In this document: positions 1 to 41,735 of the stretch, piece after piece | Layout of the letters: every line of letters starts with the position of its first letter | Position numbering within the stretch: the first letter of the stretch is position 1 | Virus record (IMG/VR): IMGVR_UViG_3300032235_000198 | Location: 1 to 41,735 of that record | Strand: one strand, 5' to 3' | Length of the DNA: 41,735 nt | DNA from: a virus | Translations under genes and position numbers: made by a program | The notes under the pieces: model-generated | What the model was told of the DNA's origin: nothing | Database searches by the model: none | Seen by the model: the letters and a program-made list of their open reading frames with translations, nothing else

Positions 1-123
1 CGCCAGCTGCGCTGCTTGTTCGCGCTTCACCTCAGCCTTCAGTTTGCCCTCAAGCGCAATCAGGTCCGCCATTTCGTACTTCTTCAGGCTGCGCGTGCCG
101 ATCTTGTACTCCTGCACCACGCC
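1..123. repeat. Terminal direct repeat, left copy (circular join)
   Basis: The first 123 bases are identical to the last 123 bases (41613-41735). A reading frame continues through the join, so this is best read as the overlap of a circularly closed assembly rather than a biological repeat. The physical ends of the packaged DNA cannot be read from it. A true short terminal redundancy in the virion is less likely because the repeat lies inside a coding sequence. Confidence 0.95.
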
Positions 124-522
124 GCCGGAGACGATCGCGCGGATCGCCGCCTGCACCGCCTCAAGATCCTTTTGTGCCTGCGAACGGCCGTCGAATGCCG
201 CCGGCTGGCCGGTGTAGCTGAGCCCGGCCAGCACCTGCAGCTGTCCGGCGCCCAGCGTGTGATGAACGCCGCTTTTGCGCGCTTCCGCTTGCCAATACCA
301 CTGGCCGGTCTCAAACCCGGCGCTGGTGGCCTGCGCGATCGTGAACTCCCACCCGCTGCCGTAGGCCGTGCCCACCACCGTCGCGCCTTCGTGGTTGGTG
401 TTGGTGCGCAGGTAGTAAGTCAGCGTCCAGCTGCTATCGATCGCATTGCCGAGGTTGTCGCGGCCCGCAACGTCCCGCCACTTCACCGTGTCACCGGCCC
501 TGATTTGCGCGGGGATGTTCAC
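1..522 (-). CDS. gpW-like head-tail joining protein, 5' part (continues across the circular join)
   Basis: This is the N-terminal part of a 188-residue protein that starts at a GTG five bases after the large-terminase stop. It runs off the left edge and ends at 41568 in circular coordinates. Residues 1 to about 110 look like a small beta domain (MNIPAQIRAGDTVKW..., then a Tyr/Trp-rich stretch). From about residue 112 the protein resembles lambda gpW, the small joiner that binds the portal after packaging: a helix with ...KDLEAVQAAIRAIVSGG, a beta hairpin, then SLKKYEMADLIALEGKL. Lambda gpW is only about 68 residues, so the N-terminal extension is extra. Its place between large terminase and portal is the place of lambda W. 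The GTG start is chosen because it follows the terminase stop directly and no ATG precedes the conserved part. The gpW assignment is by motif and synteny. Confidence 0.8.
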   Translation of the reverse strand, partial: MNIPAQIRAGDTVKWRDVAGRDNLGNAIDSSWTLTYYLRTNTNHEGATVVGTAYGSGWEFTIAQATSAGFETGQWYWQAEARKSGVHHTLGAGQLQVLAGLSYTGQPAAFDGRSQAQKDLEAVQAAIRAIVSGGVVQEYKIGTRSLKKYEMADLIALEGKLKAEVKREQAAQLA

Positions 523-526
523 GGCC

Positions 527-2401
527 TCACCAGCTGGTAGCGAACGCAGGCGCTTTGCCCTTGCCCGATCTTAGCTGCGGCTTAGCCGCACCATCAGCTG
601 CCTTCTGCAGCCTTGCTTCCAGCTGATCCCAGATCGTTCTGCGGTCATACCGCGAATAGAGCCGATTTAACCCCGCATAGGCATAGACCAGGCAATCCAG
701 CGCCTCGTTACGCGCGCTTGGCTTCTTCACCCACTCCCTCACGGGGAAGCCCTTCACGTACCGCAGCGCCTGCTTCTCAGCCGTCAGCTGCTCGAAATAC
801 TCCCCACCCGTCTGCGCGTGGAAGTGCAGGTAGCCCTCGCCGGGTTCGTTGTGCTTCAACCTGCCGAACAGCGTGGTCTTGATCGTGTCGCCACCCACCG
901 GCCACACCTGCGCACCGCGCTTCAGCGTCTGCCCCTTGGCGTTGATGTCCACCTTGCCCGGCTTGCCGATCGGCGGCTTGCCCCGCTGGCTCTGACCCTT
1001 GATCGCGATCACACCCACACCAGCGCGCTCCCTTGCGTACTGGTACACCTCCGCCGTCGCGTGGCCGCCGGAGTCCACCGCCACCACATCCGCACGCAGC
1101 TTGCCGCCGCTCGCGTGCTCCCATTCGTGCAGCACCAGCAGATCGAGCTGCTTCCACACCTCCGCCTGGCACGGGTCGCCCGCGATCTCCTGGTGGTCGA
1201 TCAGCCAGCCCTCCTCGCCGCGGCCCCAGCCCCACACGCTCACCGCCAAGCGATCACCGGCCGAGCCACCACCGCCCTGCACGTCAACGCCGATCGTGAC
1301 CGTCAGCACCGCTTCGGGCAGCTTGCCGGCCAGATAGGGCTCACAGCGCTCAAGCAGCGTGCTCGCGCTCACCTTGCTGGCGAAGTCCTCCTCCCACGTC
1401 TCCGCCAGCCGGGTGTTGACGAAGCTCTTCAGCATCGGCGCATCCGACTTCGCCCGCAGGAAGTCGTCCACCATGTCCGCCCAGCTCAGCCAGCCCAGTG
1501 GGCTGTAGAGCCCCGATAGCTGGAAGCCAGCCGTCTTGCCATCGCTCGGTGCCGTCGCGCGCCATTCACCCTGCCGCAGCATCGCCGGCTTGTGGATCTC
1601 GGCGAAGCGCTCATGGCACGCCTCGCACTCGTAGACCGCCGTGCTCGGGTCGTTCTTCTCCCACTTCAGCTGCGGCCACTTCAGCCACTGCATCGCGCCA
1701 CAGCTCGGGCATGGCACGAAAAAGCGCCGCTGGTCGCTGCGTTCGTACTCCGCCTCGATCCGGCTGAAATCCTTCACGGTCGGTGTGCTGGTGAGCAGGA
1801 TCTTCCGCCGCGCAAACGTGGTCGCACGCTTCTCCGCCAGGCTCACCGGATCACCTTCGCCGTCCACATCAGCCGGGAAGGCGTCGATCTCATCCATGAA
1901 GATGTAGCGGCACGGGGTCGATCTCAGGCCTGTCGCACTGTTCGCACCCGTCAGCAGCATCATGCCGCCGGGGAACTCCTTCGCGAACATCGTGTTGCCC
2001 GAGTCGCGTGCCCGTGCCGGCGCGATCTTCTCCGTCAGCACCGGCGTCTCGCTGATCAGCGACTCAAGCCGCTGCTTGCTCAGCCTCTTGGCCATCTCCA
2101 CGGTCGGCTGCACCAGCAGCATCGGTCCCGGTGCGTGCGCAATCACGTAGCCCAGCCAGTTGCTGCCGCTCTCGGTCTTGCCGGTCTGCGCCGCGAACAT
2201 CATCACCACCCGCTGCACCGTGCTGGTGGTGCTCAGGCAGTCCATTGGCTCACGCAGGTACGGCGTCCGGTTGGTGCGCCACGGTCCAGGCTCCGCTGAG
2301 GCCTTGCTGCTCAGCCGCCGGTGCTTGTCAGCCCACACGCTCACCGTCAGTGGCGGCTCCGGCCGCAGCCCGTCCATGAAGGCCGTGCGCCAGACGCTCA
2401 T
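527..2401 (-). CDS. Terminase large subunit, GpA family
   Basis: This is the motor ATPase and nuclease that translocates and cuts phage DNA at the portal. The 624-residue length matches lambda gpA (641). Visible motifs are a Walker A-like AAQTGKTE near residue 70, a Walker B YIFMDEID near 166-173 and a coupling motif LLTSTP near 202. A zinc-binding pair CPSC (231-234) and CEAC (259-262), typical of GpA-type terminases, follows. Candidate nuclease aspartates are in GVDVQ (about 373), AVDSGG (about 443) and EALDCLVYAYAG (near 586). The start ATG overlaps the upstream methyltransferase stop as ATGA, indicating translational coupling. The gpW-like gene follows five bases after the stop. The family assignment is secure; whether packaging is cos-type follows from the family and is not proven here. 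Confidence 0.95.
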   Translation of the reverse strand: MSVWRTAFMDGLRPEPPLTVSVWADKHRRLSSKASAEPGPWRTNRTPYLREPMDCLSTTSTVQRVVMMFAAQTGKTESGSNWLGYVIAHAPGPMLLVQPTVEMAKRLSKQRLESLISETPVLTEKIAPARARDSGNTMFAKEFPGGMMLLTGANSATGLRSTPCRYIFMDEIDAFPADVDGEGDPVSLAEKRATTFARRKILLTSTPTVKDFSRIEAEYERSDQRRFFVPCPSCGAMQWLKWPQLKWEKNDPSTAVYECEACHERFAEIHKPAMLRQGEWRATAPSDGKTAGFQLSGLYSPLGWLSWADMVDDFLRAKSDAPMLKSFVNTRLAETWEEDFASKVSASTLLERCEPYLAGKLPEAVLTVTIGVDVQGGGGSAGDRLAVSVWGWGRGEEGWLIDHQEIAGDPCQAEVWKQLDLLVLHEWEHASGGKLRADVVAVDSGGHATAEVYQYARERAGVGVIAIKGQSQRGKPPIGKPGKVDINAKGQTLKRGAQVWPVGGDTIKTTLFGRLKHNEPGEGYLHFHAQTGGEYFEQLTAEKQALRYVKGFPVREWVKKPSARNEALDCLVYAYAGLNRLYSRYDRRTIWDQLEARLQKAADGAAKPQLRSGKGKAPAFATSW

Positions 2402-3396
2402 GCGAACAGGTCCTCTTGATGCGCCGCCGTCGTGTTGAGCCGCTTGCGTGCCGATTCCAAGTAAGCCGGGTCTCGCTCAATGCCGATGAACTGGCGACCC
2501 TCAAGCTTGCAAGCTTCACCAGTGGAGCCTGAGCCCATGAAGCAATCGAGCACTACAGCGCCAGGTTTTGTGCTGGCGGTGATGATGTGTCGCAGCATGT
2601 CCACCGGCTTCTCGCACGGGTGCTTGCCGGGGTAAGCCTTCACGGTGGAGAAATCCCACACGTCGGTGTAGGGCACGGCAGCTGACACCGAAAACGGGCG
2701 CCGCAGATAGTCGTACTCGCGCCGCAGATAGTCGCCGCCTGACTTGTTAAGCAGTTCTCGCATCGCCAAATAGTGCGCCTCTGTCGGCAGCTGCCATTGG
2801 CTCTGGCTGAAGTAGTGGCGTGACGCCATGCCACCCGGTGAAGGGCTGAAGCCACACGCAACGTTGGCAGCGATCTTGCCCGCTTGGTTCAGCATCCCAG
2901 CGCGCTCAAACTCTCCAGCGATGTAAGACCGCAGCGGCTCAAACAGAAACCCACGCAACTCATCGCACTTGGCCGCGTAGCCGGCCTCGCCCTTGGCAAT
3001 GTTGTCGGCTCCGTAGTGCTCCGCAAAGATGCACTCCTCCCACGGCGACAGGTAGGACCGCAGAGCCTCCTTCTCCGCCTTTTGGTGCCAGCCTGCGGCC
3101 TTTACCCAGCGGATGCGGTTCAGCACGTTGAACCGCCGGCTGATCTCCACCTCTACCCGTGCCGCCATCTTGGGTGACGCCCACACATAGAGGCTGCCGT
3201 TCGGCTTCAGCACACGGTGCCACTGCTCGCACAGCTGGCCAATCCACGCGATGAACTGATCCGCATCGTCCCACTGCCGGTCCCATGCTTCGCCCTTCAC
3301 GCGGAAGTAGGGAGGGTCTGTGACTATGGCATCCACGCTGCAGTCCGGCAGCTCGCGGAGCCGGTCGAGGCAGTCGCCGTGCAGCAGCTCGATCAT
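2398..3396 (-). CDS. Site-specific DNA methyltransferase (N6-adenine/N4-cytosine, DPPY first)
   Basis: A 332-residue SAM-dependent amino-methyltransferase. The catalytic DPPY motif is at residues 27-30, before the SAM-binding FMGSGSTG at 286-293, an order typical of beta-class enzymes. Between them is a large variable region that would hold target recognition. The C terminus has the usual GIERDPAYLESA segment. It sits inside the packaging operon, with ATGA overlaps to both the small terminase upstream and the large terminase downstream, so it is probably made late. No cognate restriction endonuclease lies next to it, so protection of phage DNA from host restriction is the simplest role; modulation of packaging or of the cos region is another possibility. 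The target sequence cannot be inferred from the protein. Confidence 0.93.
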   Translation of the reverse strand: MIELLHGDCLDRLRELPDCSVDAIVTDPPYFRVKGEAWDRQWDDADQFIAWIGQLCEQWHRVLKPNGSLYVWASPKMAARVEVEISRRFNVLNRIRWVKAAGWHQKAEKEALRSYLSPWEECIFAEHYGADNIAKGEAGYAAKCDELRGFLFEPLRSYIAGEFERAGMLNQAGKIAANVACGFSPSPGGMASRHYFSQSQWQLPTEAHYLAMRELLNKSGGDYLRREYDYLRRPFSVSAAVPYTDVWDFSTVKAYPGKHPCEKPVDMLRHIITASTKPGAVVLDCFMGSGSTGEACKLEGRQFIGIERDPAYLESARKRLNTTAAHQEDLFA

Positions 3397-3926
3397 CGCT
3401 CTGAGTCTGCCAGCGCCAGCAGCGCATCGCGGTGCTCATCGCTCAGCAGCTGGTGGATCACCGCAGGGTCGGTCTCACCCGCCAGCTGGTGCGACAGCCG
3501 GTCAGCCAGATTCGAGAGCGCCTCTCTCACGCTGCGTCCAATCTGGAACGCCTGCTTCTTCACCTCATCCGCTGGCACCAGCTCCTTGCGCTGCTGCGCC
3601 ACCTGCAGCTTCGCCAGCTCCGCCTGGTAGTGCTCCCGCCGTGCCCGGCTCTCATTCAGCTCGGGGATCGCATCATCCGGCAGCCGGTCGATCGCCTTGC
3701 GCAGCTCCACCGGCGTGCGCGGCTCCACCGGGTCCGGCTGGCTCACCTTCGCGTTGTGGGTCGCCTTGGTGTTCTTCCGCCACAGCTCGAGCGCTAGGTC
3801 GCGGTCCAGCCAGCGCTTGCCGTCCTTCTCCACAACAGCCGCACCGATGCGCGATCGAATCGCTGCAGTAACGGCAGCTTTCGAGCATCCCTTCAGCGCG
3901 GCGAACTCGGAAAACGTGACGAGCAC
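3393..3926 (-). CDS. Terminase small subunit, Nu1-like
   Basis: A 177-residue protein with an N-terminal helix-turn-helix (MLVTFSEFAALKGCSKAAVT, then RWLDRDLALELW). After it comes a charged, helical C-terminal half that would bind the large subunit. This is the layout of lambda Nu1 (181 residues), which recognises cosB and hands DNA to gpA. It starts with GTG; the Shine-Dalgarno in front is weak. The gene is immediately downstream of the 313-bp non-coding block with repeated CTCAGCG elements, the expected position for its binding sites, and overlaps the methyltransferase start by four bases. The assignment rests on synteny, length and the HTH. Confidence 0.85.
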   Translation of the reverse strand: MLVTFSEFAALKGCSKAAVTAAIRSRIGAAVVEKDGKRWLDRDLALELWRKNTKATHNAKVSQPDPVEPRTPVELRKAIDRLPDDAIPELNESRARREHYQAELAKLQVAQQRKELVPADEVKKQAFQIGRSVREALSNLADRLSHQLAGETDPAVIHQLLSDEHRDALLALADSER

Positions 3927-3948
3927 TAAGGTTTTCGGCTCTAGCGTT

Positions 3949-3970
3949 GGTTAACTCAGCCTAGTTAACC
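3949..3970. promoter_or_regulatory. Perfect 8-bp inverted repeat, candidate operator for the packaging operon
   Basis: GGTTAACT and AGTTAACC are exact reverse complements separated by six bases. The dyad lies 23 bp upstream of the small-terminase GTG. It is AT-richer than its surroundings and has no T-tract, so it looks like a protein-binding dyad rather than a terminator. No matching -10/-35 pair is obvious. Confidence 0.5.
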
Positions 3971-4145
3971 GCTTAACTCGTGGAGAGACTATGGCCTTTT
4001 GTCTCACGCTGAGTCCCGTTAGACACCGCTGAGACCTGACGCTAGCCGAAGCGCGGGGTTGCGAAATACCCTCGATCTGGGCGGTGGGGAGGACCCATGC
4101 GCCTCGACGCATACCCCGACCCCGGCAGCCCAAACCCCTTGCGGC

Positions 4146-4161
4146 GCAAGGGATCTCAGCG
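4146..4161 (+). repeat. 16-bp direct repeat, copy 1
   Basis: GCAAGGGATCTCAGCG recurs 84 bp away at 4230-4245. The second copy overlaps the stop codon of the gpZ-like gene. Both contain CTCAGCG and may be small-terminase binding elements. Confidence 0.6.
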
Positions 4162-4229
4162 ATGGGGGTGTGTGACGACATAACGATGCCGTGATCTCAA
4201 CATGGGTCGCAGTTGAGAACGCCTGCGCT

Positions 4230-4245
4230 GCAAGGGATCTCAGCG
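4230..4245 (+). repeat. 16-bp direct repeat, copy 2
   Basis: This is an exact copy of 4146-4161. It overlaps the 3' end of the leftward gpZ-like gene. The repeat lies at the far boundary of the candidate cos region. Confidence 0.6.
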
Positions 4246-4968
4246 CCTGCCCAGCTTGCGCTGCACCTCGGCCTCGTAGGCCTTGCGCACCTCGGCTGGC
4301 CATGCCTGCCCGAACGCCTTGGTGAGGATCTCGCGCACGGGGAACTGCGGGCGCCGCTGCTTGGGGTTGGGGTCGATGGTGAACACCCGCCGGGTGCTGC
4401 GCTCCAGCGTGGAGCTGCGGCTGATGAAGCCCTCCTTGCGCTCGAACACGGCCTTGATCGAGCTGCCCGGCTTGACCGGCCCGACGAAGTACTGGCCGCC
4501 GCCTTGGCGTGCCTGGCCGAGGATCGTGGCGTACTTGCTCAGCGAGACGTTGCCGGCTGCGTTGGTGAGGCCTGAGCCCTTGGCTGGCACCAGCACAGCG
4601 CCGGGCGCTTCACGGGCGATCTTGCTGGCTGCGAGGTCGGCGCCCTTGAGCTTCGGCGTGGTGCCCTTGACGATCGGCTGCAGGTAGCGCCCTGCCGCAT
4701 TGCCCCGGCCTTGGGGGTCAGAGCGGAAGCCCACCTCGGTCTCGAGGGTGTCCGGCCGTGCGAAGCGCACGTATGTGCCATTGATCGTCCAGCGGGTGGG
4801 CTGGTCGATGTAGCGAGGGGTCTGCTGCTTCAGCTCAGCCTGTGCAGCGCGAGCGGTGGCTGTGAGCGCCCTGGAGGTAGCGAAGCGCAGGTTCTGGTCC
4901 GTGAGCAGCGCCACGCGGCTCGAGAGCCGTTGCAGGTCGCTCTGAAGGTCGATGCGGACGGTTGCCAT
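4240..4968 (-). CDS. Minor tail protein Z-like
   Basis: A 242-residue protein resembling the lambda gpZ tail-completion family. The N-terminal part has the recognisable FATSRALTATARAAQAEL followed by QQTPRYIDQPTRWTINGTYV. A Gly-rich middle and a basic C terminus (...VQRKLGRR) follow. In lambda, gpZ helps finish the tail end that joins the head, and the gene lies between FII and U. Here it is upstream of the small terminase, separated from it by the candidate cos block, and is followed by no other tail gene. The rest of the head-tail joining genes lie at 37-38 kb. The family call is from the N-terminal pattern; the role is inferred. Confidence 0.65.
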   Translation of the reverse strand: MATVRIDLQSDLQRLSSRVALLTDQNLRFATSRALTATARAAQAELKQQTPRYIDQPTRWTINGTYVRFARPDTLETEVGFRSDPQGRGNAAGRYLQPIVKGTTPKLKGADLAASKIAREAPGAVLVPAKGSGLTNAAGNVSLSKYATILGQARQGGGQYFVGPVKPGSSIKAVFERKEGFISRSSTLERSTRRVFTIDPNPKQRRPQFPVREILTKAFGQAWPAEVRKAYEAEVQRKLGRR

Positions 4969-5018
4969 GGATCAAGGGTAGGGGCGGCAGCTTGGCCAGG
5001 CGAGTGGGAAGCGGTGAG

Positions 5019-5243
5019 CTAGCGGGAGGCCTGCCACTCCGCAACGGCCTGATCGAGCGCTGCCATTGCCCCGTCGCAGGCATCGAGGAACATCAGCCGA
5101 TGCCGCAGCGCCATGGCTGACCACTGTGAAGGCCAGCCGCGCTGGTTGGCGGCCACGTCGCGAAGAAAGTCCTGCGCGAGGTCACCGACGGGGTCGTTGC
5201 GATCCCGCTGCGCCTTGAGCCATGAGCCGAAGGATTGAGCCAT
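5019..5243 (-). CDS. YozE SAM-like fold small protein
   Basis: A 74-residue protein whose N-terminal half (SFGSWLKAQRDRNDPVGDLA, then QDFLRD) matches the pattern of the YozE_SAM_like domain, a small helical domain found in Firmicutes and phages. That family has no well-defined biochemical role. The start ATG is preceded by AGGATTGAGCC on the coding strand. It lies between the iteron-rich block next to the primase gene and the gpZ-like gene, so it may be the last early gene or the first late one. Confidence 0.6.
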   Translation of the reverse strand: MAQSFGSWLKAQRDRNDPVGDLAQDFLRDVAANQRGWPSQWSAMALRHRLMFLDACDGAMAALDQAVAEWQASR

Positions 5244-5516
5244 GAGTCGATCCGGTAGTGGCGGACGAAAGCAAATCTAGGGGGTGAAGGCAAGCAGAAG
5301 GCAAAAACCCAGTCGTGGCGGGGGTGAAGGCAAAACCCCCCATTTTTCCTCCATTCCCTACACACGTAGCGTTTCCCCTATCTGTGCCCCCTTACCCCTG
5401 TGATGTGATGTGATCTAGGGGGATTAGGGTTCAGGTAGGTATTGCAAGGGGTTTGGCCTTCGATTTGCCTTCGCCCCTGCCCTCGATCGAAGGCAAGTTG
5501 CCTTCGATTTTTGGGG
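5244..5516. other. Iteron-rich non-coding block: candidate replication origin
   Basis: This gap next to the primase-helicase gene carries GAAGGCAA at 5286-5293, 5297-5304, 5326-5333 and 5489-5496. The complement TTGCCTTC is at 5465-5472 and 5498-5505, with two further copies inside the primase 3' end (5564-5571, 5582-5589). Homopyrimidine/homopurine tracts (5334-5400, 5417-5431) and a triple TGTGA run (about 5400-5413) lie between them. Clustered short iterons beside a replication initiator gene are typical of phage and plasmid origins. No gene is convincing in this gap. Confidence 0.5.
5486..5508. repeat. Perfect 11-bp inverted repeat in the iteron block
   Basis: ATCGAAGGCAA and TTGCCTTCGAT flank a single G. 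The arms contain the iteron core. A T5 run follows on the plus strand, so as RNA it could also form a 9-bp stem with a five-base loop and act as a rightward terminator, although no rightward gene precedes it. Its position just past the primase stop suits either an origin element or a barrier. Confidence 0.6.
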
Positions 5517-7970
5517 TCAGCCGATGGCGGCAGGAAGGCGAACGCCAACCAGCGTGGTGGTTCTTGCCTTCGGATCCTTTTTTGCCTTCACCTCTGGGAA
5601 CACCACCAGCAGGCGCTGAAGCAGCAAACGGGAGGCCTTGACGGTCGGATCGTTGGGTGGATCGATCACCCAGCGGCCGTTGCCATCCTTGAAGCCCTCC
5701 TCCTGATACCAGCGGCACAGGTGCGCCCAGACGGTGAGGAGTGGGGTCTCTGCGTCCTCATCCCATGAGAGGCCGATCTCATCGCAGAAGTCCCAAAGGT
5801 GGCTGCCCTTGCGGCGGACGGCGCGCATGGCTTCACGTCCGGTCTCGTAGTCGATGCCGTGCTCAACGGAGAGCTGCAGGCCTTCCAGCAGCCAGTTGAG
5901 GAAGGCGGGGCAGATGTGGCGATGGATGAACTCAGGGTCATCCTTGAGGCGTGGGTCAGCCTTGAGGTGCTCCGGCCTGGTGGGCACCGCCATGTAGGTG
6001 CGGCGGAACTGAAAGACGTGGAACCGGGTCTCGATGGCAGCCTGCTCGCCGGTGAGCGATGGCTCCTTGTTCAGGTTGAAAACGAACAGGCAGTTCGGGA
6101 TGAAGGTGGTCTCTTGGACGCCTTTCACCTCCCATGCAAGCTCCTCGCCGGAGATGGCGCCCTTCAGAGCTTGCAGGCTGTCGATGTGGACGAACTGGCT
6201 GTTCTCGGAGCTCCAGTTGATGGAGGCATCACGGAGCGGCGCGATGGGGAACTTGCGGCCCTGGTCGTACTGGCGAAAGTCGGCGAGGGTGCAGGAGGAG
6301 AAGTTGCGAGCGCCGAGCGTGTCACGCAGTGCGGTGCGGATGGTGTCCTTGCCGTTGGAACCGGAGCCGATCATGAGCAGGGCTCTGGGGCGGCCGCGTG
6401 TGGCGCGGTATTTCGTCAGATCAAGCGATGAACCGAGGATGCGCTGCAGAGTGTCCTGATCGGTGGGTTCCACGGCCTCAAGCAGGCGGAACATGTGCTC
6501 GGGGTTGGCCTGCGGGTCGTAGTCGTAGTCGGTGATGTAGGTGAAGGGCACCGCGGGATTGTGCGGCGTGAAATGAAGGGTGAAGCGGCTGCCTTGCCAC
6601 GTCCAGCTGACGACCCCATTGCGGCAGTTGATGGCGTTTGGTGGGTTGACGCCTGATGCGCCGAGCTTGGTGCGCATCCATGCCAGGGCTTCGGTCACGT
6701 AGCGAGGTCGCGCCCATGGGTGGATGCACTCGCCTTCCTTGCCTTCGGTGGTGTAGAGCTGCTCGAGGAAGGCAGCGATCAGGGGTGACAGCTCATCGTC
6801 TGTGATGGATTGGTAGTGGCAGCCACTCCAGAAGTGGAGGATCTCGTCATGGCAGATCCAGCGACTGTTGATCTTGTCGAAGACGCCTTGCTTGACCAGC
6901 GGCAGCCAGTCGGAGTTCTTGCTGCGCAGGTTGAAGTTGATCGCCTCTGTGACTTCAGCGAGCGGCGCATCGGGTGATGGCGCTGGTGAAATCTGCTGCT
7001 GGCGGTGCTGGCGTGCCTGGCGGTTGAGGTGATAGCGCAGGCGATCCGGCCAGCCCTTGTCGACGGTGCGGGGTTGTTCTGCGGCACTGCGCAGGCAGGT
7101 GAGCGCTTCGCGTTCGGGCAGCGGTGGTGAGCAGCGTGCGGCGAAGGAGAGCACCACCTGCTCGGGTGTGCCGCTGACGAGAAGGCCTGCAGCGCGTGCG
7201 GCGTCATCAATGGCGAATGCGACAGCTGCGAGGCGGAAGCAGTCGTTGTTGCGGCCGCCTTCGGTGGTGCCTGATGTTGCGAGCTGGCTGAGCTCCTTGG
7301 GCAGCAGCTCATCGAGGTTGATGGTGTCCGGCAGTTGTACGGACGACACCGTGATGGCCGTTGCGGGCTGCTCGGGTTCAGGAAGGCAGGCCTCGATGTC
7401 TTCGACGTTGTAGGTGCGCTCGGAGCAGGTGACGATCGATGCGAGCTCACCGAGCGTGCCATCGGCCTTGACGTGGAAGGTGCCTGGAAGGCGCATGACG
7501 CGCGAGGGGTTCTTGAGCGCGCGATCGGCATCAGCGTGATCGAGCAGGCGCTTTTGAAGGATGCGCCAGTGCTGCGGGCTAATGGGATCGTTCAGCACCC
7601 AGTAGCAGTGGATCGACTTCCCGCCGGTGTCCACCTGGATGGTGGGTTCTGGCAGGCCGAGCTCCTGCCATGCGTTGAGCTGCCAGTCCTTGGGGCGATC
7701 GTCCCACTCGCAGAAGAAGGCACGGCAGCCGGTGATGTCGGCGTCGGTGTCACCGCCATCGTTGATGACGACGTAGACGCCGCGGCCTTCTGCTTGCCAC
7801 TCCTCGACGGCCTTGCGGGATGGTGGCGCCTTGCGGCCGCGATCGTCACCCTTGGCGGGGTGACCATTGGGGAAAAAACCACGAAGACGCGCGGTGCCGG
7901 TTGGTTTGCCGATCACCTTGAAGAAGGTGCGGATCGCGCTGAAATCAGGCGTCTTCTGTAACGTTGTCAT
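5517..7970 (-). CDS. Bifunctional primase-helicase (D5-like, SF3 helicase)
   Basis: An 817-residue replication protein from the ATG that begins MTTLQKTPDFSAI; longer readings overlap the nuclease gene and have no family-like sequence. The N-terminal third looks like a primase-polymerase/RepB-type primase: FFCEWDD near residue 87, VDTGGKSIHCYW and RVMRLPGTFHVK. The C-terminal half is a D5/poxvirus-type SF3 helicase with Walker A MIGSGSNGKDT near residue 535, Walker B-like SINWSSEN and FNLNKEPSL in the sensor region. It would open and prime the phage origin. The iteron block follows directly, and two iterons lie in its 3' coding end. It belongs to the leftward early operon after the helicase and VRR-NUC genes. 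Confidence 0.88.
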   Translation of the reverse strand: MTTLQKTPDFSAIRTFFKVIGKPTGTARLRGFFPNGHPAKGDDRGRKAPPSRKAVEEWQAEGRGVYVVINDGGDTDADITGCRAFFCEWDDRPKDWQLNAWQELGLPEPTIQVDTGGKSIHCYWVLNDPISPQHWRILQKRLLDHADADRALKNPSRVMRLPGTFHVKADGTLGELASIVTCSERTYNVEDIEACLPEPEQPATAITVSSVQLPDTINLDELLPKELSQLATSGTTEGGRNNDCFRLAAVAFAIDDAARAAGLLVSGTPEQVVLSFAARCSPPLPEREALTCLRSAAEQPRTVDKGWPDRLRYHLNRQARQHRQQQISPAPSPDAPLAEVTEAINFNLRSKNSDWLPLVKQGVFDKINSRWICHDEILHFWSGCHYQSITDDELSPLIAAFLEQLYTTEGKEGECIHPWARPRYVTEALAWMRTKLGASGVNPPNAINCRNGVVSWTWQGSRFTLHFTPHNPAVPFTYITDYDYDPQANPEHMFRLLEAVEPTDQDTLQRILGSSLDLTKYRATRGRPRALLMIGSGSNGKDTIRTALRDTLGARNFSSCTLADFRQYDQGRKFPIAPLRDASINWSSENSQFVHIDSLQALKGAISGEELAWEVKGVQETTFIPNCLFVFNLNKEPSLTGEQAAIETRFHVFQFRRTYMAVPTRPEHLKADPRLKDDPEFIHRHICPAFLNWLLEGLQLSVEHGIDYETGREAMRAVRRKGSHLWDFCDEIGLSWDEDAETPLLTVWAHLCRWYQEEGFKDGNGRWVIDPPNDPTVKASRLLLQRLLVVFPEVKAKKDPKARTTTLVGVRLPAAIG

Positions 7971-8043
7971 GTCTGCAGGTAGTGGCTGTGGACTGTGGCC
8001 GGGGTGTATGGAGCACCACCGGCCGCTTTTTTTGGCAGGTGCA

Positions 8044-8427
8044 TTATGGGCTGCCCTGCACGATGACGACGGCATCTGCAACAGACCGCGCCACTCCTGC
8101 GATGCCACCGGCTGATCGGACGGCATGGAGCCAGTGGGTCTGGGCAGGTGAGAGGCGGCCTGATGGGGTCTTGATCTCGAGCGACGTGAACACGGCGATG
8201 CGCTGCCCGACCATCTCAGGGGTGACGGTGAGGGTGCGCCAGCCGATCAGGTCAGCGGAGCCGCGGGCAAGGCCGAAGGTGACGAGCCGGCCGGTGCGTG
8301 GATCGGGGAGCGATCCGACTTGGTTGCGGAACAGTCGGGCATCGGGGTGCGTGCCGAGCGCGAGACGGATGCGCTGCTGCAGGTCGGTCTCGGGGTTCGC
8401 CACATCAGGCCGATCGGTTGCGCGCAT
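8044..8427 (-). CDS. VRR-NUC domain nuclease
   Basis: A 127-residue stand-alone VRR-NUC (PD-(D/E)XK superfamily) nuclease. Visible core elements are the N-terminal E in NPETDLQQRI, then GSADLIGWRTL (the G-x-x-D position) and FTSLEIKTPSGRLSPAQ, which supplies the E-x-K active-site pair followed by the conserved Q. VRR-NUC proteins act on branched or flapped DNA, and phage versions often accompany an SF2 helicase. Here the gene start lies 23 bases inside the helicase 3' end. A role in processing replication or recombination intermediates is inferred. Confidence 0.88.
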   Translation of the reverse strand: MRATDRPDVANPETDLQQRIRLALGTHPDARLFRNQVGSLPDPRTGRLVTFGLARGSADLIGWRTLTVTPEMVGQRIAVFTSLEIKTPSGRLSPAQTHWLHAVRSAGGIAGVARSVADAVVIVQGSP

Positions 8428-9778
8428 TGTGGACCTTCCACGCCCATGCGGGGCTGTAGCCGCGCTGGCGTGCGATGGCCATGAGCTCGGGCAGTGTGCG
8501 TGCGCGGCGGCGCTCCTGCGTGCGCTGGCGCACGGCCTCGCGGTGGAGCTCTTTCAGCTCCCCGGCCACCTGGTGCAGCTGACGTGCGGGCTGGATCGGC
8601 ACCGGCGTGCCGCAGCAGGGGCAGGCCGGCTGTGGCGGGAAGGCGGCGAAGCAGACCTGGCATGTGCGGACGGTGGGCGCTGCAGTGCCAGCTGCGCGGC
8701 TGCGCTTCAGGCGATCGTCCAGCGACCAGTCGCGGTCATCGTCGGGGAAGCCATGGCGGTGGACATTGCCGACGTGATCGAGGATCACGGCGTGCTCCTT
8801 GCCGGGTGCCGGGCGCAGCACGCGGCCGACCTGCTGCAGGTAGAGGCCAAGGCTGGCGGTCGGGCGCAGCAGGATGGCGGCTTCGGCATCGGGGCAGTCG
8901 AAACCCTCGGACACCACATCGACGGTCACCAGCAGCTGCAGGGTGCCTGCGACGAACTGTCGCAGGAGTGCGTCACGATGCTGCGTTGATGTTGTGCCGA
9001 GCAGCGTGGCGGCTGTGATCCCTGATTCGGTGAAGGCCGCGGCCACCGAGTCTGCGTGCTTGGCAGAACAGCAGAAGGCGATCGCACGCTTGCCGGGACA
9101 GATGCGCAAATAGTGTGCAATCGCGTCACCTGTGACGGTGGGGCGATCCATGCGATCGGCTGCTTGCTCTGGTGAATAATCACCAGCGCGAATTGCGATT
9201 CTGGATAGGTCGGCAATGATTGGTGGCGCAAATACACGCGCAGGCGATAAGTGCCGCTGCGATGTAAGGGTTGCCACTGATGGTCCAATTACCAGATGAT
9301 CGAATACCGCACTGAGGCCGCGGCCGTCCTGCCTGATGGGGGTCGCCGTAACGCCGAGGCGGAAGGCTTGTGGCCAGTGGCTGAGCACTGAGGACCAGGT
9401 GCCAGCAACCGCGTGGTGTGCCTCATCAATGACGATGAGATCTGGCTGCCAGTGCTGACGATGTAGGCGCCGCGCAAGCGTCTGCACGGATGCAACCTGC
9501 ACTGGGTGATCGGCCTCCGGGTGACCAGCCGCGATCACGCCATGGGATACGCCGACCAGGCTGAGCTTCGCGCTGGCCTGCAGGATCAGCTCACGCCTGT
9601 GGACGAGGATCAGCACGCGGCGGCCGCGTGCGACGGCTCCGGCTGTGATGGCGGAGAAGCAAATCGTCTTGCCAGCGCCGGTGCTCAAGACAAGCAGAGG
9701 AGCGCGCGCGCCTTGGCGGTAGGCAGCACGAAGGTCTGAGATCGCCTGTGATTGATAGTCGCGAAGCGTGAGACTCAT
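8405..9778 (-). CDS. DEAD/DEAH-box SF2 helicase
   Basis: A 457-residue helicase with all core motifs: RDYQSQAI at the N terminus, Walker A STGAGKT (32-38), DEAH (118-121), TATP (144-147) and motif VI QQVGRVLRPAPGK. After the helicase core is a four-cysteine ribbon (CQVC...CPCC near 378-395) and a basic tail. The type resembles T4 UvsW and RecG/SSL2-like remodelers. It is the first gene of the leftward early operon. A perfect inverted repeat (9785-9818) lies immediately upstream and probably controls it. A modest AT-richer patch around 9110-9300 suggests mosaic exchange. Confidence 0.92.
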   Translation of the reverse strand: MSLTLRDYQSQAISDLRAAYRQGARAPLLVLSTGAGKTICFSAITAGAVARGRRVLILVHRRELILQASAKLSLVGVSHGVIAAGHPEADHPVQVASVQTLARRLHRQHWQPDLIVIDEAHHAVAGTWSSVLSHWPQAFRLGVTATPIRQDGRGLSAVFDHLVIGPSVATLTSQRHLSPARVFAPPIIADLSRIAIRAGDYSPEQAADRMDRPTVTGDAIAHYLRICPGKRAIAFCCSAKHADSVAAAFTESGITAATLLGTTSTQHRDALLRQFVAGTLQLLVTVDVVSEGFDCPDAEAAILLRPTASLGLYLQQVGRVLRPAPGKEHAVILDHVGNVHRHGFPDDDRDWSLDDRLKRSRAAGTAAPTVRTCQVCFAAFPPQPACPCCGTPVPIQPARQLHQVAGELKELHREAVRQRTQERRRARTLPELMAIARQRGYSPAWAWKVHNARNRSA

Positions 9779-9784
9779 GAGACT

Positions 9785-9818
9785 TGACCTTGGATAGCGG
9801 GAAGGAATACCAAGGTCA
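9785..9818. promoter_or_regulatory. Operator-like inverted repeat between divergent early operons
   Basis: TGACCTTGG (9785-9793) and CCAAGGTCA (9810-9818) are perfect 9-bp complements with a 16-bp spacer. They lie between the helicase start (9778) and the RecE-like start (9874). A GATACT hexamer follows at 9826-9831. The layout fits a shared control region for both early operons. The cognate protein is unknown. Confidence 0.55.
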
Positions 9819-9873
9819 GCGGCCGGATACTAGACGGCAGAGATTGAAATACTGAGAACTACTGGGGGAAGCG

Positions 9874-10776
9874 ATGACAGGCAGGGAAACAGTGGTAAGT
9901 TGCGTGAGCCTTCGGTACGCGCTGCCTTTGGACAACGCCGCCTATCACCGCCATCCGGCGGTATCGAAAAGCCACCTCGATCAGATCGCCCGCAGCCCGC
10001 TGCACTACTGGGCGCGGTATCTCGACGAGAACCGGGTGGAGCCTGAGCCGACGCCAGCGATGCGGCTCGGCACTGCGGTGCACACGCTGACGCTGGAGCC
10101 CGACACGTTCGCGGAGCGCTACGTGATGGCGCCCGAGAACATCGACAGGCGCACGAAAGCGGGTAAGGAGCTCTGGGCCGAATGGGAGGCCCAAGCTGCT
10201 GGGCGCGAGGTGCTGACCCGCGCTGATACCGACCTGATGCAGGCCATGGCGCTGGCCGTGCGCTCACACCCTGCAGCTGGTGCGCTGCTGAGGCTCAAGG
10301 GCAAGGCCGAGACCACGCACATCTGGACCGATGAGGCGACAGGCCTCGAGTGCAAGTGCCGGCCGGACTGGCTGACCGATGACGGCAGCCTGATCGTGGA
10401 CCTGAAGACCACGGAGGATGCCAGCCCGGCTGGGTTCAGGAAGTCGATCGCCAACTTCCGCTACCACGTGCAGGCAGCTTGGTATCTGCACGGCCTCGAG
10501 CAGGCGACGGTGCGCCGGCCGGAAGGGTTCATCTTCATCTGCGTGGAGAAGAAGCCACCGCACGCCGTGGCGGTCTACGTGGCCGATGGCGAGATGATCG
10601 GTGCCGGTGGCGAACGTGCGCTGCAGGATCTGGAGCGTCTGGCCGAGTGCCGCGCTGCTGGCCGGTGGCCGGGCTACAGCGAGGAGATCCAGCCGATCGG
10701 GCTGCCGGCATGGATGCGGCCGCGGCCGGATGGATCGCTGCCGGTCGGAGCGCCAGCCGAGATCGAGCTCTACTGA
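9874..10776 (+). CDS. RecE-like PD-(D/E)XK exonuclease
   Basis: A 300-residue nuclease of the RecE/exonuclease VIII C-terminal type that resects duplex DNA for the neighbouring annealase. Visible are SKSHLDQIARSPLHYW at 31-46, MRLGTAVHTLTLEP near 63-76, and the active site CKCRPDWLTDDGSLIVDLKT with D165, D176 and K178. A helix with YHVQAAWYLHGL follows, carrying the conserved Gln-Tyr element. The start ATG has a good GGGGGAAG Shine-Dalgarno six bases upstream. It opens the rightward early operon, and its stop overlaps the ATG of a small membrane protein, which is followed by the RecT-like gene. Confidence 0.9.
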   Translation: MTGRETVVSCVSLRYALPLDNAAYHRHPAVSKSHLDQIARSPLHYWARYLDENRVEPEPTPAMRLGTAVHTLTLEPDTFAERYVMAPENIDRRTKAGKELWAEWEAQAAGREVLTRADTDLMQAMALAVRSHPAAGALLRLKGKAETTHIWTDEATGLECKCRPDWLTDDGSLIVDLKTTEDASPAGFRKSIANFRYHVQAAWYLHGLEQATVRRPEGFIFICVEKKPPHAVAVYVADGEMIGAGGERALQDLERLAECRAAGRWPGYSEEIQPIGLPAWMRPRPDGSLPVGAPAEIELY

Positions 10777-10919
10777 TGCGGATCCCTTCCTTGGCCATCC
10801 GTGCGCCCGTGGCGGCGCTGGCCGGCGGCTGGTTCCTCACCGAGCTGTGGCCGATCACCTACTGGCCGGCGGTGGCCGGCTGCCTGTTCATCTATCTGAC
10901 CTTGAGACTTCAACCATGA
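10776..10919 (+). CDS. Small membrane protein between the RecE and RecT genes
   Basis: A 47-residue hydrophobic protein (MRIPSLAIRAPVAALAGGWF, then a second apolar stretch WPAVAGCLFIYLTL). It has one or two predicted membrane segments. Its ATG overlaps the RecE-like stop (TGATG) and its stop overlaps the RecT-like start (ATGA), so it is translationally coupled inside the recombination operon. I do not recognise a family. Its placement could be incidental operon packing or could tether recombination factors to the membrane. Confidence 0.6.
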   Translation: MRIPSLAIRAPVAALAGGWFLTELWPITYWPAVAGCLFIYLTLRLQP

Positions 10920-11599
10920 GCGAGTCCACAGCACTGACAACCACCGGAGGCAGCGTGTTCTCCGGCATCCAGGCATTCGAGGATGCGCAGCGGATCGCCA
11001 AGGCGCTGGCCAGCTCGACGCTGATCCCGCCGCAGTTCCAGGGGCAGCAGGGGTTCGCGAACTGCCTGGTGGCGCTTGAGATCGCCAACCGGCTCAACCT
11101 GAGCCCTTTTCTGGTGATGCAGCATGTCCACGTCATCCATGGCCGGCCCAGCTTCAGCAGCCAGTTCCTGATCGCGTTGGTGAACGGCTGCGGCGAGTTC
11201 AGCCCGCTGCGTTTTGAGCTGCGCGGCGAAGGCGAGCAGCAAGGCTGTCGCTGCACCGCCACCGACCTGAAGAGCGGTGAGCTGCTGGAAGGTCCGTGGG
11301 TGTCGGTTGGCATGGCGAAGAAGGAAGGCTGGGCGACCAAGAGCGGCAGCAAGTGGCAGACCATGCCCGAGCTGATGCTGAGGTACAGAGCCGCTGCGTT
11401 CTGGCAGCGTCTTTTCGCCAGCCATCTCACGCTCGGCTTCAAGACTGAGGAGGAAGTGCTCGACGTGGAGCCCGTGACGGTGCGCCCGGCCGAGCCCGCC
11501 CCGAAGTCAGCGGTGGAGCAGCTGAACGCGAAGATCAAGCAGCCGGCGGCGGAGCCGGTTGAGGTGGTGGAGGCAAGTGATGCAGATGAAATCTTCTGA
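10916..11599 (+). CDS. RecT-like single-strand annealing protein
   Basis: A 227-residue protein of the RecT/Red-beta annealase group. The central part shows LSPFLVMQHVHVIHGRPSFS followed by LIALVNGCGEFSPLRFEL, then GPWVSVGMAKKEGW and TMPELMLRYRAAAFWQRLFA, which is the usual RecT pattern. It would anneal the 3' tails made by the RecE-like nuclease. The C terminus is acidic and ends ...SDADEIF, resembling the SSB C-terminal tip. The start ATG overlaps the stop of the small membrane gene; longer in-frame readings run back into RecE. The final bases overlap the next gene. Confidence 0.87.
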   Translation: MSESTALTTTGGSVFSGIQAFEDAQRIAKALASSTLIPPQFQGQQGFANCLVALEIANRLNLSPFLVMQHVHVIHGRPSFSSQFLIALVNGCGEFSPLRFELRGEGEQQGCRCTATDLKSGELLEGPWVSVGMAKKEGWATKSGSKWQTMPELMLRYRAAAFWQRLFASHLTLGFKTEEEVLDVEPVTVRPAEPAPKSAVEQLNAKIKQPAAEPVEVVEASDADEIF

Positions 11600-11810
11600 G
11601 CCCGGATACCTGCAGCCACGCGAGCTGGCAGCCAGGTGGCGAGGTGTCGTCACGCTGAGCACGCTCGACAACTGGCGCAGCCAGAACCGCGGCCCGAGGT
11701 TCGTGAAGATCGGAGGCCGTGTCCTGTATCCCGTCGCTGAGGTGGAGGCCTACGAGGCTCGAAACCTGCGCGGGATGCCCAACAATCCACCTACCCAACC
11801 GAGACCATGA
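11580..11810 (+). CDS. Small helix-turn-helix protein, excisionase-like
   Basis: A 76-residue winged HTH of the MerR/excisionase (HTH_17) type: YLQPRELAARWRGVVTLSTL as the HTH, then NRGPRFVKIGGRVLYPVAEV as the wing, the pattern seen in phage Xis-like and AlpA-like proteins. It starts inside the RecT-like 3' end. Possible roles are excisionase for the integrase or early regulator. Distance from the integrase does not exclude Xis, but the position in the recombination operon makes a regulator equally likely. Confidence 0.7.
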   Translation: MQMKSSEPGYLQPRELAARWRGVVTLSTLDNWRSQNRGPRFVKIGGRVLYPVAEVEAYEARNLRGMPNNPPTQPRP

Positions 11811-12133
11811 CCTTCAAGCTGAACCTGGCAATCTTCAAGTCCACCAAGCCCGACAGCAAGGTGGACTTCAGCGGCCGGATGAACATCAAGCCGGAGGAGC
11901 TCGATGCGTTGTGCGCGTTTGTGCTGAGCCAGCCGGTGGACCAGTACGGCAGCGTGCAGGTGCCGGTGACCGGCTGGAAGAAGACCAGCAGCAGCGGGAC
12001 TGCGTATGTGAGCGCTGTGGCGCAGCCGCCCCGTGACTGGGTGCCGCCCGTCACCGCTCAGAGCGCAGCTGCCAGCCTGGCGCAGGCGACTGATGGCGTG
12101 GTGACGGAGATCACCGAGGCCGATCTGTTCTAG
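11807..12133 (+). CDS. Candidate phage single-stranded DNA-binding protein
   Basis: A 108-residue protein that starts MTFKLNLAIFKSTKPDSKVD and has a beta-rich middle (GSVQVPVTGWKKTSSSGTAY). The C-terminal stretch is low-complexity Ala/Gln and the end is acidic, ...ITEADLF. A compact beta domain, a flexible linker and an acidic tip ending in Phe are the layout of SSB proteins, and the neighbour is a RecE/RecT pair. I do not recognise a named family, so SSB is inference. Its TAG stop shares the palindrome CTAG with the stop of the convergent gene on the other strand. Confidence 0.5.
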   Translation: MTFKLNLAIFKSTKPDSKVDFSGRMNIKPEELDALCAFVLSQPVDQYGSVQVPVTGWKKTSSSGTAYVSAVAQPPRDWVPPVTAQSAAASLAQATDGVVTEITEADLF

Positions 12134-12333
12134 GCCTTCATCAGCAGGAGCTCCAGGCGCGCGATCTCATTGACCGCGGCCTGGAGCATTTCCTGCTGGT
12201 GGTAGCACTGCTTGAGGAGCTTTGCCGCGAGCGGCCCCACCTGCGGGTGGCGTTCGATGTCGCGGCATTGCTTTTCGATCAAAAACTGTTTCTCCGGTGG
12301 TATCTGCGCCACCATCCACTCACCGAATTTCAT
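12130..12333 (-). CDS. Conserved small hypothetical protein, leftward in a rightward block
   Basis: A 67-residue, mostly helical protein beginning MKFGEWMVAQIPPEKQFLIE and ending in a Leu-rich coiled-coil-like helix (VNEIARLELLLMKA). It is the only leftward gene inside the rightward operon, converges on the preceding gene with overlapping stops, and diverges from the zinc-ribbon gene 23 bp away. I recall similar short proteins in cyanophage genomes but cannot name a function. It may be separately expressed. Start chosen at MKFGEW because the upstream extension overlaps the zinc-ribbon gene and lacks pattern. Confidence 0.6.
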   Translation of the reverse strand: MKFGEWMVAQIPPEKQFLIEKQCRDIERHPQVGPLAAKLLKQCYHQQEMLQAAVNEIARLELLLMKA

Positions 12334-12355
12334 TGTTCTGGGGCGAACTGTCCCC

Positions 12356-12637
12356 ATGTTGCCGATGCAATGCCCTAAATGCAGTAGCGAGACCATCCGG
12401 GCGCCGATCACAAACAACCGACTGCCGGACCAAGTGGTGCGCCGGCGACAGTGCGCCGACTGCGGCCACAAGTGGTTCACGGTCGAGGTGACGGTGCCTG
12501 ATTACGCGGTGGGCTGGAGCGCTGCCCACCTGCACAAGCCGGTGCTGCGCGTACCGCTGGAGCTGAGCGCTGGCCACACCAAGATGCGCGTGGAGGCGGT
12601 GGAGGAGCGCGACCGGTGGGGACGTAACGGAATGTGA
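12356..12637 (+). CDS. Zinc-ribbon protein with NrdR-like N terminus
   Basis: A 93-residue protein starting MLPMQCPKCSSETI with a second pair RRRQCADCGHKWFTVEV. This CPxC...CxxC ribbon with conserved Arg residues resembles the N-terminal zinc ribbon of NrdR repressors and of phage zinc-ribbon regulators. It lacks the ATP-cone domain that NrdR needs for nucleotide sensing. A DNA- or RNA-binding role is likely; direct control of host nucleotide reductase is speculation. Start could be either of two ATGs nine bases apart. It is the first gene after a switch in direction, so a promoter probably lies between 12334 and 12355. Confidence 0.65.
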   Translation: MLPMQCPKCSSETIRAPITNNRLPDQVVRRRQCADCGHKWFTVEVTVPDYAVGWSAAHLHKPVLRVPLELSAGHTKMRVEAVEERDRWGRNGM

Positions 12638-12711
12638 CAGCAGCGGTGCATGGTGCGCGGCCTACGGTGTATTGTTTGGTCACGGCCGACAAGGCCACCG
12701 CTCTTTAGGCC

Positions 12712-12906
12712 GTGCTCACCACCACCCTGCTGCTGATCTGGAAGCTGTTCCTACCGCTGCTGCTTGTGGTCGCAGTGATCGACTGGCTTACCGCCAGCGA
12801 CGATCGCCGCGTCCGCGTCCTGCACCGCACCGGTCTGAGCCAGCGTCAGATCGCCGACCGCCTCCACATCACCCGTTACCGCGTCCGTGTGGCGCTTGCA
12901 TCATGA
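12712..12906 (+). CDS. Membrane-anchored helix-turn-helix protein
   Basis: A 64-residue protein starting at GTG. Residues 3-24 form one transmembrane segment (LTTTLLLIWKLFLPLLLVVA), followed by a charged linker (DWLTASDDRRVRVL). The rest is a homeodomain/resolvase-like HTH (HRTGLSQRQIADRLHITRYR). The arrangement would place the HTH in the cytoplasm under the membrane. I do not know a characterised homologue. It could be a membrane-tethered regulator or DNA anchor. It is followed by a gene starting four bases before its stop, so it is part of the overlapping small-gene string. Confidence 0.65.
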   Translation: MLTTTLLLIWKLFLPLLLVVAVIDWLTASDDRRVRVLHRTGLSQRQIADRLHITRYRVRVALAS

Positions 12907-13034
12907 TCAACCACATCAACAACGCCATCTGCTGCCTGATCGCCGCAAGCGTGTTCGCCATGATCGGCATCGAATCCGGCGCGCATCACAGCCCCACCCA
13001 CTCCGGCACGCAGCAGGTGGTGCGGCATGACTGA
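12903..13034 (+). CDS. Tiny membrane or exported protein
   Basis: A 43-residue protein (MINHINNAICCLIAASVFAM, then a polar His/Ser/Thr-rich tail). The N-terminal half can span the membrane or serve as a signal anchor. Both ends overlap neighbouring genes by a few bases (ATGATC start inside the previous stop region; next ATG before its stop). No family recognised. Confidence 0.5.
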   Translation: MINHINNAICCLIAASVFAMIGIESGAHHSPTHSGTQQVVRHD

Positions 13035-13185
13035 CCGCCGCTTCTACTTCCAGATCAAGGCCGCCAACGTGCTCGAGTGCGTGGAGGCCTCCAGCCTCAC
13101 TGAGGCCAAGCTGATCGCCGCCGACACATGGCTCGAGTGGTGGTCGCAGATCGAATGGCTCAACACTGAAGAAACCAATGCCTGA
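13027..13185 (+). CDS. Small conserved hypothetical protein
   Basis: A 52-residue protein: MTDRRFYFQIKAANVLECVE, then SLTEAKLIAADTWLEWWSQI and a short acidic tail. The pattern suggests a strand-strand-helix fold, and I recall similar sequences from cyanophage small-gene clusters. Coupled to both neighbours by overlaps of 8 bases. Function unknown. Confidence 0.6.
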   Translation: MTDRRFYFQIKAANVLECVEASSLTEAKLIAADTWLEWWSQIEWLNTEETNA

Positions 13186-13414
13186 AACAACCGGTGCAAT
13201 GCTGCCTTGGCAATGGGCAGACGGACCACAGACCAGCCAGCACGGTGACGGCATCAGCCGGCCGAGGCCGAAGGCGCGCACCCGCGAGTTCCGCCTGATC
13301 GTCTACCCGCAGGGTGCCCAGCCCATGACGTGGATCACGCGCGCTGAAACGAAGCGCCACGCAATCCGCTACGCCGAAGCCCGCTGGCCGGGCGCCACCG
13401 TGGAGGTGGCCTGA
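13178..13414 (+). CDS. Small hypothetical protein
   Basis: A 78-residue protein with a polar, probably disordered N-terminal third and a beta-alpha-beta-like C-terminal part (EFRLIVYPQGAQPMTWITRA, then TKRHAIRYAEARWPGATVEV). The C-terminal part resembles in plan the neighbouring 52-residue protein (substrate-like strand plus EAK-type helix), so the two may share a fold. Stop overlaps the start of the RlpA-like gene. No family recognised. Confidence 0.55.
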   Translation: MPETTGAMLPWQWADGPQTSQHGDGISRPRPKARTREFRLIVYPQGAQPMTWITRAETKRHAIRYAEARWPGATVEVA

Positions 13415-13737
13415 TGATGCGCCACCTGCTGACTGCAGCGCTGCTGCTGGTTGCCATGCCAGCCCACGCGCGCTCGGTGACAGCCACGGTCTACGACGGC
13501 TGGTACCACGGGCGCACCACATACTGCGGCGGCACCTACGAGCACTGGGGCATCAGCGCGGCACATCCATGGTTGCCCTGCGGCACGCCGGTGCGCGTCA
13601 GCCACCGCGGCCGCGTGCTCACGGTGCGCGTCACTGACCGCTGCGACTGCTCCAGCCTGGACCTGAGCGCCGGTGCTGCGCATCGCCTTGGCGTGCCGCT
13701 GGATGGCATCGCCACCGTCACCATCGACCATCCATGA
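13414..13737 (+). CDS. Secreted RlpA-like double-psi beta-barrel protein
   Basis: A 107-residue protein with a signal peptide (MMRHLLTAALLLVAMPAHAR, cleavage expected after AHA). The mature part is a compact RlpA-like barrel: TATVYDGWYHGRTTYCGGTY, then SAAHPWLPCGTPVRVS, then TVRVTDRCDC and LDLSAGAAHRLGVPLDGIAT. The Asp in RVTDR and the Glu in TYEHWG sit where RlpA lytic transglycosylases have catalytic residues, and four cysteines could form disulfides in the periplasm. RlpA cleaves denuded peptidoglycan; a phage version could help lysis, remodel the wall or block superinfection. It lies in the early small-gene string rather than near the lysis genes. Confidence 0.8.
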   Translation: MMRHLLTAALLLVAMPAHARSVTATVYDGWYHGRTTYCGGTYEHWGISAAHPWLPCGTPVRVSHRGRVLTVRVTDRCDCSSLDLSAGAAHRLGVPLDGIATVTIDHP

Positions 13738-13931
13738 GCGACATCCGCCACCGCATCGAGCAGCTGCTTAGCGACACCAGCGCCTTCACCGCTGGTCAGA
13801 CTGAGGAGCGCCAGCGCATCCGCCAGCTGATCGACATCCGCATCGATCAGCTGTGCGGCACCGTTGGGCTCCGCAACCGCCAGCAGCTCTGCGCTGAGCT
13901 GCTCCGCATCCGCCAACACCTCGAACCATGA
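13734..13931 (+). CDS. Small helical hypothetical protein
   Basis: A 65-residue, almost entirely helical and charged protein (MSDIRHRIEQLLSDTSAFTA, then EERQRIRQLIDIRIDQL, then RNRQQLCAELLRIRQHLEP). Heptad-like Leu/Ile spacing suggests a coiled coil or helical bundle. Four-base overlaps with both neighbours. Function unknown. Confidence 0.55.
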   Translation: MSDIRHRIEQLLSDTSAFTAGQTEERQRIRQLIDIRIDQLCGTVGLRNRQQLCAELLRIRQHLEP

Positions 13932-14194
13932 ACGCACAACAGCTTGACCAGCAGCGCGCCGACATGATGGACGCGCTGTACGAACGCAGCGGCCGCACCT
14001 GCTGCACCTACACCGGCCTGTGGCAAGAGTTCTGCGCCGACATCGCCGCCAACTTCCGCGACACGGATTACCCCGAGCTGCTTGCCCGCGTGGTGCGTGC
14101 CATGGATGCCACCGAGTCGGTCATGACGCAGAAGCAGGCGCAGCAGGCGATCGAGATCTGCCGCCAGCAGCTACTGGGGGATAAGTGGCGATGA
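13928..14194 (+). CDS. Small hypothetical protein
   Basis: An 88-residue helical protein (MNAQQLDQQRADMMDALYER, a CC pair in RTCCTYTGLWQEF, then a C-terminal helix QAQQAIEICRQQLLGDKWR). No family recognised. Coupled by ATGA overlaps to the helical protein upstream and the HTH protein downstream. Confidence 0.55.
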   Translation: MNAQQLDQQRADMMDALYERSGRTCCTYTGLWQEFCADIAANFRDTDYPELLARVVRAMDATESVMTQKQAQQAIEICRQQLLGDKWR

Positions 14195-14379
14195 GCCGGC
14201 CATTCAAGGCTGGCGAGGAGAACATCGCCGCGATCCTCACGCCGGAGCTGGTGCGCAATCTGCGCCGGCTTCGCACCGAGGGGTGGAGCTACCGCCAGCT
14301 GGCGGCTGAGTTCGATGTGGACGAGAAACACGCATGGCGCATCTGCAAACGCATCGCATGGGGATGGCTTGATGACTGA
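14191..14379 (+). CDS. Small HTH protein
   Basis: A 62-residue protein whose centre is a homeodomain-like HTH: LTPELVRNLRRLRTEGWSYR, then QLAAEFDVDEKHAWRICKR. It resembles the HTH of transposase/resolvase-type regulators and could bind DNA as a small early regulator. Its ATG overlaps the previous stop by four bases; the C terminus overlaps the DUF3310 start. No dimerisation or ligand domain is present. Confidence 0.6.
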   Translation: MSRPFKAGEENIAAILTPELVRNLRRLRTEGWSYRQLAAEFDVDEKHAWRICKRIAWGWLDD

Positions 14380-14584
14380 TCAGATCAACCCGGATCACTA
14401 CCGGCAAGGTGGCATTGAGTGCATCGATGCGATCGAGGCTGCGCTGACGCCCGAGGAGTTCCGCGGCTACTGCAAGGGCAACGTGATCAAGTACACCTGG
14501 CGCGAGCGCTACAAGGGGGAGGCGGTGTCGCTGGCAAAAGCGCAGTGGTATCTCCGCCGGCTGCTCGCCAAACTGGAGGCATGA
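14372..14584 (+). CDS. DUF3310 protein
   Basis: A 70-residue DUF3310 protein: NPDHYRQGGIECIDAIEAAL, then FRGYCKGNVIKYTWRERYK and KAQWYLRRLLAKL. The NPDHY start, GN-x-IKY centre and the YL-x-x-L helix are the family signature. DUF3310 is common in phage genomes near nucleotide metabolism and replication genes and is sometimes fused to such enzymes; its biochemical role is not established. The ATG at MTDQINPD is chosen because upstream residues overlap the HTH gene and lie outside the domain. Confidence 0.88.
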   Translation: MTDQINPDHYRQGGIECIDAIEAALTPEEFRGYCKGNVIKYTWRERYKGEAVSLAKAQWYLRRLLAKLEA

Positions 14585-14811
14585 TGCACCTGCCCGGCCT
14601 GAACCTGCTCGAGCGCGCTGCGCTGTGGGTGCTGGTGCGCAGTCCCCGCACCAGTCTGGTGGTGGTGAAGGAGCTGCACTGGCCGACCGTGTTCGTGGCG
14701 GCCAACCCTGCTGATCCAGTGGCGGCACACGTCACAGCCGGTGAGCCCGAGCCAGCCAGCATGACGCTCGAGCGTCTCTACCACCTGCCGAGTCACGGAG
14801 AAGAGGAGTGA
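14581..14811 (+). CDS. Small hypothetical protein
   Basis: A 76-residue protein from the first of two tandem ATGs (MMHLPGLNLLERAALWVLVR). The N terminus is amphipathic and hydrophobic and could associate with membrane. The rest is polar and ends in EEE. Stop overlaps the GTG of the next gene (GTGA). No family recognised. Confidence 0.5.
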   Translation: MMHLPGLNLLERAALWVLVRSPRTSLVVVKELHWPTVFVAANPADPVAAHVTAGEPEPASMTLERLYHLPSHGEEE

Positions 14812-15131
14812 TTAGCCTGCACGCCGGCCGTCTGCTGCTGGTGTGCAGCCGCTCCGATCGGAACTGGCACGCGCGCATCGTGCTGGGTCCAAAGCCCGAG
14901 CTGCAGATCGAGGCCGACACCGGCACGGTGCAGCTGCAGGAGGCGCTGCTGCGGGCGCAGTCGATCTACCGCGCAGCAGTCACCAACCTGCGGCCGGCCA
15001 GTAGCCCGCCAATGTGTTGGGACTGCAAATACTGGGAGATGCGGCAGCAGTGCTGCGGGTACGAGTTGCCAGAATCGAAGAGAAGCGGCGGCCGTTTCGC
15101 GGCCAGGTGTGACCTGTATGTTCGGTCCTGA
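14808..15131 (+). CDS. Small protein with a Cys-cluster (zinc finger-like)
   Basis: A 107-residue protein starting at GTG behind AAGAGGA. The N-terminal half is beta-rich (ISLHAGRLLLVCSRSDRNWH). The C-terminal half has CWDCKYWEMRQQCCGYE and a last Cys in ARCDLY, a spacing that could bind zinc or an iron-sulfur cluster. I recall cyanophage small proteins with a similar Cys-rich tail, but cannot name a function. Confidence 0.55.
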   Translation: MISLHAGRLLLVCSRSDRNWHARIVLGPKPELQIEADTGTVQLQEALLRAQSIYRAAVTNLRPASSPPMCWDCKYWEMRQQCCGYELPESKRSGGRFAARCDLYVRS

Positions 15132-15288
15132 GGTGATCAGCCGCACCGATCGCGATGGCGGCAGCATCGAGACGATCATGCCCGTGAAGGGTGAGGTCTA
15201 CTACCGCAGCTGCGTGGGCGGCACCTGCAGGTACAGCAGCGACCTGTGGCAGGCGGAGCTTTACCTGGACCACCTGCTCGGCCGCTGA
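15118..15288 (+). CDS. Small hypothetical protein
   Basis: A 56-residue protein (MFGPEVISRTDRDGGSIETI, then PVKGEVYYRSCVGGTCRYSS and a final helix LWQAELYLDHLLGR). Overlaps the previous gene by 14 bases, and its stop shares bases with the next ATG (TGATG). A beta hairpin plus helix is likely. Function unknown. Confidence 0.5.
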   Translation: MFGPEVISRTDRDGGSIETIMPVKGEVYYRSCVGGTCRYSSDLWQAELYLDHLLGR

Positions 15289-15374
15289 TGCTCCACGACG
15301 TGCTGGTTCTAGTGCTCGAGTATTGGGCGACGTGCCTGATCGCGCTGTGGGTGTGCAGCAGGATCCTGCCGTAG
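15288..15374 (+). CDS. Tiny single-span membrane peptide, last gene of the rightward string
   Basis: A 28-residue peptide (MLHDVLVLVLEYWATCLIAL, then WVCSRILP) that is one membrane helix. Its ATG overlaps the previous stop. Short enough to be chance, but the TGATG coupling and the position in a tight operon support expression. Could be a holin- or regulator-like micropeptide. Confidence 0.35.
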   Translation: MLHDVLVLVLEYWATCLIALWVCSRILP

Positions 15375-15410
15375 CCTCAGCAGGTTCCCGCTCTGCTTCG
15401 GCATCGGGCT

Positions 15411-15485
15411 CACCCAGTCCGAGCCAATGGATAGGACGGCCACCGCCGCTGCGGGGCGATGCGGGTTCGATTCCCGCCTGGGTGC
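15411..15485 (+). tRNA. Degenerate tRNA-like element (Arg-like D loop, no readable anticodon)
   Basis: The ends pair perfectly as a 7-bp acceptor stem (CACCCAG with CTGGGTG). A perfect 5-bp T stem, GCGGG/CCCGC, encloses the loop TTCGATT, and the D-loop region reads AATGGATA as in some arginine tRNAs. Total length (about 75) and spacing are right for a tRNA. The anticodon arm pairs poorly: the best fit has one mismatch and a 9-base loop without T33, so no anticodon can be read. No CCA is encoded. It could be a decayed tRNA, a non-decoding tRNA-like structure or a 3'-processing signal for the operon transcript. Confidence 0.5.
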
Positions 15486-15578
15486 TGATTGAAGCGGCCT
15501 CCGATACGGTTACAGCTGCAGCCACCGCGACTGCAACACCGCGCGCGTCCTTACGGATAGCGCCGACCGCTGAGTGAT

Positions 15579-15602
15579 AAAAAAAAGGGGCCGAAGCCCC
15601 TT
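15579..15602 (-). terminator. Intrinsic terminator with UUCG loop
   Basis: On the minus strand AAGGGGC, loop TTCG, GCCCCTT, then eight T. It directly follows the stop of the leftward 61-residue gene, so it terminates that transcript. In the opposite direction it is a stem without a T-tract. Confidence 0.9.
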
Positions 15603-15604
15603 GG

Positions 15605-15790
15605 TTACTGGAGCCGGTTTTCTAGATCCATGCAGGTGCTCACCAGTGTGTCGACTAGCGGATTGGAGATGATCTCCTCCCACTCGTCGTCGGTGGTGCA
15701 GTCCCGCAGATCTTCCAGCGCTTGTTTGACCGCCTCACAAGAGGCAATCAGATCAGCGATGGCTTCAAGGCCGGCGCTCAATTTCTTCAT
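15605..15790 (-). CDS. Small acidic protein, paralogue of the 16591-16785 product
   Basis: A 61-residue acidic helical protein (MKKLSAGLEAIADLIASCEA, then LEDLRDCTTDDEWEEIISN and VSTCMDLENRL). It shares a clear pattern with the 64-residue protein at 16591-16785: both have L-x-x-LRD-x-TT-x-D-x-W, an N-x-L-x-D segment and CMDLE near the end. The bases before both ATGs are also alike (GCACCTAGA). The start is chosen by this match. A plausible promoter lies upstream and a strong terminator follows, so it is a single-gene unit. The function is unknown; its position among lysogeny genes allows a regulatory role. Confidence 0.65.
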   Translation of the reverse strand: MKKLSAGLEAIADLIASCEAVKQALEDLRDCTTDDEWEEIISNPLVDTLVSTCMDLENRLQ

Positions 15791-15833
15791 TTTTCTAGGT
15801 GCGGTGGATGCCGGGATCGCTCCCGACTCCTTC

Positions 15834-15862
15834 AATATAGTCGATGGGCGGTGCATCTGCGA
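15834..15862 (-). promoter_or_regulatory. Candidate sigma-70-like promoter for the leftward small gene
   Basis: On the minus strand TCGCAG (15862-15857) is followed after 17 bases by TATATT (15839-15834). The start codon is 43 bases further on. The -10 is good and the -35 is weak. It fits the single-gene unit that ends at the UUCG terminator. Confidence 0.45.
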
Positions 15863-15969
15863 CCGCTGCAACATCTCTTAATAATGTGGCCGGTGGCTGG
15901 TCCTCACGCGGTGCCAGCCTGGTGCCCGCAGCCGGCCGCTACGGGATCGCCTAGATCCTCAGGAAAGGT

Positions 15970-16287
15970 CTAGGCCGCAAGATTAGCGCCGCTGGTGAGC
16001 CACTGCACGATCGCCCACTCGCCGAGTGCTGACCAGAACGGCTGCTGGCGGTACCAGTCCACCCAAGGCTTGTGCCCCTTGGAGCAGTTGCAACCCATGC
16101 AGCAGGCGACCATGTTGCTGGGCACCGTGAGCCCGCCATGCGCCTTGGGGATGACGTGATCGAGCGTCGGGCTGCGGCCGAGATCAGCGGCGCAGTAGGC
16201 GCAGCGGTAGTTCCAAGCGAGGAGGATCTGATCACGCGCTAATCGCCGGGTGATCAGGCGTGTCTCCTCAATGCGGTGTCGATCCAC
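15970..16287 (-). CDS. HNH endonuclease
   Basis: A 105-residue HNH nuclease. The zinc and active-site pattern is CAYCAADLGRSPTLDHVIPK with DH as the catalytic pair, followed by HGGLTVPSNMVACCMGCNCS and KGHKPW. Its two Cys pairs suggest a structural zinc. It overlaps the upstream 61-residue gene by 20 bases. HNH proteins of this size are either free-standing homing enzymes or packaging cofactors; here, far from the terminase and among lysogeny genes, a homing or recombination-associated role is more likely. This is inference. Confidence 0.85.
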   Translation of the reverse strand: MDRHRIEETRLITRRLARDQILLAWNYRCAYCAADLGRSPTLDHVIPKAHGGLTVPSNMVACCMGCNCSKGHKPWVDWYRQQPFWSALGEWAIVQWLTSGANLAA

Positions 16288-16453
16288 AGAGATCTGGCGG
16301 CAGGGGGACAGCGTTCACCTCGATGTCGATGATGTCGTCATCGGACGGGATGAACTCGGCCATGCGTGAGTAGATCTCAGCTGGCAGGTCGTCAGGGTCG
16401 GCGTTGGATCGGACGATCAGCTTGGCGGTGATCTCGAGATAGAACGCCCGCAT
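16268..16453 (-). CDS. Small conserved hypothetical protein
   Basis: A 61-residue acidic protein (MRAFYLEITAKLIVRSNADP, then IYSRMAEFIPSDDDIIDIEV). Beta-alpha-beta plan. Its 3' end overlaps the HNH gene, so the two form a small leftward operon. The intergenic region upstream (16454-16590) would hold its promoter together with that of the divergent rightward gene. Function unknown. Confidence 0.55.
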   Translation of the reverse strand: MRAFYLEITAKLIVRSNADPDDLPAEIYSRMAEFIPSDDDIIDIEVNAVPLPPDLCGSTPH

Positions 16454-16545
16454 AGGCTGGCCGCCGCTGGTGCCACGGTAGCGACGCGAACAGGATCAGG
16501 GGAGTGTGAAGGATTGTGAACAAATCACCCTGACGCCGCACTGTG

Positions 16546-16559
16546 CACTGTCTGCAGTG
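16546..16559. promoter_or_regulatory. Palindrome upstream of the 64-residue gene, candidate operator
   Basis: CACTG-TCTG-CAGTG, with a further CACTGTG half-like element just before it. It abuts a TAGATT hexamer (16560-16565) that could be a -10 for the rightward gene. Binding here would block that promoter. No cognate regulator is identified. Confidence 0.4.
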
Positions 16560-16590
16560 TAGATTGAATGAGTTCAACGCACCTAGACAG

Positions 16591-16785
16591 ATGAATACCC
16601 GCACCGCCATCGAGGCGCTTGGTCAGATGGCCACAGTGATCGGCTCCGCCGAGTCAGTTGTGGCTGCCTTGCAGGCACTGCGTGACGGCACCACTGAAGA
16701 TCAGTGGGATCAGTTCTGCAACAACGAGCTGCTCGATGCCCTCATCTGTGCCTGCATGGATCTGGAGAGCGATCTCGAGGACTGA
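16591..16785 (+). CDS. Small acidic protein, paralogue of the 15605-15790 product
   Basis: A 64-residue acidic helical protein (MNTRTAIEALGQMATVIGSA, then LQALRDGTTEDQWDQFCNNE and CACMDLESDLED). It is the diverged relative of the leftward 61-residue protein. Both are monocistronic, each followed by its own intrinsic terminator, and they lie about 0.8 kb apart on opposite strands with the HNH pair between them. The start is the ATG preceded by GCACCTAGACAG, which mirrors the other copy. Function unknown. Confidence 0.7.
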   Translation: MNTRTAIEALGQMATVIGSAESVVAALQALRDGTTEDQWDQFCNNELLDALICACMDLESDLED

Positions 16786-16786
16786 C

Positions 16787-16812
16787 AAGGAGCCCTGCGG
16801 GGCTCCTTTTTT
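16787..16812 (+). terminator. Intrinsic terminator
   Basis: AAGGAGCCC, loop TGCG, GGGCTCCTT merging into a T6 run. It begins one base after the stop of the 64-residue gene. Confidence 0.92.
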
Positions 16813-16837
16813 GTGCCCGTACCCCTACCCTTCACCC

Positions 16838-17038
16838 ATGCAATACATCCTCCGAATCGGCCCGTGGCACGTCGGGCCGTTCGCCACCCACATCGGCGCG
16901 CAGCACTTCGCCGAGAGCCACGGCTGCGACGACTACACCCTGATACCGCTGGACGATCCGGCTGAGGCACCTGGTCGCATCCACCGCCAGCGCATGGCGC
17001 CGCTGCGGCATCCGATGCGCCAAGGCGAGTGGTCTTAA
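16838..17038 (+). CDS. Small hypothetical protein
   Basis: A 66-residue protein (MQYILRIGPWHVGPFATHIG, then AQHFAESHGCDDYTLIPLDD) with a basic C-terminal tail. The plan strand-strand-helix-strand is typical of short phage accessory proteins. The Shine-Dalgarno is not obvious. It follows a terminator and precedes the second HNH gene by 25 bp. No family recognised. Confidence 0.55.
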   Translation: MQYILRIGPWHVGPFATHIGAQHFAESHGCDDYTLIPLDDPAEAPGRIHRQRMAPLRHPMRQGEWS

Positions 17039-17063
17039 AATCAGCTCAACTGATTGCCAGACC

Positions 17064-17459
17064 ATGGGGCGCAACTCCGCCGAATACAGCCGCGCTTACT
17101 ACGAGCGAAACAAGGAACGCATCAAAGCGAAGGCAGCAGAAGGCAATCGGAACCAGCGACGTCGCCACCGGATCCGCATCGTGGAGTACCTACTAGAGCA
17201 CCCATGTGTGGACTGCGGCGAAGCTGACCCACTGGTGCTGGAGTTTGACCATCGCGACCCGAACCAAAAGGCGTTCTCTGTTTCGGAGGGTGCCAACAAG
17301 ACATGGCGCTGGCAGCGCATCGAAGCCGAGATCGCCAAGTGCGATGTGCGATGCGCGAATTGCCACAGGCGTCGAACCAAGGCGCAGCATCTTGAGTGGT
17401 ACGAAGGCGCGCGAATAGTGCGCGAACGGCTTGACGCCATGAATCGAAGCGCCCGCTAA
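17064..17459 (+). CDS. HNH endonuclease with basic N terminus
   Basis: A 131-residue HNH-type protein. The N terminus is strongly basic and helical (EYSRAYYERNKERIKAKAAE). The nuclease core reads CVDCGEADPLVLEFDHRDPN, with DH as the metal-binding pair, and then DVRCANCHRRRTKAQ. Cys pairs on each side bind structural zinc. This type is widespread in phages and often free-standing. It sits just before the attP region, and its stop codon is part of the stem of the following terminator. Confidence 0.85.
   Translation: MGRNSAEYSRAYYERNKERIKAKAAEGNRNQRRRHRIRIVEYLLEHPCVDCGEADPLVLEFDHRDPNQKAFSVSEGANKTWRWQRIEAEIAKCDVRCANCHRRRTKAQHLEWYEGARIVRERLDAMNRSAR
17409..17426 (+). repeat. GCGCGAA motif pair, left cluster
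   Basis: GCGCGAA at 17409-17415 and 17420-17426, 11 bp apart, inside the HNH 3' end. The same motif recurs in the integrase leader. Possible integrase arm-type or Xis sites. Confidence 0.4.
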
Positions 17460-17483
17460 GTCATTGACCTAGCGGGCGCTTTT
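17448..17483 (+). terminator. Intrinsic terminator overlapping the HNH stop codon
   Basis: AGCGCCCGCTA (17448-17458) pairs perfectly with TAGCGGGCGCT (17470-17480) over an 11-base loop, followed by TTT. The T-tract is short. The last base touches the attP core. Confidence 0.8.
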
Positions 17484-17528
17484 GGTTGCGGGGGCCAGAT
17501 TTGAACTGACGACCTTCAGGTTATGAGC
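17483..17528 (-). other. attP core: 3' half of a tRNA-Met(CAU), initiator-like
   Basis: Read on the minus strand, the sequence runs from the anticodon loop CTCATAA through the variable loop AGGTC. It continues with a perfect T arm (GTCAG TTCAAAT CTGGC), the acceptor strand CCCCGCA, discriminator A and CCA. The A at position 72 and the acceptor sequence resemble initiator tRNA-fMet. Upstream of the anticodon loop the sequence no longer fits a tRNA, so this is only the 3' half. A tRNA 3' half next to an integrase gene is the standard form of an attP core. Integration would restore the host tRNA. Confidence 0.85.
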
Positions 17529-17614
17529 TTCAGCCCAAAGGTTCACTGCAGCTCACGCAATCTCACGAAGTACCTGATTCGTCGCTGCTTTTGCTGTTGA
17601 CCTTCTCCCAGTCG

Positions 17615-17666
17615 TTCGCGCAAGATCCCGGCCGTTCGCGCAAATCTGCGCGAATGGTGCGCGAAT
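17615..17666. promoter_or_regulatory. GCGCGAA/TTCGCGC motif cluster in the integrase leader
   Basis: TTCGCGCAA occurs at 17615-17623 and 17635-17643 (20 bp apart). TGCGCGAA is at 17647-17654 and TGCGCGAAT at 17658-17666 (11 bp apart). The middle two form an 8-bp dyad with a 3-bp centre. The last copy runs into the integrase ATG. Helical-turn spacing suggests a protein-binding array: integrase arm sites, an autoregulatory operator, or both. Confidence 0.5.
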
Positions 17667-18783
17667 GGAGAGCGTGGTGAGCAAGCAGTGGATCTCTGAT
17701 CGCAAGATCCCCGGTCTCGGGCTAATGGTGCTGCCGTCAGGCGTGCGCACCTACTACCTGCGTTACAGGGAGCCAGGCGGCAAGCAGCAGACGCACAAGA
17801 TCGGCCGCGCCGAGATCGTGAACGTTACCGCCGCGCGCGAGCAAGCGCACAAGATCCTCGCCGCTGTCGCACAGGGGCAGGCACCCACCAGCGCACGCCA
17901 GCAACAACGCCGAGCACCGACAGTGGCGCAGCTGCTTGAACGCATCAAGGTCGAGCACTGGCGCAAGCTGCGACCTGGCTCCGTGGTCAACAACGAACTG
18001 ATCTGGCGCCGCCACCTGCTGCCGGTGTTCGGTGCCATGCGCGTGCATGAAGTGCAGCAGCGCCATGTGGCTGCTTGGTTCCATGAGGCCAGCCTGAAGG
18101 CGCCCGTAAACGCCAACCGCTGCCTTGAGGTGCTGAGCAAGGCCATGAACTTGGCGGAGCTGTGGGACCTGCGCCCGCAAGGGTCGAATCCGTGCGCGCG
18201 TCTCTCCGGCAACAGTGAACGCAAGCGGCGCCGCTACCTGACGCGCGAGGAGCTTCAGCGGCTGCTGGCGGCCTTGGATCGCTTCGGCATCACCCGCGTT
18301 CGCTGGCGCTTCGCGCAGCTGATCCGCCTGCTGCTGCTGACCGGCTGCCGCGTCTCAGAGATCAAGGATGCGCGCTGGGAATGGGTGCAGGGCGCTGTGC
18401 TGGTGGTGCCAGCTGACTGCCACAAGACCGGACAGGACGGCAGCGATCGCCGCGTGCAGCTGCCACCGCAGGCGCTGCTGGTGCTTGAGGAGCTGCGCGC
18501 CAAATCGAACAGCGAGTGGATCATCCAGGGCGATGGCGATGGCCACCTGATTGGCTACCACCGCATGTGGGCGCAGCTGCTGAAAGACGCCAAGATCGAG
18601 AACCTGCGAGTTCACGACACGCGGCACAGTTTTGCCAGCCTTGGCCTGAGCGCCGGGCTGAGCCTGCCGCAGATCGGTGGACTGCTCGGCCACGCCAGCC
18701 CGCAGACCACGCAGCGCTACGCCCACCTGATGGATGAGGCAGCAGCCGGCATGGCCGCGAAGGTGGCCGCGCTGATCCGCTAG
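17665..18783 (+). CDS. int: Tyrosine integrase, P4-like
   Basis: A 372-residue tyrosine recombinase. The N-terminal arm-binding part is DUF4102-like (KIPGLGLMVLPSGVRTYYLR), followed by a SAM-like core-binding domain (VAQLLERIKVEHWRKLRPGS). Catalytic residues are R229 in TGCRVSEI, a Lys candidate in CHKTGQDGSDRR, H317 and R320 in VHDTRHSF, H343 in LLGHASPQTT and Y352 in QRYAHL. It would recombine the tRNA-derived attP at 17483-17528 with the host tRNA gene. The first ATG has no Shine-Dalgarno; the GTG at 17677, with GGAG upstream, is a possible start. The gene ends on the same CTAG as the convergent dCTP deaminase. Confidence 0.95.
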   Translation: MESVVSKQWISDRKIPGLGLMVLPSGVRTYYLRYREPGGKQQTHKIGRAEIVNVTAAREQAHKILAAVAQGQAPTSARQQQRRAPTVAQLLERIKVEHWRKLRPGSVVNNELIWRRHLLPVFGAMRVHEVQQRHVAAWFHEASLKAPVNANRCLEVLSKAMNLAELWDLRPQGSNPCARLSGNSERKRRRYLTREELQRLLAALDRFGITRVRWRFAQLIRLLLLTGCRVSEIKDARWEWVQGAVLVVPADCHKTGQDGSDRRVQLPPQALLVLEELRAKSNSEWIIQGDGDGHLIGYHRMWAQLLKDAKIENLRVHDTRHSFASLGLSAGLSLPQIGGLLGHASPQTTQRYAHLMDEAAAGMAAKVAALIR

Positions 18784-19295
18784 CCCTTGCTGCCGGTCAC
18801 GGCCTCATCGCCGTTGTAGCGCCCGGTGACCGCATAGCTGCGCGCCGGGATGCCTTCCATCTTGTGGAACACCATCTGGCCGATCTTCATGCCCGGCCAG
18901 ATCGCGATCGGGTACAGCCGGCGTGCGTTGCTCAGCTCCAGCGTCAGGCGGCTGCCATGCCACCCTGGATCGCACCAGCCGGCGAGCAGGTGCTCGAGGC
19001 CTTCGCGTGCGCGGCTGGACTTCAGCACGAACTGCGCAGCGATGCAGTCCGGCAGGTTGAAGATCTCGCGGGTTTCGGCAAGGCAGAACTCACCCGGCCG
19101 CAGCCAGTACGGATCCTCCGCGGTGTGGCCGGCAATGCCGTGGATCTGCAGGTCGCGGCTCTCCGCCACCTCGATCATGATCCGATCGCCCAGCAGCACG
19201 TCGATGCTGGCCGGATTGACCAGCTCAGGATCGAACGGCATCACCATCGCGTGCTTCTTGCACAGGTGGTGGATCTCGTAATCAGGCAGCGGCAC
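18780..19295 (-). CDS. dcd: dCTP deaminase
   Basis: A 171-residue protein that deaminates dCTP to dUTP, feeding dTMP synthesis. Family signatures are NPASIDVLLGDRIMIE, the substrate-binding KSSRAREGL and CDPGWHGSRLTLELSN, whose Glu is the catalytic position in the E. coli enzyme, and WPGMKIGQMVF. The GTG start at MPLPDYEIHHL is chosen because the conserved domain begins there and it lies seven bases after the endolysin stop; longer readings run into the endolysin gene. It is the last gene of the leftward late operon. Phage-encoded Dcd enlarges the dTTP pool. A bifunctional deaminase/dUTPase is possible but not shown. Confidence 0.9.
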   Translation of the reverse strand: MPLPDYEIHHLCKKHAMVMPFDPELVNPASIDVLLGDRIMIEVAESRDLQIHGIAGHTAEDPYWLRPGEFCLAETREIFNLPDCIAAQFVLKSSRAREGLEHLLAGWCDPGWHGSRLTLELSNARRLYPIAIWPGMKIGQMVFHKMEGIPARSYAVTGRYNGDEAVTGSKG

Positions 19296-19302
19296 AGGTT
19301 GC

Positions 19303-20385
19303 TCAGTAGTCCCAGCGCACCCTAGGTCCGCCTTTGCGGATGCCAAGGTGGACGAAGCCCTTCGGTGCGCCGTAGCCGAGCGAGTGCGGCCAGGTCTTGT
19401 CGCACCAGGCCTGCACGGCGTTGATGTCGGCGCCGTCGATGTAGAAGTCCACCGCACCCACACCGATCTCGGAGTAAAGGTGCTCCGAGCTGCTGGCGCC
19501 ACCGACCGATCGGTTCACGGCCGCTGGCCTGTAACCAGAGGTGATCACGATCGGCCGGCCACCGAACTGCGCGCGCACCTTCTCGAGGAACTGCGCCAGC
19601 TTCAGCGCTGTGTCGCACTGGTGCTGGTGATCGAAGCGCCGTGCCTCTTGGCCGAGCGCGAACTCACCTGCGGTGATGTGCGGCGTGATCTTCTGGCTGA
19701 ACGGGCTTTCCGGCGTGAACATCGCCGAGATCGGTCCGGTGGTCTGCCGCTCGCGGCCCCACAGGTCGCCTTCTGCGATGCGGCGCCGCTTCAGGCCGGC
19801 CTCCACGTTGGTGCCGGGGTTGCGGTAGAGCAGCAGGGCATCAGGCACGCCAGGCCAGTCCTTCTCGCGCAGCCGGCGGCTGATGGTCTCGAAACCCTTG
19901 GCGCCGTAGAACGCCGAGCCGAGGTTGTAGGCGAAGGAAATCAGCGCGCACTTCTGCGCATCTGTCATCTCCACCCAGTAGGGGATGGTGGTGCGCAGCT
20001 TCTCGGCGATGCGATCCACCTCCTGCCGGAGCAGCAGATCAGCCTCGATCGCGTTGATCTCGTCGCCTTTGCTGACGGCGCGCCCGTCGCTGTAGCGCGT
20101 TGTTCCGTAGCCGATCGTCCACGGTGCGTCGCCGCTCAGCGGGTCGGGGTAGGCCTTCAGGTGGCAGCCCTCGAACTCCTTGATCAGCTTCAGCGCTGGT
20201 GCCAGATCCGCCTGCTTGCCGTCCTGGCTCCATGTGTTGAACCATGCCCGATCGCGGCGCATCGCGGCCGCGTAACCGTTCACGGCGAGATCCTGCTCGA
20301 GCTGCTGAATCGCGGCCGCCTGATGCGGCAGGTTCCGGTAGAAGCGGAACAGCTGCTCGATCGTGATCGGCGCGGCGTTTGCCAT
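19303..20385 (-). CDS. Two-domain endolysin: GH24 muramidase plus M15 peptidase
   Basis: A 360-residue lysin. The N-terminal half is a T4-lysozyme-like GH24 domain: LIKEFEGCHLKAYPDPLSG and TIGYGTTRYSD supply the Glu (about 72), Asp (about 81) and Thr (about 95) of the E-D-T triad. A family-typical helix, LISFAYNLGSAFYGAKGF, follows. The C-terminal domain from about 230 is a zinc peptidase of the M15 (D-Ala-D-Ala/hedgehog) type: ITSGYRPAAVNRSVGGASSS, then H302, D313 and H346 as zinc ligands. It can thus cut both glycan and peptide. It has no signal peptide, so a holin is needed. Small membrane proteins lie just upstream. Confidence 0.93.
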   Translation of the reverse strand: MANAAPITIEQLFRFYRNLPHQAAAIQQLEQDLAVNGYAAAMRRDRAWFNTWSQDGKQADLAPALKLIKEFEGCHLKAYPDPLSGDAPWTIGYGTTRYSDGRAVSKGDEINAIEADLLLRQEVDRIAEKLRTTIPYWVEMTDAQKCALISFAYNLGSAFYGAKGFETISRRLREKDWPGVPDALLLYRNPGTNVEAGLKRRRIAEGDLWGRERQTTGPISAMFTPESPFSQKITPHITAGEFALGQEARRFDHQHQCDTALKLAQFLEKVRAQFGGRPIVITSGYRPAAVNRSVGGASSSEHLYSEIGVGAVDFYIDGADINAVQAWCDKTWPHSLGYGAPKGFVHLGIRKGGPRVRWDY

Positions 20386-20388
20386 GAT

Positions 20389-20541
20389 TCAGCCCTTGCG
20401 CTTTGGGAAGGCCATGCGCGCCGCGGCAAGGATCAGCTGGATCCAGCTGTTGGACTTGAGCGGCGTCAGAGCGATGAGCTCGCTGCCGGCGGCAACGATG
20501 ATCGCGACGATCGCGATGGTCTCGGGGCTCATGGCATCCAT
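20389..20541 (-). CDS. Small membrane protein, holin candidate
   Basis: A 50-residue protein (MDAMSPETIAIVAIIVAAGS, then ELIALTPLKSNSWIQLILAA and a basic end AFPKRKG). It has one clear and one weaker membrane segment and a positively charged C terminus. It directly precedes the endolysin (three bases between stop and ATG), so holin is the natural guess. I recall closely similar short proteins in many cyanophages, including lytic ones, where the function is not established. An internal ATG three codons in could give a dual start. Confidence 0.6.
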   Translation of the reverse strand: MDAMSPETIAIVAIIVAAGSELIALTPLKSNSWIQLILAAARMAFPKRKG

Positions 20542-20556
20542 GCTTGTGCCCTCAGG

Positions 20557-20790
20557 TTAGGGTTGGATCTCAAGAGCGCGCACACGGCGATCGAGATCTG
20601 CCAGCTCGGCGCGCGCGTCGGTCTTGATCTCATCGACGGACTTCGCCAGCTGCACCAACGTGGCCTCAATCCGTGCGGACTGCACTTGCATTGAGATGAG
20701 GAGTGCCCCGATGGCGACCATACCGGCGGCCAGTGCAGCTGGGAGGGAGGCAGCGAACAGGCCGCTAACGGTCTTCGGTTCGTCCGCCAT
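20557..20790 (-). CDS. Membrane protein with C-terminal coiled coil, holin/spanin candidate
   Basis: A 77-residue protein: short polar start MADEPKTVSG, one transmembrane helix (LPAALAAGMVAIGALLISMQ), then a long charged helix with heptads (LVQLAKSVDEIKTDARAEL). The architecture fits class III/IV holin-like or i-spanin-like lysis proteins. It is the first of the lysis group. The start at MADEP is preferred because the upstream residues run into a non-coding gap. Confidence 0.6.
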   Translation of the reverse strand: MADEPKTVSGLFAASLPAALAAGMVAIGALLISMQVQSARIEATLVQLAKSVDEIKTDARAELADLDRRVRALEIQP

Positions 20791-20831
20791 CGGGGTTCCG
20801 TCGCTCGATCGCATCGTAGCGAGCGCAAAGG

Positions 20832-20868
20832 TCAGGCCTCCCCGAGCTGCTGGCAAGGGCAGGCCTGA
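20832..20868. repeat. 8-bp inverted repeat in the gap before the lysis genes
   Basis: TCAGGCCT and AGGCCTGA are separated by 21 bases. It lies between the small basic protein and the lysis group, without a T-tract. It may be a weak transcript structure or an operator. Confidence 0.35.
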
Positions 20869-20906
20869 TGGCGGTGTTCTTGGTTTGTCTGAGCTGGTCT
20901 AGGCGA

Positions 20907-21059
20907 TCACCGCCCCTGCCCGCGATAGCGCCGCTTTCGGCGCGGGTTACGGCTGGTGCCGCTGAGCTTGGTGCGCAGCGAGCGGCCTTGGCGGGTGCGC
21001 TTTGGCGGACCGGCTTGGTGGTCGATCCGCGCGGTGCCGGTCTTGGCTTTTACTGCCAC
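20907..21059 (-). CDS. Small basic protein with YRGQG tail
   Basis: A 50-residue, very basic protein starting at GTG (MAVKAKTGTARIDHQAGPPK, then RTRQGRSLRTKLSGTSRNPR and RKRRYRGQGR). The start is chosen because the pattern (MAVK-x-KTG, PPKKTRQG, RYRGQG) matches small proteins I recall from many cyanophages. The GTG overlaps the end of the upstream gene (10 bases). Strong positive charge suggests nucleic-acid binding or a virion accessory role. Function is not established. Confidence 0.7.
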   Translation of the reverse strand: MAVKAKTGTARIDHQAGPPKRTRQGRSLRTKLSGTSRNPRRKRRYRGQGR

Positions 21060-21361
21060 GGCAGGCCTTGGCCGGTGACGGGCTGGCGCTGCTGATCCAG
21101 CTGCTGCTGGAGCGCGGCCTCGATCTCGGCGACCTTCTCGGCACCGAAGTGGTCCTTCACCCACTGCACGCAGGTCTCGGGGGTGAGATCGGCGAAGGGG
21201 ATCATGGCGTCGGGGTCAGGCTCAGGCAGGACGATAGAGCCGTAGGCGCCGGAGCTGTAGGTGCCGTCATGCGCCGAAATGGTCCAGTGGATCGTGGTCA
21301 CTGCGCCATCAGCGAGCTGGCGATCCATGTTGGCGATCGCCCAGGTGAAGGTGGTGGTCAT
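21050..21361 (-). CDS. Conserved phage protein, 103 residues
   Basis: Begins MTTTFTWAIANMDRQLADGA with an alternating beta-strand pattern (TTIHWTISAHDGTYSSGAYG), then PFADLTPETCVQWVKDHFG and a polar Gln-rich end. I recall this pattern as a widespread cyanophage and marine phage protein of unknown function, usually close to tail fibre genes. A small beta-sandwich accessory to the fibre region is the likely fold. Overlaps the upstream gene by four bases. Confidence 0.65.
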   Translation of the reverse strand: MTTTFTWAIANMDRQLADGAVTTIHWTISAHDGTYSSGAYGSIVLPEPDPDAMIPFADLTPETCVQWVKDHFGAEKVAEIEAALQQQLDQQRQPVTGQGLPWQ

Positions 21362-21618
21362 TCCGCGGGAGCCTCGTTGGTGGTGAGGGAGGCCTGATAG
21401 GCAGAAACTACCTCAGGCGTGTGGAGGATGCCGGCGATCGCCTGCACGCGCGGATCTTCGCCAGTGGTGTCAGCGCCGGGGTTGACGACGTGGCGGTGGT
21501 ACTTCTCGGCGATCGGCTCGCCATGCTCGAGCACGCGCTCACAGACGCGCACTTGGATGTGGCTGTAGGGTCCGACCACCTCGATCTTGTCCACGATCGA
21601 TTGCTTGGTGAGTGTCAT
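21358..21618 (-). CDS. Small hypothetical protein near the tail fibre
   Basis: An 86-residue protein: MTLTKQSIVDKIEVVGPYSH, beta strands IQVRVCERVLEHGEPIAEKY, and a C-terminal helix. I recall comparable proteins next to the 103-residue protein in cyanophage genomes. It lies between the second tail fibre and that gene, with a four-base overlap. It may be a fibre accessory. Function unknown. Confidence 0.6.
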   Translation of the reverse strand: MTLTKQSIVDKIEVVGPYSHIQVRVCERVLEHGEPIAEKYHRHVVNPGADTTGEDPRVQAIAGILHTPEVVSAYQASLTTNEAPAE

Positions 21619-21656
21619 CCGATCAGGCCTCCGGTCTGATTAGGTGTGAGCGTAGG

Positions 21657-23255
21657 TTAGGCCTCGAAACAGCCCGAGATGGAGATCTGCGCGCTGGTGT
21701 CCATCGGGATGGTGGCGACAGATCCACCACCGGTCGGCATCTGACGAAGCGCGACTGCGGTGGTGTTGGGCGATGAGAACGCGGCGCCGAGGTTGCCGGC
21801 CGTCATCGCGACCACGTTGAGGATGGCGCTGTAATTGCGGTTGAGGTTGGTGGTGTTCTGCACCGTGAAGGGCAGGCCATTGATCTGCAGATCGCCGGTG
21901 CCGGTGTGAGCGGTCCAGCTGAGGAAGAGATCGAAGAAGACGCGGTTGCCGATCTTGGTGTAGCGGCCGACCTGCCCGTTCGCTGCATAGGTCGCGGTGC
22001 CTGCGGTGGACGTGCCGACGATGGTCGGCGTGAAGGTGCCCTCCTCGTAGTCGTCCAGCGCATTCGCCGCTGCGGTGTCGCCGCCGAACTGGATGCCGCC
22101 GGTGCCGGATGCAAGGCGCACATAACGATCGGAGGTGATGCGCAGTTGCTCCGTCGGGCTGCTCGCTCCGTCGGCGGTAGTGGAGAACACTAAACGCCCT
22201 GGCATGTCGTTAGCGCCGGGGGTGCCGTCGACTTGACCAATAATCGTTGCGCCTATTGTTTCAACATCAACACCATCAGCACCAGCAAATCTAATCTCAC
22301 CAAGAATGTCTGCATCTTGAACAATAGTTACAGCACCTGCTGCGGTGCCACGGCTCTTTCCTAGTCCAAGGATGCCTCCGGCTCCGTCATTTGTATTGCG
22401 GATGCAAGAGACACCTAAACCACTTGTTTCGACTGCCAGTAGAGATGCAGTACCAGAGCCAATGCCACGCGCACTAATTGTCCCTACCAACAACCTGCCG
22501 GAGCTGTCGATGCGGGCGTGCTCTCCAGAGGAGGAATCAAAGCAAATCGCTGCTGCACTTTGACCACGCTTAACGTGAACGTTGTATGGGGATCCTCCAG
22601 ATACGGCACTGTCTACATAGAAAAAGGCACCGCTAGAGCCATTTGAAAGATTTAGATCAAGACCATTAACAGCGGTTGCAGTTGTGTCTGTGTTTGTGCT
22701 TTGAAACGGATAACCTGTTGCGCTGCTATAGGAAATGTCAAGCGGTACCTGAGGACTCGCATTGCCAAGCCCAACCCGTCCACTCGCATCAACAAACAAC
22801 CGCCCAGTGCCATTAGTCGAGATGGCTACTTGGTCCGCGCCGGGGGAGTAGAGCCCTGTATTCGTGTCGCCCGAGAAGTACAGCCCCGGCGATCCAGCGC
22901 TGCCCGCGATGATGCCGAGCGCACCGGTCATCACGTCGCCGGTGGCGTTCACGAACTCGCCGTCTTGTGTCCGCCAGGCGGTGCCGTCCCACACCTTGAA
23001 GACGTAGCGGCTGCTGCTGGTATCGAGCCACTGCTCACCCACGCTGTTGCCAGCTGTGCCGCCGCTGGCCGGGCTGGCATTCGGCGCCGTCGTGCCGACA
23101 TGCACCGGCCCGACCTTCACCAGGTTGCTGTTGCTATCCCTGAAGAACAGGCCGGGGCTGCCGCTGGCGGTGTTCATCGCCAGCTGACCTTCCGACATAT
23201 TGCCGGGCACCGGTCGCTTGTTTGCGGTGCTTGAGCGCAGGTGCTGCAGTGCCAT
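21657..23255 (-). CDS. Tail fibre protein (distal, receptor-binding candidate)
   Basis: A 532-residue fibre. The N terminus (ALQHLRSSTANKRPVPGNMS) and the following GQLAMNTASGSPGLFFRDS form a motif typical of cyanophage fibres. It continues with WDGTAWRTQ, GDVMTGALGI and the GLYFSGDTNTGLYSPGADQV-type repeat. A beta-rich C-terminal part (FTPTIVGTSTAGTATYAANG) is probably the tip. A strong Shine-Dalgarno, AAGGAGG, lies upstream. Codons from about 22220 to 22830 are visibly AT-richer than the rest, a sign of horizontal exchange within the fibre. It lacks an obvious chaperone domain. Confidence 0.85.
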   Translation of the reverse strand: MALQHLRSSTANKRPVPGNMSEGQLAMNTASGSPGLFFRDSNSNLVKVGPVHVGTTAPNASPASGGTAGNSVGEQWLDTSSSRYVFKVWDGTAWRTQDGEFVNATGDVMTGALGIIAGSAGSPGLYFSGDTNTGLYSPGADQVAISTNGTGRLFVDASGRVGLGNASPQVPLDISYSSATGYPFQSTNTDTTATAVNGLDLNLSNGSSGAFFYVDSAVSGGSPYNVHVKRGQSAAAICFDSSSGEHARIDSSGRLLVGTISARGIGSGTASLLAVETSGLGVSCIRNTNDGAGGILGLGKSRGTAAGAVTIVQDADILGEIRFAGADGVDVETIGATIIGQVDGTPGANDMPGRLVFSTTADGASSPTEQLRITSDRYVRLASGTGGIQFGGDTAAANALDDYEEGTFTPTIVGTSTAGTATYAANGQVGRYTKIGNRVFFDLFLSWTAHTGTGDLQINGLPFTVQNTTNLNRNYSAILNVVAMTAGNLGAAFSSPNTTAVALRQMPTGGGSVATIPMDTSAQISISGCFEA

Positions 23256-23300
23256 TCCTTAACGCCTCCTTAAAGGCCGGAAGTTACCTGTTCAGGCTAC

Positions 23301-25832
23301 TCAGAACGTCCCATCATCCAGATCGGCAGTGACCGCCACCGTGCCGCTTTGGTTGGGCAGTGTGATCGTGCGGTCGGCTGTGGGGTCAGCGCAGGTGAGC
23401 GTGGTCTCGAACCCGTCAGCCGTTGCGCCCTCGAACACGATGTTCACGCCAGCGCCCAGCTCAAGCGTGCCGGTCATGGTGCCGCCAGATCGAGCCAGCG
23501 CCGCGGCTGCAACGTCGTAGGCCGACTTCACCGCAGTGGAGGTGGCCGCCAGCACCGAGCTGCTGGTGCTGATGCTGTCGCTCAGCTGCACGATGCCATT
23601 CACTGATGTGGTGGCCGAGCGGATCGTCAGCGCAGGCGTGGTGGTGGCCGTCGCAACCGTCAGCGCCGCGGTGGAGCTGCTCACCGTGGTGACGGTGCCC
23701 ACAAAGTCAGCGCCCCACTCGAGGCCGGTCGCTGTTGCGCTGTTGGCACGCAGCACCTGGCCGTTGGTGCCCACGCCGAGCTTGCTCAGCGCTGTACCGC
23801 TGGAGGCCGCCAGCAGGTCGCCCTTGGTGTAGCTGCCGGTGCCGGTGCCGCCGCGTGTGGCCAGCAGCGTGCCGCTGGTGATGTTGTCGGCGTTGCGGCA
23901 CTCGTTGGAAACCTCCTCGAGCGCTGCCTGCACGTTGGTGCTGCCGAGGTTGGCGGCTGGCGTGAACCCTACGTTTGCAGCGGTCTGCGCGACGTAGGTG
24001 GAGCTCACATCGATCTCAACCCAGTTGCTGCCGTTGGAGAGGATCAGGTCAGGCGGTGCCAGCGCAACAGCAGGCGCCGGGCTGGTGCCCGTGCCGCCGG
24101 TTGAAACGACGACGTAATAGCTCTCGTTGACGTTGGATGCAGCTGGCAGCGGATTGCCAACGCTGAGGCCGATCGCCGTGCCTTCAGTCGTGACCGTTGC
24201 GACCTGGTTGGTGGTGGCGTTGTAGGTACCGGCGAAAATCACCGAACCGGCCGAAATGCCGATTGGCTGCCAAACGTTGCCATCCCACATGAAGAAGGCT
24301 TTATCGAGCGGATTCAGGAAGATCTGCCCGATGTAGTCCGCAATCGGCAGCACGTCACCCACCTTGGCGGTGGAATAGTTCGCCAGCTTCAGGCCGGTGA
24401 CAGCATCATCCGCGATGTAGGCCGTGCCGAAGGTGCCGCTGGTGATCTTGCTGGCATCGAGCGAGGGAACGTCGCTAGCGCTAAGCAGCTCTCCGGCGCT
24501 GACATGCCCCTGCGCGTCCACCGTCAGCTTGGTGTAGGTGCCAGCGGTGGTGCTGTTGCTGTGGTTCAGCGTGCCGCTGCTGACCGATAGGCCGGTGCCT
24601 GGCTGGATGATGCCCTTGGTGCTGCCGGTGGCATCGGGCAGGTCAGAAGGCACCAGCGCCCGGAAGGTCGGGGTCGTGTCGGTACCGCTGACCGGTCCCA
24701 TCCATGCGCGGTTTGCAGCCTGCGTGTCGAGCCCCACCGTGATGCTGGCGGTGTAGGGGTCGGGGTAGGCAACCGAGAAGGTGAGCGGCGTGGTGTCCGC
24801 GAACGTCAGCAGCGCGCCGAGGCTGGCCTGCCGCACCCACGTGCTGCCGTCCCAGGTGTATTCGATCGCGGTGTTCGTGTTGATCCACTGCTGACCGATG
24901 AACGCACCAGCGCCCGCTGGCACGGTGGCGGCCACCACGGCCGCGGAGTTGTTGGCCAGCTTCACGCCGGTGACACTGGCCTCGAAGATCTTGCCGGTGG
25001 TGACGGCATTGCTCGCGATCTTGGCCTCAGTGACCGCGTTGTTCGCGATCGTCGCCGCGAAGGAGCCGGTGCCGGAGCCCGTCACGTCACCCGTGAGGGT
25101 GATCGTCTGGTCGCCGGTGTTGGTGCCTGAGCTGGTGCCCGAGAAGGTGCCCGAGAAGGTGCCGGACTGCGTGGCCAGCGTGCCAAGGCCGAGCGTGGCG
25201 CGCTGGGTTGCAGCGTCAGCGTCATCGAGCAGCGCGCGGCCTTGCGCCGTGCAGGTGATCTCCTCAACGGTGCCTGCGCCGGCGGTGCTGCGACCCAGCA
25301 GCACGTTGGTGCCGGTGGTGTTCTGCAGCTTGGCGTAGGTAACGGCATTATCAGCCAGCGCGGCTGTGCCGAGGTTGCTGGCCTTTGCCGTGGTGACCGC
25401 ACCATCAGCCAGCTCGCTGGTGCCGACCTGACCAGCTGGGATGTTCTCAGCGCGGACCTGGATGGGCGTGTAGGCGCCGGCCTTGTAGATGGAAAGCGCG
25501 TCGTTGGTGCTGTTGAGCCAGCCGCGACCGTCGAAGTTGTTGGTGGCCGGTGCGCTGGAGCTGATCGCCACCGAGCTGCTGTCCGCCAGCTTGGCTGCGG
25601 TGATCGCGTCGTCAGCCAGCGCTGCCGTGCCGAGCTTGGTGGCGCTGTTCTGATCGAGCTTTGCCAGATCCAGCGAACTGGGGTCCACCAGATCGAGGCC
25701 GGCATCCACCAGATCCTTGGCGGTGACCTTCTTGGTCTCAGATGCCGAGATGTCGGCAATGGGCAGCACGTCGGTGGCTGCCACCGAGGCCTTGGGCAGC
25801 GCCGTCAGCTGGGTAATGCGTTGGTCTGCCAA
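23301..25832 (-). CDS. Tail fibre protein, long repetitive
   Basis: An 843-residue fibre. The N terminus (RITQLTALPKASVAATDVLP) is a common fibre attachment motif. The shaft is full of repeats of the DGAVTTAKASNLGTAALADN type and the phage-fibre signature GTNTGDQTITLTGDVTGSGT. A short tandem GTFSGTFSGTSSGT is coded by three 12-bp units. The C terminus has GTMTGTLELGAGVNIVFEG and TITLPNQSGTVAVT, which occur at the ends of many fibre proteins. It forms a trimer by analogy. The second fibre gene follows 45 bp downstream. Confidence 0.85.
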   Translation of the reverse strand: MADQRITQLTALPKASVAATDVLPIADISASETKKVTAKDLVDAGLDLVDPSSLDLAKLDQNSATKLGTAALADDAITAAKLADSSSVAISSSAPATNNFDGRGWLNSTNDALSIYKAGAYTPIQVRAENIPAGQVGTSELADGAVTTAKASNLGTAALADNAVTYAKLQNTTGTNVLLGRSTAGAGTVEEITCTAQGRALLDDADAATQRATLGLGTLATQSGTFSGTFSGTSSGTNTGDQTITLTGDVTGSGTGSFAATIANNAVTEAKIASNAVTTGKIFEASVTGVKLANNSAAVVAATVPAGAGAFIGQQWINTNTAIEYTWDGSTWVRQASLGALLTFADTTPLTFSVAYPDPYTASITVGLDTQAANRAWMGPVSGTDTTPTFRALVPSDLPDATGSTKGIIQPGTGLSVSSGTLNHSNSTTAGTYTKLTVDAQGHVSAGELLSASDVPSLDASKITSGTFGTAYIADDAVTGLKLANYSTAKVGDVLPIADYIGQIFLNPLDKAFFMWDGNVWQPIGISAGSVIFAGTYNATTNQVATVTTEGTAIGLSVGNPLPAASNVNESYYVVVSTGGTGTSPAPAVALAPPDLILSNGSNWVEIDVSSTYVAQTAANVGFTPAANLGSTNVQAALEEVSNECRNADNITSGTLLATRGGTGTGSYTKGDLLAASSGTALSKLGVGTNGQVLRANSATATGLEWGADFVGTVTTVSSSTAALTVATATTTPALTIRSATTSVNGIVQLSDSISTSSSVLAATSTAVKSAYDVAAAALARSGGTMTGTLELGAGVNIVFEGATADGFETTLTCADPTADRTITLPNQSGTVAVTADLDDGTF
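25123..25158. repeat. Three 12-bp tandem units in the tail fibre gene
   Basis: GTGCCTGAGCTG is followed by two exact GTGCCCGAGAAG copies. They encode the short GTFSGTFSGTSS run. Slippage here would change fibre length by four residues at a time. Confidence 0.6.
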
Positions 25833-25869
25833 GGCTCAGCCTCCAGGGGCACCACTGCTCAGGCCTATG

Positions 25870-26745
25870 TTAGTCGTCTGGTTCTGTGAGCAAGAAGTCG
25901 AGGTTCTGCTCCAGCTTGATCTTGTCGTCGTCTTCCTTGAGCACGTAGCCGGAAGCCTGGCCGATCAGCAACCTGATCTCGCCAGTAGTCACGAAATCGA
26001 TGGTGCTGTTGATGATGTCGCCGGCGCGTACTTCTACACCGGCTTTTGTCACCATCGCCGTGAACTCGTAGTAGACGTTCTGCACCGTTTCATCGTTGGC
26101 TTTGTCGGTCAGGTAAAGCGCGCAATCGAACTCGCTGCCGATGTCGAGGCGGTTGATCAGCTGCAGCATCAGCAGCGGTGTCTCGGCAACGCCTGAGGTG
26201 GTGTAGTCGAATGCGCAGGCGATCGTGCCGCTACCGGACAGCAGCCCAGCTGAGTAAAGCTGGCGGAAACGATCGTTCAGGGTGGTGCTGTCGATCGCTT
26301 CTCGATCGGTGGCCAGCGTGTAGTCGGTGACGTTACCGAGCACGTTGTAGGTCGTATCCTTGATCGCCACGGTGATCGGCAGAGCGGCACCAGCGAAGGC
26401 AGCGAGCGGCAACTCATTGGCGCGCACGTTGTTCACCGCATCGGTGAAGGTGCGGAAGAAACGCAAACCGCCGGCTGCGTTCACGTTCACGTAGGCCGCA
26501 ATGCTGGAGCGCAACACCGAGTCGTTCCACGCTGCAGCAGCAAAGCAGACCAGACCGCGCGCATCAGTGGTGGCGATGTCTACGCGATCGCCGGTGAGCA
26601 GGTTGGCGCCTGCACTGTCGAAGCCCAGCCGGTTGAGCGTGAGGCTCACATCGTCGGGACTGATCTGATCAACCAGCTCACCCATCTGCAGCGAGCTGCC
26701 GCGGCGCAGGCGGATGTTCCCCTTGGTGCCGAGGAAGAAGGTCAT
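25870..26745 (-). CDS. Tail-tube-fold protein, 291 residues
   Basis: The N terminus MTFFLGTKGNIRLRRGSSLQ and the segment VLGNVTDYTLATDREAIDST followed by TTLNDRFRQLYSAGLLSGSG resemble the tail tube/tube-initiator fold (strand, loop, DREAIDSTTL, helix, strand). It starts inside the stop of the upstream tube-like gene. Both lie between J and the fibres rather than with the main tube protein. They could form a distal collar or adaptor for the fibres. The family call is by pattern; the role is inferred. Confidence 0.6.
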   Translation of the reverse strand: MTFFLGTKGNIRLRRGSSLQMGELVDQISPDDVSLTLNRLGFDSAGANLLTGDRVDIATTDARGLVCFAAAAWNDSVLRSSIAAYVNVNAAGGLRFFRTFTDAVNNVRANELPLAAFAGAALPITVAIKDTTYNVLGNVTDYTLATDREAIDSTTLNDRFRQLYSAGLLSGSGTIACAFDYTTSGVAETPLLMLQLINRLDIGSEFDCALYLTDKANDETVQNVYYEFTAMVTKAGVEVRAGDIINSTIDFVTTGEIRLLIGQASGYVLKEDDDKIKLEQNLDFLLTEPDD

Positions 26746-27191
26746 GCGATCACGCCGCCAGCGAGGAAGTCGCCATCGACCGAGAACTGGATCGGCACGG
26801 TCACCAGCTCGCCGGTACTGACGCCAACCTGCGCGGAGGTGATGTAGGCGAAAAACTCCAGATCGTCGGCTGCGTTATCGCTGACGCGCAGGCGCAACCT
26901 CACCCGATCGGTTTCGGTGACGGCGCCCACCTTCTGCACCTTGCCGAGCAGTGCGGTGAACTGCGACAGCGTGGCCGATTCGCCGGCCTCGAGGCGGTAG
27001 TAGAGCAGCGTGGCCGAACCGCTGGCCGACTTCAGGCCAGGTGTGAAAGTTGCAGCGGTGCTGTCGATCGCGGTGGTGCTCAGCAGCTCCACGCTGGTCT
27101 CCACCGACCAGTCACGGATCTTCGCCACGGGTTTGTAGGCCGCGCCGTCCCAGAACTCCAGCTTGCCCGTGCGGCCTGTGTAGAAGCCCAT
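26742..27191 (-). CDS. Tail-tube-fold protein, 149 residues
   Basis: The beginning MGFYTGRTGKLEFWDGAAYK, then KIRDWSVETSVELLSTTAID and FTPGLKSASGSATLLYYRLE, is a classic gpV/TP901-type tail tube pattern. The end TGELVTVPIQFSVDGDFLAG is also typical. The main tube protein is at 36121-37053, so this is a second, shorter tube-like protein just after J. It may sit at the tail tip. It overlaps the next gene by four bases. Confidence 0.65.
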   Translation of the reverse strand: MGFYTGRTGKLEFWDGAAYKPVAKIRDWSVETSVELLSTTAIDSTAATFTPGLKSASGSATLLYYRLEAGESATLSQFTALLGKVQKVGAVTETDRVRLRLRVSDNAADDLEFFAYITSAQVGVSTGELVTVPIQFSVDGDFLAGGVIA

Positions 27192-27217
27192 GAACGGCGG
27201 CCCAGTCTGAAATCAGG

Positions 27218-30200
27218 CTAGCGAATGGTGAAGCCACTATCCGCGAAGGATGCGATCAAGCTCAAGGTCTGCGAACCAGACTCAACACACGGATGTTCAA
27301 TGGCTTTGACCGAAACCTGCCCGTCTTCATCCATTTGGACCTCCGTTACTCGGAACACCCGCTTGCGCGTGATCGAGGTGCCAAGCACGAACAGACGGCC
27401 GACAAAGCGTGCCAGCGCTGAGGCGGTGCCATTGGCGACCGTCACGCTGTCCACTGCCACCACCGCGCTGCCGGACTGGTAGACCAGCGCCTTCAGGCCG
27501 CTGCCGTTCGGCACCTGCCCGATCGGCGTGTTGAGCACACCGCCGGCCTCCACCACGCCGGTGCTCACCTGATCCCACTGGTTCTCGCCGATCGCCACGT
27601 AGATGTAGCTGCCGGGCTCCAGCACGCTGTCGGTCGGGAAGGTGGAGAACTCGATCGCGCGGCGGATGTGGCGCCGCTGGTTGCAGAGCAGCTTGCCGAA
27701 CAGGATCGCCTGGCTGCGGTTGGTGACGTACTGGGAGAGATCGAACGTCTGCCGCACGCTGTTGGCCTCGAGCGCATCGGCGCGGCTCACCTCCACGCTG
27801 CGGTTGCGCGGGAACACGCCATCGCGCTCGGTGTCGCGGTAGATCACCGAGGCGATCAGATCTTGCACGCTGCTGCCGAAATCGAGGAACTCCTCGCGGT
27901 AGCTGTCCTCGAGGATGTTGCCTTGGTTGAACAGCGCCGAGATGGTGACCTGCCGGGTGATGTTGCCGGCGTCATCGCAGGGCACCGCCGGCACCAGCGT
28001 TTCGCGGCCACCGACGCGGCCAAGCTCGAGCAGCGAGAACGGCGCCACGTCCGCCCAGAACTGCCGCCAGGGCACCTGCTCGGCGATCACGCCATCCATG
28101 AACAACTGGTTCTGACGGCAGAAGCGCTTCGCCAGCGCCAGCGCCTGCAGATCAACGCCGCCGATCTTGGCGAACTGCCCGATGCCGTTCTCGCCGTCGA
28201 GGATGGTGTCGAGGAAGATGTCCGGTGCGTAGCTGCTGGAGCCGTCCGGCTGTGCGGGATAAGTGCCGTCATCCCGCAGGCGGCGCAGCTTCTTGCCCTC
28301 CAGCGTGAACACCGACAGCGAGCGCAGGTCCTGGATCCCTTGGCCGCTGTAGGCGTTGAAGCCCAGCAGGCTGAGCCCGCGGTAGAGGTTGGGGTAGTTG
28401 TTGAAGGTCTCGATGCGCTGCTCGGTCACGGCACTGATCGAGAACTCAGGACCACCTTCAAAGCTGAAGCTGGTCTGCGTGTCAGAGCGCATGGAGAACA
28501 GCCCCCACTCGTCCACCTCGTAGGGGTTGACGTTGATCGGTGGCTTGAGGCCTTGCCGCGCGCGGATGCTGCCAAGGAAGGTGAACTGCCCGCCAGCAGG
28601 TCCGGGGATGATCTGCGTGTCGCCGCTGTTCTCGATATAGGCAAAGTTAGCGAAGCCGTGGAACTGCATCTCGGCGGCCGGCTCTGCGATCGGATCGAAG
28701 CGGAACTGCCAGTTGCCGATGTTGTCGCCTGCGATGAACTTCAGCGACATAAAGTTGTCCACGTCGGCGCCGCGGCGCACGGCGAAGATGTAGGGGAGCC
28801 TGCTCCACTCTGCGCCGGTGCGGCGGTAGCGCAGCCAGAAGAAGGCCGCGCGCACCTTGGTGCCGTTGTCGCTGTCGCGGAAGGTCTTGACCTTTTCCTC
28901 GCCATAGCGAGGGGCACGACCTTGGATGCGCTTGAACACCTTGGCCTTTAGCGCGAAGTCCACCACGCGGCACTCGGTGATCGTCTCGTAGCCGGCCTCC
29001 TCCATCTTCACCAGGCATTTGGTGTTGAAGAAGTCGTTCCAGCTGTTCGGGTTCTCGAGGTAGCGCGTCAGGAAGTCAATGCGTTGCTGCTTGGTGGTGA
29101 TCTGGCTGCGCAGGCTGGCGTCACGCGCGGCCATGGCAGCCAGATCGAGGTTGTTGGCGTTAGAGGTGATCTGCGAGATCTCAAAATTGAGCTCACGCTC
29201 GCGGTTGTTTAGCCATTTCTTCTCCTGCTTGAGTGTTTTGCCACGGCCGGGAATAATGCCATCGGCCAACCCGTACTGCTCAAACGCTTTACTGAGCTTG
29301 GTTTGCGCAGAGCGCAGTTTTTCGTTTATCTCTTGGATCTGCTGGCGCCAACTTGCAATATTACCTCGATTCCGCTCTGGGCGCGGTTTGTCGAGCTCGT
29401 CTTCGAGCTGATTACGCAGTCCTCTGCGATTTTCGCGTAATTGAGTGACCCTTGCCGCAAATTCTCGCACGCGGTCGTCGACTATCTCACCAGTATTGAG
29501 AAGCCTATTAAGCTCTGCAATAGTCCACTTCCGATCCCCAAGATCCGCGAGCAGATCTTTCAGGTTTTGAATATCTTTTAGCCTGTTTTGTACGTTTAGG
29601 CCAACACCCGGTAGCAGGATCGGCTCGTTACGCAGCAGTTGATCATTCAGCGTTTTTACTTCACCCTGCAGCTGGATGATTTCGCGCTGTGCTTCGCGGC
29701 CGTTCTTTTTGAAGTCTGTGGTGCCGTAGTCCTCTCGCGGGCAGATGCCGGCCTCAATGCACTCCATCGAGACACGCATGGCGCCGTCTTCCAGCTCCAC
29801 GTTCTTGATCGGTGCTGCCACGCGGAACTTCGCGCTGCCGAGCTTGTAGGTGCTGGCCGCGTCGATGTAGCTGGAGAGCGTGCGGCGCAGCTCCCTGGCG
29901 GCGCGTGCGGTGTCGCTACCGCCGGAGTTGATCTGCCGGAACACCAGCGTCATGCGCTGCCCGACCGGGACCGTGGGGCGCGCATCGTTGAGCACGTTCA
30001 GCGGCCAGTAGCTCTCCAGCCCGCTGATCTCCACGCCAAGCGGTGCGTCCTTCTCCCTGCCGTCCTCATCGCGGTCGATGTAGACCACGTTGATCGGGAT
30101 CGGCGCGAACACACCGAACCGCGTCATGGTGCTTGGCGAGAAGGCCTGGCTGAAGCCGTCCTGATGGTTGTCGCCGATCAGCGTCGGCCGGTAGGCGATG

Positions 30201-30817
30201 CTGCTGGCCGCCTCGCCGATGCGCGTCGGGTCGCTCTCATCACCGCGGATCAGATCAGAGAACCGCAGCGGCCGGTTGGCGCCGAGATACGCCCAGGTCT
30301 TGCCGGCTGCCAGCTGGCGGATCGGGGTCTGGCCGAACGCAATCCGCGGCGGTGCGATGCGCTGGATCTCAGACGCGCCGATCGCCACCAGCATCTGCAT
30401 GAACTGGCTCGAGCCCTCGCTGTGGACAGCCGACCACACCAGCGAGCTCGCCACGCGCACGCCGCCGGTCGGGTTGTCGTCCACGTTGCAGTAGACGAGG
30501 TTCACCGGGTCGCCGTACTTCGCCAGCTCCTGCTGCGAGTTGAAGCCGAACCGCGGGGCGAACACCTGATCACGGCGCTGCCGTTGGTTCTTCTGCTCCA
30601 TCTCCGGCTTCGGAGCGAGCAGGTAGCTGACGGCCTGCAGGATGATGCCGACCACCGCAAGGATGATCGAGATCGGTTCAGCGCGCAGTTCCTGCAGCTT
30701 CTCCTCACGCGATCGCGTGAAGTCGTGCTGCACCGCCAGAAACTCGAGGTATTCGTCCTCTGAGACCTTCAGGATCTGGATGAGCTCGTGCTCGTAGGGC
30801 AGCAGCTTGCGCGTCAT
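27218..30817 (-). CDS. Tail tip protein J-like (host specificity), with coiled-coil insert
   Basis: A 1199-residue central tip protein. The N terminus has a hydrophobic segment (PISIILAVVGIILQAVSYLL) reminiscent of lambda gpI, then a J-like baseplate hub region (LVAIGASEIQRIAPPRIAFG; VYIDRDEDGREKD; SYWPLNVLN). Residues about 370-590 form a long charged coiled coil (EIIQLQGEVKTLNDQLLRNE and following). A second hub segment (NPYEVDEWGLFSMRSDTQTS) and a fibronectin/beta-type C terminus (VDSVTVANGTASALARFVGR) follow. The coiled-coil part is coded by AT-richer DNA (about 29100-29700), suggesting an inserted module. Its stop precedes the tube-like gene by 26 bp. Confidence 0.85.
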   Translation of the reverse strand: MTRKLLPYEHELIQILKVSEDEYLEFLAVQHDFTRSREEKLQELRAEPISIILAVVGIILQAVSYLLAPKPEMEQKNQRQRRDQVFAPRFGFNSQQELAKYGDPVNLVYCNVDDNPTGGVRVASSLVWSAVHSEGSSQFMQMLVAIGASEIQRIAPPRIAFGQTPIRQLAAGKTWAYLGANRPLRFSDLIRGDESDPTRIGEAASSIAYRPTLIGDNHQDGFSQAFSPSTMTRFGVFAPIPINVVYIDRDEDGREKDAPLGVEISGLESYWPLNVLNDARPTVPVGQRMTLVFRQINSGGSDTARAARELRRTLSSYIDAASTYKLGSAKFRVAAPIKNVELEDGAMRVSMECIEAGICPREDYGTTDFKKNGREAQREIIQLQGEVKTLNDQLLRNEPILLPGVGLNVQNRLKDIQNLKDLLADLGDRKWTIAELNRLLNTGEIVDDRVREFAARVTQLRENRRGLRNQLEDELDKPRPERNRGNIASWRQQIQEINEKLRSAQTKLSKAFEQYGLADGIIPGRGKTLKQEKKWLNNRERELNFEISQITSNANNLDLAAMAARDASLRSQITTKQQRIDFLTRYLENPNSWNDFFNTKCLVKMEEAGYETITECRVVDFALKAKVFKRIQGRAPRYGEEKVKTFRDSDNGTKVRAAFFWLRYRRTGAEWSRLPYIFAVRRGADVDNFMSLKFIAGDNIGNWQFRFDPIAEPAAEMQFHGFANFAYIENSGDTQIIPGPAGGQFTFLGSIRARQGLKPPINVNPYEVDEWGLFSMRSDTQTSFSFEGGPEFSISAVTEQRIETFNNYPNLYRGLSLLGFNAYSGQGIQDLRSLSVFTLEGKKLRRLRDDGTYPAQPDGSSSYAPDIFLDTILDGENGIGQFAKIGGVDLQALALAKRFCRQNQLFMDGVIAEQVPWRQFWADVAPFSLLELGRVGGRETLVPAVPCDDAGNITRQVTISALFNQGNILEDSYREEFLDFGSSVQDLIASVIYRDTERDGVFPRNRSVEVSRADALEANSVRQTFDLSQYVTNRSQAILFGKLLCNQRRHIRRAIEFSTFPTDSVLEPGSYIYVAIGENQWDQVSTGVVEAGGVLNTPIGQVPNGSGLKALVYQSGSAVVAVDSVTVANGTASALARFVGRLFVLGTSITRKRVFRVTEVQMDEDGQVSVKAIEHPCVESGSQTLSLIASFADSGFTIR

Positions 30818-31191
30818 CGATCCATCCAGAAGTAGCGCGCCACGCCATCAGGCAGCGGCGCCTGTACGACATTCTGCCCCGGCCCGATGAACAGCAGCGC
30901 CCGGCCGAGGCAGGTGCCGAGCGCGGTGCCGCTACCGGCCGGCAGCAGTGCCACCGCGCCGCGCTGCGGGCGCTTCAGCGGGCTGCCGTGCTCGAGCACC
31001 CAGCGCACGATCATCGAGCGCGGGAAGGTCTGCTCGCTCCAGTCGCGGTACACCCACGCGAAGCGTTCGCGGTAGCTGGTGAGCCCCAGCCGGTCGCGCA
31101 CCTCGCACGCCAGCTGGAAGCAGTCGGTGAGCCCGCTGCCATCGCCCGGCCGGTGTCCCCAGCCGTAGCCGAGACCCACCAGGTCGTTCAT
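30814..31191 (-). CDS. NlpC/P60-like tail assembly protein (gpK-like), possibly inactive
   Basis: A 125-residue protein beginning MNDLVGLGYGWGHRPGDGSG followed by LTDCFQLACEVRDRLGL. This resembles the catalytic Cys region (DCxxL) of NlpC/P60 peptidases, as in the C-terminal half of lambda gpK. The later segment RGAVALLPAGSGTALGTCLG would be the strand where NlpC enzymes carry the catalytic His, and no His is seen there. The metalloprotease (JAMM) half of gpK is absent. The position between gpL-like and J matches gpK. ATGA overlaps on both sides fit the operon. Confidence 0.7.
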   Translation of the reverse strand: MNDLVGLGYGWGHRPGDGSGLTDCFQLACEVRDRLGLTSYRERFAWVYRDWSEQTFPRSMIVRWVLEHGSPLKRPQRGAVALLPAGSGTALGTCLGRALLFIGPGQNVVQAPLPDGVARYFWMDR

Positions 31192-31652
31192 CGCAGGTAG
31201 AGCTCCGAGTTGAGCGGCAGCGGTCCCACCATGTCGCGGGTGAAGCTGCGGCCGGGGAAGCTGGAGCCCACGCTGTCGATCGCCGAGCGGAAGCGCAGCT
31301 CGATGGTGGTCTCGCTGAAGCTGGCGCCGAGGCCGATGTAGTAGTCGGTGGCGGTGTTGGTGATCGTGCCGGCAGCGTTCAGCCAGGCGGTGGTGAGGGT
31401 GAGCTCGCTCAGCCGGTTGCCGTTGCCGCGCTCCACCAGCACCAGTGCGAAGTCCACATGCGGAAACAGCACCTGCAGCTGCGCGTTCTCGCCGTTCAGC
31501 GTGGCCAGCGCACCTTCGGCGCGAAATGGCGCGAAGAAGTAGCTCTCGCTCTGCAGGATGGCTGTCTGCGCCACGAAATAGTTCTGGTAGCGGTGCGTGA
31601 CGCCATCGGTCGTCTGCAGCTTGAAGAACTGGCAGATGCGGATCTCGGCCAT
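31188..31652 (-). CDS. Minor tail protein L-like / DUF1833-type
   Basis: A 154-residue protein (MAEIRICQFFKLQTTDGVTH) with a beta-rich core (LVERGNGNRLSELTLTTAWL; DYYIGLGASFSETTIELRFR). Its size and position between the M-like and K-like genes match the tail tip assembly set, where lambda has L. The first residues overlap the upstream stop by one base. The call is by synteny and general pattern, so the exact family name is uncertain. Confidence 0.6.
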   Translation of the reverse strand: MAEIRICQFFKLQTTDGVTHRYQNYFVAQTAILQSESYFFAPFRAEGALATLNGENAQLQVLFPHVDFALVLVERGNGNRLSELTLTTAWLNAAGTITNTATDYYIGLGASFSETTIELRFRSAIDSVGSSFPGRSFTRDMVGPLPLNSELYLR

Positions 31653-32041
31653 CAGAAGTCGAGCTCTCCGATGAGGGTGATCGAAACACGGCTGCGGCCG
31701 GTGTAGACCGACTGCACCTCGGGCGGCCCGGCATACTCCCAGCGGATGCTGGTCGGTGCCTGGATGTAGCCGCGCAGCGTGGTGGTCATGCCGGCGAACA
31801 GGTCAGCCGGCAGGGTGAAGCGATCGAAGCCACCGCTCGAGCCGTTGTAGTGCGCCAGCAGCTGCTCAGTGGTGGCGTCCGGGATGTTGTCGAAACCGAG
31901 CTGCAACTCAAATCCGCTGGGGCGGCTGCCGAAGGCGCGTTTCACGGTCGCACCCGACAGCGCCCGGTAGGTCTTCACCGGGAAGGTACCGAGCTTGAAG
32001 GCTCGGGTGGTCGGCTTGATCCGGGGGAACTGCTCAGCCAT
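31652..32041 (-). CDS. Minor tail protein M-like
   Basis: A 129-residue protein (FPRIKPTTRAFKLGTFPVKT, then GFDRFTLPADLFAGMTTTLR). The ending RWEYAGPPEVQSVYTGRSRV followed by SITLIGELDF matches the phage minor tail protein M family (R-W-x-Y-x-x-P-x-V at the end). gpM binds the tip complex next to tape measure. It directly follows the tape measure gene, as in lambda (H then M). The ATG overlaps the tape measure stop by one base. Confidence 0.75.
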   Translation of the reverse strand: MAEQFPRIKPTTRAFKLGTFPVKTYRALSGATVKRAFGSRPSGFELQLGFDNIPDATTEQLLAHYNGSSGGFDRFTLPADLFAGMTTTLRGYIQAPTSIRWEYAGPPEVQSVYTGRSRVSITLIGELDF

Positions 32042-35000
32042 CAGCGCAGCCCCACACGGGTACGGGTGGACGGGCTCTGCTGCAGTTTATCGAGCGTCAT
32101 GGTCATCCCACGCTTTGCGCCGTCGCGGGATGCAGCGCGTCGGGTTTCGGCCATGGCAGCCTCCAGCTGATCGCGGCTGACGTATTCGACGCCGCCGATG
32201 TTGGTGCTCTGGAAGCTCATATTGAGCACCGGGGCGCCCATGCCCTGCGTCGGACCTGCTCCCATGGCCTCGCGCATCTTGTCCTGCCCCTGCAGCGCCA
32301 CGGGGATGCGGCGGCCATCGGGCAGCGGCACGTAGGCCTCGGGCTTGCTGCCCTCGCCGTAGAGCGCCAGCTGCGGCCGGTTGGCGATGCCGCCCTGGCT
32401 GTAGCGCTTCAGCGGTGCAGGTCCGCTGGAGGTCATCACGCCGCCGTTGGCGAAGCCGAAGCCGGGGAACAGCGAGTTGAGGCCGAAGCGCAGCAGCGCA
32501 CTGCCGATCTGCTTCAGCACACCGGCAGCGATCTGCTTCAGCTGCTCCTCAAGGTCCTCCGCGCCGGTCATGGCCGCCTCGATGGTGGCCTCGATGCCGC
32601 CGATGATGCCCTCCGCGATCGTGCCCTTGATGTTGCTGTAGAGCTCCTTGATCTCAGCGGCGCGCTGTTCGCTCTTCTCGCGCTCCTCGCGTGCCTTGCG
32701 CTCGGCATCGGCCAGCTCGAGCGTCTTGTTCACCAGCTGCCCCTGCAGGTTCAGCCGGTCCTCAATCGCCTGCACCTGCTTCTCGAGCTCCTGACGCAGC
32801 GCGCTTTCAACCGGCAGCGTGGCGATCTTCGCCTGCAGCTCGGCCTCCATCGCCAGCAGCTTCTCCTGCTCGATCGCGGCCGTTGCCTCCAGCTCCACGC
32901 GCTGCTTGGCGATCTCGGGACTGATGCCCTGCTTCAGCAGCTCGAAGTAGCGCACCTCATCGCGCAGCTTGTTACCGGCCGCCTCCTGCTGGCTGCTGAG
33001 CGCATCGGTGATCGCGCCGTATTTCTGCTCCAGCGCGGTGATGGTCTGCAGCTCGTTCAGCCGCTGCTGCTGGCTGGCAAGCGCACCCTGCGCGGCGCTG
33101 AGGTTGGCACCGGCCTGCGTCACGCCAGCCATGGCAGGAGCGGTTGCCGGTGGCAGCGCTGGTGCCATCGGGGTAGCGCCGGCACGCATGGCCTGCGGCA
33201 GGAACTGCCTGTAGGCGCCGGACTTGAACACCGACCACGCGCCGAAGCCCTGGCTCTCGAACACCTTGCGCGCGGCGCTGGCGTTCACCGCCGGATCGAA
33301 CAGCGCCTCATTGCTGCCGATGCCGAACGATCGCCGCCGCTCCGGTCCCATGCGGCCGAGCATGTTGACCTGCCACAGGCCGTAGCTGTTGTCGCCGGTG
33401 GCTGCGTTGTTGTTGTGCGCGTTGCTGCGGCCGCCAGACTCGGCCATGGCGATCGCCGCCATGATCGAAGCATCGCGGTCGTTGAAGCCGGCCGCCAGCG
33501 CCAGCGCCTTCAGCTGGCCGACCTTCAGCTGGCCGCGGCCGACAGAGCCCGGCATCAACCGGTTCGGGCCGAGCCCACCACCAGCACCACCTGCGCCGCC
33601 GAGCGTGGCAGCAGCAGCCTCGGCGCCCTGCTTCATCTTCTCCGCCAGCTTCTCGCCTGCGTCCTGCAGGATGTTGCTCACCTGGCGCGCGTAGCCCTCT
33701 TGCAGCTTGCCGATGCCTTCGGCCACGCTGATCTTGAACTCCTCCAGCCGGCGCTGCAGATCGGTCTGCGCATCGACGGCGCCGCGCTCGTTCTCAATCC
33801 GCTGCTCGTCATAGCGGCGGAAGATCTCCTTCACCTCCTTGGCGGTCTCGATGCCCTCGGTGGAGAGCCCCGCAGCTGCCAGCCGCTGCCGCTCGGCCTC
33901 GAGCGCGCGATCCTCCAGCGTCTGCTGCAGCTTGGTGCGCGTGTCGGCGATCTGCCGCTCAATCTTCAGCCGCTCATCGGCGAGATCACGCTCGAGCTCC
34001 ATCGCGCGCTTGATCGTCTCGCGCTGGAAGTCGGCGATCTGCTCGGCATTGCGCTGCGCTGCATCCGCCAGCTTCTCCTCCGCGTCCTGGCGGATCTTCA
34101 GTTCGTCCTCCAGCGCCTCCTTGCGCGCACGCTGGCGTGCTGCCTCACGCTCTCCGGCAGCAGCCTCACGCGCCTCGCGCTGGTCGGCTGTCGGGTTGTC
34201 GCCCATTGAGCCCATCGCCCGCTGGCGCCGCTCACCCTGGAACTGCGCGAACAGCTCATCTCTGCGCTGGTTCTGGAAGCGGTCGATCTCGAAGCCGTAG
34301 CGGAAGAAGCCGCCGATGCCGAACTTCTCGCGCGCTTCCTTCTGCGCCTGGAAGGTGGCGCGGATCCGGTCCGCCTCGCGCTCCTGTGAGCCTTCGGTGA
34401 GCCGCAGCGCATCAGACACCCGCTGCAGCGCGCTGGTGAAGCCACGCAGCAGCGCGATCGCGGTCGGTCCAAAGGCCTTGGCGATGCCTTCGCCCGTGCG
34501 GCGCAGCTCGTTCTGCAGATCGGCCAGTGCCTGCGCGCCGGTCTGGAACTGCGCGTTGAGCTTGCCGAGCTGCGTGTCCTGCAGCTTGCCCAGTGCCCGC
34601 AGCACCACGTCGGTGGTGACCTGCCCTTGGGCTGCCAGATCCTTCAGCTCACCGATCGAAACGCCGAGCTCCTTGGCGATCGCCTGCGCCGCCAGTGGTG
34701 CCTGTTCACGGATGGAGCGCAGCTCCTCACCCTGCAGCACGCCGGAGGCCAGACCCTGCTTCAGCTGGATCAGTGCATTGCTGGTTTCCTGCGCCGTCGC
34801 GCCGCTGTTGCGGGCAGCCGCAGAGAAGCCGATGAAGGCCTTCTCAAGCTCCTGAATGGTGATGCCGGTCGGGCGGAGCGAGGCGTAGAGCGAGGCGAAG
34901 CTGCCCTGCGCCTCGGTGGTGCTGATGCGCAGCGTCTGCGCGATCCGTGCCGCGGCCGCCTGCGCTTCGTTGTACTCGCCGAACTCATCGGTCAGCGCCT

Positions 35001-35436
35001 TGAGCCGCACCTGCGCGCTCTCGGCCTGCAGACCCACGTCAGCGACGAACTTCACCGCCAGCGCACCGCCAGCAGCCGCCGCGAGGCCGGCAAGGCCGCC
35101 GCCGAACAGGCCGCCACGGCCCGACGCGGCGCCGCTCAGCTTGCGCTGCTTGGCCTCCAGCTCATCGATTTGTTTGCCCAGCCGGCTGTAGGCCTTGCTG
35201 TTGATGTCCACGTTGTCGCGGAGCTGCTTCAACGCGGCGATGTGGTTGCGCAGCCCGGCGGTGGTGTTGCCGGCCGCGCGAGCCATCCGCTCAATGTCGA
35301 TGTTCGCCTGACCGAGCGCGACCTTCGTGATCTTGGACTGCTGCGCCAGCCCCTGCAGGCTGCGCTTCAGCTGATCCAGCCCCGAGCCTTCCAGCTTGGC
35401 CGTGAACTTGATCGCCGTGTCGAGGGTCATCGCCAT
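32041..35436 (-). CDS. Tail tape measure protein with lytic transglycosylase domain
   Basis: A 1131-residue, mostly helical protein. The N terminus is a lambda gpH/TP901-like tape measure domain (LNAQFQTGAQALADLQNELR; LAAQGQVTTDVVLRALGKLQ). Then comes a long coiled coil with repeated EREAARQRARKEALEDELK-type heptads. Residues about 640-750 hold a lysozyme-fold transglycosylase: catalytic Glu in AIAMAESGG, then NSYGLWQVNMLGRMGPERRR and AARKVFESQGFGAWSVF. The C-terminal part has a membrane-active-like Gly/Phe segment (LRFGLNSLFPGFGFANGGVM). Length sets tail length. The enzyme domain would open the wall during DNA entry. It follows the chaperone frameshift gene by four bases. Confidence 0.92.
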   Translation of the reverse strand: MAMTLDTAIKFTAKLEGSGLDQLKRSLQGLAQQSKITKVALGQANIDIERMARAAGNTTAGLRNHIAALKQLRDNVDINSKAYSRLGKQIDELEAKQRKLSGAASGRGGLFGGGLAGLAAAAGGALAVKFVADVGLQAESAQVRLKALTDEFGEYNEAQAAAARIAQTLRISTTEAQGSFASLYASLRPTGITIQELEKAFIGFSAAARNSGATAQETSNALIQLKQGLASGVLQGEELRSIREQAPLAAQAIAKELGVSIGELKDLAAQGQVTTDVVLRALGKLQDTQLGKLNAQFQTGAQALADLQNELRRTGEGIAKAFGPTAIALLRGFTSALQRVSDALRLTEGSQEREADRIRATFQAQKEAREKFGIGGFFRYGFEIDRFQNQRRDELFAQFQGERRQRAMGSMGDNPTADQREAREAAAGEREAARQRARKEALEDELKIRQDAEEKLADAAQRNAEQIADFQRETIKRAMELERDLADERLKIERQIADTRTKLQQTLEDRALEAERQRLAAAGLSTEGIETAKEVKEIFRRYDEQRIENERGAVDAQTDLQRRLEEFKISVAEGIGKLQEGYARQVSNILQDAGEKLAEKMKQGAEAAAATLGGAGGAGGGLGPNRLMPGSVGRGQLKVGQLKALALAAGFNDRDASIMAAIAMAESGGRSNAHNNNAATGDNSYGLWQVNMLGRMGPERRRSFGIGSNEALFDPAVNASAARKVFESQGFGAWSVFKSGAYRQFLPQAMRAGATPMAPALPPATAPAMAGVTQAGANLSAAQGALASQQQRLNELQTITALEQKYGAITDALSSQQEAAGNKLRDEVRYFELLKQGISPEIAKQRVELEATAAIEQEKLLAMEAELQAKIATLPVESALRQELEKQVQAIEDRLNLQGQLVNKTLELADAERKAREEREKSEQRAAEIKELYSNIKGTIAEGIIGGIEATIEAAMTGAEDLEEQLKQIAAGVLKQIGSALLRFGLNSLFPGFGFANGGVMTSSGPAPLKRYSQGGIANRPQLALYGEGSKPEAYVPLPDGRRIPVALQGQDKMREAMGAGPTQGMGAPVLNMSFQSTNIGGVEYVSRDQLEAAMAETRRAASRDGAKRGMTMTLDKLQQSPSTRTRVGLR

Positions 35437-35439
35437 GGA

Positions 35440-36104
35440 TCAACCCTCCTGTGTCATCGCTGTCAGTGCCGCGCCTTCCATGACCTGCAGATCCTCCAGG
35501 AGGGAGCGCGGCTCCGTCACTTCGTACAGTCTAAAGAGCCATTCCAGCGCGCCGTAATCGAGCCCGATCGGCCCGCCCATCGATGTGCGCCATTGCGTTG
35601 AGATGCGCAGGAACATCAGCACCGCATCCCAGTTCTCAGGCCATATTTCAAAGTCGTCGGAGGATGTCTCCTCCATGATCACGCCGAACGCTGCGGCGTC
35701 ATCATCGAGTTGCTTGCCCTTGCCACTGCCGCCGCCGGCCCAATACTCGGCGGCCTCGGTCAGTTTTTTCTTTTGCCCTTCGCCAGGCTTTCCAGCCATG
35801 CGGTCACCACGGCCGCGGCAACCAGAGGCACGTTCAGCAGGTCGGCTTTCGCCTTCTCGCTGAAGCGCACCTCCTCGCCCTTGGCGTCTTGGATGCCCTT
35901 CCAACCGGTCAGCACCTCGGCGCACAGCTCGTCATCGTTGAGATCACCGGCCTGGATCAGGTCCCAGATCTCGCGGATGCGCTGCTGTGGCAGCCGCTTG
36001 AAGACTGCATCGAAGGATTGTTTCTCGAACCGGCCACCATCGATGGGGAACTCGACAGTGACCGGCCAGCTGTAGCTCTCAGTCTGAGCGAGAACAAATG
36101 CCAT
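35440..36104 (-). CDS. Tail assembly chaperone G-T fusion made by -1 frameshift
   Basis: A 221-residue product when ribosomes slip -1 at A AAA AAC (35763-35769 minus strand). The 0-frame part is the 114-residue chaperone. After the slip the reading continues LTEAAEYWAGGGSGKGKQLD and into FEIWPENWDAVLMFLRISTQ, a short Trp-rich domain of the kind described as DUF1799 or gpT-like. A GCCGCC/GGCGGC hairpin begins 8 bases after the slippery site. The join sits exactly at the first gene's stop (AAC TGA). A separate start (MAGKPGEG, 35799) could also make the T part alone, but has no better support. Stops four bases before the tape measure gene. Confidence 0.85.
35760..36104 (-). CDS. Tail assembly chaperone G-like (unshifted product)
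   Basis: A 114-residue protein (MAFVLAQTESYSWPVTVEFP, then RFEKQSFDAVFKRLPQQRIR) with an acidic middle and a basic Lys-rich end KGKRKN at the slippery site. It is the counterpart of lambda gpG, which binds tape measure before tube polymerisation. The ATG at MAFVL is chosen because upstream reading frames lie inside the tube gene. The Shine-Dalgarno is GGAGC in front of the start. A small fraction of ribosomes is expected to continue into the -1 frame. Confidence 0.85.
   Translation of the reverse strand: MAFVLAQTESYSWPVTVEFPIDGGRFEKQSFDAVFKRLPQQRIREIWDLIQAGDLNDDELCAEVLTGWKGIQDAKGEEVRFSEKAKADLLNVPLVAAAVVTAWLESLAKGKRKN
35763..35769 (-). promoter_or_regulatory. Programmed -1 frameshift slippery site A AAA AAC
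   Basis: In the reading frame the codons are AGA AAA AAC TGA. The -1 shift places the ribosome on CTG ACC GAG, which matches the downstream open frame. A 6-bp GC stem (35749-35754 with 35731-35736) follows 8 bases later as a possible stimulator. This heptamer is among the best-known efficient bacterial slippery sequences. Confidence 0.9.
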
Positions 36105-36120
36105 GCAGTAGCTCCGTGGA

Positions 36121-37053
36121 TCAGGTGAAGGCCAGGCTGAACTCGTTGTTGCCGGCAGTGGTCGGCAGAGCAACGTAGGGCAGTTGAAGCATCGCGATGC
36201 CGTCCTGGTCGGTGTAGGTCGGCTGGGTGATGTCAACCTGGGATGCCGTGAAGGTTACCCGGTTGCCGGCCGTTGTGCCGTGCAGGAACGTGAGGTTGCC
36301 GGTGGCCGTGCCGAGCGCCAGCGTGAAGTAATCCTTGGTGGCGATGGTCGGCGCCTCGATGCTCACATCACCTGCAGGCCGGCGATCGGTGATCAGCACC
36401 TCTTTGGTGCAGCCGATCAGCTCGCGGTAGACGATCTCATTGGCGAGGTTGAAGCTCACCGAGTTGAGACAGCCGCTGTAGGAGAAGAGCTGGAAGGCGG
36501 AGGTGTTGCCCTCCTTGAAGATCAGCGGTGTCGCTTGGTTGCTGTAGGTGACCGCAGGCTGCGCCGTGTCGGTCGGCGCGTTGTAGATGCCGGTCATCTC
36601 AAACTGCAGGGTCGGGATCTGCCCGAGCTCGCAGTTCATGGTCACGGTGCCACGGGCGCCGGTCAGCTTGTGCTGCACACCATCGAGGTTGTAGACGATC
36701 GTGCAGCTGCTGAAGCTGGCGCTCACGGGCGCATAGGTGACGCTGGTGCTGGCCACGATGGTGGCCGACATCCCGCAGGCCTTCAGCAGCGCGTCGTAGC
36801 GCGGTGCAGTGCCTGCCGTGCCGGAGCCAGCCAGTTCAACCTCGAAAGTGCAAAGCACGCGCGCGTTGGCCAGCAGCTGATCGCTGTTGCCCAGATACGG
36901 ACGGATGAGGTCGCGGCTGACCACATCAGCCTCCAGAGGGGTCACCTCCAGCGAGCGCACCAGTACCGCGTCGGTACCTGCAGGGGTGCTGTCGGTCCCG
37001 TAGGTGGTTTCAGTCTTCGCCAAGATCAGGCGTTTGCGGCTCAGGAGCGGCAT
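36121..37053 (-). CDS. Major tail (tube) protein
   Basis: A 310-residue tube protein: MPLLSRKRLILAKTETTYGT, then LIRPYLGNSDQLLANARVLC and LAGSGTAGTAPRYDALLKAC, followed by LTGARGTVTMNCELGQIPTL and FEMTGIYNAPTDTAQPAVTY. This is the conserved tail-tube subunit pattern found in many long-tailed phages. Residues at the end (QPTYTDQDGIAMLQLPYVAL) also fit. It would stack as hexamers around the tape measure. The start overlaps the small gene upstream by 44 bases. Followed by the chaperones, as in lambda (V then G, T). Confidence 0.88.
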   Translation of the reverse strand: MPLLSRKRLILAKTETTYGTDSTPAGTDAVLVRSLEVTPLEADVVSRDLIRPYLGNSDQLLANARVLCTFEVELAGSGTAGTAPRYDALLKACGMSATIVASTSVTYAPVSASFSSCTIVYNLDGVQHKLTGARGTVTMNCELGQIPTLQFEMTGIYNAPTDTAQPAVTYSNQATPLIFKEGNTSAFQLFSYSGCLNSVSFNLANEIVYRELIGCTKEVLITDRRPAGDVSIEAPTIATKDYFTLALGTATGNLTFLHGTTAGNRVTFTASQVDITQPTYTDQDGIAMLQLPYVALPTTAGNNEFSLAFT

Positions 37054-37186
37054 TGCTCGTTACCTCTTCGGGGGGTTCGGAGGAAGTGGCCGGCTCTGTC
37101 CGCTCGATGAGCTTCCGTTTGCCGGTTTTGGAGTCCAGCAGGTAAGTCCCGCCCTGACCCCAGTATTCATCGACCATCGTAGCCAT
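37010..37186 (-). CDS. Small hypothetical protein between tail completion and tail tube genes
   Basis: A 58-residue polar protein (MATMVDEYWGQGGTYLLDSK, then a Glu/Pro-rich, probably disordered tail). The start at MATM is chosen because it follows the previous stop by two bases and upstream residues overlap that gene. Its 3' end overlaps the tube gene by 44 bases. Occurrence at this place in other phages is common. Function unknown. Confidence 0.55.
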   Translation of the reverse strand: MATMVDEYWGQGGTYLLDSKTGKRKLIERTEPATSSEPPEEVTSNAAPEPQTPDLGED

Positions 37187-37188
37187 GA

Positions 37189-37614
37189 TCAGCTCGCCAG
37201 ATTTGTGACGGAGGTTCGATACATCACACGATAGTCGCACTGGATTTCTCCAGCCGCGCCGTCCGCTTCTGTGAAGTTGAAGGTGACACCGATCGGCTGC
37301 ACATCGATTGCGTAGCCGCCGAGCGTCAGGTCCGCCATGACCTTGGAGTGCAGGCTCTGGATGATCGGATCAGCGAGCTGATCAGGCACCGCGCCGCGCA
37401 CGATCACCGTGATGCGCACGATCATCGACCAGTCGAGGGTCGGCAGCGCTGTGTTCTGCGCCGCGGTGTCGCTCAGCGGCTCCACCACCAGCGCCGGGCT
37501 CTCGGCACGGCTCACCGGCTCCACGCGGCTGCGGTAGATCCGCGTGCTCACGCCGGTGGTGTTGGTGAGCGCGGTGCGGACCGCGGCCAGGATCGTCTCG
37601 CGCTTGGTGGTCAT
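37189..37614 (-). CDS. Tail terminator/tail completion protein, gpU-like
   Basis: A 141-residue protein (MTTKRETILAAVRTALTNTT, then RIYRSRVEPVSRAESPALVV and IVRITVIVRGAVPDQLADPI) with the alternating strand pattern of tail terminator proteins. The C-terminal TEADGAAGEIQCDYRVMYRT is characteristic of this family. It would cap the tube end that joins the head. Position after the FII-like gene and before the tube gene supports it. The ATG overlaps the upstream stop by four bases. Confidence 0.75.
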   Translation of the reverse strand: MTTKRETILAAVRTALTNTTGVSTRIYRSRVEPVSRAESPALVVEPLSDTAAQNTALPTLDWSMIVRITVIVRGAVPDQLADPIIQSLHSKVMADLTLGGYAIDVQPIGVTFNFTEADGAAGEIQCDYRVMYRTSVTNLAS

Positions 37615-37889
37615 ACCTTCTGCAATCCGATCTCAACGAAGGCGCCATCGTCGATCAGTCGCGTCTCGCGCACCGTGTAGGCCACGCCAGCCACCGTGAT
37701 CGCGTCGCCGTATTTCAGGCCGCCGAAATCCGCCGCACGTACGGTCAGCGAGTAGTCGGTGCTCAGCACCATGTCGCCAGAGATGATCTGGCTCGGCATG
37801 TCGAGGATGCCCAACGCCGAAACGACGCCAGCCGTGCAGCTGACGCCGAAGTCATTCAGGAAGCCGTTGAGGTCTTCACTGATCGCCAT
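37611..37889 (-). CDS. Head-tail joining protein, gpFII-like
   Basis: A 92-residue protein (MAISEDLNGFLNDFGVSCTA, then DMVLSTDYSLTVRAADFGGL and KYGDAITVAGVAYTVRETRL). The ending RLIDDGAFVEIGLQKV is the hallmark of the FII-like head-tail attachment family, which forms a ring at the portal end. The ATG at MAISED is chosen because longer reading runs into the upstream gene. Overlaps by 14 and 4 bases show operon coupling. Confidence 0.8.
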   Translation of the reverse strand: MAISEDLNGFLNDFGVSCTAGVVSALGILDMPSQIISGDMVLSTDYSLTVRAADFGGLKYGDAITVAGVAYTVRETRLIDDGAFVEIGLQKV

Positions 37890-38067
37890 CAGTGGCCTCC
37901 GGCTTGGGCTTGCGCGCGGGCTTGGGCTTGGGCTCCTCAGCACGCGCCTCAACAGCGCGGCCGATGCGCAGCAGCTCGGCTGCCACGTCGCCGGCCAGCT
38001 CGTAGACCTTGCCCTCCTCGAGGAATTGACCCCGAGCGGCGCAGTCAGTTGCGATCAGAACCTTCAT
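37876..38067 (-). CDS. Small protein after the capsid gene
   Basis: A 63-residue protein (MKVLIATDCAARGQFLEEGK, then VYELAGDVAAELLRIGRAVE, then a Lys/Pro-rich tail). Its fold plan (strand, VYEL, helix) is found in small phage proteins following capsid. Its ATG lies three bases after the T-run of the terminator, so no Shine-Dalgarno is present. It may be made from a leaderless or reinitiated message. Function unknown; a capsid accessory is possible. Confidence 0.6.
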   Translation of the reverse strand: MKVLIATDCAARGQFLEEGKVYELAGDVAAELLRIGRAVEARAEEPKPKPARKPKPEATDGDQ

Positions 38068-38070
38068 CAG

Positions 38071-38097
38071 AAAAAAGGGGGCCGGTTGCCCGGCCCC
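38071..38097 (-). terminator. Intrinsic terminator between the capsid and tail genes
   Basis: On the minus strand, GGGGCCGG, loop GCAA, CCGGCCCC, then C and six T. The stem begins nine bases after the capsid stop. The strong stem with a GNRA loop and the T-tract make it a confident terminator. Because tail genes continue in the same direction, it probably reduces rather than abolishes their transcription. Confidence 0.93.
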
Positions 38098-38105
38098 GCC
38101 TCCTA

Positions 38106-39995
38106 TCAGGTGGTGATGTCCAGGATGGCTGCGAAGCTCTTGGGATCGCGCACGGCCACGTCATAGGTGACGATGCCGCGAACGCTGGTCAGAGCCTTGC
38201 TGAAGTCGTCCTGATCTTCGCCGACGGTGATCTCGAGGCCGTTGCCCCAGAAGCCCACCATGGCTTGGCTGAAGTCACCCATCACCAGAGCGGAGCACAC
38301 GCCGCTGCTCGAGCCCTTGGTCAGGTTGCTGGGCACCTGATTGGTCAGAGCGAGGGGGTAGCCGTTCAGGTTGGCGGGGGTAGGACCGCGGCCGATGGCA
38401 TTCAGCTGATCGTTCACCAGGAAGGGACCGTCACCGGTGGTGGAACCACCAGCACGCAGCTTCTTCAGGGCAGCAGACACCTTGTAGTTGGTGAGGTAGG
38501 CCACGTTGGAGGCGTTGATCACGCCGTTGGCCTGCATCACGGCGGACTCAAGATCCACCACCTTCTCAACGGTGATTGCACCGCCGTTGGTGCCCATGGC
38601 CACCGAGCCGATGCCGGAGGTCTGCATGATGCCGGTGGGCTGACCGCTGGAGCCAGAACCGTTCAGGATGCCGAGGTCGATGGCGAGGTTGATGCCATCG
38701 GTCAGGTCACGGCGCACCAGCTCCTCGATGCCAGGGGTGCCCTGCAGCAGGGTCTGGCGGCTGTACTTGGACAGGGCAGCCAGGTTCTTGGGAGCCATGG
38801 TCACCTGATCGAAGGTGGACTCCGACTGGGTGATCGCGGTGGTCTGGGTGCTCAGGTAGTAGGTCGAGGCGACACCGGAGCGGCGGGGGATCGCCACGTT
38901 GCCGACCAGGCCGGGCATGGTGCGCACGCCCAGCTGCAGCATCAGGGCGTTGTTCCGCAGGAACTCGATGAAGTCATCGGCCAGCAGGTCGGTGGCCACC
39001 AAGTTGCCGCCGGTGGTGGAGCCGGAGGTGACGTAGGTGGCGCGCTGATTCAGTGCCGAGAAGGGCACGAAAAAGGAGCGCTCAGTGGTCTTGGCAATGC
39101 CGGACTTCTCCACTTCACGGGAGAGCTCGCGCACCAGACCGGCTTCGCGGGAAGACCAGTCGCCGGTCAGCATCGCGCGGATGCCAGCGGTCAGGCTGTA
39201 GGAGGCACGCTCCCGTGCGGCCATCTCCACGGGGGCGACGGTCTCAACAGGCTTGGCGCCGATCTTTTCGAGCACAGCAGCGCGAGCCTCGTCGAGGCTG
39301 CGGCCACCCTCGATCAGCTGGCGGCCGAGATCAGCCATGCCGTGCTTTTCGGTCAGAGCAGTGATGCCGGAGATGCGGGCGCGCTCAGCCTTGGCAGCCT
39401 CTTGAGCCGCTTCAGCCCGCACCGCCGAGATGTCGGGGGTGTTTTCCATCGGAACCTCAGGTTCTGGTTGGGGGGTTGGTGATGCGGCGGAGGCCGCAGG
39501 ATCGGCCTCGAGAGACCGACCCACACCCACAGTGGGGTCTGCAGGTATGCTAACCACGCTCACTTCGTAGGGAGCCCAGCTGGTAGCGACGAAATCACCG
39601 CTGCCGCGTTGCTCCATGTCGTTGATCGCGTAGCCGAAGCTTACGTTGCGCAGCACGCCGTCACGCACATCCGCGAGCACTTCCTGCGCGAAGGCGTTAC
39701 GGCTGAACTTCACCTTGGCGTAGCCGCGTTTCTTCTTGCCATCGATCCACGCGCGCTCGACAACACCGATCACCTTGTTCGGATCGTGGTTGAACAGCAG
39801 CGGCGCAGAATCATTCAGGCGCGATAGATCAGCGCTGCGCTCATCGTGGCTCAGCACTTCATTGCCAAAATAGCGAGCAACAGGAAACTCGCTGGAGAAA
39901 GGGAACTCGATCGAACGCTCATCTTCGCTGACCGTGAAATCAGCTACTTCAGAGCGCTTGAGCAGCTGCCCTTCAAGATCACGCGATAGGTCCAT
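38106..39995 (-). CDS. Prohead protease fused to HK97-type major capsid protein
   Basis: A 629-residue protein. Residues 1 to about 165 are an HK97 prohead protease (U35-like): LLFNHDPNKVIGVVE supplies H70, and VLRNVSFGYAI supplies S119. A Pro-rich linker follows, then the capsid part from about 183. That part starts with a charged scaffold-like delta domain (ISAVRAEAAQEAAKAERARI) and continues with HK97-fold segments (LNQRATYVTSGSTTGGNLVA; VGNVAIPRRSGVASTYYLST; LNGSGSSGQPTGIMQTSGIG). The main start is the ATG behind GAGGACACCG, overlapping the portal 3' end by 17 bases. An internal in-frame ATG (39449) with GAGG five bases before it could release capsid separately. Confidence 0.93.
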   Translation of the reverse strand: MDLSRDLEGQLLKRSEVADFTVSEDERSIEFPFSSEFPVARYFGNEVLSHDERSADLSRLNDSAPLLFNHDPNKVIGVVERAWIDGKKKRGYAKVKFSRNAFAQEVLADVRDGVLRNVSFGYAINDMEQRGSGDFVATSWAPYEVSVVSIPADPTVGVGRSLEADPAASAASPTPQPEPEVPMENTPDISAVRAEAAQEAAKAERARISGITALTEKHGMADLGRQLIEGGRSLDEARAAVLEKIGAKPVETVAPVEMAARERASYSLTAGIRAMLTGDWSSREAGLVRELSREVEKSGIAKTTERSFFVPFSALNQRATYVTSGSTTGGNLVATDLLADDFIEFLRNNALMLQLGVRTMPGLVGNVAIPRRSGVASTYYLSTQTTAITQSESTFDQVTMAPKNLAALSKYSRQTLLQGTPGIEELVRRDLTDGINLAIDLGILNGSGSSGQPTGIMQTSGIGSVAMGTNGGAITVEKVVDLESAVMQANGVINASNVAYLTNYKVSAALKKLRAGGSTTGDGPFLVNDQLNAIGRGPTPANLNGYPLALTNQVPSNLTKGSSSGVCSALVMGDFSQAMVGFWGNGLEITVGEDQDDFSKALTSVRGIVTYDVAVRDPKSFAAILDITT

Positions 39996-41568
39996 CGGTG
40001 TCCTCAGTGTCATCCTCGCCATTATCGTCGGCCGGATCCGCATCACTGGCCGGGTCGATCTCCTCCGCCTGATCCTCCGCAGGATCTCCGGCCTGCTGCG
40101 TGCCGCTGGCGTTCACCTCGTGCGGGTCGGTGTCGAACATCAGATCGAGCTCATCGGACAGCTCGAGCTCGGCAGCGCGCGCCACCAGCAGCTCCTCGAG
40201 GTCACCGCCCTGCTCGGCCACCACCTCACCCAGTGTCTTGAAGCCGCAGCGCACCGCATCCTTGTAGGCCTGCACCTCCTTGGCCGGATCCACCCATGCC
40301 CAACCGCGGGGCATCCACCGCATCTGCCTGTAGCGCTCGGGGTTGGTCTCGTAGGCCGGCAGGTTCAGCACACCGCCGAGCACCGCCATCTCGAGCCAAG
40401 CCTCGAACACCGGCTGGTGGAAGTTCTCGATCAGGTAGCCCTGCAGCGCACGCCAGTGGTCGCGGTCCTCCAGCAGCGAGAGCCGACTGCTCGAGTAGTT
40501 GGACTGGCTGAAGTCGCGGCTGATGCTCTCGTAGCTGCAGCCGACACCGGCCGCCATGGCGCGCAGCATCGCCCGCAGGAACGGCTCGAACTGCCCATCT
40601 GGGGCATCGAGCTGCGGCACCGTCACGCTCTCGCCGGGTGCCAGATACTTAAAGACGCCGGGCTCGAAATTGCTCACCCGTTCGCCCTCGTACACCGAGT
40701 CGCCGATCAGCTCACCTTCATCGCTGGTAATGAAGCCCATCAGCGCCGAGCTCGCGCGCGCGCGGATCACCTCCGCCTCCTCGTAGCCCGAGAGGTGATG
40801 CAGCCGCTGGATCGCCGTCGCCAGCCACGGCACGCCGCGCGTCTGGCCGGGGCGGTCCACCAGATAGAGGTGGATGATCTCACCCGCCGGGATCAACTTG
40901 TGCCGCGGTCCAGGCTGCCCCTGAAACGGGCTGTCGCCGGGGTGCTTGTTCAGGAAGGCGTACTGCACAGGGCGACCCCACTTGTCACACTCCACACCCA
41001 TGCGCCATTCGTTGCCGTCGATCGTGCTGGTGCCCGTGTAGGTGTCATCGAGCAGATCGGACTCGATCACCTCCAGCGCAAACGGCACGCGGCTGCCACC
41101 GAACGGCTGCCGCACCTTGCGGATGAACACCTCACCCGACTCGGCCATCGCGCCGATCACCAGGCGCTCCATGTCGTGCCAGCTCAGCCGGCCGCCGGTG
41201 TGGCAGAACTGCTTCTTGCCCCACTCGCGCCATGCGGTCTCGATCGCATCGTTCACCGGCTGATCCAGCCGCCCGCCGCCACGCAGCATCCGCACCTGCG
41301 CCTGCAGCTTGATGCCCGTGCCGACCACGTTGTTCTTCACCGCGCGGATCGCCTGCCGCGCGTAGTCGTTGTCGCGCACCAGTTGCCGCGAGCGGTTGCG
41401 CAGCCGCGGCAGGCTGCCCTTGATCTCGGCATCGGCCGAGGTGCTTTGCGTTACCCAGTCGCTCGTCAGCCTGCTGACCGTCGCGCCCTGATACATCCGC
41501 CGGCGTGGCGCTGGTGTCGGCTCAGCTCCGCGCTGCAGCCAGCCGAGGATGGAAGATCGGATGCCCAT
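39979..41568 (-). CDS. Portal protein, lambda gpB family
   Basis: A 529-residue portal. The start MGIRSSILGWLQRGAEPTPA, then LRNRSRQLVRDNDYARQAIR and VVGTGIKLQAQVR, is typical of the lambda-family portal. Later segments RPGQTRGVPWLATAIQRLHH, EEAEVIRARASSALMGFITS and SYESISRDFSQSNYSSSRLS are its hallmark helices. The C terminus is strongly acidic. It forms the dodecameric DNA channel. The ATG overlaps the gpW-like stop by one base, and its end overlaps the protease-capsid start. Length is normal for the family. Confidence 0.95.
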   Translation of the reverse strand: MGIRSSILGWLQRGAEPTPAPRRRMYQGATVSRLTSDWVTQSTSADAEIKGSLPRLRNRSRQLVRDNDYARQAIRAVKNNVVGTGIKLQAQVRMLRGGGRLDQPVNDAIETAWREWGKKQFCHTGGRLSWHDMERLVIGAMAESGEVFIRKVRQPFGGSRVPFALEVIESDLLDDTYTGTSTIDGNEWRMGVECDKWGRPVQYAFLNKHPGDSPFQGQPGPRHKLIPAGEIIHLYLVDRPGQTRGVPWLATAIQRLHHLSGYEEAEVIRARASSALMGFITSDEGELIGDSVYEGERVSNFEPGVFKYLAPGESVTVPQLDAPDGQFEPFLRAMLRAMAAGVGCSYESISRDFSQSNYSSSRLSLLEDRDHWRALQGYLIENFHQPVFEAWLEMAVLGGVLNLPAYETNPERYRQMRWMPRGWAWVDPAKEVQAYKDAVRCGFKTLGEVVAEQGGDLEELLVARAAELELSDELDLMFDTDPHEVNASGTQQAGDPAEDQAEEIDPASDADPADDNGEDDTEDTDGPIA

Positions 41569-41735
41569 CAGAAGCGCACGAACAGGTTGTGGGGATTGCC
41601 GAGGCCATTGGCCGCCAGCTGCGCTGCTTGTTCGCGCTTCACCTCAGCCTTCAGTTTGCCCTCAAGCGCAATCAGGTCCGCCATTTCGTACTTCTTCAGG
41701 CTGCGCGTGCCGATCTTGTACTCCTGCACCACGCC
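41568..41735 (-). CDS. gpW-like head-tail joining protein, 3' part (start lies across the circular join)
   Basis: These are codons 134 to the stop of the 188-residue protein that begins at 522. The visible residues start at VVQEYKIGTRSLKKYEMADL and end PHNLFVRF. The reading frame matches exactly across the 123-base overlap, which supports circularity. The stop overlaps the portal ATG by one base. Confidence 0.8.
   Translation of the reverse strand, partial: GVVQEYKIGTRSLKKYEMADLIALEGKLKAEVKREQAAQLAANGLGNPHNLFVRF
41613..41735. repeat. Terminal direct repeat, right copy (circular join)
   Basis: Exact copy of bases 1-123. Removing one copy gives the circular length of 41,612 bp. Confidence 0.95.

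Follow-up and report, generated by a model that had tools for sequence, protein, structure and literature searches.

Opposed sets of iterons at the 3' end of a PrimPol-helicase gene: a putative replication origin in a cyanophage-like virus

What is the role of a tight cluster of 8-bp repeats that begins inside the end of a primase-helicase gene and continues beyond it? The cluster lies in a 41.7-kb viral record (IMG/VR IMGVR_UViG_3300032235_000198, positions 1 to 41,735), the whole of which I will call the window. The window encodes a GpA-type terminase, a small terminase subunit, a protease/capsid gene and tail genes, and also exonuclease VIII- and RecT-like genes, an SF2 helicase and an integrase. 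A first-pass annotation had proposed the cluster as a candidate origin of replication. That reading is the best supported of those considered here, in view of the conserved place and layout of the repeats, the concerted change of their sequence between relatives, the adjacent initiator gene and the resemblance to the layout of SaPI/PICI origins. I put at about 0.83 the probability that 5286-5589 is the phage's replication origin, read by the winged helix of the PrimPol-helicase, whose helicase rings would melt the core and whose AEP domain would prime. The features to which I will refer are these:

5286-5333, plus strand: distal iteron set, facing the core, with exact copies at 5286-5293, 5297-5304 and 5326-5333; a distal set aligns with it in relatives
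5334-5464, no strand: 131-bp core that separates the two opposed sets of iterons, with a purine/pyrimidine skew; a candidate melting region
5465-5472, minus strand: innermost iteron of the primase-side set, with a degenerate copy at 5454-5461
5486-5508, no strand: perfect inverted repeat of 23 bp (11+1+11), with arms 5486-5496 and 5498-5508, ATCGAAGGCAA-G-TTGCCTTCGAT
5489-5496, plus strand, and 5498-5505, minus strand: the opposed iterons that form the inverted repeat
5564-5571 and 5582-5589, minus strand: two in-gene iterons, exact matches near the 3' end of the PrimPol-helicase coding sequence
5517..8126, minus strand: PrimPol-helicase gene (869 aa), with an AEP primase-polymerase, a D5_N/DUF5906 SF3-type helicase and a predicted C-terminal winged helix
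5520..5801, minus strand: codons of the winged helix, the predicted iteron reader (about residues 776-869, AlphaFold model)
3393-3926: small terminase subunit (TerS), 1.4 kb from the array
17665-18783: integrase

An exact-match search for GAAGGCAA/TTGCCTTC finds eight copies within 5286-5589, at every place where they had been annotated, and copies with one mismatch occur at 5267, 5454 and 5534. The whole window contains 10 exact copies, as compared to 1.21 expected, a number reached by no shuffle, and the two outside the array are at 6739 and 17139. The density of the word is 14.5/kb inside the array and 0.17/kb outside, which disposes of the alternative that it is equally dense throughout the genome. 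In 60 Markov-1 simulated genomes that kept the window's dinucleotide make-up, the largest 8-mer cluster per 304 bp had 5 members, as compared to the 8 observed.

The layout is likewise as first described. The 11-bp inverted repeat is present and perfect, and the iterons at 5564 and 5582 fall within the last 25 codons of the open reading frame at 5517-8126 (minus strand). Both in the window and in its relatives, the array covers the 3' end of the primase gene and about 230 bp past its stop codon. Read in the direction of the gene, the copies at 5582 and 5564, the palindrome (5498/5489) and the copy at 5465 mostly point towards the 131-bp core, and those at 5326, 5297 and 5286 point back at it. 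The core has an AT content of 48-50% (50% in the best 100 bp) against a window mean of 36%, a mild enrichment that nonetheless places it in the top 1-1.5% of the window. Two runs that had been reported among the iterons are also found, one of pyrimidines (about 5335-5360) and one of the TGTGA type (TGTGATGTGATGTGAT, about 5399-5414).

The search of related phages that had been suggested as a check proved informative. Relatives were collected from 45 viral loci, and the 33 that are full-length with downstream sequence were counted. In 28 of the 33, one 8-bp word occurs at least five times around the primase stop codon, the same place as in the window, and is nearly absent elsewhere in the locus. 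A second query found the array in 47 of 47 loci, from contigs that partly overlap the first set. The word itself depends on the lineage: the alignment puts GAAGGCAA, GGAGGCAA, GGACGCAA or GGA(G/C)CCAA at homologous iteron positions, and most relatives retain the inverted repeat, spelled in the lineage's own word. A switch of word usually affects all copies of a locus, those within the gene included, between primases that are about 54-82% identical. Concerted change of dispersed sites is the pattern that a cognate DNA-binding protein would impose, and since relatives keep the place of the cluster but spell the word differently, their sequences suggest that each enzyme reads its own iteron word. 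Some loci with an intact protein (L014/L039 and L019-L021) have only a few copies or degenerate ones, and no array was found 3' of the primase in Vibrio phage 1.194.O or Enterobacter phage Mulvp2. The 3' ends of the primase genes of L014 and L039 carry mixed or decayed iterons (GAAGCCAA, GGAGGCAA and GAAGGCAA) at matching positions.

The PrimPol-helicase has Pfam matches to D5_N and DUF5906 and a PHROG match to DNA primases. Foldseek pairs its AEP domain with the PrimPol of cyanophage S-2L (6zp9; 37% identity over about 190 aa, E 4.9e-15, TMt 0.88), and other matches of the protein are RepB' (3h20) and, more weakly, D5 (8hwc). The DxD and SxH-type motifs of the AEP class are present, and CEWDD, GGKSxHxYW and RVMRLPGT are conserved in the alignment (A1). 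The first structural model of the full-length protein was poor in the helicase core (mean pLDDT 62), but the last 107 aa are modelled by AlphaFold as a winged helix (pLDDT 85.7, pTM 0.78). VIA-align matches this model best to the RFX DBD (1dp7, Z 8.6; 8zjr, Z 8.9) and to the C-terminus of AsfvPrimPol, another PrimPol-helicase (Z of about 6), while Foldseek alone gave no strong match to the winged helix (best E 0.04). The predicted fold is one shared with DNA-binding domains, a likeness that does not itself show function. Elsewhere in the gene (6897-7376, primase residues 250-410 in A1), two unrelated-looking versions of a linker alternate among close relatives. Over residues 261-410, L034 and L037 are 14-27% identical to the window, as compared to 44-98% elsewhere, a sign of recombination inside the primase gene.

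Which part of the protein reads the word? The first-pass annotation had pointed to the N terminus, but the C-terminal winged helix is the likelier reader: relatives that share 60-62% of the PrimPol N terminus but have a different C-terminal part lack these iterons. Those of VirE and DUF3987 type share 50-62% of the AEP domain, and because the GAAGGCAA-type word is absent from them, the AEP domain alone is not the reader. A natural recombinant, as judged from its sequence, bears on the same question. The body of the L034 protein is like that of L037, which has GGAGGCAA, and its winged helix and iterons are like those of the window (starred branch, 97/93). Parsimony requires 5 changes of word on the tree of the protein body and 5 on that of the winged helix (1 and 1 for G4/C4), and with the counts equal, L034 is the one case that speaks for the winged helix in particular. 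The L201 group looked at first like another swap, but it branches as the sister of the GGACGCAA clade and is not counted as one. Since the array and the winged-helix codons adjoin, their co-inheritance in L034 may reflect physical linkage. That possibility and the equal counts on both trees leave the assignment to the winged helix, which draws on sequences and a modelled fold, likely but not proven.

Where relatives have just the PrimPol domain in common with the window, the 3' side of the gene bears different candidate repeat words. L051 and L052, of the DUF3987 type, have a significant array of a different word, AGCCCACA, around an AT-rich stretch:

L051:7541-8000 and L052:5921-6400: AGCCCACA/TGTGGGCT array flanking the AT-rich stretch, directly 3' of the PrimPol-DUF3987-like helicase fusion gene

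VirE-type loci have weaker lineage words, e.g., TAGGACA and GGTTGGACA, only some of which exceed shuffles. Among them, L155-L162 have, past the 3' end of the PrimPol-VirE-type gene, an AT-rich core in which a TATAGGG(C/G)...AAAA...GGGGCTAT element recurs, and around this core lie repeats that differ by lineage (TGTCCGA, GGTTGGACA, GGTAGGG).

It is possible, though I lean somewhat against it, that PrimPol phages have a swappable cassette for origin specificity, in which the C-terminal helicase/winged-helix half and the adjacent iteron array change together. Such a cassette would have at least four words, perhaps eight or more when other helicase types are included, and might extend to the Z-DNA phage S-2L. 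If so, the turnover of words would keep replicons apart in a co-infected cell, and a protein-DNA recognition code could be read from this natural range of words, e.g., at residue 838. The change there from Arg/Lys to Ala, paired with one from G to C at position 4 of the iteron, represents a single evolutionary split so far.

The proposed course of initiation is as follows. The PrimPol-helicase encoded next to the array would bind the GAAGGCAA iterons, in their two opposed sets, by its C-terminal winged helix, and rings of its D5/SF3 helicase would assemble on both sets. The rings would then melt the AT-richer core between the sets, and the N-terminal AEP domain would prime, and may extend, on the opened strands. 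Replication would be of the theta type and probably bidirectional.

Iteron origins immediately 3' of SF3 initiator helicases are already known, and these are the nearest kind to the array described here. In PICIs the origin directly follows the 3' end of the initiator gene and has two sets of iterons on either side of an AT-rich region (PMC6092414), and another account, citing Ubeda 2007, has the C-terminal domain of SaPI Rep recognizing the downstream iterons, apparently as two hexamers (PMC7581432). The window resembles these systems in the position of the putative origin immediately 3' of the gene for a D5-like initiator helicase, in the two sets of short iterons around an AT-richer stretch (5334-5464) and in an SF3/D5-type helicase with a C-terminal recognition domain, here predicted from a model. 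It differs in that the initiator is fused to an AEP PrimPol, the iterons enter the coding sequence, the sets are opposed and include a perfect iteron palindrome, and the core is mildly AT-rich. Moreover, PICIs are satellites without full virion genes, while the window, an integrase-bearing tailed phage, encodes terminase, capsid/protease and tail proteins. By analogy, the array would work like a PICI-type origin, but since it sits in a phage and beside a PrimPol fusion, I do not file it as a PICI.

The alpha protein of P4 is also a multifunctional primase-helicase, whose winged helix binds origin repeats (PMC4234260), and the window's protein has the same predicted combination. The P4 alpha/crr system does not fit, however, for its primase is of the Toprim type and the window's is AEP, with just one array, at the gene's 3' end. 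The AEP-SF3-winged-helix plan is that of ORF904 of pRN1 and the replication proteins of Bordetella phage BPP-1/BIP-1, for which an origin was proposed 3' of the gene as a stem-loop without iterons (PMC4234260). The putative origin of the window is similarly placed, but what this group conserves is an array of iterons rather than the stem-loop suggested for such proteins. No earlier description of this array was found in the literature searched. What is new is that the initiator is fused to an AEP PrimPol, that the array occurs in a tailed phage with an integrase, and that turnover of the iteron word is documented. For a large group of uncultivated, cyanophage-like viruses with a PrimPol-helicase, the array gives a concrete candidate origin that can be tested, and the series of word changes between close relatives offers a way to study initiator specificity.

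Other functions for the repeats have to be weighed. That the opposed arms form one large hairpin, recognized as structure and not as iterons, is suggested by the shared protein plan and by single-strand folding more stable than that of shuffles in most members. That stability is inconsistent among relatives, however: L034 has no excess (z +0.3 against shuffles, +0.5 with iterons kept), L028 and L033 have little once iterons are kept (z -1.5 and -1.8), and the number of copies, their spacing and their presence in the gene fit iterons better. I therefore regard a stem-loop origin of the pRN1 type, independent of iterons, as unlikely. The array might instead be a packaging site (cosB/pac) bound by the small terminase subunit, like the R sites of lambda cosB. 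The TerS and TerL genes lie just downstream, and the GC-skew minimum of the window (4137) falls between the array and TerS. A skew signal at the array had been proposed as a check on the origin, and a minimum is indeed near, within 2 kb in 6 of 8 records, but minima lie also next to terminase genes. The window's minimum lies between array and terminase genes, so that skew, although it supports a switch near the array, does not tell an origin from a packaging end close by. What makes packaging improbable is that the word does not follow the terminase, as it would in a lambda-type cosB. L029 and the window share TerS (74%) and TerL (81%) yet differ in iteron word, the primases of L029 and L030 are nearly identical (782/788) and their word is the same, yet their terminases are unrelated, and copies reach into the primase gene.

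An array of operator or partition sites, where a repressor or partition protein would control downstream genes or segregation, has in its favor that the distal set lies upstream of the open reading frame at 5019-5243 and that iterons of known replicons often also autoregulate. The downstream gene varies among relatives, though (TerS, a DNA polymerase processivity factor, others), and the array stays with the primase. No sigma-70-type promoter was seen, nor was any ParA/ParB-like gene found among the proteins scanned (a partial annotation), and I give this function little credence. Phage attachment sites, too, have a core surrounded by arm repeats, both direct and inverted, but an attP with integrase arm sites at the array is scarcely conceivable and I reject it: the probable attP is 12 kb away, beside the integrase, where a tRNA-like core and separate TGCGCGAA repeats are found (17.3-17.7 kb). 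A known conserved RNA is likewise rejected, with 0 Rfam hits.

If the iterons are indeed an origin, whose is it? The cyanobacterial HIP1 octamer, GCGATCGC, occurs 9 times in the window, as compared to 3.3 expected, and this count, the match to S-2L and matches to Prochlorococcus are hints of a cyanobacterial host. The host is only suggested, since a profile search of genome contigs matched the PrimPol N terminus in no more than two contigs, both of Prochlorococcus; the first scan of genome contigs gave no matches. S-2L (PMC8065100) has the closest solved AEP domain (6zp9) and a similar neighborhood, with SSAP, exonuclease VIII-like and SF2 helicase genes, but unlike the window it has a VirE-type helicase part and Z-DNA genes.

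Two further stretches deserve mention. Within 17280-17670, directly before the integrase gene, six copies of TGCGCGAA (9 in the window, 3.6 expected) surround a segment on the minus strand that resembles the 3' half of a tRNA, probably an attP with arm sites. In S-2L, the 360-bp gap 3' of the PrimPol gene (L069:6190-6550; MW334946 23038-23398) holds seven copies of GGCACR against 0.4 expected, around a polypurine run. This cluster, of a word picked post hoc, is weaker than the window's array, but it makes the gap a candidate for the origin of the Z-DNA cyanophage.
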